From: Candidatus Melainabacteria bacterium
GTDB lineage: Bacteria; Cyanobacteriota; Vampirovibrionia; Obscuribacterales; JAKAZS01
Reading direction: 5' to 3'
NCBI GenBank assembly: GCA_027371815.1
Contig: DAHXLC010000216.1
Span: 1-34,013 of the forward strand
Length of the DNA stretch: 34,013 nt
Below the pieces are notes generated by a model. The model was not told the DNA's origin. It saw only the letters and a list, made by a program, of their open reading frames with translations, and did no database searches. This document shows, in pieces, positions 1 to 34,013 of the stretch. Numbering within the stretch: position 1 is the first letter of the stretch; each line of letters begins with the position of its first letter. The translations under genes and the position numbers were made by a program.

Positions 1-232
1 TGTTAAATAATTCTAAATCACGTGAAATTTTTTCACTTTGATAAACTGGTAAATTCAGCTTTAAAGCTAAGTTTTTAACCGGGCACATTGAAATATGTTT
101 GCCGCGACCACTTGGCCTATCTGGTGGACAAATTACCCCAATCACCTCAAATTCCTGGTATAAATTCTCAAGATTTACAGCAGCAAATTCAGATGTTCCA
201 AAAAATAACGTTTTAAATTTATTTTTTAACAC
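1..232 (-). CDS. fmt: Methionyl-tRNA formyltransferase, N-terminal part (runs off the window)
   Basis: This gene is absent from the ORF track because it is cut by the window edge. Reading the minus strand from a GTG at 232 gives 77 codons. They begin MLKNKFKTLFFGTSEFAA, followed by CPPDRPSGRGKHISMCPVK. This matches the formyltetrahydrofolate-binding Rossmann start of Fmt, where family members carry F-x-G-T-P-x-F-A and QPDRPxGRGxxxxxxPVK. The enzyme formylates Met-tRNAi for translation initiation. The GTG lies inside the end of the preceding small gene (14 nt overlap), so the two are probably translationally coupled. No ATG is available in frame. The catalytic region lies outside the window. 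Confidence 0.9.
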   Translation of the reverse strand, partial: MLKNKFKTLFFGTSEFAAVNLENLYQEFEVIGVICPPDRPSGRGKHISMCPVKNLALKLNLPVYQSEKISRDLELFN

Positions 233-422
233 TTATTTCAATGACATGATCATAGTTTAAACAAACTTTATCATCAAGCATAATATACATTAGCCTAGAT
301 CCATCAAAAACAATGTTGGTAAGCATTCCAGCATAGTTTTGCTCTTTCATGGTGGTTACACTTACAGTTTCACCGACCCATTGCCTAAGATATATAAGCT
401 TTTCTTTGGTAAATTGATTCAT
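219..422 (-). CDS. Small Sm/Hfq-like protein (67 aa) upstream of fmt
   Basis: A 67-residue ORF starts at an ATG with a very strong Shine-Dalgarno (GGAGGAGG, about 5 nt upstream), so it is almost certainly translated. Residues 15-50 show alternating hydrophobic residues typical of a small beta-barrel, with a G-x-L turn (YAGMLTNIVF). The end, NYDHVIEIS, resembles the YKHAIS-type Sm2 motif of Hfq. The length equals that of short cyanobacterial Hfq proteins. There is no N-terminal signal or membrane segment. It overlaps fmt by 14 nt. An RNA-binding Sm-like role is inferred from pattern only. A different small beta-barrel (KOW- or SH3-like) cannot be excluded. Confidence 0.7.
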   Translation of the reverse strand: MNQFTKEKLIYLRQWVGETVSVTTMKEQNYAGMLTNIVFDGSRLMYIMLDDKVCLNYDHVIEISVKK

Positions 423-514
423 TTATCCTCCTCCAACAATGTAGAACTAAAATATAAAATTAGATATAATAGATTAACAGATCTATAACATAATTACTAT
501 TTTATTATCTAAAA

Positions 515-1375
515 TTGCAAAATAGCTTAAAAATTCAGAAATATTTACCCTATATTTTAATTTCACCAGCTTTTGCCTGGTTGTCAGTATTGGTTTTACT
601 ACCTTTAATAATTTTATTATATTATTCATTTTGTGAACGTACATTACTTGGAACCATTCTTCCTGTTTACAACCTGGATTCTTATCTTAAATTTTTTTCC
701 ATCCCCTATTTAAGTTGTTTTTGGCGATCGTTTATTTTAGCAAGTGTAACCAGCATAATATGTTTAGTAATCTGTTTACCATTATCAATTTATCTAGCAT
801 TTTATGCATCAGCTAAATATAAAAACTTACTGTTAATCTTAACAACTTTACCAATGTGGGTATCGTTTTTATTAAGAATTTATGGCTGGATGAGTATTTT
901 ACGACATAATGGCCTATTAGATTCTCTGGTTAAACTGATATTCCATTTTAAACTTATCTCAATACTATATTCTAGCTGGGCCATTTTATTAGGTATGGTA
1001 TATAATTACATACCTTATATGATCTTACCCTTATATGCCACCATAAGTAAAATCAACAAATCGTATATTGAAGCTGCTCTTGATTTAGGTGCAAATCCAT
1101 TACAGATACTTTTTAAAATTATTTTACCATTAAGTAAAACAGGAATTCTGGTTGGTTTAATTATGATTTTTATGCCAAGTCTAGGTGATTATGTGACTCC
1201 AGATCTTATGGGTGGAGCCAAAGAACTATATTTGGGCAATTTAATTCAAAACCAATTTCTTTTAGTTCGCGATTGGCCGTTTGGAGCAACCATAAGTATA
1301 ATTCTCATAGGATTTATTGCCTTAATTTTAGTATTCTTTGCCCAAAACAAACAATTTACTAAATATGAAATTTAA
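515..1375 (+). CDS. potB: ABC transporter permease, PotB-like (spermidine/putrescine type)
   Basis: The 286-residue inner-membrane permease has about six hydrophobic helices. Its cytoplasmic EAA loop, YIEAALDLGANPLQILFKI followed by ILP, binds the transport ATPase and is diagnostic of binding-protein-dependent permeases. Overall pattern and length fit the PotB/HisMQ-like polyamine family. The start is TTG at 515 and no clear Shine-Dalgarno is visible. The usual partners (PotA ATPase, PotC permease, PotD binding protein) are not next to it: the upstream gene is divergent and the downstream gene convergent. They must be elsewhere or lost. Substrate specificity is inferred from family resemblance and is not certain. 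Confidence 0.85.
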   Translation: MQNSLKIQKYLPYILISPAFAWLSVLVLLPLIILLYYSFCERTLLGTILPVYNLDSYLKFFSIPYLSCFWRSFILASVTSIICLVICLPLSIYLAFYASAKYKNLLLILTTLPMWVSFLLRIYGWMSILRHNGLLDSLVKLIFHFKLISILYSSWAILLGMVYNYIPYMILPLYATISKINKSYIEAALDLGANPLQILFKIILPLSKTGILVGLIMIFMPSLGDYVTPDLMGGAKELYLGNLIQNQFLLVRDWPFGATISIILIGFIALILVFFAQNKQFTKYEI

Positions 1376-1429
1376 CTTTTAAAGTAATCATTATATTGAG
1401 GTCTCATTAATTTATCTACTAATAATACC

Positions 1430-2710
1430 TTAGCTAGTGGACAAATTATAAATATTGCTTAAAGCCTTATAGCAAACTTCAAGCGTTTTTTCAATATGTT
1501 CTAACTTATGAGCCTTGGATATACAAGCAGCATCAACAGCTGATGGCGGTAAATAAATTCCCCTATCGAGTAAATAATGAAAAAACTGGGCAAATTTTAT
1601 GGTATCAATCATTAAAGAATCAGCATAATTTAAAACCGGCTTAGCGCTAAAAACAATTGAAAACATTGAGCCAACACGTTGAATATGTATAGGATAATTT
1701 TTACTTTGACAAAATTGCGTTAAATTACTAGCAAAAATATGCGTCATATCTTCAAGGTATTCATAAACGCCGTCTTCACTTAAAGCATTCAAAACTGCTT
1801 TTCCACAAGCCATACTAAGAGGATTTCCGGAAAAAGTCCCAGCTTGGTAGACTAATCCAAGCGGCATTAAATAATCCATGATTTGGGCTTTGCCACCATA
1901 GGCACCAATAGGCATGCCACCGCCAAGAATTTTACCTAAACAAGTTAAATCTGGTTTAACTCCCGATAATGATTGAGATCCACCTAAGGCAACTCGAAAA
2001 CCTGTTAATACTTCATCAAAAATAAGAATTGTCTTTTGTTCAATACAAATTTTGCTTAACTTATGCAAGAATTCATGATTAGCTTCAATTACGCTCATTG
2101 ATCCAGCTACGGGTTCAATGATTACACAGGCAATTTTATTAGCGTGTTTTTTAAATAATAATTCAACACTGTCAATATCATTATATTTAGCCATAACCGT
2201 ATTAATTTTGACATTATCCGGAATACCAGTTGAAGACTGATGGTTTTCACTAACTAAAGTAATGTCTAGATGCCCATGATAACCACCTTCAAACATCATA
2301 ACATAATCACGTTTAGTATATCCTCTAGCTAATCTAATAGCACTCATACAGCTTTCGGTACCAGAATTAACGAAACGGATTTTTTCTAGGCTAGGCATAA
2401 TTTTATTCAATTTAAAAGCTAATTCATATTCTAATTCATGAGGCGCTCCCGTTACCATAACTTTATCCGTAATATCTTTTAGCGCATTCATTATCTTTTG
2501 GGGTCGATGGCCTAAAATTAGTGGACCCCAAGCACCCACATAATCAATATATTCATTGTCATCAACATCTTTTATAATAGCACCAAGACCTGATTTCATA
2601 AAAATAGCCTTACCACCTACTTCATGAAAAGAGCGAAATGGACTATTAACTCCACCAGGAATTAATTTATTGGTTAATTGATAAAATTTATCCGATATTA
2701 CATGTTTCAT
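1430..2710 (-). CDS. hemL: Glutamate-1-semialdehyde 2,1-aminomutase
   Basis: The 426-residue PLP enzyme of fold type I (class III aminotransferase family) converts glutamate-1-semialdehyde to 5-aminolevulinate in the C5 route to haem. Visible landmarks are the N-terminal LIPGGVNSPFR, NSGTESCMSAIRLARGYT for phosphate binding, FEGGYHGH, FDEVLTGFR, and LGKILGGGMPIGAYGG carrying the Schiff-base lysine near residue 261. VNSPFR and GGGMPIGAYGG separate it from other class III aminotransferases. The length is normal. Its ATG overlaps the stop of the upstream kinase (ATGA), so translation is probably coupled to that gene and it has no promoter of its own. Confidence 0.97.
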   Translation of the reverse strand: MKHVISDKFYQLTNKLIPGGVNSPFRSFHEVGGKAIFMKSGLGAIIKDVDDNEYIDYVGAWGPLILGHRPQKIMNALKDITDKVMVTGAPHELEYELAFKLNKIMPSLEKIRFVNSGTESCMSAIRLARGYTKRDYVMMFEGGYHGHLDITLVSENHQSSTGIPDNVKINTVMAKYNDIDSVELLFKKHANKIACVIIEPVAGSMSVIEANHEFLHKLSKICIEQKTILIFDEVLTGFRVALGGSQSLSGVKPDLTCLGKILGGGMPIGAYGGKAQIMDYLMPLGLVYQAGTFSGNPLSMACGKAVLNALSEDGVYEYLEDMTHIFASNLTQFCQSKNYPIHIQRVGSMFSIVFSAKPVLNYADSLMIDTIKFAQFFHYLLDRGIYLPPSAVDAACISKAHKLEHIEKTLEVCYKALSNIYNLSTS

Positions 2711-3618
2711 TTTTGGCGTTTTTTTATCCAGTCAGCAATTTTTTGCCATAATGTTAATGGCTCAGGACTTTGACTAGCTTCAAGAACTAGGCCAGGAATA
2801 CTAGTTTGGGTCTGGCGTTGATACCCTTTAATTTCCTTAAATATCTCTTTTAATTCCAGCATAACGACTTGAGCTGTTGCAGGCCGATCATCAATATTGT
2901 AATTTGTTAAGCGAAAAATAAGATCATTTAAATGTAAATTTATAGTTTTATTATCTTTTAAGGGATTACTTTGAGTTAGTGGTTTTGGTTTTATACCAGT
3001 TAATAAATGACCCAAGGTTACACCTAGAGCATAAAGATCCGATCGCGGTTCAGGCTTGCCATAGTATTGTTCTGGTGGGGAATAACCAGAAGTAACGACT
3101 TTTGTAGCAGCCTGATTAAAGTTAACAATTCTGGCTATGCCAAAATCAATAAATACGACTCGGCCTTCTGGGGTCAAGATTAAATTACTGGGTTTTAAAT
3201 CACGATATATAATTGCCGGAACCTGTAAATGAATGTAACTAAGCACCTGACAACATTGAATGCCAATTTCAACCACAGCTTCACTGTCAAAAGCGCCAAA
3301 ATTCTTTAAAACAACACTTAAGTCTTTACCCTTAATATAATCCATTACTAAAAAATATTTACCATCGCTACTAGCATGGTAGTCTAAAATTGGTACAATT
3401 CCAGGGTGATTAAGTTTACTTAAAATTTTAGCTTCGCGTTTAAATAGTCTAATAGCTTCACTATTCTCATATGGGTCATTAGATTTTGACATAAGTTGCT
3501 TAACTACAACTTCACGGCTGAAATCAATAGCATAAGCCAGATAGACTATCCCCATTCCACCACTACCGATGGGTTTTAAGAATTTATAGTTTTGAAACCA
3601 ATTTTTTACATTATCCAA
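2707..3618 (-). CDS. Cytosolic Hanks-type Ser/Thr protein kinase
   Basis: The 303-residue protein is essentially a bare kinase domain. The glycine loop GSGGMGIVY is at 18-26, the ATP lysine is K40 (VVVKQL), the catalytic loop is IYRDLKPSN, the metal loop DFGIAR, and the activation-segment end SGYSPPEQYYG. HRD is replaced by YRD, as in many bacterial PknB-like kinases. No membrane helix, PASTA or TPR region follows; the tail is short and basic. The only plausible start is TTG at 3618, just 5 nt after the 3' base of a tRNA gene. It overlaps hemL by 4 nt, so the kinase is expressed with the haem gene. Whether it regulates haem synthesis is unknown. Confidence 0.93.
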   Translation of the reverse strand: MDNVKNWFQNYKFLKPIGSGGMGIVYLAYAIDFSREVVVKQLMSKSNDPYENSEAIRLFKREAKILSKLNHPGIVPILDYHASSDGKYFLVMDYIKGKDLSVVLKNFGAFDSEAVVEIGIQCCQVLSYIHLQVPAIIYRDLKPSNLILTPEGRVVFIDFGIARIVNFNQAATKVVTSGYSPPEQYYGKPEPRSDLYALGVTLGHLLTGIKPKPLTQSNPLKDNKTINLHLNDLIFRLTNYNIDDRPATAQVVMLELKEIFKEIKGYQRQTQTSIPGLVLEASQSPEPLTLWQKIADWIKKRQK

Positions 3619-3623
3619 AAATA

Positions 3624-3697
3624 CACCCTCGGAGGGATTCGAACCCCCGACACCCGCCTTAGGACGGCGGTGTTCTATCCAGCTGAACTACGAGGGC
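3624..3697 (-). tRNA. tRNA-Arg (anticodon CCU)
   Basis: On the minus strand a 74-nt cloverleaf can be folded by eye. The acceptor is GCCCTCG/CGAGGGT (with a G-U first pair) and the D-arm is GTTC...GAAC. The anticodon stem CCGCC/GGCGG encloses loop GTCCTAA, and a T-arm with TTCGAAT follows. Loop positions 34-36 read CCT, which decodes AGG arginine codons. The discriminator base is G, and CCA is not encoded. The kinase start codon lies 5 nt past the discriminator base. Confidence 0.95.
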
Positions 3698-3721
3698 AAT
3701 TATCATTTTTTTATTCTTACT

Positions 3722-3727
3722 ATCATA
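3722..3727 (-). promoter_or_regulatory. Possible extended -10 promoter for tRNA-Arg/kinase/hemL
   Basis: On the minus strand the sequence TTGGTATGATAG provides a TGn motif directly before a TATGAT -10 box, 25 nt upstream of the tRNA 5' end. No good -35 is seen, which is compatible with an extended -10 promoter. Transcription would begin about 18 nt before the tRNA. This is assigned by pattern only. Confidence 0.35.
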
Positions 3728-3757
3728 CCAACATATTTTACAAGATTTTTCCTGCGA

Positions 3758-5890
3758 TTAAACTTTATATCCAGCTAATTTTTTTAAAAATATAAGAATT
3801 GTAAAAAAACCAGCTTCATAAAATAATAACATAAATATTAATATGCCTAAAATGGTTGGCCATTGGATTAAATCAAGCCAATTACTTAAGAAATCAAATT
3901 CAATTAAATGAGCCCCAGGGTTTAAAAAACAAGCCATCATATAACCATTAGCCTTAAATAAGGGACTGTCAATACTATCAATTTTAACTTTCCAATGATT
4001 AGCATAACTTTGATTAAAAATTAAAAAACAAGGATTAATACAATCGGTTGACAAAGCAATATGACCTGGTTGCAAAGTCAAAGTAACAACTTTTGCCTTA
4101 ACTGGTTTGGCTTTAGCAAAAAAATTAGGCTGGTTAGCATTGGTTTTAAAATTGGCTAAATAACTATATAAATCAGGCTGAGTATTTTCGTTAGTTAATA
4201 ACTGACGCACCCGATTAATTTGTTGATACTTATTAAGATAATCAATTTCGGGTATGCTGATAATATCGTTAACGTCATTAGAAAAAAAATCCTTAACAAT
4301 AAATTGATTATTAATAAATTTAATCTGATTACTTAAATAACTCATTGGCTTTAATTCTAATGGTAAAACATACTTTTGACCCAAGGACGAGAAATTAGCT
4401 AATCTAAAGGGTTTATCAAAATTACGCTCAGTATTATAAATATATTTTGAATTAGTTAAATAGCAAAAGCGCTTTAATTTATTGATATTAATGCTTATAT
4501 TATTATTTAAAAAAGTCAAATTCGGATCAAAACATTCTTCAAATAGTTTATGGAGAAATGGCTGCCCAATACCCCAATAACTTATAGTTACGGGATTTAA
4601 ATTATGCAAATTAGTAAATGCGATATTATCATGATCAATACAAGCCAAATTAGCTTGATCTTTCATGCCGACAAATAAGGTTCGCTCTGTATATAAATTT
4701 TCTGGTAATAAACTAGGTACAGCATTATGATTAATTGCTGGAAATTTAAAATTTAAACATAAATTGGGAAATAATACTGGCAATAACACCAGGCTCAAAT
4801 AAATAAGCTTATTTTTATTTATTTTAAATTGAGGATAAATTAATATATAAGTAAATAAAATACCTAACTGAATTAAATAAGCTTTAACTGTAAAAGTATG
4901 AATCAAGGCAGTGTTAAAACATAATCCTAAAGTATTATAACCAAATAAAAATATTACGGTAGCTAAAGCATATTTATTAGCATGAGTATTCTGCTTATGG
5001 GTAAGACTGGTAAATCCTAAACCTATGACCAAAGACACTGGCATCAAACCAAGAATATAAAAGAAATTCAAATTATGCCTATTAGCTATATAGCTTAAAT
5101 AACTTAAACTATGGATATTATATAAATTATAAAACAGATCATTTAATAGGCCTAAAATAAAAAACAAAACTATTAAGCTAAGACAATGACGAAGATATTT
5201 AAAATTCTTGGTAAAACAACCTAAAATAAAAATGAACACGCAAATAGGATTATATTGAATAAAAATTTTTATATTATTTAAAGTCCCAATTACTGGTAAT
5301 ATAAAATCATTGGTTTGAAATAAACTACTTATTTGAAAGTTAAATTGAATTACCCTCAATAATCTTTCAAATAAGTAAATATATGATGGATAAGCAATTA
5401 AAGCTCCGGCCATAATTGACAGCCAATAATAAATTAGTTCTTTTTTTTGGGGCTTATAATATGGATTTGGTATTAAAATAATTCCCAAAATTAAAACCCT
5501 AAATTGTAAGGGTAAACCACAAAACATTCCCAGAGCAATTGTTAGAGAAATCAAACAAAACACCCAATATTTATGACCATTACCTTGATTTAAACGAATT
5601 TTTAAAATTCCCATTACAACTAACCAGACAAAACTTTCAAGAGAATTTAAACTAGCTAAATTAACTATCGGATAAAAAGTTATGGTTAAAATTGAAGCTG
5701 ATAATATTGCCCTATTTACAGAAGTCAGCAATAATTTATAGAAATAGGTACTTGCTAAAAAAATCAAAATCAAATGAATGCATCGTAAGATTCTTAGTGC
5801 CATTTCAGAATTCATAAAACACGTCAAATAGTTAGGCAGATAAAATATGCCCGATCCAGGAATAGCCAATTCATTGATTCCACAGGCCAC
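3758..5890 (-). CDS. YfhO-like GT-C membrane protein (main ORF; true N-terminus probably upstream)
   Basis: The 710-residue multi-span membrane protein has about ten hydrophobic helices in the first 400 residues. A soluble region follows, and a final helix sits near the C-terminus (WPTILGILIFMLLFYEAGFF). The segment before that helix, SYANHWKVKIDS ... LNPGAHLIEFDF, matches the end of YfhO-type proteins, which are GT-C fold relatives involved in polymer glycosylation. The ORF-track start (GTG, 5890) falls inside a conserved extracytoplasmic motif: the same frame upstream reads QYVYNCIIHNLVPAWNPY. The real start is therefore almost certainly further upstream, beyond a homopolymer (next feature). 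The gene sits directly after nuoN. The donor and acceptor sugars cannot be told from sequence. Confidence 0.8.
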   Translation of the reverse strand: MACGINELAIPGSGIFYLPNYLTCFMNSEMALRILRCIHLILIFLASTYFYKLLLTSVNRAILSASILTITFYPIVNLASLNSLESFVWLVVMGILKIRLNQGNGHKYWVFCLISLTIALGMFCGLPLQFRVLILGIILIPNPYYKPQKKELIYYWLSIMAGALIAYPSYIYLFERLLRVIQFNFQISSLFQTNDFILPVIGTLNNIKIFIQYNPICVFIFILGCFTKNFKYLRHCLSLIVLFFILGLLNDLFYNLYNIHSLSYLSYIANRHNLNFFYILGLMPVSLVIGLGFTSLTHKQNTHANKYALATVIFLFGYNTLGLCFNTALIHTFTVKAYLIQLGILFTYILIYPQFKINKNKLIYLSLVLLPVLFPNLCLNFKFPAINHNAVPSLLPENLYTERTLFVGMKDQANLACIDHDNIAFTNLHNLNPVTISYWGIGQPFLHKLFEECFDPNLTFLNNNISININKLKRFCYLTNSKYIYNTERNFDKPFRLANFSSLGQKYVLPLELKPMSYLSNQIKFINNQFIVKDFFSNDVNDIISIPEIDYLNKYQQINRVRQLLTNENTQPDLYSYLANFKTNANQPNFFAKAKPVKAKVVTLTLQPGHIALSTDCINPCFLIFNQSYANHWKVKIDSIDSPLFKANGYMMACFLNPGAHLIEFDFLSNWLDLIQWPTILGILIFMLLFYEAGFFTILIFLKKLAGYKV

Positions 5891-6048
5891 ATAAGGATTC
5901 CATGCAGGGACAAGATTATGAATAATACAGTTATAGACGTATTGTAAATTCGGTATTAAATAAATAAAATCACTGAAATTTGTTTTATAGGCAAAGAAAA
6001 GATTTAAGCTGATTAAAATTAGGCAAGCTTGAAAAAAAAAACCGTCAT
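5891..6048 (-). other. N-terminal segment of the YfhO-like gene, separated by a 10-base homopolymer frameshift
   Basis: An ATG at 6048, 11 nt after the nuoN stop, opens a frame that ends after nine codons (MTVFFFKLA). It contains a run of ten T on the coding strand (6032-6041). Adding one T joins this ATG to the frame of the 710-aa ORF. The joined frame reads MTVFFFFQACLILISLNLFF, a membrane anchor, then the conserved loop ending in PAWNPYVACG. The full protein would be about 763 residues. Without the extra base no ATG, GTG or TTG exists in this frame until 5890. The cause could be a sequencing or assembly error, slippage rescue by polymerase, or phase variation. Confidence 0.75.
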
Positions 6049-6059
6049 AAATTATTTAA

Positions 6060-7619
6060 CTAAAACTCGCTGTTAGGTGAGCGGCTCTCATGACTTACAT
6101 ATAATGGTTTGATTGAAGTTTGCGATATATTCATGGTTAAATCAACTAAATTTGTACCAATTAAACAAAGCATAACTATACAAAATCCCAAAGCTGTAAT
6201 CGGACCAGTTTGCGATACCATTTGTGACTGTCTTTTATCAGGTAAAGCTTTTACAACATCACTAGGTTCACTGACTAACATTTTAATAACAACTCTGGTG
6301 TAATAGTAAATTGCGGGAATGGATGTTAATAAAGCAATCACTACTAAAAAGGAACCAATATGAGCACTGTAATTGAAGAAAATAGGAATAGTACCCATAT
6401 TAAATCCAGCTGAAAAGACAAAGAATTTAGCTAAGAATCCAGCGGGCGGAATGGGTAAACCAGCCAGATTAATCAGGCATAAGGATAAGCCAAGCGCTAA
6501 AATTGGCCGTTTTCGGATAAGACCAGCATAATCATCAATATTATCGGAATTAGTCTCATTCGTAAATAAAATTGCTGCAGCAAAAGCCCCTAAATTCATA
6601 AAACCATAAACAATCAAGTAAAACATTGCCGCACTAACGCCAACACTACTACCTTCTACGATACCAATAAGCATATAGCCAATGTGAGCTATTGAAGAAT
6701 AAGCCAGCATTCTTTTGAAAGATTTTTGACTTAAGGCAATTAAATTACCTACAACCATTGATAAAACCGCTAAAATACTTAAAATTAAAGTCCAGTAAAA
6801 AATGGCCTTGCCAAACACAACTACTAATAATCTTAATGCGATGGCAAAAGCTCCTAGTTTGGAGCCAATTGATAAAAATGCCGTTACTGGTGTTGGAGCC
6901 CCTTCAAACACATCAGGTGTCCACATGTGAAATGGGACAATCGATAATTTAAAGCCCACGGCACTAATTAATAAAACTAAAATTAATACGCTAATTAGTG
7001 AATGCGGAGCCATGTTTAAAGTTACAAACTGTTCCTGAATTACGCTAAACATGGTCGATCCGGTCAGGCCATAAATAAACGAAAAACCATAAAGCAAAGT
7101 GGAAGTTACGGCTGCAGTAGAAATTAAATACTTTAGGCAGGCTTCTTGACTTTTTACATCTTGTTTTTCAAATCCAGCTAATATGACACAGGCAATACTT
7201 AATGTTTCTAAAGCAACAAAAAGCAACACTAATTCACTGGAGCCAGCTAAAAGCATTACGGACACAATCGCTGTTAATAATATAGTGTAAAATTCACCGG
7301 CATTATCTTTTAAATGCTGTTCGTAACCCATTGTCATGAGAATAACAATAAAGCCAATTATATTAATAAAAATGCCAAATATAACGGTAAGTTTATCAAT
7401 TGTGAAAACACCGTTAAATAAACTTACCGTTCCAATATTTAACTGGAAGGCCAACATCATACTTGAAACAAAAGTTGCCAAAAGTCCAAACCAAGGAGTT
7501 AAAAATTTAAGCTTAGGGACAAATAAATTCCAGACGCTAGAAATTAAAATTGCAAGAACAATCACAAATTCAGGCAATAGTCCCAAAAAGGCATTTGTAT
7601 ATAAGTTAATATCATTCAT
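6060..7619 (-). CDS. nuoN: NADH-quinone oxidoreductase subunit N
   Basis: The 519-residue polytopic subunit of respiratory complex I has about 14 hydrophobic helices. The central antiporter-like core is recognisable: ALETLSIACVILAGF, then FKLSIVPFHMWTPDVFEGAPTPVTAFLS (a proton-channel helix region conserved in NuoL/M/N) and KRMLAYSSIAHIGYMLIG. WTPDVFEGAPTP is typical of NuoN/NdhB rather than NuoL or NuoM. The start is ATG with an AAGGA Shine-Dalgarno about 8 nt upstream. It is the first gene of its transcript: the other nuo genes are not upstream, since the neighbour there is divergent carA. The YfhO-like gene follows within 11 nt. Confidence 0.96.
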   Translation of the reverse strand: MNDINLYTNAFLGLLPEFVIVLAILISSVWNLFVPKLKFLTPWFGLLATFVSSMMLAFQLNIGTVSLFNGVFTIDKLTVIFGIFINIIGFIVILMTMGYEQHLKDNAGEFYTILLTAIVSVMLLAGSSELVLLFVALETLSIACVILAGFEKQDVKSQEACLKYLISTAAVTSTLLYGFSFIYGLTGSTMFSVIQEQFVTLNMAPHSLISVLILVLLISAVGFKLSIVPFHMWTPDVFEGAPTPVTAFLSIGSKLGAFAIALRLLVVVFGKAIFYWTLILSILAVLSMVVGNLIALSQKSFKRMLAYSSIAHIGYMLIGIVEGSSVGVSAAMFYLIVYGFMNLGAFAAAILFTNETNSDNIDDYAGLIRKRPILALGLSLCLINLAGLPIPPAGFLAKFFVFSAGFNMGTIPIFFNYSAHIGSFLVVIALLTSIPAIYYYTRVVIKMLVSEPSDVVKALPDKRQSQMVSQTGPITALGFCIVMLCLIGTNLVDLTMNISQTSIKPLYVSHESRSPNSEF

Positions 7620-7922
7620 TTTAAGTTTTCCTTAATTTTTAACTTTTTTCCTAACAATTTAAATTATAAATAGGATTAATCAATAATTAAGCAATTAATA
7701 AATAATTTAAATTTTATTTTCCTTTAATTTAACAGCTTATTTTAGAGTTAAAGCTTAACCTACCTTGTAATTATGTCATGTTAACAAAGCAAAGTTGCCA
7801 AGTGTCTAACGGGTAATTATTAAAATTTAAAATAGCTAAAAAATAACCATTGAATCGAGTATTATTGATTTAAATGTATAGAAAATGAATAAATTAAACA
7901 CCTGAACTTAAAAAATATTCCA
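7620..7922. promoter_or_regulatory. Divergent intergenic region between nuoN and carA
   Basis: This 303-nt AT-rich stretch has no gene that I can support. It must hold promoters for both directions. For carA, TTGCCA (7795-7800) and TATTAA (7818-7823) are separated by 17 nt, a reasonable sigma70-like pair about 100 nt before the start codon. For nuoN, minus-strand TTGCTT/TATTTA with a 16-nt spacer near 7670 is a weaker candidate. No riboswitch or pyrimidine attenuator was recognised. Confidence 0.4.
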
Positions 7923-9023
7923 ATGAATAATCCATTTTCACCTGTTACTGGTTATCTCGCCCTTGAAGATGGCAAAATTTTTACGGGATATCATTTTGGC
8001 TTTAACGGTCTAAGTACTGGTGAAATTGTTTTTAATACAAGTATGACTGGTTATCAAGAAATTCTTAGCGATCCAAGTTATGCTGAACAAATAATAACGA
8101 TGACGTATCCTGAAATAGGAAATTATGGCTGTAATGATTTAGATCAAGAAAGTCATTCTGTTTATGCTAAAGGCCTAGTAATAAAGAATTTAAGTCATAG
8201 TTTTAGTAATCATCTGGGCTTATATTCATTAGCAGATTATTTACTAGCTAATAAAGTAATTGGTCTTTACAATATTGATACTAGGGCTTTAACTAGGCAT
8301 ATAAGGGATCTTGGCGCTATGCGTGCGGTAATTTGTGATGCTAGTTATAATAAAGAAAACTTAGTAGATTTAGCCAGAAACTCAAAATCTATGCTGGGCT
8401 TGGATCTTACTAGTTTAGTTACGAGAAACAAACCAAGCAAAATTCAATCAGGTCGATATAAAATTGCCTGTTTAGATTATGGCATTAAAGATAGTATTAT
8501 TAACTGTTTAAAACAGTTTGACTTTGATATTACTGTTTTTCCGGCTAATACAAGATTTGCAGAATTAATGCAAATTAACCCTGATGGTTTTTTGTTATCT
8601 AATGGTCCTGGCGATCCTAGTAGCAATGAAGCAATCATAAATGAAGTAATCAAAATTAAAAATTCACATAAACCAATCTTAGCTATCTGTCTTGGTCATC
8701 AATTAATGGCCTTAGCGTGCAAAGCCAAAACATATAAACTAAAATTTGGTCATCGTGGTGGCAATCAGCCTGTTAAAAATTTACTTACTAATCAGGTTCA
8801 TATAACTGCTCATAATCATGGTTTTGCCGTAGATATAGACTCACTTCCTGACTGTTTAGTGCCAAGTTTTATAAATTTAAATGATAATTCGCTTGAAGGT
8901 TTTTTTCATAAGGAATTACCGATAAACTGTGTTCAATTTCATCCTGAGGCACATCCTGGACCAACTGATGCAATGTATTTGTTTGAAAACTTCTATAATG
9001 TGGTAAAATTAAATTACCAGTAG
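7923..9023 (+). CDS. carA: Carbamoyl-phosphate synthase small (glutaminase) subunit
   Basis: The 366-residue subunit hydrolyses glutamine to supply ammonia to CarB for carbamoyl phosphate, feeding pyrimidine and arginine synthesis. The N-terminal CPSase domain shows GEIVFNTSMTGYQEILSDPSY and IDTRALTRHIRDLGAMRAVI. The class I glutamine amidotransferase domain shows LLSNGPGDPS, the nucleophile cysteine in ILAICLGHQLMALA, and the His/Glu pair in VQFHPEAHPGPTD. Length is close to the usual 360-380. CarB is not in the window. It opens a four-gene plus-strand operon; the next gene's Shine-Dalgarno overlaps its stop codon. Confidence 0.97.
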   Translation: MNNPFSPVTGYLALEDGKIFTGYHFGFNGLSTGEIVFNTSMTGYQEILSDPSYAEQIITMTYPEIGNYGCNDLDQESHSVYAKGLVIKNLSHSFSNHLGLYSLADYLLANKVIGLYNIDTRALTRHIRDLGAMRAVICDASYNKENLVDLARNSKSMLGLDLTSLVTRNKPSKIQSGRYKIACLDYGIKDSIINCLKQFDFDITVFPANTRFAELMQINPDGFLLSNGPGDPSSNEAIINEVIKIKNSHKPILAICLGHQLMALACKAKTYKLKFGHRGGNQPVKNLLTNQVHITAHNHGFAVDIDSLPDCLVPSFINLNDNSLEGFFHKELPINCVQFHPEAHPGPTDAMYLFENFYNVVKLNYQ

Positions 9024-9036
9024 AGGAATTTAAATT

Positions 9037-9696
9037 TTGTATAAATTAGCCATATTTGATTTTGATGGAACACTAGTGGATTCAGCTCCAGGAATTGTTA
9101 CTGTAATGGAACAAGTTGCCCTAGAATATAATTTACCAACGCAAATTGTTGATGATTGGAAAAACTTAATTGGCGTACCTTTAGTTAAACAGATGCAAAC
9201 GGTTCTACCAGATAAAAATGAAGAATATTGGACACAGGTGGCTGAACGCTATCGAGCCATCTACGATCAACAGACTATTGAAATTTGTCCGCCATTTCCT
9301 TTTCTTAAGGATATGTTAGCTAAATTAACTAAAAATGATATTAAAATTTCCATTGCCTCATCTAAACGTCGTCATTTAATTGAAGAAGTTCTAGCCTACC
9401 ATAATTTATTAGACTATTTTTGCCTGGTAATTGGTGCCCAAGATGTAAACAACCATAAACCTCATCCTGAATCAGTCCAGATTACTTTAAGTAATCTTAA
9501 CATTAACTATCAAGAAGCTGTAGTCATTGGCGATTCAACTTATGATTTGGAAATGGCGAGAAATGCTAATGTTGATTCTATTGGTGTAACTACTGGTATT
9601 CATACTCGTCAAATATTACACACGGCTGGACCAAGATTTGTTGCTGATAATTTAAATGAAGTCTTAGATTTAATTTTAAATGGCCGAAAAATATAA
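9037..9696 (+). CDS. HAD-superfamily phosphatase, phosphoglycolate phosphatase-like
   Basis: The 219-residue HAD subfamily IA hydrolase shows all motifs. Motif I is FDFDGTLVDSA (nucleophile and acid Asp), motif II is SIASSKR, the motif III lysine is in NNHKPHPES, and motif IV is IGDSTYDLEMA. An alpha-helical cap lies between motifs I and II. It resembles Gph/PpaX proteins, which hydrolyse phosphoglycolate or pyrophosphate; the actual substrate cannot be told. The start is TTG at 9037 with AGAGGA about 10 nt upstream, overlapping the carA stop. It overlaps the next gene by 17 nt, so all four genes are probably one transcript. Confidence 0.9.
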   Translation: MYKLAIFDFDGTLVDSAPGIVTVMEQVALEYNLPTQIVDDWKNLIGVPLVKQMQTVLPDKNEEYWTQVAERYRAIYDQQTIEICPPFPFLKDMLAKLTKNDIKISIASSKRRHLIEEVLAYHNLLDYFCLVIGAQDVNNHKPHPESVQITLSNLNINYQEAVVIGDSTYDLEMARNANVDSIGVTTGIHTRQILHTAGPRFVADNLNEVLDLILNGRKI

Positions 9697-10630
9697 AATT
9701 TATAATGATTTTTATATTTCTCCCGTATCATGGGGTTTAGGTGATTTAGTTGTCTGTTTACCTATTATCCAAGAATTAATTAGTCGCCAAATTCCTACTT
9801 ATGGAATTTATAGTAACGCCCTACAAAAAGAAGCTTACGACAGTGTCATAGGTTTAAATGGAAGTATTTTACTTAATGATATAAACAAAATTGAAAGACC
9901 AGCACAAATTATCAATTTAAGAAATCATGATTTACAAAAAAATTACTGGTGGGGTGGAACATTATTTAAGCAAAACTATCCCAATTATCATATAAATGAC
10001 ATTCTAAAAATAATCTGTAATGATTTTAATTTACCCTTTGCTGAACATAAATTAGTTAAATTAAATCATCAAAAATTACCCCAGTATGAAAATACGCTAA
10101 TTTTTATTGCTAATAGTTTTGGCCCTTTTAAATCATGGCCAACTGAATTTTGGCTGGAAATACATCGTTTTTTAACCAAACATAATTATAACGTTATTTT
10201 ACTAGGTCGAATTAATGAATCCCAGCAATTAACTGACCTCATTAATTTAGGTGTTAAACATATTGATACGCCGCAATTATCGTCAGCAATTAATATTTTA
10301 TCTTCAGCTAAAGCCGTCCTAGCCATTGACTCTGGCTTAGCCCATATCAGTGTTAATCAAGGTACGCCAACCATAATTATGTATGGCCATAATGATGTAT
10401 ATTACCGCCCCTATCCTCATTCTTACAATATTTCAGCAAATCATTGTAGTATTTTATGTAATGAACAATATGATAAATTTTCTAATACAAGTCCAGATAA
10501 AAATTTTGCAACATTTCCACCCTGGGATTGTAAGGCGGAAATGCCACTTAAATGTATGGCTACAATTATGCCTCAAAGTGTTATTAACAAGCTGTCCATG
10601 ATCTTAAAGCTTAACAATGCTAAAGTATAA
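9680..10630 (+). CDS. Glycosyltransferase family 9 (heptosyltransferase-like)
   Basis: The 316-residue GT-B fold enzyme of the ADP-heptose:LPS heptosyltransferase type lacks a signal peptide. The N-terminal WGLGDLVVCLPIIQELI corresponds to the GDxxxxxPxxxxL acceptor-side loop. The middle reads NSFGPFKSWPTEFWLEI, matching the family K-x-WP-x-x-x-[WF] motif. The C-terminal donor site is VLAIDSGLAHISVNQGTPTIIMYG, matching the D-[ST]-G-x-x-H motif. It suggests transfer of a sugar to a surface glycan or lipid A core, but the exact sugar is unknown. It overlaps both neighbours (17 nt upstream, 14 nt downstream). Confidence 0.85.
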   Translation: MAEKYKIYNDFYISPVSWGLGDLVVCLPIIQELISRQIPTYGIYSNALQKEAYDSVIGLNGSILLNDINKIERPAQIINLRNHDLQKNYWWGGTLFKQNYPNYHINDILKIICNDFNLPFAEHKLVKLNHQKLPQYENTLIFIANSFGPFKSWPTEFWLEIHRFLTKHNYNVILLGRINESQQLTDLINLGVKHIDTPQLSSAINILSSAKAVLAIDSGLAHISVNQGTPTIIMYGHNDVYYRPYPHSYNISANHCSILCNEQYDKFSNTSPDKNFATFPPWDCKAEMPLKCMATIMPQSVINKLSMILKLNNAKV

Positions 10631-11741
10631 TCTTTACATTACTGATACCAATTATTGCAGCCATCTTGTTAATAGCCAAGCTGAAGGAATATTATGTCTA
10701 ACCAGCTATAAGGATAATCTTATAATCAATAATTTAGGCAAAAATATTGAATTAAGTAAATTAAACATTAACAACCATCAGTGCAAACTAAAAAAAAATG
10801 CAATCTATGATTTTTCATTTTTCTCATCGCTTGACGAAGAGTCACAATTTGACATGGATATGCATGCCTTATTAATTAAGAATAACTATCTATTTGCTTT
10901 AAATCATTATGGTATTATCCGCATATTCAATCTAAAGCAAAATTTACAACCTGAATATTTATTAAGATTTGCTAGTGATACTGAACACACTAGCATTATT
11001 AACAGACAATTACTTACTTCATCATCAAGCATTTATGGTATTAGCGATAGTCCCACAACTGGATTAATAGTATCCAATCCATTAATTACACAAACCTATA
11101 TTGAAAAAGATTTTATGAATTTAAACGAAATGGTTGCCAATATTTATCAACTAGACTATTTCACAATCTTAAATAACCTTGGTAAAATTAATATTATTGC
11201 TAACAATCCTCAACTTAATCTTTTAGCCTTAGCTAATGATACTACTTTCTTGGTCTATGCATATAATGAAAAGCCTTTTTTTAAGCTTGAGAATTTGGTA
11301 TGTTCATTCAAAATTAATTATTTAGTTAAAAACATTTGTTTTATCGATAACCATCTACTGATATCGGGATATGAAAGTAAGCAATCAGAAAAAAGTTATG
11401 ATGATATTTTTAAATATAATCAGGAATTAACTTCCCATATTCAACTATACAGCTTAACTGGCGAAAACATTTGGTCAAGGTGTGAAAATTCTACAATCGC
11501 TTGGGGATTTGGCGGCAAACCCATAACTTATGATCAAAAAAAACAAGTAATTTATTTGGTTTTACGTAATTCAACGTTAAAAATGCTTGATTTTCGCAAT
11601 GGTCAAGTTCTCGATTTAAATTCACCAGCAACCCTAACTGAACAAAATTTTGGTACGGCTAATTTAAATTTGCATCAAAATCATTTAATCTGTACCTTTA
11701 ATCGCGCCAATTACCGATTATTTCACTATAATTTTGACTAA
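10617..11741 (+). CDS. Unknown protein, possibly beta-propeller-like
   Basis: I do not recognise this 374-residue protein. It has no signal peptide or membrane helix. It consists of repeated short beta-strand patterns: ALLIKNNYLFALNHYGIIRIFNL, ICFIDNHLLISGYES, HIQLYSLTGENIW, VIYLVLRNSTLKMLDFRNGQVL and HLICTFNRANYRLF. Each runs as a strand, a turn, and a strand ending in aromatic or aliphatic residues. That periodicity is what degenerate WD40/PQQ-type propellers look like. The ATG at 10617 overlaps the glycosyltransferase stop by 14 nt, so it is co-translated with it and may act in the same surface-glycan process. The fold is an inference. Confidence 0.6.
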   Translation: MLKYNLYITDTNYCSHLVNSQAEGILCLTSYKDNLIINNLGKNIELSKLNINNHQCKLKKNAIYDFSFFSSLDEESQFDMDMHALLIKNNYLFALNHYGIIRIFNLKQNLQPEYLLRFASDTEHTSIINRQLLTSSSSIYGISDSPTTGLIVSNPLITQTYIEKDFMNLNEMVANIYQLDYFTILNNLGKINIIANNPQLNLLALANDTTFLVYAYNEKPFFKLENLVCSFKINYLVKNICFIDNHLLISGYESKQSEKSYDDIFKYNQELTSHIQLYSLTGENIWSRCENSTIAWGFGGKPITYDQKKQVIYLVLRNSTLKMLDFRNGQVLDLNSPATLTEQNFGTANLNLHQNHLICTFNRANYRLFHYNFD

Positions 11742-11775
11742 AGTAAATTTGAACTATAATGATGAAAAATTGAAT

Positions 11776-11916
11776 TTAAACCTGTTGGTAGATTTTTTGC
11801 ATATTAGCTAAATTAAAATATTTAGTTTCACCTGATTTAATTTCACCAATTAGCTTTAATATTTTTTTATAACAGCTATCCTTAGGCTTAATAAGTCTGT
11901 CACCAAAATTTATCAT
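11776..11916 (-). CDS. Possible small protein (46 aa)
   Basis: This ORF is too short for the ORF track. The minus-strand ATG at 11916 opens a 46-codon frame (MINFGDRLIKPKDSCYKKIL... ending NMQKIYQQV) that stops at 11776. It lies 33 nt downstream of the giant gene on the same strand. Codon choice (GGT GAA ATT AAA, ACT AAA TAT) and the mixed, lysine-rich composition look coding rather than random. However, no good Shine-Dalgarno is seen and an ORF this short can occur by chance in AT-rich DNA. No function can be assigned. Confidence 0.35.
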   Translation of the reverse strand: MINFGDRLIKPKDSCYKKILKLIGEIKSGETKYFNLANMQKIYQQV

Positions 11917-11949
11917 AAATAGTTTGTGGTATTGCTAAATTATAATAAA

Positions 11950-14900
11950 TTAACTTCCAGAATTGTTACCGGTAGTATTTGCTCCGCCACTATTGCCACT
12001 AGTATCAGTTGCAGCTGAAGACGGGGCTGGTGGCGTTTCATTTTTTATTGGTGTTTGACTTTGATCCAATAATTCTTGATATGGAGCTGCCGCAGCCGAA
12101 ACATTACTGCCTTGCTGAATTTGGAAACCATGCGTTAATGCTGACCAATAAGTTGGGGCAATAAAGGCTGATAAAGGAGTGCCAGCTTCACCAGCAACAT
12201 TCAAATGACTTATACCAGATTTAAGTGCATCAACTGGATGCGTTATCGCTGATTTTAAGGTATTTTTTAAAGATGGCGTACCCACGTCACTGGTTATATT
12301 TTTAGCAATGGCACCAGATTCTAAAAATGGTGCAATCATGGCAGCTTGGAAGAATATATTACCCATTAATTCACCCGATAAACTACCCGAATTTCTGCCA
12401 GACCAAGTAATATTTAAAAATTCCTGGCCTAGCGTATAAGGTTTACCGGTAGCAGGATTAATTTCACCTTTAAAAACATTATCATAAATGCCAGTAGGAT
12501 AGGCATAAGCTGATAATGAAGTTAAAGCGGTACCATAACCAGATAAGAAACGTCGATATTTTAAGGCATCAGCTGACGTTGTTTCAAAATCCATGGTACT
12601 AAATGGATTAATATTATGCGCTAAATTGCCAATTGATTTTGCAGTGTCCAGAGGATGAAGACCAGCATTAATTATTTTACCTGGCATAGCTTTAATTTTG
12701 CTAAACATACCGGCTACAGATTCTTTAGTCGTAGCATTTAAGGCAGTGTTTATATCGCTGATTTTGGTGCTGGGAGAAATACCACTAGTTATTTTTTGTT
12801 CAAATTCCTGAAAATTCGAAGATTTTTGTAAGTCTTCAACCGTATAAATATCATATTTACTAGCTAGATTTTTGGCAACATCGAGAGGAAAATTTGGTAT
12901 ATTTTTAAGTAATGCGGCTTTAGCTGTAGCTTCATCAGCAAATTCAGGACTAGTAGCAATAGTATCTAATTGTTTTACCCTACCCAATAACTGACCTGTT
13001 GTATATCCGGGTTCACCAATTGTAGCATTTAAAGCATCAATTTCACTTAATTGCCCAACAGTTACTTTACTGGCATCAATACCAGCAATTGCTTTAATTT
13101 CTTGGGCACTTCTTAAACCTTGCAATTTATTAAAATCAGTAATTGATTTTTCAGCAAGATTTTCACTGCCACTAACAGTAGTGGCTGCTGATTTAGGCAT
13201 GGCATCCAATGTATCTTTTAACATAGTAGCTCGAGCCGCTGCTGATTGAGGTAAAGCCTTGCCAATATCGGCAATTTTGGTATCAGCACTAATTCCAGCT
13301 AAATTACCATCAGCTAAGCTACCAAATTGATCCAACACCTTTTGGGCGTCACCAGCAGTGGTAATTCCTTTATTAGCTAAACTAGCAGCCAGTTTAGAGT
13401 CCACACCAGCTAATGAACCTATCGACGCTGAAGCATCAACTCCACTGGTAGCTGATTTTAAAACGCCTAAATGGTCTGTTAATTCACCAGCGGTTTTAGC
13501 GCCAGTCATTGCCCCACCACGAGCAATATTAGCAATATCTAAGGTCGAAGCTGAATTGTCAACGCCTTTAATAGCTATAGCACTAATTTTTTGGCCATCA
13601 AGAATTTTATTTAAATCGCCTAAATTATCTACGCCACTATTGCCGACTCTTTCTAAAAGAGCTGCTGCATCAGTGTTTGGACCTTTGAATAATAATTTAC
13701 CAAAAGTATCTTTGCCAAAATAAATAGCACCCATACCAGCTAAAGCGGCTGAGCCATGTAAGGCAGCGTCAGCTACACTTTCTTTCGATCCGCTAATATG
13801 GTTAAAGACCTCGTAGTCTGTACCTATAGCTCCAGCTAAGCCCGCTCCAACACTTAAGGCGCCTTTGCCAAGCATTAGACCTGTTTTACCAATATCAGCG
13901 CCACCAGCAACAGCTTCTTCGGCTATTTCTGGATTACGTAATAAAGCTGCAACACCTATGGCTAATCCCATACCAACAATACCGGCAGATGTATCAGCTA
14001 TAGCATGATTCCAGAATCCCGATAAATTTTCATATTTTTTCTTTAATTCTGCAGGCATATTATCAATGGTTAAAGTTGCCAATTGAGATAATAAAGGATC
14101 TTTACTGGGATCTTTATCTAAATCAATACCATAGGTAGATTTTTCAAGAGCTTTAGCTTGATTAATCAAGTCCATAGCTTGTTGAGGTTGAAATACGTCA
14201 GCCAAATCATTTTTTCCGGTCTTAGCATTGATAAGACTGCCTAAGTAAAATTGCACCAAAATTTTTCTTAAAGTTATCGGCGCATTAATATCACCAGAAT
14301 TTAAATCAGTTCCTTGAAGTTCAGTTTGGAATTTTTTTAAGCCAGCTTGATCTTGAATAAAATCAGGATTTTTAATTGCATCATTCAATAAAGAAACTTC
14401 TTCTTTCATTTGGACTATCGGTAATTTATCACTTAAATTAATGGCTTCTTGATAAACGCTAGCAGCTTTCTTATATTGTTTGTCCTGAGCTAAGGCTGCA
14501 GCATAACCTTCCATTAATTGAATGGGTTGCATGACACTGGTGAAATCAGCCTTAAGCATGGTATGAGCCGTTAATATTTCAGCTGAAGTTAAGGGTTTGC
14601 CATTTAACTGACCTGATTTTAAAATTCCTTCAATTTCATCAATTTGTTTGGTTAAAGCAACAGGATCATTTAATTTTTGGGATTCAGCAATAGCTTTTTC
14701 AAAAAATGGTTCACTAGCAATAATTCCAGATTTTTTTAATGCAGCAAGACCTTCATTAACATTTTTTTGAATTTCTTTTGGATCAACACTACCGCTTCCA
14801 GCATCAGTCCCTGGTGATTGGGGAGCCCCTGGCTGGTGAACTGTTCCAGCGGACGCAGTATCAGTTCCTGGAGCTATTGGAGCTCCTGGCTGGTGAGCTG

Positions 14901-17208
14901 TAGTCCCACCGTTACCCGTATCTGTAACTGGATGTGCTTTAGCATAGGCAGTTATATCAGCTTCGCTAATTTTCAATTTACTTGCTAAAGCCGAAACTTC
15001 TGGAGATTTTTCAAGCGCTGGCCAGATTTTGGGATCTACAACACTGAATGCCTGTAACAATTCATTTTTAGCTAGATTATCCTGGCTGGCTTCATCTAAG
15101 GCTTTAGCATATTCTAAACGTGCGTAAAACTTAGCTAATTCAGCTTCACCTTTAGCGGTATCATTTTTCTTAACTTCTGCAGTAATAGCTAATAATGGGT
15201 TTAATTTATCAGCATAAGCTTGCATATCCTTAAATAACTGGGGGTTACTTTTTTCCAAACCAGCTCGAGCAGCAGCTTTTTGGGCTGCAGTAGCTTTTGG
15301 GTCATTTAAAACGTTATATTCTTGTTGTTCAGCTGGAGTCAAGGCTTTAATATCATTATCCACAGCCGTTTTTAATGTATTCAACTCATTTTTATAAGCT
15401 GGAGTCAAATAAGGTTGAGCCTTTTGCTCAAGCTTAGCATCATCTGCAGTGACTTGCTGATTTATCGTATTAAATTCACTATCAGCTAAGGCAATAGCCT
15501 TTTCATATTCTGGTGCATATTGTTTAATAGCGGTCTGTTTATCAGTAGCTTTATTAAATCCAGCATCAGCTTGATCTAAAATACTTGAAGCCGTAGCTCC
15601 GGTATCAGCGCCGGCTTGTGGCGGTGTGGCGGCTCCAGCTGGTGGCGTATCAGCGCCTGGGGCTTGCGGTGCCCCTGGTGGTGTATCAGCGCCGGCTTGT
15701 GGCGGTGTGGCGGCTCCGGCTGGTGGCGTATCAGCACCTGGGGCTTGCGGTGCAGCTGGTGGCGTATCAGCGCCTGGGGCTTGTGACGGTGTATTTTGAA
15801 TTTCATTAGCCGGAACACCTGCATTAATAGCATCTTGACGTAATGTTTGAGCTAAGGCCGGATCGATATTTTTTTGGATAGCTGTCAGGAAATATTTTTG
15901 GGCTTGGGCTTTATCACCAGATTGCATAAGCGCATTAGCATATTCAAAACAGGTTAAAGCTGGTGCATTCTTTTCTTCACTTATTTGTAATCTAGTTTTG
16001 TTTAATTCAAATAAATTAGAGTCTAGTGGTTCAGTAATTTTATTTCGATTGGCTAAAATAGGTTGAAGCGCTGGAGCGATTTTAACCATTTCACTTTCAA
16101 CTGTATTTTGCGCATTTAAAGATGGCGCCTGAGCAAGATTTTTATATAAATCAGCTAATTCAACCTGAACATTTTGAGGATATTTGGAAGCCACCATTTG
16201 TACCTGAGCATCAATTTGACCTAAAGCACTAGCCATAGCTGGCGTTATTTGTGCATGAAGTTTACCCTTTAACACATTTTCTTGATTTAATAATTCAGGT
16301 AATATTGGTGAAGATCCCGATGTACTTTCCTGAATTGCCTTTAAAAACTCTTGATTTATGGCAGGCGTTAATTTTCCTGATTGCTGAACTTCACTTAAAG
16401 CCTGTTGAGCCTGTTCCAGTGGGCTTAAGGCATTAGCCGTACCTGAACCACCAGTAGATCCAGGTGAACCAGTTTGCCTGTCACCACCATTACCATTATT
16501 GCCACGATCTAAGCCAGCAGAACCAGCTTGGCCATTATTACCACGATCTAAGCCAGCAGTTGGAGTTTGGGCGCCATCATTACCATTAGCAAAATAAGGA
16601 TAGCCTTGAGGCACTTTTTGACCATCACTGTTCAATGCCTGTTGATATTCTCGTTGAAAATTAACATCATTAAGCATCTGGGGATTCATTTGTGATGCTT
16701 CCATTAGTAAGGTAGTAGATTTACCAGTGTGTCCTAATTTAAGCATGGCTAGCCCTAAATTAGCGCGAGTAAAGCTAGGAGCTTGCTGTAAATAAGTAAG
16801 ATCCATGTCTTCTTTAGCTAAAGCTAAAGCTTGTGGTGAATTAGGATCCTTTTGAATTTGAGCTTCAATATTACTTTTATACTTAGCAATAGCATTTTCA
16901 TCTAATCCGTCTGCAATTTTTATGGCTTGGACATAATATTGATAGGCTTCTTTCATGCCTAAACCTTTATTGACACTTTCGGCCATATTCAAATTAATAA
17001 ACAGTGCATTAAACTGATTAGCTAAATTTGGATCCTGTAAAGGACTAGCATCAAACCCTTCTGCTTTAGCATTGGCCAACATAATATTATCAGCGTGAGC
17101 TGATAAATTTGGCGTCATGCCATAAACTTCACGGTTTAAACTATTGTTTCGTGAGTTATTAGCGCCATTCAGGTTAGATTCTGGATTGTTATTAATTTCT
17201 CTTCCCAT
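11950..17208 (-). CDS. Giant modular repeat protein (1752 aa), function unknown
   Basis: The ATG at 17208 has AGGA about 8 nt upstream. There is no N-terminal signal. Residues 1-200 and 260-470 are helical with TPR-like spacing (AYQYYVQAIKIADG, ALMQSGDKAQAQKYFLTAI). Linkers are low complexity: GLDRGNNG copies near 220-245, a Pro/Ala/Gly tandem block at about 473-536, and HQPGAP copies at about 770-800. Residues 545-1060 are alpha-helical with further TPR-like pairs. Hydrophobic glycine-rich segments follow at about 1069-1166 (GIVGMGLAIGVAALL). Residues 1170-1490 contain recurring 60-100-residue units of the form A-x-x-L-x-x-x-G-I-x-T-x-x-D/E, resembling helix-hairpin-helix repeats (SKLAASLANKGITTAGDAQK). 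A further hydrophobic part is near 1540-1660, and a Ser/Thr/Asn tail ends the protein. No enzymatic motif is seen. A large scaffold at the membrane or cell surface is one guess. Confidence 0.8.
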   Translation of the reverse strand: MGREINNNPESNLNGANNSRNNSLNREVYGMTPNLSAHADNIMLANAKAEGFDASPLQDPNLANQFNALFINLNMAESVNKGLGMKEAYQYYVQAIKIADGLDENAIAKYKSNIEAQIQKDPNSPQALALAKEDMDLTYLQQAPSFTRANLGLAMLKLGHTGKSTTLLMEASQMNPQMLNDVNFQREYQQALNSDGQKVPQGYPYFANGNDGAQTPTAGLDRGNNGQAGSAGLDRGNNGNGGDRQTGSPGSTGGSGTANALSPLEQAQQALSEVQQSGKLTPAINQEFLKAIQESTSGSSPILPELLNQENVLKGKLHAQITPAMASALGQIDAQVQMVASKYPQNVQVELADLYKNLAQAPSLNAQNTVESEMVKIAPALQPILANRNKITEPLDSNLFELNKTRLQISEEKNAPALTCFEYANALMQSGDKAQAQKYFLTAIQKNIDPALAQTLRQDAINAGVPANEIQNTPSQAPGADTPPAAPQAPGADTPPAGAATPPQAGADTPPGAPQAPGADTPPAGAATPPQAGADTGATASSILDQADAGFNKATDKQTAIKQYAPEYEKAIALADSEFNTINQQVTADDAKLEQKAQPYLTPAYKNELNTLKTAVDNDIKALTPAEQQEYNVLNDPKATAAQKAAARAGLEKSNPQLFKDMQAYADKLNPLLAITAEVKKNDTAKGEAELAKFYARLEYAKALDEASQDNLAKNELLQAFSVVDPKIWPALEKSPEVSALASKLKISEADITAYAKAHPVTDTGNGGTTAHQPGAPIAPGTDTASAGTVHQPGAPQSPGTDAGSGSVDPKEIQKNVNEGLAALKKSGIIASEPFFEKAIAESQKLNDPVALTKQIDEIEGILKSGQLNGKPLTSAEILTAHTMLKADFTSVMQPIQLMEGYAAALAQDKQYKKAASVYQEAINLSDKLPIVQMKEEVSLLNDAIKNPDFIQDQAGLKKFQTELQGTDLNSGDINAPITLRKILVQFYLGSLINAKTGKNDLADVFQPQQAMDLINQAKALEKSTYGIDLDKDPSKDPLLSQLATLTIDNMPAELKKKYENLSGFWNHAIADTSAGIVGMGLAIGVAALLRNPEIAEEAVAGGADIGKTGLMLGKGALSVGAGLAGAIGTDYEVFNHISGSKESVADAALHGSAALAGMGAIYFGKDTFGKLLFKGPNTDAAALLERVGNSGVDNLGDLNKILDGQKISAIAIKGVDNSASTLDIANIARGGAMTGAKTAGELTDHLGVLKSATSGVDASASIGSLAGVDSKLAASLANKGITTAGDAQKVLDQFGSLADGNLAGISADTKIADIGKALPQSAAARATMLKDTLDAMPKSAATTVSGSENLAEKSITDFNKLQGLRSAQEIKAIAGIDASKVTVGQLSEIDALNATIGEPGYTTGQLLGRVKQLDTIATSPEFADEATAKAALLKNIPNFPLDVAKNLASKYDIYTVEDLQKSSNFQEFEQKITSGISPSTKISDINTALNATTKESVAGMFSKIKAMPGKIINAGLHPLDTAKSIGNLAHNINPFSTMDFETTSADALKYRRFLSGYGTALTSLSAYAYPTGIYDNVFKGEINPATGKPYTLGQEFLNITWSGRNSGSLSGELMGNIFFQAAMIAPFLESGAIAKNITSDVGTPSLKNTLKSAITHPVDALKSGISHLNVAGEAGTPLSAFIAPTYWSALTHGFQIQQGSNVSAAAAPYQELLDQSQTPIKNETPPAPSSAATDTSGNSGGANTTGNNSGS
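15602..15784. repeat. 81-bp tandem repeat coding for a Pro/Ala/Gly linker
   Basis: Two full copies of an 81-bp unit (15602-15682 and 15683-15763), plus a partial copy, encode a 27-residue repeat built from QAPGADTPPAGAATPP-like text. The copies differ at about five bases. The DNA is GC-rich (for example GGCGGTGTGGCGGCTCC), in sharp contrast to the AT-rich surroundings. Repeat number could vary between strains, and assemblies may collapse it. Confidence 0.9.
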
Positions 17209-17276
17209 GATTCTTGTCCTTATTTATAGTAGTTGTTAATTTTTGTGCTTTGTCACCTATTTAAATATATACAATA

Positions 17277-17298
17277 TTCCCAATTCTTAGACTGGGAA
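17277..17298. promoter_or_regulatory. Inverted repeat TTCCCA-N10-TGGGAA upstream of the giant gene
   Basis: A perfect 6-bp inverted repeat with a 10-nt spacer lies 69-90 nt upstream of the giant gene's ATG, next to AT-rich DNA that could serve as its promoter (TATATT on the minus strand, about 17264-17269). It has the layout of an operator for a dimeric regulator. The binding protein is unknown. Confidence 0.3.
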
Positions 17299-17324
17299 AA
17301 CTACGCAATTTAGAAAAAACTAAT

Positions 17325-17353
17325 AAAATTTAATCTAATATAGATTAAATTTT
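17325..17353. repeat. 13-bp inverted repeat upstream of the giant gene
   Basis: The left arm AAAATTTAATCTA and right arm TAGATTAAATTTT are exact reverse complements, with a 3-nt spacer (ATA). It lies between the desaturase terminator and the giant gene. The core TAGATTAAAT also forms the arms of a second inverted repeat at 23561-23593, in opposite order. Confidence 0.7.
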
Positions 17354-17365
17354 TAAGTAAATAAT

Positions 17366-17400
17366 AAAAAAATGAGATTTAATTTTAATCTCATTTTTTT
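17366..17400 (-). terminator. Rho-independent terminator of the desaturase gene
   Basis: On the minus strand AAAAAAATGAGATT pairs with AATCTCATTTTTTT across a 7-nt loop, starting about 27 nt after the desaturase stop codon. The 7-bp TGAGATT/AATCTCA core is followed by a run of seven T. The flanking A and T runs make it symmetric. Confidence 0.85.
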
Positions 17401-17426
17401 ATGTTTAAATAATAGTTATCAGTCTT

Positions 17427-18278
17427 TTATTTACCTACAGTTTCTAAAGTTTTCACTTTTTTAGGTAAATTAGGAGCTAAACTCATATTCTGCCTGGCTT
17501 CAATAACTTTACGCGTTGGTAAAACTACATCTTTAGCTAAGCCTAATTTTTCAAACAAAGCAATTGCATACCAAGTAACATCTATTTCAAACCATTGCAT
17601 ACCATGCCTGGCTGATTTAGGTATACCATGATGATTATTATGCCAGCCTTCACCCAACGTTAATAAAGCAACCCACCACACATTACGACTATTATCATTA
17701 CTGTCAAATGATTTGTAGCCATGGTTGGGCAGGTGACAGATGGTATTTACGAATTGGGTGCTAAAAAACACCATTACGGCAGCGATTACATTAGCAATTA
17801 CAGCGATTGGTCCGCCAATAATATAAAGCATAATGCGAAAAGCTACACAAGCAGTGATACATAATTGGGCTTGTGAAGCTGAATGAGTTAAACCAAGCGC
17901 CTTGTAAACTGGATCATTAACCAGGTCTTTAGCCTGACGCAATATTTCCTCATCAGTTTGAAATTGATGAACATTAGTCATCCAGCCAACTAAGGCATGC
18001 ATAAAACCATCCATTGGAGTATGTGGATCACCGGGTAAATCAGATTTTTGATGATGCAAACGATGAACCGAAACCCAGACCGCTGGTGATCCCATTAAAG
18101 CCAAATAACCTCCAGAACAAATAAGATAAGTTAACCATTTAGGTAATTTGACCGATGCATGAGTTAGTAAACGATGGTATCCCAAAGTAATACCTAAACC
18201 ATGATAGAGATATGAGGCTAAAAACCAAGCCGTAAAAGTTAAAACTGTCATTAGAGTTGGCGTCATCAAAATATGCAA
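17427..18278 (-). CDS. Membrane fatty acyl desaturase, delta-9 (stearoyl-CoA desaturase) type
   Basis: The 283-residue membrane di-iron enzyme introduces a double bond into acyl chains. All three histidine boxes are present: HRLLTH (from H35), HRLHH in VHRLHHQKSD, and HNNHH in GEGWHNNHHG. Hydrophobic helices lie before the first box, between boxes 1 and 2, and in pairs before box 3. The pattern GYHRLLTH...WVSVHRLHHQKSD is typical of acyl-lipid/acyl-CoA delta-9 desaturases (DesC/OLE1 group). The reaction needs oxygen, which suggests at least microaerobic life. The gene stands alone between two terminators, so it is probably monocistronic and could be regulated by temperature or growth. Confidence 0.94.
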   Translation of the reverse strand: MHILMTPTLMTVLTFTAWFLASYLYHGLGITLGYHRLLTHASVKLPKWLTYLICSGGYLALMGSPAVWVSVHRLHHQKSDLPGDPHTPMDGFMHALVGWMTNVHQFQTDEEILRQAKDLVNDPVYKALGLTHSASQAQLCITACVAFRIMLYIIGGPIAVIANVIAAVMVFFSTQFVNTICHLPNHGYKSFDSNDNSRNVWWVALLTLGEGWHNNHHGIPKSARHGMQWFEIDVTWYAIALFEKLGLAKDVVLPTRKVIEARQNMSLAPNLPKKVKTLETVGK

Positions 18279-18357
18279 AATTAGCTCCTTATTAATTATT
18301 AGGCTAGTTAATAACTTTAAATTTGTAATTTATTTATAACACTATTTATCAATAAAA

Positions 18358-18393
18358 AAAGTATTCTTGATAACTATTACAATTAAATACTTT
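18358..18393 (-). terminator. Probable terminator after aroE
   Basis: On the minus strand AAAGTATT pairs with AATACTTT, followed by further T residues, and starts 5 nt after the aroE stop. The loop of about 20 nt is long, so it is less certain than the hairpin after the desaturase. Confidence 0.45.
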
Positions 18394-18397
18394 ACAA

Positions 18398-19291
18398 TTA
18401 TTTCAGATTATTAGATTTTAGAAGTGAATTGTAAAAAATTTCATAGTCAATTTTTAAATTAGTCCAATGTTCAAACGCTAATTTTCCTTGATAAGCAAGC
18501 ATAGAAAGACCGTCCATTGATTCAATTAAATACTTTTGGGCAAGTTTAATTGATGGTAAAACTGCTGAATTCTTAGAATAATTTAAGTCATAATATTTAA
18601 CTTTATGACTTAATTGCTTAAATAAAGCTTCGAACCAAGGCGGGATAATATTACCATAAACTCCAATCGGGCTTGCATTAATCAATAATATTGGTGAATT
18701 TTGGTCTGACTTACGACAAAATTTAGCAATTAAGGCATCGATATTATTTAAATTAATTATTTCCCAAATTTTTGATTGGTTTTTACTTGATAAATTATGA
18801 GCAAGATTTAATAAATGAACACCTGATTCAATATTACGTGAAATAATATAGACTTTATCAAAATTCCCTAAATTTGCTAATACCGCTCGACTGGCTCCAC
18901 CACTGCCAATAACTAGAGCAGTTTTAAGGTTGGGGTCAGTTAGCCAAGTATGGCAGGCTTTACCGAAACCAAAAACATCCGTATTATAACCATAGAAATC
19001 ATTATTTTCATATTTAATCGTGTTAACACAACCAGTAAGCCTTGCCTCAGTAGTTAAGTTCTGACAGCTATTTTTAGCAAGAATTTTATGCGGTATAGTA
19101 ATATTAAAGCCAATATAGTCCTGATTTTTAACTAAATGAATTAAAGTAGTCGGAAAATCTATATTGTTTACATCAATTAAATCATATTGTCCGGGCAGAT
19201 TTAATTCTTGCATAACCTGGTTATGCATTTTATGGGACAAAGATTGACTGACTGGATGTCCAAGTAAGGCAATCTTTAAATAGCTAGCCAT
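18398..19291 (-). CDS. aroE: Shikimate dehydrogenase (NADP)
   Basis: The 297-residue enzyme reduces 3-dehydroshikimate in the aromatic amino acid pathway. The N-terminal substrate domain shows GHPVSQSLSHKMHN (family S-x-S-x-S-P-x-x-H-N, here with His for Pro), the catalytic lysine in FNITIPHK and the aspartate in GYNTDVFGF. The NADP domain shows VIGSGGASRAVL. The C-terminal helix carries MDGLSMLAYQGKLAFEHW, where the conserved Gln binds shikimate. Length is slightly over the usual 270-290. It begins only 5 nt after the exbD stop, so it is the last gene of the tonB-exbB-exbD transcript, an unusual pairing of metabolism with energy transduction. Confidence 0.94.
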   Translation of the reverse strand: MASYLKIALLGHPVSQSLSHKMHNQVMQELNLPGQYDLIDVNNIDFPTTLIHLVKNQDYIGFNITIPHKILAKNSCQNLTTEARLTGCVNTIKYENNDFYGYNTDVFGFGKACHTWLTDPNLKTALVIGSGGASRAVLANLGNFDKVYIISRNIESGVHLLNLAHNLSSKNQSKIWEIINLNNIDALIAKFCRKSDQNSPILLINASPIGVYGNIIPPWFEALFKQLSHKVKYYDLNYSKNSAVLPSIKLAQKYLIESMDGLSMLAYQGKLAFEHWTNLKIDYEIFYNSLLKSNNLK

Positions 19292-19296
19292 AGATA

Positions 19297-19722
19297 CTAA
19301 TAATTAGCTGCCTGTCGAGTAGCCAAACGCATTCTTTTAATACCAGCCATACGTGCAGCTGTCATTATTTCCATTACTGCATTACTTTTACAATCACCAT
19401 CGGCATTTAAAGTAACTGGTAAATCTTCATTATGGGCTTTTTTCTGGAGTTTAACTATATATTTATTAATTTCATCAGGGGTTGCATTAATTAAATATTT
19501 GCCATTAACAGCAATTTTGCCTTCTTTATCAATATCGATGGTTATACCTTTGGTTTCATTAACTTTTTTAGCATTTAAGGTTTTAGGTGGTTTTATTTTC
19601 AAATCAGACTTATCAATTAACGGGGCAATTAATATCATGATAACCAATAATACTAAAAACACATCAGTTAATGGAGTGACATTTATATCACCAAATTCTT
19701 CAAGGCTAGCCCCCATTGACAT
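19297..19722 (-). CDS. exbD: ExbD/TolR family energy-transducing protein
   Basis: The 141-residue inner-membrane protein has one N-terminal transmembrane helix: NVTPLTDVFLVLLVIMILIA. The Asp in PLTDVFLVLLVIMI is the proton-coupling residue conserved in ExbD, TolR and MotB. A periplasmic domain of about 95 residues follows, with the usual ITIDIDKEGKIAVNG and LNADGDCKSNAVMEIM. It works with ExbB to harness the proton motive force for TonB. A GGGAG Shine-Dalgarno lies 9 nt before the ATG. The 29-nt gap to exbB and the 5-nt gap to aroE support one operon. ExbD and TolR cannot be told apart by sequence alone; the TonB-like partner favours ExbD. Confidence 0.93.
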   Translation of the reverse strand: MSMGASLEEFGDINVTPLTDVFLVLLVIMILIAPLIDKSDLKIKPPKTLNAKKVNETKGITIDIDKEGKIAVNGKYLINATPDEINKYIVKLQKKAHNEDLPVTLNADGDCKSNAVMEIMTAARMAGIKRMRLATRQAANY

Positions 19723-19751
19723 AAGTTAATTCTCCCAGTAATTAATTGTTA

Positions 19752-20393
19752 TTAATGAACTTTAGATGGTTCATCAGAAGCGACAAAACTTAAAAATAAC
19801 AATTTTAATAAAGCAAAATCATCATTATAGCCTTTAACAATATTAGTATAGGTATTATTAAAAATAACAGCTAAAATTGCTACGATTAAACCATATCCTG
19901 TAGCGATAAGCGCTTTGGCCACACCTAAAACAACAATCGGAGTTCCGCCACCGCTAGCTCCTAACTGATTCAAGGTAAAAATAACCCCAACTACTGTACC
20001 AAATAAGCCTAAAAATGGGCAGGTGGCTCCAATAGTTCCTAAAATCGGTAAATGTTTTTCAAGTTTTCGGGTCACCAGGCCAACTGTAATATCAAAAGCT
20101 TTGGAAAAATCTTCTTTTTGTTCAGCTAAAAGTCTGACCCCTTCTTCGGCAACTTCACCAATAACTCCTCCAAGCCTGCTACAAGTAGCCTGAGCCTTTT
20201 GTAATTGACCACTTTCTAATTCACGTTGTAACTGATGAATAAAAGACGTAACATCTCTTCGGTTTTTTTGGTAGTAAAAATAACGTTCAAAAATAAAAGC
20301 AACAGTTAAAACTGAACAGATTGTAATCGGAACTGAGGCAAACCAATCGTGAACCATGAATTCCATAAAATAAGTAAAAAATATGCTTTCCAT
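19752..20393 (-). CDS. exbB: ExbB/TolQ/MotA family proton channel
   Basis: The 213-residue protein has three transmembrane helices: one near residues 17-36, and two C-terminal ones in LGTIGATCPFLGLFGTVVGVIF and KALIATGYGLIVAILAVIF. The conserved motif GTVVGVIF and the Thr in the third helix are family hallmarks. It forms a pentameric channel around ExbD dimers. AGGAG lies about 15 nt before the annotated ATG, which is far; in-frame ATGs at codons 10 and 13 are even further, so the first ATG is kept. It is the second gene of the operon, 47 nt after the TonB-like gene. Confidence 0.93.
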   Translation of the reverse strand: MESIFFTYFMEFMVHDWFASVPITICSVLTVAFIFERYFYYQKNRRDVTSFIHQLQRELESGQLQKAQATCSRLGGVIGEVAEEGVRLLAEQKEDFSKAFDITVGLVTRKLEKHLPILGTIGATCPFLGLFGTVVGVIFTLNQLGASGGGTPIVVLGVAKALIATGYGLIVAILAVIFNNTYTNIVKGYNDDFALLKLLFLSFVASDEPSKVH

Positions 20394-20439
20394 TATATAA
20401 ATTAATATCTCCTAAAAAACTAAACCCAATACTAAAATA

Positions 20440-22026
20440 TTAAAAACGACGGAACATTCCTCGGCCGCCACCACCACCACCGCCACCAAAGACGTTATAG
20501 TCAAAGGTAAATTGAATATCTACACTGTCAGCAGAACCAGTTGGTAAAGTTCGAAACGGTGCCGAGTTTTGCACTGCTTGAATGGCTGCTTGATCAGCCA
20601 TTTTAAGACCTGAAGACTTCTCTAAACGTAAATTAGATAATTCTCCATTACGATGAACGGTAAAGATTACCACAACGCGTTTCGATTCTTCGCCTCGGGG
20701 TGGGAACCAATTGCGGCGTATGCGGCGTTGTAAATCTTTCATGTAAGGTCCAAAATCCGGTTCGGCTTCAGATTTAAGTGACGATGGGCCTGGTTTGCCA
20801 TCAGCATCAGGATTACCTTTTAGACCTTCGCCACCACCGCCATTAGAACTACCACCACGAGCTAAAGATGGTGTTACTAAAGCTGGTCCAGAACTACCAC
20901 CAGAACTGCCACCACCACGAGAAGCACGAATCGGAGCAATTGGAGGTCCACCACCAGAGCTAGTTGCTCCACCACCTTTAGTTCTGGAACCACCAACAGC
21001 TACAGGAACTGGTGTTGGCGATGAATCACTTCCCGTTGAAGAGCTGGCAATTGCATTTAAAGATGGGGCAAGACTGGGTGCTAAACTAGGTGCCTGACTA
21101 CTGATTTTAGGAGCTGGCGAAATAGTAGGCGTACCAATATGAGGCATTTTTATTGGTGTAGGTACAGCTTGAGGGGATGGTGATGGTGATGGGGATGGTG
21201 AGGGGGATGGCGATGGTCTTGGACTTGGCTTAGTTGGCGTCAACATACTTGGCCGCGGTGCAGCTTGGGGCGTTGGTACTGGTGTTGGCATTGGATGCGG
21301 AGTGGGATGAGGGGTTGGTTTTTCCGATTCATGAGCAGGAGCTGGGGTTGGCTTCTTTTCAGCTGCTGGTTTTTCCGCTGCTTGCTTAGGCGCTGGTGAA
21401 GCTGGACTTACGGGCTTAGTCGGATCATGCTTACCATGATTTTCACTGGCATGGGTCGCTTTACGTTGAGAAACAATTTTCTTACGAGTTGGCGTTTGAT
21501 CAGGAATAAATTCGATATCAGTTATCTGAATTTTGGGCAATGGTGGTAAAAAGAAGAAAAAGGCTAAGATAAAACAGGTAAATAAAGCACAAAAATGTAA
21601 AATATATGAACCACTAGTAGCTTCAGAAAAATCAATAACAAATTCAGGATACAAATTACGTTTAGAATGAAAACTAGCTTTATCATAAGCATCACGCATT
21701 GCTAAACCGATAAAAACAATCACAAAAGTCAAAAATATATATGATATGGGTGAGCCCAGACGCGCCTGAGATAAAGAATCAACCAAACCTTGATTGGGTT
21801 TCATATGATATTGTAAGCCCAAGCTTTGTAAAGAGCCTAAAATTTGGGAAGTGAATACTAAAAGAGAAAAACCAACTATATTAATAATATCAACCCACAA
21901 AAACAGTAGAGCTTTACGTTTTTCACCAAGATATAACTGACCAAGACCTGGAATAATGGACAAAAACATTGCCATTGTAGGATCCTTGGTATTTGAGTTT
22001 AATTTATTATATGTAGAGGTTGTCAT
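20440..22026 (-). CDS. TonB-like protein with multi-span TM2-like N-terminus
   Basis: The 528-residue protein has several membrane helices before the TonB part. Residues 17-60 (FLSIIPGLGQLYLGEKRKAL) look like a TM2-type hairpin (PGxGQxY). Another helix is near 92-110, and the last one, LHFCALFTCFILAFFFFLPPLP near 145-166, could act as the TonB anchor that contacts ExbB/ExbD. A long Pro/Lys/Ser then Gly/Ser region spans about 180-410 (PSPSPS, LAPSLAPSL, GGGSSGGSSG). The C-terminal TonB/TolA domain shows LQRRIRRNWFPP, VVVIFTVHRNGELSNLRL and AAIQAVQNSAPFRTLP. It ends with a poly-Gly tail, GGGGGGGGRGMFRRF. It opens the operon and has no strong Shine-Dalgarno. Ordinary TonB has one helix, so this architecture is unusual. 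Confidence 0.88.
   Translation of the reverse strand: MTTSTYNKLNSNTKDPTMAMFLSIIPGLGQLYLGEKRKALLFLWVDIINIVGFSLLVFTSQILGSLQSLGLQYHMKPNQGLVDSLSQARLGSPISYIFLTFVIVFIGLAMRDAYDKASFHSKRNLYPEFVIDFSEATSGSYILHFCALFTCFILAFFFFLPPLPKIQITDIEFIPDQTPTRKKIVSQRKATHASENHGKHDPTKPVSPASPAPKQAAEKPAAEKKPTPAPAHESEKPTPHPTPHPMPTPVPTPQAAPRPSMLTPTKPSPRPSPSPSPSPSPSPSPQAVPTPIKMPHIGTPTISPAPKISSQAPSLAPSLAPSLNAIASSSTGSDSSPTPVPVAVGGSRTKGGGATSSGGGPPIAPIRASRGGGSSGGSSGPALVTPSLARGGSSNGGGGEGLKGNPDADGKPGPSSLKSEAEPDFGPYMKDLQRRIRRNWFPPRGEESKRVVVIFTVHRNGELSNLRLEKSSGLKMADQAAIQAVQNSAPFRTLPTGSADSVDIQFTFDYNVFGGGGGGGGRGMFRRF
21173..21217. repeat. 6-bp simple repeat coding for Pro-Ser
   Basis: Imperfect GGTGATGGTGATGG-type hexamers encode a PSPSPSPSPS stretch in the TonB-like proline-rich linker. 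Length may be slippage-prone, always in frame if whole hexamers change. Confidence 0.8.
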
Positions 22027-22330
22027 AGCGATAATATAATTTATAATACATTAATAATACACAATTTTCGGTGAATTTTGTTATTTGTTAAACTAATCTT
22101 TTGCTTAAACAGTTCCTCATAAACCAAAATAGATATTGCTGCGACAAAAAACCAAAATCTTTTCATAAATAATAAAAGGTAAAAAGTATATTTTAGGTCG
22201 ACTGATTCACAATCAAAACAAAAACTGTTAAATTGCTTAAAAAAGAGTATTTAAGTTTTAAAACAACTAATTATGTTAGAAATATAGACTATAATTTCGC
22301 AACAATGTTCCTCAATTATTGGTAGTCAAA
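22027..22330. promoter_or_regulatory. Intergenic region upstream of the tonB-like operon
   Basis: This 304-nt AT-rich stretch lies between the regulator stop and the tonB-like start, both on the minus strand. It should hold the operon promoter: on the minus strand TATAAATTATATTATCGC runs straight up to the ATG, with -10-like hexamers, but no convincing -35. It also contains the possible 41-aa ORF listed separately. No strong terminator for the regulator gene was seen. Confidence 0.35.
22041..22166 (-). CDS. Possible small membrane protein (41 aa)
   Basis: This ORF is too short for the ORF track. The minus-strand ATG at 22166 opens MKRFWFFVAAISILVYEELF, which looks like a basic start plus a single hydrophobic helix, then a polar tail with HRKLCIINVL. 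It stops 15 nt before the tonB-like start. No Shine-Dalgarno is visible, so translation is doubtful. Its position directly ahead of tonB-exbB-exbD is the main reason to note it. Confidence 0.28.
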   Translation of the reverse strand: MKRFWFFVAAISILVYEELFKQKISLTNNKIHRKLCIINVL

Positions 22331-23380
22331 CTAAGAATTTTCCATTCTTTCATAATCTTTTGACTCATTTTTATAATCTGATAAATGCTTCCAGCCCTGA
22401 TGTAAAATTAATTGATAGGCATAAATTTGTTCAAGCCAACGACGTTCAGACTCTGGCAGGTCAGGTCTTTCCAATCGGCGTTTAATACTTCCAGTTATTT
22501 GCCGAGTTTCTTCAATAGCCCTTTTATAACTGCGCGGTTTAGAATTTTGCACAGCCGATAATTGGTTAACTTCAATAATATTATCAGGTTCTGGCATTAT
22601 TGAACTTTCTAAATCATTAGTCCTTTCGATATTATCAAGTGTATCAGGATTTTTTTCCTGAAGATTATTACTTTTACTGATAACTTTATTGACTAAGGGA
22701 TGAGCAATAACACTTCTTTGCTTGTCCTGACCAGTCTTTCTTCGCTCCTTGCGTTTAACCCGATAACAATCTAAACAATCTCTTAATTTGGGATTACTAT
22801 GTTCAAAACCTTTGCCACAAGTTTGACAAGTCAATGTATGCCTTGGTTTACCTAGATTATCTTCAGTTAGGCTACCATTTTCAGCAACATTATTATCCAA
22901 ATCATTTAAATTATCGTTAACTGGTAATTTAGTATCCTCATCACCATTATTTTCGTTGAATTCAACAACAGTTTGAATCGCCGCTAAATTGTCATCAGTT
23001 ACAGTTATTGGAGCGAATTCAATACTTTCCAATTGCAATGTATCAGCTTGAATTTCATTCAATTTGGCAACTTTAGTTTTCTTACTCGGTTTCTGGGTAT
23101 TGGCCAAAGTTGTAATCAGTTCTTTGCTTTGACCACTTCTGCGATATTGCTCTAACATTTCTAACACTTTAGCATTATTAAAACCTTCTTGATCCTTAAG
23201 CCGACGAACTTCTCTTAATTCATCCATAGCTTGCTTCGGTAGTATTTTAATACCATTTTTATCTGTCTGCGTTTCAATATTAAATTCAGCTAAATATCTT
23301 CTAATTGTGACACTGGTTACATCTAGTTCTTGGGCAGCTTCAGCAATCTTGGTACCTTCTACATTACTGGTATTTCTCAT
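22331..23380 (-). CDS. HTH DNA-binding protein with CxxC zinc finger (unknown regulator)
   Basis: The 349-residue protein starts with a MerR-like winged helix-turn-helix: TKIAEAAQELDVTSVTIRRYL, then a wing-like NGIKILPKQAMDEL and a helix LKDQEGFNNAKVLEMLEQYR. A long acidic, Asn/Asp-rich linker spans about 110-180. A zinc-binding module follows: CQTCGKGF...CLDCYRVKRKERRKTG, with CxxC-x13-CxxC spacing and a very basic tail that could bind nucleic acid. The C-terminal 75 residues are helical (EETRQITGSIKRRLERP, WLEQIYAYQLILHQGWKHL). The ATG is preceded by GAGG 5 nt upstream. It is divergent from the kinase at 23633, with inverted repeats between them, so autoregulation and kinase control are plausible. 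I know no named family for the whole architecture. Confidence 0.75.
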   Translation of the reverse strand: MRNTSNVEGTKIAEAAQELDVTSVTIRRYLAEFNIETQTDKNGIKILPKQAMDELREVRRLKDQEGFNNAKVLEMLEQYRRSGQSKELITTLANTQKPSKKTKVAKLNEIQADTLQLESIEFAPITVTDDNLAAIQTVVEFNENNGDEDTKLPVNDNLNDLDNNVAENGSLTEDNLGKPRHTLTCQTCGKGFEHSNPKLRDCLDCYRVKRKERRKTGQDKQRSVIAHPLVNKVISKSNNLQEKNPDTLDNIERTNDLESSIMPEPDNIIEVNQLSAVQNSKPRSYKRAIEETRQITGSIKRRLERPDLPESERRWLEQIYAYQLILHQGWKHLSDYKNESKDYERMENS

Positions 23381-23394
23381 TTTTCCTCGTTTTA

Positions 23395-23412
23395 TTGCCT
23401 AACTTAAGGCAA
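23395..23412. promoter_or_regulatory. Palindrome TTGCCT-N6-AGGCAA before the HTH regulator gene
   Basis: A perfect 6-bp inverted repeat with a 6-nt spacer ends 15 nt before the regulator ATG. It lies just downstream of a TTGAAA-16-TATTTG promoter candidate on the minus strand. The symmetry and position suit an autoregulatory operator. This is inferred from pattern only. Confidence 0.4.
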
Positions 23413-23517
23413 ATATGTGACATTAACAAAATTTCAACTCTTTGGTTTTGCACATTTAGCAAATAATAAAGAATCAAATTACTAAAAATAAACTTTTAAT
23501 GTATATTTTTGAAAGTT

Positions 23518-23533
23518 AGTAGGCATTCCTACT
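23518..23533. promoter_or_regulatory. Palindrome AGTAGG-N4-CCTACT in the divergent promoter region
   Basis: A perfect 6-bp inverted repeat with spacer CATT lies directly upstream of a TATAAT box (23544-23549) pointing toward the kinase. It could be an operator or a small hairpin. Confidence 0.35.
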
Positions 23534-23560
23534 TATTTTATTTTATAATAATTGATATAA

Positions 23561-23593
23561 ATATAGATTAAATTATTTTTATTTAATCTATAT
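23561..23593. repeat. 13-bp perfect inverted repeat upstream of the membrane kinase
   Basis: ATATAGATTAAAT and ATTTAATCTATAT flank a 7-nt spacer (TATTTTT), ending 39 nt before the kinase start. Both flanking genes point away from this region, so it is not a terminator for either. It shares the core TAGATTAAAT with the repeat at 17325-17353. Confidence 0.75.
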
Positions 23594-23632
23594 TTTCCTT
23601 AAAGTCTTAATATTCATTCAATTAATTTAATT

Positions 23633-25852
23633 TTGTTAAACAACGAATCACCAATTACTAATCAGTCTCAAGATAAGCAGAAATGTTTAGCTTGTGGAAT
23701 TGAATTTATTGGCATTACGAATTGTCCCATTGATGGCTCGAAACTTGTTGCGGTTAGTCCTGATGAATTCCTGGGCAAAGTTATTGAAGGCAAATATGAA
23801 GTTGTGGCAAAACTGGGTACAGGCGGAATGTCCGTAGTTTACAAAGCCAGACAAATTCTCATGGATCGAATCGTGGCCATTAAATTTCTGGTTAATCAAG
23901 ATTCAGAATCGCTACGGCGTTTTCAGCTAGAAGCCAAATTAGCTTCTAGCCTATCGCATCCAAATATAATTACCATTTTCGACTTTGGTATTGCTAGCGA
24001 ACAAGGCAAGCCTTTTATTGTGATGGATTATCTAAAAGGAATTAGTCTAAGTGAAATTATAAAATCTAAGCAATATCTTAATGAAGAAGAAGCCGTGCCA
24101 ATTTTTCTCAAAATAATTGATGCCTTGGCTTATGCCCATGAAAACTCAATTCTGCACCGCGACCTAAAACCAGCTAATATTATGATTTGTGATTATAACC
24201 AAGAGGCCAAGCCTGATCAACAACTTTCTACAAGACAATTAACCGGAGCTTCGGTAGTTTTAGACGGTAAAGCCTATCTTGTAAAATTAGTAGATTTTGG
24301 CATTGCTAAACTTATTACGGAAACCGATCAAGAAGAATATAAATTAACTAAAACTGGTGAAGTTTTTGGTTCACCTATTTATATGAGCCCCGAACAATTT
24401 TTAGGTGAAAAATTAGATAACCGCAGTGATATTTATTCTTTTGGCGTTGTAATGTATGAAAGCTTAACTGGTGCTTTGCCCTTGCTTGGCAAAAATCTTA
24501 TGGACACATTAAACCGTAGGTTAAGTGAAAAACCTGAATCATTTGCGCAAATTGATCCGGAATTAAAAGTAAGTCCATATCTCGAAGATATTGTTATAAA
24601 GTGCCTCGAAAAAAATATTAATTTACGCTTCCAGTCCATGCGTGATTTACAATTGATGTTGGAAAAATTTCATACCCACAAAGTCAATGATGTTAATTTA
24701 ATAACTCAAAAAATCACTCATGCTCAATTTAAAAAACCACCTTTAACTCACCAAGCTATTAATCTAAGTAATAAGTTACTTTTAGCCAGTTCAATAAGCA
24801 TAATTTTAGTTTTAGGCATAATTCTGTTTGTTTACTTCTCATTAAATAAAACTCCTAAGCTAGCGCTTAAACCTAATAATGAACTACCAATACTGCTAAA
24901 TAAAAAAACTGCTACTCCTCTAACACTTTCTCAATTAGCCAAGGCTGATACTTTACTGGCAAACGGTAAAATTAAAGAAGCCTTAAATATTTTTGAAGAT
25001 GAATATTCAAATAATGCCTACGATCAAATTTCGCAAAACAAAATATTAACTAAATTAATCGAAGTTGCTAAAGCCTATCAAGTTATTGGAGATACCAAAG
25101 AAGCTATTAATATAAATAAACAAATTCTTACCAAGATGAATCTCAAATACGGCATGGTTAGTGCAGCTAGTCTTGACTGTTTATCAAGGCTAGCTGAATT
25201 ATATAAGTTAACCAAAGCAGATAGTGAAATGGACAAAATAAATAAAGAAATTAATATAATTAATATTGTAACCAATATAAATGAAGATTGTAATAAATTG
25301 TTTATTACAGCCCGATCAAATCTTAGTCATCACAACATTAATCAAGCTCAGCAAATAGCTAATGAAGCAATTATTAAACTAAAAAATGCTTTAACCTTAA
25401 TCAAACAAAATTTTTCTAAAGATGATTTAAGTCAAGCTGAAATTGAAAATAAAATTGGTCAGTTTTATTATCTTAAGGCTGGCGCTAAAGATGCCTTAAT
25501 CTGGCACAATAAAGCTCTAGCTATAAGCACCAAAATCTCAAGCTTAGAAGCCAAGCTAGAATCAGCCAAAGCTTTTATTGGTATTGGTACAAGTTATTTT
25601 GGTCTAAATGATTATCATAAAGCCAAATCAGCTTTTGAACAAGCGCTTAATTTAAGACAGGCAGTATTAGGCAGTCTGGATCCTGCTAATATTGAAATAT
25701 TATCATGTTTAAGCATTGTTGCCGAGAACGAACATAACCTTAATAAAGCCAAAAATTATTTAATTGAAGCCATAAATATCCAGACTCAATTTGATCCTAA
25801 GAATAATGAATTAATGGTCTTAAAACACCGTTTAAAAAAATTAAGCCATTAA
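23633..25852 (+). CDS. Membrane Ser/Thr protein kinase with Zn-ribbon and TPR domain
   Basis: The 739-residue protein starts with a short zinc-ribbon-like segment (CLACGIEFIGITNCPIDGSKL, about 19-39). The PknB-type kinase domain spans about 54-350. Its glycine loop is LGTGGMSVVYKA, the ATP lysine is in VAIKFL, and the catalytic loop is ILHRDLKPANIM. The DFGIAK motif follows a 20-odd residue insertion, then GSPIYMSPEQ. A single transmembrane helix, LLLASSISIILVLGIILFVYFSL, is at about 383-405. The C-terminal 330 residues outside the membrane are TPR-like (ALNIFEDEYSNNAY, YHKAKSAFEQALNLRQAVLG). The start is TTG with no clear Shine-Dalgarno. The C-terminal part probably senses or scaffolds on the far side of the membrane. 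Substrates are unknown. Confidence 0.92.
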   Translation: MLNNESPITNQSQDKQKCLACGIEFIGITNCPIDGSKLVAVSPDEFLGKVIEGKYEVVAKLGTGGMSVVYKARQILMDRIVAIKFLVNQDSESLRRFQLEAKLASSLSHPNIITIFDFGIASEQGKPFIVMDYLKGISLSEIIKSKQYLNEEEAVPIFLKIIDALAYAHENSILHRDLKPANIMICDYNQEAKPDQQLSTRQLTGASVVLDGKAYLVKLVDFGIAKLITETDQEEYKLTKTGEVFGSPIYMSPEQFLGEKLDNRSDIYSFGVVMYESLTGALPLLGKNLMDTLNRRLSEKPESFAQIDPELKVSPYLEDIVIKCLEKNINLRFQSMRDLQLMLEKFHTHKVNDVNLITQKITHAQFKKPPLTHQAINLSNKLLLASSISIILVLGIILFVYFSLNKTPKLALKPNNELPILLNKKTATPLTLSQLAKADTLLANGKIKEALNIFEDEYSNNAYDQISQNKILTKLIEVAKAYQVIGDTKEAININKQILTKMNLKYGMVSAASLDCLSRLAELYKLTKADSEMDKINKEINIINIVTNINEDCNKLFITARSNLSHHNINQAQQIANEAIIKLKNALTLIKQNFSKDDLSQAEIENKIGQFYYLKAGAKDALIWHNKALAISTKISSLEAKLESAKAFIGIGTSYFGLNDYHKAKSAFEQALNLRQAVLGSLDPANIEILSCLSIVAENEHNLNKAKNYLIEAINIQTQFDPKNNELMVLKHRLKKLSH

Positions 25853-25870
25853 AATAATTAAAATTTAAAC

Positions 25871-26740
25871 TTAACCTAATTTATTTTCTTTAAAATTTGC
25901 TTGAGCTTTATTATAGGCTTCTTTAATATGTTTTTTTGATACATGGGTATAAAGTTGAGTGGTAATTACGCTAGTATGGCCAAGTAATTCCTGAACACAG
26001 CGTAAATCGGCACCATTTTCCAAAAGATGGGTTGCGAAACTATGACGTAAAGTATGAGGACTAATATTTTTAGTCAAATTAGTCTGATTGAGGATTCTTT
26101 TGGTCAGTTTCCAAACAAATATCCGCGTCAAAGGTTTATGATTAATCTCAAATACATATTCTTGGTTATTGCTTGGATATTCCTTTAGGTATAATTTAAT
26201 AGCTTTAATAGCTTGTTTTCCTATTGGTACTAGCCTTTCTTTAGATCCTTTACCAAGGCATTTTATAATCCCCTGCTTTAAATCCAGATTAGTATATTTT
26301 AAATTTACCAGTTCAGAAACCCTAAGTCCAGCACCATATAATAATTCTATGACAGCTGCGTCAAGCCGATTTGTACACGCCAAAAAAAATAAATTAATTT
26401 CATCTTGAGTTAATACATTTGGTAATTTACGAATTTTTCTTGGTGTCAGAATGAATTCATTGGGATCAAAATTAATGATATTATTAATTTTAAGATAATT
26501 AAAAAAACTTTTTAATGAAGATAAGTTTCTTATAACTGAAGCGTTTTTTTTACCCTTTTTGGCTAATTGAATAAGGTATTTACTTAAACAATATTTGTCA
26601 AATATAACATCCTCGACTTCTAGCCATTTAATAAATTGCTCAATATCAATTTGATACGATGATAATGTGTTACTAGATAAAGATTTTTCCCGGTAAAGAT
26701 AATCTAGATAAAAAGCTAAATATTGTTTTAAATTTAACAT
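25871..26740 (-). CDS. xerD: Tyrosine recombinase XerC/XerD family
   Basis: The 289-residue protein has an N-terminal SAM-like core-binding domain (FYLDYLYREKSLSSNTLSSYQIDIEQFIKWL). The catalytic domain contains all key residues: Arg in LYGAGLRVSELVNLK, Lys in GKGSKERLVPIG, H229 and R232 in HTLRHSFATHLL, H255 in LGHTSVITTQLY, and the nucleophile Y264. Length and the LGH-x-S-x-x-T-T-x-x-Y-T-H pattern fit chromosome-dimer-resolving XerC/D rather than a phage integrase. Choosing between XerC and XerD is not possible here, and some lineages have only one. No attachment-like sites or mobile genes surround it. It converges with the kinase gene at 18 nt distance. Confidence 0.92.
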   Translation of the reverse strand: MLNLKQYLAFYLDYLYREKSLSSNTLSSYQIDIEQFIKWLEVEDVIFDKYCLSKYLIQLAKKGKKNASVIRNLSSLKSFFNYLKINNIINFDPNEFILTPRKIRKLPNVLTQDEINLFFLACTNRLDAAVIELLYGAGLRVSELVNLKYTNLDLKQGIIKCLGKGSKERLVPIGKQAIKAIKLYLKEYPSNNQEYVFEINHKPLTRIFVWKLTKRILNQTNLTKNISPHTLRHSFATHLLENGADLRCVQELLGHTSVITTQLYTHVSKKHIKEAYNKAQANFKENKLG

Positions 26741-26810
26741 AATAACTGGTATTAAATATATGACTATTAAATTAGATTGTGCATCATTACTCAGAATATG
26801 TCAATATTAT

Positions 26811-27119
26811 TTAATGGTTTTCAGGCATAAAATCAGAATTATTATCAATTTGCGCAAGATATGCTAAACGTTTGCGCTCAGCTTCAGAAAATGAGGATGA
26901 TTCAAGTGTAAGTAGTTTTAGCATTGATAACGGTATTATATGTTTTTCGTAATCACGATCATTCGGTTTATCTTCATTTCCATAAGATTCAAGCTCGAGG
27001 TAATCATGGCCAATTCTTAAAATACGCCCAATAAGAAAAGAGTGATCCACGAAATGAACCCTTACCCATGATTTATTATCAGCTAACTTTTCTAAACGCA
27101 ATTTTAAATTCATAACCAT
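26811..27119 (-). CDS. Sm/Hfq-like small protein (102 aa)
   Basis: A GGAG Shine-Dalgarno lies 5 nt before the ATG. Residues 16-44 (WVRVHFVDHSFLIGRILRI, then DYLELESY) have the strand-G-strand pattern of an Sm1 motif. After a short acidic insert, YEKHIIPLSMLKLLTL resembles the Sm2 motif of Hfq (Y-K-H-x-I). A charged C-terminal tail of about 30 residues follows (FSEAERKRLAYLAQ). An RNA-chaperone role is possible. The sequence is divergent enough that another small beta-barrel is also possible. It lies 70 nt upstream of xerD on the same strand. Confidence 0.65.
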   Translation of the reverse strand: MVMNLKLRLEKLADNKSWVRVHFVDHSFLIGRILRIGHDYLELESYGNEDKPNDRDYEKHIIPLSMLKLLTLESSSFSEAERKRLAYLAQIDNNSDFMPENH

Positions 27120-27285
27120 AAAAACTCCAGTTTTAAAATTTATAAGCTATAAGACAGTTGAAACTACATATCGAAAGATGTAACCATAAGCAAATCAGCA
27201 ATATTTTTAATTATATCAGTGTTGTCAAGAAAAGATATTAAAACTTTATTATTAATTACTTGACCATCAAACATTTTTTATTTAA

Positions 27286-27314
27286 TTGAGGATACTGATT
27301 AAATTTGTTATATT
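27286..27314 (+). promoter_or_regulatory. Probable promoter of the signalling cluster
   Basis: TTGAGG (27286-27291) and TATATT (27309-27314) are separated by exactly 17 nt, giving a sigma70-like promoter with a start site near 27321, about 53 nt before the secreted-protein ATG. A 6-bp inverted repeat, GTCAAG/CTTGAC, lies about 23-65 nt upstream of it and could bind a regulator. Confidence 0.5.
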
Positions 27315-27373
27315 ATGGGTATTAAGTATTTGAACGAATTTTACAAATATTTTAATAGGTTTTCCATAATTTT

Positions 27374-28165
27374 ATGCTAAAAAGCACTAGTATTTTTTAT
27401 GTTTTTACAATTATTTTCGTAACTAGCTTTAGCTGTAAAGCAGTGGCAAATGAAGACTGTTATATTCTAACTCAAAGAAGTCAGTCGCTTGGTGATTTAT
27501 ATTTATATGTATGTAAAGATGGCCTTAAGTTTTTTGTCCCAAAACGTAATTTTGGTATGGTGTCAAGAGCCCCGAATTGGCAGATAAACTTATTTAATGA
27601 ATCAACTAAAAAATACTTTCAAACTACCATGGAAAAATATGCCGGTAATACTGCTGGTAAAATAGTTGCCTTTAAAGGCTATGATAATATTGGTAGAAAA
27701 TGGCAAACACGAAAAAAAGCCGTTATTTGTAATTATACTGCCCAAGAATATTGTTTGGAAAATCTAAGTAACAATGATTCGATTTCTAATATTCGAAATC
27801 GAAAAATTAATAATGCAAATATACATGAAATTGACTATTGGGTTTCTGATCAAATTAGTATTAGTGATAAAATAGCCGAGATGTTAAGTAAGTTTTATGG
27901 GTTACCCAATATTAAATATTTGCCTTTAAGATTAAATTATATAAATACCAAAAATGAATTAACTAATGTCTTAAATACCTATCGAATCACTAAAACACAA
28001 GCACCAATTAGTTATTTTAATAGTCCTAATGGTTATCAGTTAGTAACTAGTGAATCTGAAGTTTTACTCGACAACGATTCTCAGCAAATGCTAAAAGATC
28101 TAGCTAATGATTTGGGTACCACAGATCCATCACTAGCTAACACGTTGAGTAAAAAAATTAAATAA
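27374..28165 (+). CDS. Secreted protein of unknown function, first gene of the signalling cluster
   Basis: The 263-residue protein has a signal peptide (MLKSTSIFYVFTIIFVTSFS, then CKAVA-NE as a likely cleavage site, with a cysteine that might instead suggest a lipoprotein). The mature part carries four cysteines that could pair (EDCYIL, LYVCKDG, AVICNYT, QEYCLEN). It starts with a beta-strand pattern: SLGDLYLYVCKDGLKFFVP, then APNWQINLFNESTKKYF. I do not recognise a family. It lies 18 nt upstream of the histidine kinase, so it may be the periplasmic ligand or accessory sensor of that kinase. That role is inferred from position alone. Confidence 0.7.
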   Translation: MLKSTSIFYVFTIIFVTSFSCKAVANEDCYILTQRSQSLGDLYLYVCKDGLKFFVPKRNFGMVSRAPNWQINLFNESTKKYFQTTMEKYAGNTAGKIVAFKGYDNIGRKWQTRKKAVICNYTAQEYCLENLSNNDSISNIRNRKINNANIHEIDYWVSDQISISDKIAEMLSKFYGLPNIKYLPLRLNYINTKNELTNVLNTYRITKTQAPISYFNSPNGYQLVTSESEVLLDNDSQQMLKDLANDLGTTDPSLANTLSKKIK

Positions 28166-28183
28166 TTATTTTAATGTTTTTCT

Positions 28184-30421
28184 ATGAAATTTCAACTAAA
28201 ACTATCACATAAAGGAATTATCTTAGTAAGCGTACCTTTAATTTTTGCGACAATTTTCTTGGCTTTTTTAACTTATTTATTGAATCAAGCTGAGCATGAA
28301 GTCGAAGCCCAAATTCGAGCCAAAGCTTTAGTAACCGAAGCCGGTAATTTACAAAAGTCATTTTATGATGCCGGAGTGGCTATGGCCGGTTATAGCATAA
28401 CTAAAAGCCCATTATTTGCGGATCGATTTGATGCAATTTTAAGACAGATTCCCACAATTTTAGAAAGCTTAAATTCATTGGTTGGTGATAATCCTAAACA
28501 GCAACAAGTTTTAGTTGAATTAAAATCTATTGCCTATTCAGCTTTAAAAATTCTGAAAGAAGCTAAAAATGCTGTAGCTACTGATGAAATTGATATGGCG
28601 CAAATGAAAGCTCGCAGTGTTTATAAACAGGCTAGAGCTCTTACGGACAAATTAAAAGTTACGATTAATGATTTAACGAGTGATGAATCCATGCTAGTTA
28701 ATAAAAAATCCCATCAAATTGATTCAAAACTACAAGTTAAAATTTTCTTAGCTATAGGATTTTTAATTAACATAATTATTGCCGTTTTCCTCGCTTTGTT
28801 TTTTAGTAAAGGCATTGGTAGTCGGATTGAAATTTTAACCGATAACTCAATAAGACTTGCTCGTGGTCAGGAGTTAAACGCCCTGGTTTCGGGTAATGAT
28901 GAAATTGCTCAATTAGATAAAGTTTTTCATGCTATGGCTATTAATTTACAAGAAGCTATGGAAAAGGAACGAGCTATTGTTGAAAATGCAGCTGACGTCA
29001 TTTGTTCAATTAATTCTGAAGGAAAATTTGCTGCGGTCAGTCCAGCCTGTAAAGAATTATGGGGCTATGCTCCAGACGAATTAGTCGGTCGTAAATTTGT
29101 TGATTTAGTTTTCAATGATGATTTAGCCCAAACGATTCAATCTGCCCGCCAAGTTCGTCAAAGTAAGGTTACGACTTCTTTTGAAAATCGTACTTTTAAA
29201 AAAGATGGTAGTTTAGTCACCGTTTTGTGGTCGGCATACTGGTCAGAGCGTGAACGATCGATGTTTTGCGTGGCGCATGATATCACACAGCGAAAATTAG
29301 CCGAAGAAGCTATTAAAGCTAGTGAAGAAAGAATTCGTACGATTATTGAAAACATGTTGGTTGGCTTATTAATTATAACACCAACCGGTTTTGTTGAAGC
29401 TGTGAATCCAGCAAGTGAACGAATTTTTGGTGTACCAGCTAAAGAATTACTGGGTAAACATGTTTTAAATTTATTTAGTGAATCTAAATTTATGAATGTT
29501 GATAATGAATATGATCGTAAACAGTTTTTAGAGACCTTTTTTACAAAATCCTTAAATCGTGTTGGTGAATTTGATGCTATAAAATTACTTAATACCGATG
29601 AAGATTTCCCTGTGGAAATTTCGCTCACCGAATTTAATATTGGCGGAAATTTAAAATTTATGGCCAATATTTTGGATGTCTCAGAACGCAAAGAATTAGA
29701 AAAAATGAAAAAAGAATTTGTGGCCACTGTATCGCATGAATTAAGGACACCATTAACATCTATTCGCGGATCACTTACTTTGTTATCTGTAGGTGCTTTA
29801 GGGGTTTTGCCTGAAGCTGTTAAAAAAGTGGTTGCGATAGCTGAAAGAAATACCATTAGGTTAATTGGTCTAATTAATGATATTTTAGACATTGAAAAAC
29901 TTGAAGCTGGAAAACTCGACATGGTTTTTGACGATCTTGCCTTAAGTAATGTAATCGAGCGATCCCAGGAATCGGTTAAATCGTTTGCCGAACAGCATGG
30001 CGTAAATTTAATTATGGCTCAAACTGATATTAAAGTTCATGCTGATGGAGATAGACTAGTTCAGGTTTTAGTCAATTTGTTATCTAATGCTTGTAAATTT
30101 TCTCCTAAAGGCGGTAATGTCACGGTAGCAGTAGTTGACATTCCCAACTGGGTAGAAGTTAGAGTTATTGATCAAGGTCGTGGTATTCCGGCAAAATTCA
30201 AGAACTTATTGTTTCAAAAATTCCAACAAGTTGAAGCTTCTGATTCACGCAAAAAAGGTGGTACGGGTTTAGGCCTTGTCATCTGTAAAGGTATTATTGA
30301 ACAGCATGGTGGTATAATAGGAGTTGAAAGTGAAGAAGGACATGGTAGTACTTTTTATTTTCGAATTCCTAAAATTAAAGAACCTAGTGAAATAAATAAA
30401 ATATTCCTCAAACAGGCTTAA
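28184..30421 (+). CDS. Sensor histidine kinase (CHASE3-like, HAMP, 2 PAS)
   Basis: The 745-residue protein has a transmembrane helix at about 11-33, then a mostly helical periplasmic domain of about 150 residues. That domain (KALVTEAGNLQKSFYDAGVAMAGYSITKSP) looks like a CHASE3-type four-helix sensor. A second helix follows near 185-208 (IFLAIGFLINIIIAVFLALFF), then HAMP. PAS 1 begins AIVENAADVICSIN and PAS 2 begins IIENMLVGLLIITPTGFV. HisKA carries the phosphorylated H518 in VSHELRTPLTSIRGSL. HATPase_c has NLLSNACKFSPKGG (N box), VIDQGRGIP (G1) and GGTGLGLVICKGII (G2). It has no receiver of its own; two receivers follow immediately. Confidence 0.94.
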   Translation: MKFQLKLSHKGIILVSVPLIFATIFLAFLTYLLNQAEHEVEAQIRAKALVTEAGNLQKSFYDAGVAMAGYSITKSPLFADRFDAILRQIPTILESLNSLVGDNPKQQQVLVELKSIAYSALKILKEAKNAVATDEIDMAQMKARSVYKQARALTDKLKVTINDLTSDESMLVNKKSHQIDSKLQVKIFLAIGFLINIIIAVFLALFFSKGIGSRIEILTDNSIRLARGQELNALVSGNDEIAQLDKVFHAMAINLQEAMEKERAIVENAADVICSINSEGKFAAVSPACKELWGYAPDELVGRKFVDLVFNDDLAQTIQSARQVRQSKVTTSFENRTFKKDGSLVTVLWSAYWSERERSMFCVAHDITQRKLAEEAIKASEERIRTIIENMLVGLLIITPTGFVEAVNPASERIFGVPAKELLGKHVLNLFSESKFMNVDNEYDRKQFLETFFTKSLNRVGEFDAIKLLNTDEDFPVEISLTEFNIGGNLKFMANILDVSERKELEKMKKEFVATVSHELRTPLTSIRGSLTLLSVGALGVLPEAVKKVVAIAERNTIRLIGLINDILDIEKLEAGKLDMVFDDLALSNVIERSQESVKSFAEQHGVNLIMAQTDIKVHADGDRLVQVLVNLLSNACKFSPKGGNVTVAVVDIPNWVEVRVIDQGRGIPAKFKNLLFQKFQQVEASDSRKKGGTGLGLVICKGIIEQHGGIIGVESEEGHGSTFYFRIPKIKEPSEINKIFLKQA

Positions 30422-30426
30422 AAACT

Positions 30427-30795
30427 ATGAAAGTATTAATTATTGATGATGATGAAGATAGTCGTTCCATTGCTAGATTAAGCCTAGAAAGCTTAGCCAA
30501 TGCAACTGTTATTGAAGCCAGCGGTGGTCAAGAAGGATTTGATTTAGCCAAAATCGATAAGCCTGATGTCATATTATTAGATTTACTTATGCCCAATTTA
30601 GATGGAAGAGCAACTTTTCAATTATTAAGAAGCAATGCAAGCACAGCAACTATTCCTATAATTTTTTTAACCATTAAAGGAATCTTTGATGAATTTGATG
30701 AATTAAAAGCTAACAGTAATGTTTTAGTTGATTTGATTGTCAAACCATTTGATCCAACTTTTTTAGCGCAGCAAATTCAAAGAATTTTAATCTAA
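30427..30795 (+). CDS. Single-domain response regulator (REC only), copy 1
   Basis: The 122-residue receiver has no output domain. The acidic pair is D7/D8, the phosphorylation site is D52 (VILLDLLMPNLDG), the switch Thr is in FLTIKG and the conserved Lys is in VKPFDP. The usual LGAxG loop before the Lys is replaced by NSNVLVDLI, so this copy looks more diverged than the next one. It begins 5 nt after the kinase stop. It is clearly paralogous to the following gene; both share MKVLIIDD, VIEA and KPFDPT. It may act as a phosphate shuttle or sink for the kinase. Confidence 0.93.
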   Translation: MKVLIIDDDEDSRSIARLSLESLANATVIEASGGQEGFDLAKIDKPDVILLDLLMPNLDGRATFQLLRSNASTATIPIIFLTIKGIFDEFDELKANSNVLVDLIVKPFDPTFLAQQIQRILI

Positions 30796-30826
30796 ATATT
30801 ATCGAAAATCTTTACGCTAAAATACT

Positions 30827-30880
30827 AAATAAAGGTAAAATAATATTAGTTGATTATATTAACGTTGGTAACCTTTATTT
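30827..30880 (+). terminator. Hairpin with T-rich tail between the two receivers (terminator or attenuator)
   Basis: AAATAAAGGT (30827-30836) pairs exactly with ACCTTTATTT (30871-30880) across a 34-nt loop, followed by CTCTTTTTTG. It lies in the 105-nt gap between the receivers. It may reduce read-through so the upstream kinase and downstream Hpt protein are made at different levels. The long loop lowers confidence. Confidence 0.45.
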
Positions 30881-30900
30881 CTCTTTTTTGTAGGTGATAA

Positions 30901-31266
30901 ATGAAAGTTTTAATTATTGATGATGAAGAAGACACACGTTCAGTAGCTAGTATGAGTTTAAGCCTTTTAGGTGGATTAGATGTGATCGAAGCCGATTCTG
31001 GTGAAGAAGGTATTCGGAAAGCTTCAGTTGAAAATCCTGATGTTGTGTTACTTGACATGATGATGCCAGTAATGGATGGAGCAGCCACGCTTGACAAATT
31101 ACTTACTAATGAATTAACAAAACATATACCAGTTATCTTTTTAACAGCTAAAGCCATGACATCAGAAATTGATCGTCTAAAGCGCTTGGGTGCAAAAGGT
31201 GTAGTAACTAAACCTTTTGATCCAACGATGCTGGCATCCCAGGTACAGGCTATTTTGGAGTCGTAA
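30901..31266 (+). CDS. Single-domain response regulator (REC only), copy 2
   Basis: The 121-residue receiver carries all canonical residues: D7/D8, phosphorylation site D52 (VVLLDMMMPVMDG), Thr in FLTAKA and Lys in VTKPFDP. It has no DNA-binding or enzymatic output. The AGGTGA Shine-Dalgarno is well placed. It is a tandem paralogue of the preceding gene and is separated from the Hpt-GGDEF gene by only 9 nt. It could carry phosphate from the kinase to the Hpt domain of that protein, as CheY-like intermediates do in phosphorelays. Confidence 0.94.
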   Translation: MKVLIIDDEEDTRSVASMSLSLLGGLDVIEADSGEEGIRKASVENPDVVLLDMMMPVMDGAATLDKLLTNELTKHIPVIFLTAKAMTSEIDRLKRLGAKGVVTKPFDPTMLASQVQAILES

Positions 31267-31275
31267 GAAAAATTT

Positions 31276-32964
31276 ATGCAGGCATGGCAAAGTTCATTTA
31301 AAGAAATTCAAGAACAGTATTTAAAAAATTCACGCGAACGGGTAAGTAATTTAATTGAATTACTTAGTTTAGTGCATCAGGATCCGGAAAATTATCAGTT
31401 GTTGAAAAAATTAAGTCATCATTTTCATGTTTTGGCTGGATCGGGAACTATGTATGGATTTCCTAAAGTTTCTCAACTAGGTTTAGAAGGTGAGAAATTT
31501 TGTGATCAATATACAGCTAAGTCTTTTTCAACTAATTTAAAGCCCATAAATGTTGAAAAACTCAAAGAAATTATTAATGGGATAGTAGCTAGTTTTGAAC
31601 ATTCAGGTTCTGGTTCAGGAAATACCAGTAGCAACGATACTTTAAATCTAATTGGTAATACCCAGAAGAAAGCTAGTTCTAAAAGTATTATTTTATTTGT
31701 CTGCGATAATCCCGAAGAATCTATGCTTATAAAAGAGCCACTAGCTAAATTACCGTGTGAATTAATCATAATAACCACTTTAGCTGAGGCCTTAAATGAA
31801 TTAAGAAAGAATAAAATTAGTGCTTTAATTCTTAAATTACCTCATATCAGTGGTGATGTTTATGATTTTGTCGAAAAAATCAGATCCCATGAAGTACTTA
31901 AAGATTTACCAGTTTTATTTGTAAGTGATCGGGCTGAATTTTTAGATAAAGTACGTTCAATTCACTGTGGTGCTGATGGTCATTTTGATTTTAGCTTAAA
32001 CCAACAGGCCTTTACAAACCGACTTATGCATTTATTAAAAAAACAATCACGTGATCCCTATAAAATTATGTCAGTTGAAGATGATATTGATCAAGCTGCA
32101 TTTATTCGCGTATTTCTTGAATCAGTTGGTTACCAAGTTAAAACCTGCCCTCATCCTAAAGATTTTGAAAATACCTTATCTTCATTTCAACCTGATTTAG
32201 TACTTTTAGATGTTAATTTACCCGAAGTTAATGGGTATGAATTAGCTAAATATTTACGTCAGGATGAGCGTTACGCTACTTTGCCAATTTTATTTTTAAC
32301 TACAGAGTCTAAATTAGAGGCTCGCGTAGAATCAGCCTTATCTGGTGCGGATGATCACTTAGTTAAACCCGTTCCCCCAGCTTTATTACTATCATCAGTT
32401 TCAGCCAAATTAGAGCGATCAAGTTTTTTAAAGTCATTACTGCAAAAGGATGCTTTAACCCAATTACTTAATCACTCAGCACTTATGGAATTTGCCAAAA
32501 AATTAATTTCTAAGTCAACTCGAGCCAACCAAAGTCTTGTTTTAATCATGTTTGATATCGACTTTATGAAACTGGTTAATGAGAAATATGGTTTTACTAC
32601 TGGCGATAGAGTTCTTAACAACTTAGCTAACCTATTAAAAAAACGGGTTCGGCAGTCGGATGTTGTTGCTCGCTATGGTCTTGATGAATTTGCCATTATT
32701 GCCGAAGGTATTAATCCTGAAGAATCATTAGCCTTATCGAATCGTATTGTCAAAGAGTTTTCTTCAATTAAACAAAGTATTGCCAATCAGCCAGGATTTT
32801 TTGTAACGATAAGTGCTGGCATCAGTCTGTTTGATCCTAAAGGAATGAATTTAGTAAAGTGGTTTGAATCAGTTAATTCAGCTCTTAAAACGGCTAAAGC
32901 ATCAGGACGTAATCAGGTTGTGGTTTATGATGCAGCTAAAACTGATATAAGTTTATTTAGCTAA
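31276..32964 (+). CDS. Hpt - pseudo-receiver - receiver - GGDEF-like protein
   Basis: The 562-residue protein is soluble. The Hpt domain spans about 1-110, with H51 in HVLAGSGTMYGF as the likely phosphotransfer site. The first receiver-like domain (about 137-255) is degenerate: the segment ALILKLPHISG has no Asp at the phosphorylation position. The second receiver (about 266-385) is intact, with acidic EDD, the Asp in LVLLDVNLPEVNG, Thr in FLTTES and Lys in VKPVPP. The C-terminal domain (about 392-555) is of GGDEF type (DALTQLLNHSALMEF, MFDIDFMKLVNEKYG, RVRQSDVVARYGLDEFAII). Its signature is GLDEF at 467-471 instead of GG[DE]EF. Cyclic-di-GMP synthesis is therefore doubtful. It ends the signalling cluster. 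Confidence 0.92.
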   Translation: MQAWQSSFKEIQEQYLKNSRERVSNLIELLSLVHQDPENYQLLKKLSHHFHVLAGSGTMYGFPKVSQLGLEGEKFCDQYTAKSFSTNLKPINVEKLKEIINGIVASFEHSGSGSGNTSSNDTLNLIGNTQKKASSKSIILFVCDNPEESMLIKEPLAKLPCELIIITTLAEALNELRKNKISALILKLPHISGDVYDFVEKIRSHEVLKDLPVLFVSDRAEFLDKVRSIHCGADGHFDFSLNQQAFTNRLMHLLKKQSRDPYKIMSVEDDIDQAAFIRVFLESVGYQVKTCPHPKDFENTLSSFQPDLVLLDVNLPEVNGYELAKYLRQDERYATLPILFLTTESKLEARVESALSGADDHLVKPVPPALLLSSVSAKLERSSFLKSLLQKDALTQLLNHSALMEFAKKLISKSTRANQSLVLIMFDIDFMKLVNEKYGFTTGDRVLNNLANLLKKRVRQSDVVARYGLDEFAIIAEGINPEESLALSNRIVKEFSSIKQSIANQPGFFVTISAGISLFDPKGMNLVKWFESVNSALKTAKASGRNQVVVYDAAKTDISLFS

Positions 32965-33035
32965 CATCATCAAAAGCTTGATTCGCTAATGTATTTACCC
33001 AAAACGCTAAAACTGATATAAGTTTATTTAGCTAA
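32935..33035. repeat. 30-bp direct repeat duplicating the 3' end of the GGDEF gene
   Basis: The last 30 nt of the GGDEF gene (32935-32964, encoding AKTDISLFS plus stop) are repeated exactly at 33006-33035, a 71-bp offset. Similarity continues a few bases further (ACATCATCA versus ATATCTTCA). Each copy contains near-palindromic ends (GCTAAAACT ... AGTTTATTTAGC) that could fold into a hairpin. Confidence 0.9.
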
Positions 33036-33272
33036 TATCTTCATGATAATGCGCTTTATTATTTAGTTAGCCTAAACCATAATATTGCCAACAAATTTAT
33101 TTAAACAGAAAAATAATTAAGGTTGACAATTTATGTTTAGTTTATGTTTCTTAACAAAATATTATTGATTGAAACTATATTTAATCTGGAATTTTAAATA
33201 CATTAAGTATGTATAGTATATAATTATTCAATAATTTAACTAAAAAGGCCTTATTTAACAGGAGATAGCCTC
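32965..33272 (+). promoter_or_regulatory. Intergenic region upstream of the aminotransferase
   Basis: This 308-nt stretch holds the second copy of the 30-bp repeat. Further on is a perfect -35 hexamer, TTGACA (33123-33128), though the nearest -10-like hexamer, TATGTT, is at a short 15-nt spacing. A separate TATAAT lies at 33219-33224 without a good -35. Either could drive the aminotransferase. No further gene is seen. Confidence 0.35.
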
Positions 33273-34013
33273 GTGACATCTACGCTTAATAAAACTAACT
33301 TTAAAGAAAAACGCGATAAATATTTATTACCTTGTATTAAACATATATATAAGGATGCACCTTTATTTGTCAAGGGGAAAAATCAATTTTTATATGATGA
33401 TAATGGAAAAGAATACTTAGATTTATTTGCCGGGATTGTAACCGTTAGTGTTGGCCATTGCAATGATAAAGTATTAGCCGCCACAATTAAACAAGCTTCA
33501 ACACTTCAGCATACTTCAACGGCTTTTATGACTCAGCCAATAATTGATTTGGCTGAAAAATTAGCTAGTATTACTCCAGGTAAATTAGAAGTATCATTTA
33601 TAACTAATTCAGGCACTGAAGCAAACGAAACCGCCATTCGACTGGCTCGTTTAAAATCCAAAAAAAATGAAGTTATTGCCTTACAGCATTCTTATCATGG
33701 CGAATCACATCTAGCATCGTCTTTAACTGGAAATCATAATTGGCGACCAGAATTACCGGGAGCCAATTCGATTGTGTTTGCGGCAAACCCCTATTGCTAT
33801 CGCTGTCCATTTAATAAAACTCCGGATAATTGCTCACTTGAATGTGTAAAAGATGTTGAAAGAGTAATTCAAACACAAACACCTGGATCAGCGGCTTGCA
33901 TGATAGTTGAACCAATTCAAGGCGTTGGTGGCGCTATTACACCTCCAGCTGATTATTTTAAAGAATTACATAAAGTATTACAAAAATATGGAATTTATTT
34001 AATTGCTGATGAA
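33273..34013 (+). CDS. Class III PLP aminotransferase, AGXT2-like (partial, runs off the window)
   Basis: This gene is missing from the ORF track because it is truncated. GTG at 33273 has AGGAG about 8 nt upstream and opens 247 codons to the window end. Landmarks are DDNGKEYLDLFAGIVTVSVGH, TNSGTEANETAIRLAR (phosphate-binding), QHSYHGESH, and the start of ...LIADE, the aspartate that contacts PLP. A cysteine-rich insert, NPYCYRCPFNKTPDNCSLEC, occurs in alanine-glyoxylate (AGXT2-type) and related aminotransferases. The Schiff-base lysine lies beyond the window. The amino donor is uncertain: glyoxylate, beta-alanine and GABA-type enzymes all belong to this group. Confidence 0.88.
   Translation, partial: MTSTLNKTNFKEKRDKYLLPCIKHIYKDAPLFVKGKNQFLYDDNGKEYLDLFAGIVTVSVGHCNDKVLAATIKQASTLQHTSTAFMTQPIIDLAEKLASITPGKLEVSFITNSGTEANETAIRLARLKSKKNEVIALQHSYHGESHLASSLTGNHNWRPELPGANSIVFAANPYCYRCPFNKTPDNCSLECVKDVERVIQTQTPGSAACMIVEPIQGVGGAITPPADYFKELHKVLQKYGIYLIADE

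Follow-up and report, generated by a model that had tools for sequence, protein, structure and literature searches.

The window analysed here, 34,013 nucleotides of a contig from a Candidatus Melainabacteria bacterium of the order Obscuribacterales, carries on its minus strand an open reading frame of 1752 amino acids running from position 17208 to 11950. The frame starts with ATG at 17208-17206 and ends with a stop codon at 11950-11952, and AAGGA at 17217-17221, read directly on the same strand, is a plausible ribosome-binding site. An AT-rich hairpin with a T run, also read directly at about 17366-17400, separates the giant gene from the upstream desaturase gene, and the giant gene may therefore have its own transcript. 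Compared with the 92-94% identical gene of a same-genus genome, which is split across two contig ends in its assembly, dN/dS was 0.14 over the whole gene; it lay at 0.06-0.16 for the folded modules, rising to 0.26-0.45 for linkers and tail. A second same-genus genome contained a full-length giant gene (1814 aa, 58% identical). The giant gene is real and under purifying selection, and its linkers are fast-evolving. A sequence-only reading of the window had described a modular giant of 1752 residues without giving the strand; the description was borne out, and the strand is minus. No signal peptide was apparent in the giant or its relatives, all with polar N-termini, as that reading had also stated.

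Pfam found TPR only and no enzyme family in the 1752-aa protein, in agreement with the earlier remark that it has no enzymatic motif. NCBIfam, PHROGs, PADLOC and PDB sequence searches gave no family match for the giant. SecDF and dynein-like PDB hits (E at least 0.13) were rejected as unrelated, and ubiquitin hits were rejected as an artefact of multi-domain summing, each stretch having an i-E of about 1000. With both AlphaFold2 models, Foldseek returned generic alpha-helical proteins only and nothing at E ≤ 0.001. No description of such a protein was found in the open-access library. The architecture had been said to match nothing that could be named, and no full-length hit to a characterised family arose in the databases searched.

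Helical modules and linkers

The N-terminal 1062 residues consist of four helical modules of TPR type with fast-evolving linkers between them; all features described below lie on the minus strand. Module M1 (residues 40-205, 16594-17091) is TPR-like, with a conserved motif at about residues 137-185 in the alignment of relatives. It is followed by linker 1 (residues 206-257, 16438-16593), which is rich in Gly, Asn and Asp and fast-evolving by dN/dS. M2 (residues 258-472, 15793-16437) was delimited as a TPR-like module by Pfam and by profile comparison. Linker 2 (residues 473-539, 15592-15792) is rich in Ala, Pro and Gly and contains an 81-nt tandem repeat at 15602-15792. M3 (residues 540-765, 14914-15591) is a helical module homologous to M2 in profile-profile and iterated HMM searches, linker 3 (residues 766-814, 14767-14913) is rich in Gly, Pro and Thr by sequence and was likewise examined by dN/dS, and M4 (residues 815-1062, 14023-14766) is a TPR-like helical module in the AlphaFold2 model and the alignment of relatives.

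The TPR-like regions proposed earlier were confirmed by TPR_2, which scored 28.3 bits against a Pfam cut-off of 27 over the whole protein, with the best stretch at residues 418-447 in M2. Other Pfam TPR models, and searches with single modules alone, stayed below threshold; weaker Pfam TPR matches fell in M1, M2 and M4. In the AlphaFold2 model M4 is helical; its block pLDDT is mostly 84-96, with one lower loop and a fall after residue 1054 or so. The two AlphaFold models were built from 24 and 3 sequences and much of both is of low confidence. Foldseek matches of the M4 model to TPR, 14-3-3 and designed repeat proteins all had E values of at least 0.04.

The profile-profile comparison of M2 with M3 gave a probability of 96.8% and an E value of 2e-10. 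Position-restricted profiles matched M1 with M2 (E 2e-4) and M1 with M4 (E 1.5e-3), and M2 and M4 did not match in the profile-profile comparison. Iterated HMMs joined all four modules, possibly by drift over generic TPR helices. M1 to M4 may be four copies of one module; this is only partly shown, because the M1-M2 and M1-M4 matches are weaker and M2-M4 gave no score. The giant resembles TPR alpha-solenoid scaffold proteins in its degenerate TPR units and in the helical repeat modelled for M4. It differs from them in its modules, which measure 165-250 aa and have other helices between their TPR units, in its Gly-rich weakly hydrophobic region and HhH-like block, and in its length of 1752 aa with no family model covering it.

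The three Pro/Gly-rich linkers with internal repeats noted from the sequence correspond to linkers 1 to 3, the 81-nt repeat being that of linker 2. The same reading found the GC-rich repeat DNA unlike its surroundings, and this holds for linker 2, with 69% GC against 33% for the window. The high GC of linker 2 is due to its Ala/Pro/Gly content, since GC3 is just 0.37 there (0.22 over the giant gene). An origin from foreign DNA was rejected, as GC rises only at Ala/Pro/Gly codons and GC3 stays low.

The glycine-rich region, the duplicated block and the C-terminal domain

Residues 1063-1190 (13639-14022), designated TM1, form weakly hydrophobic Gly/Ala-rich helices in the alignment, the Kyte-Doolittle profile and the model, and are a possible membrane-contact region. 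The glycine-rich hydrophobic centre recognised earlier was found at about residues 1063-1165. It contains the single Kyte-Doolittle peak of the giant, 1.65 at residues 1072-1090, against 2.2-3.0 for the clear membrane proteins of the window. TM1 was among the best-conserved parts of the giant in the alignment of relatives and by dN/dS, and its helices were modelled with modest confidence. Net charge was negative in every module of the giant.

Residues 1191-1520 (12649-13638), designated VR, comprise a duplicated helical block of about 165 aa, identified by self-alignment and in the model. The self-alignment of residues 1190-1525 scored 88, compared with a maximum of 72 in 100 shuffles. VR was alignable along its full length only within its own genus. 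Recurring G-I-x-T helical units had been reported from the sequence, and they proved to lie in this duplication, one per copy. The motif occurred 4 times against 0.57 expected (p 0.004), for a pattern that was written after the sequence had been seen. The first unit (residues 1265-1300, 13309-13416) surrounds GITTAGD and was recognised as a recurring unit with sub-threshold matches to HHH_5 and NusA; the second (residues 1435-1470, 12799-12906) surrounds DIYTVEDL and was recognised by self-alignment and motif. Similar units (GVKTVGDL, GISTVGDI, GINTVGDV, GVSTLGDL and others) occupy the corresponding region in relatives from several other genera.

The description of these units as HhH-like repeats is supported as a resemblance below threshold. 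Their likeness recurs across relatives, and the pattern L-x-G-V/I-x-x-K-x-A-x-x-L-x-x-x-G-I-x-T-x-x-D in VR is that of the HhH units of NusA acidic repeats, RpoA-CTD and Pol IV (HHH_5 and its relatives), which gave the main recurrent PDB profile matches of VR. All of the matches were sub-threshold: 13.3 bits against a cut-off of 27 for Pfam HHH_5 (E 0.12), 15.8 bits against 27 for IMS_HHH_1 in relatives (E 0.02), about 12 bits against 27.3 for RAD51D_N in relatives (E 0.20 and 0.25), and E 0.14-1.2 for NusA, Pol IV and RpoA chains with various relatives. The model of the first VR copy (pLDDT 66-91) shows short helices in pairs, and no HhH structure was recognised among the Foldseek hits of the VR model. 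Because the profile matches were all sub-threshold and Foldseek gave no HhH structure, 'HhH-like' denotes a supported likeness and not family membership. Unlike the known HhH units, the VR unit belongs to a giant protein, where it sits inside a 165-aa block present twice, and Foldseek gave no confirmation of a HhH fold for it.

The conserved C-terminal domain (residues 1521-1705, 12094-12648) shows a (D/N)P-x-TGK motif in the alignment, together with helices rich in glycine, and its dN/dS was 0.06. The protein ends in a Pro/Ser/Gly/Asn-rich tail (residues 1706-1752, 11953-12093), which is probably disordered, as judged from sequence and dN/dS.

An order-confined family and its partner protein

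The giant is a member of an undescribed giant-protein family that is confined to its order in the genomes sampled. The M1 profile matched 42 of 53 genomes of Obscuribacterales and none outside the order among 232 genomes of the class (about 190 other than those of the order). With a profile of M4 plus the Gly-rich region, 28 of 240 genomes of the class gave matches, every one belonging to the order; among 292 genomes sampled across the phylum, the window's genome was the sole match. These searches used six-frame profiles on a sample with many incomplete genomes and may have overlooked weakly conserved relatives. An open frame of 8066 aa in another genome (G015:C168, match at about 16231-16569) matched M1 weakly and is possibly an even larger relative. 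PF00124, the family of photosystem reaction-centre proteins, was detected in 47 of 117 sampled phylum genomes and in neither the window's genome nor the listed genomes of the class, which is therefore taken to be non-photosynthetic.

A second protein of 830-1160 aa with a TPR-like module adjoins the giant in 15 genomes from 10 genera. In one genome (G003) the two are fused in a single 3142-aa frame (L066:661-10086, minus strand). Using the partner profile, we also found the partner in both same-genus genomes and in the window's genome, where it lies on another contig (G000:C292, 932-942 aa); giant and partner genes are not adjacent in the window's genus. A single partner sequence used as query gave no match in the window's genus, but the partner alignment did. 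As indicated by adjacency, fusion and co-occurrence, giant and partner are linked; of this two-protein system the giant is the larger component. A TPR-type module is common to both (E 1.8e-5); homology of their C-terminal domains was rejected because the comparison gave no support. The Gly/Ala-rich hydrophobic segments of the partner reach Kyte-Doolittle values of 1.85-2.36, against 1.65 in the giant. Neither protein was found in genera g4, g17 and g18, nor in g5 except for one marginal partner match; the system may be dispensable there or too diverged. A role as an anti-phage defence component was rejected, since PADLOC gave no match for the giant or for the partner.

The gene directly next to mutS2 (identified by TIGR01069) encodes the partner or a family member, often along with paralogues, in 20 genomes from 15 genera. 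Typically, carB is followed by an HtrA-like protease, gamma carbonic anhydrase and mutS2, and then by one or two giants, a partner and a family-2-like glycosyltransferase. As these neighbours are functionally mixed, the locus suggests vertical inheritance more than a pathway shared with MutS2. Of the two families of the order, only one has the giant next to mutS2. The sequence-only account had missed this family and its spread through the order, as well as the locus beside mutS2 and the partner. A protein similar to HtrA-like proteases was seen near mutS2 in both families (L090:1688-2536 and L031:2480-3526), the resemblance of the former being judged by eye. A conserved protein of about 120 aa (MMPVYDQPMRKLLGVLSPTISWLNEKG...) with no NCBIfam match also lies beside mutS2 at L031:4256-4615 and in similar places.

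In the window's genus the giant follows genes for fatty-acid desaturase, aroE and exbD/exbB/tonB. A position at the mutS2 locus was rejected for this genus, in which mutS2 lies elsewhere. The TonB-family protein of the window (20440-22026, minus strand, 528 aa) has a Pro/Ser/Gly-rich linker and a (GATGGT)n tract at 21173-21217; ExbB-like and ExbD-like genes are beside it at 19752-20393 and 19297-19722.

Possible function of the giant and its partner

We favour, tentatively and at a little under an even chance, a two-protein, non-enzymatic, cytoplasmic alpha-solenoid scaffold or tether that touches the inner membrane, belonging to a family inherited vertically in one order. The giant would stay in the cytoplasm, its TPR modules binding partner proteins and its linkers acting as flexible spacers. 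Gly/Ala-rich helices of the giant and the partner would associate with one another at the surface of the inner membrane or within it, and the HhH-like block may provide a further protein- or DNA-binding surface. Together the two proteins would form a membrane-associated scaffold or tether and not an enzyme.

The membrane link of the giant is the weak point of this model: the protein is only borderline hydrophobic, and soluble bundles can likewise contain Gly/Ala-rich helices. A fully soluble cytoplasmic scaffold or filament, whose TPR modules and Gly/Ala helices bind each other and clients with no membrane contact, is unlikely but deserves serious weight. It would fit the net negative charge of every module, the absence of an apparent signal peptide and the fact that no segment of the giant reaches the clear membrane proteins of the window (1.65 against 2.2-3.0); conservation of the Gly-rich region among the best-conserved parts, and the segments of 1.85-2.36 in the linked partner, speak against it. 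The giant might instead be an ordinary TPR protein specific to its lineage, such as a chaperone-like co-factor, whose housekeeping role has nothing to do with the partner. These genomes contain many TPR proteins, and the window itself encodes a TPR kinase at 23633-25852, but this reading is quite improbable given that the giant is co-inherited with, adjacent to and in one case fused with a single partner family.

We give still less credence to a nucleoid-to-membrane tether, in which the HhH-like block would bind DNA and the membrane side would be formed by the Gly-rich region and the partner. The likeness to NusA, RpoA-CTD, Pol IV and Rad51-type domains and the adjacency to mutS2 in 20 genomes point in this direction. 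The HhH matches are however all sub-threshold, Foldseek found no HhH fold, and the net negative charge of the block (-4) does not favour DNA binding; NusA-type units can bind protein too. The gamma carbonic anhydrase and carB genes near mutS2 are functionally unrelated, so the adjacency may be mere inherited gene order. Least credible, and already disfavoured, is a protein like phage tail tape-measure proteins or an injected protein. The giant is long and helical with Gly/Ala-rich hydrophobic segments, as tape-measure proteins are, and many weak viral fold hits were minor-tail or tape-measure proteins. These hits had E values of at least 0.01 and TM-scores near 0.1, there was no PHROGs match, and no tail, lysis or injection genes lie nearby, the neighbours being cellular. 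Vertical inheritance of the family at a housekeeping locus and the TPR modules also set the giant apart from tape-measure proteins.

A large conserved non-enzymatic pair present in most genomes of the order, and nowhere else in our samples, is a good candidate for a lineage-defining cell structure, in a group that is known mainly through metagenomes. It is possible, though doubtful, that the pair builds a large alpha-solenoid structure associated with the membrane (a scaffold, a coat or a nucleoid tether), which the order's ancestor already had and to which photosynthetic cyanobacteria and other classes have nothing equivalent. With the order-wide mutS2 locus, the partner and the naturally fused frame, the pairing can be tested directly, and a domain map is now given for proteins outside every family library.

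Two further proteins of the window without a Pfam match were noted. One of 710 aa (3758-5890, minus strand) has about ten hydrophobic segments. The other, of 374 aa (10617-11741, plus strand), has no hydrophobic segment and also adjoins the giant in a same-genus genome (L025:5817-6938).
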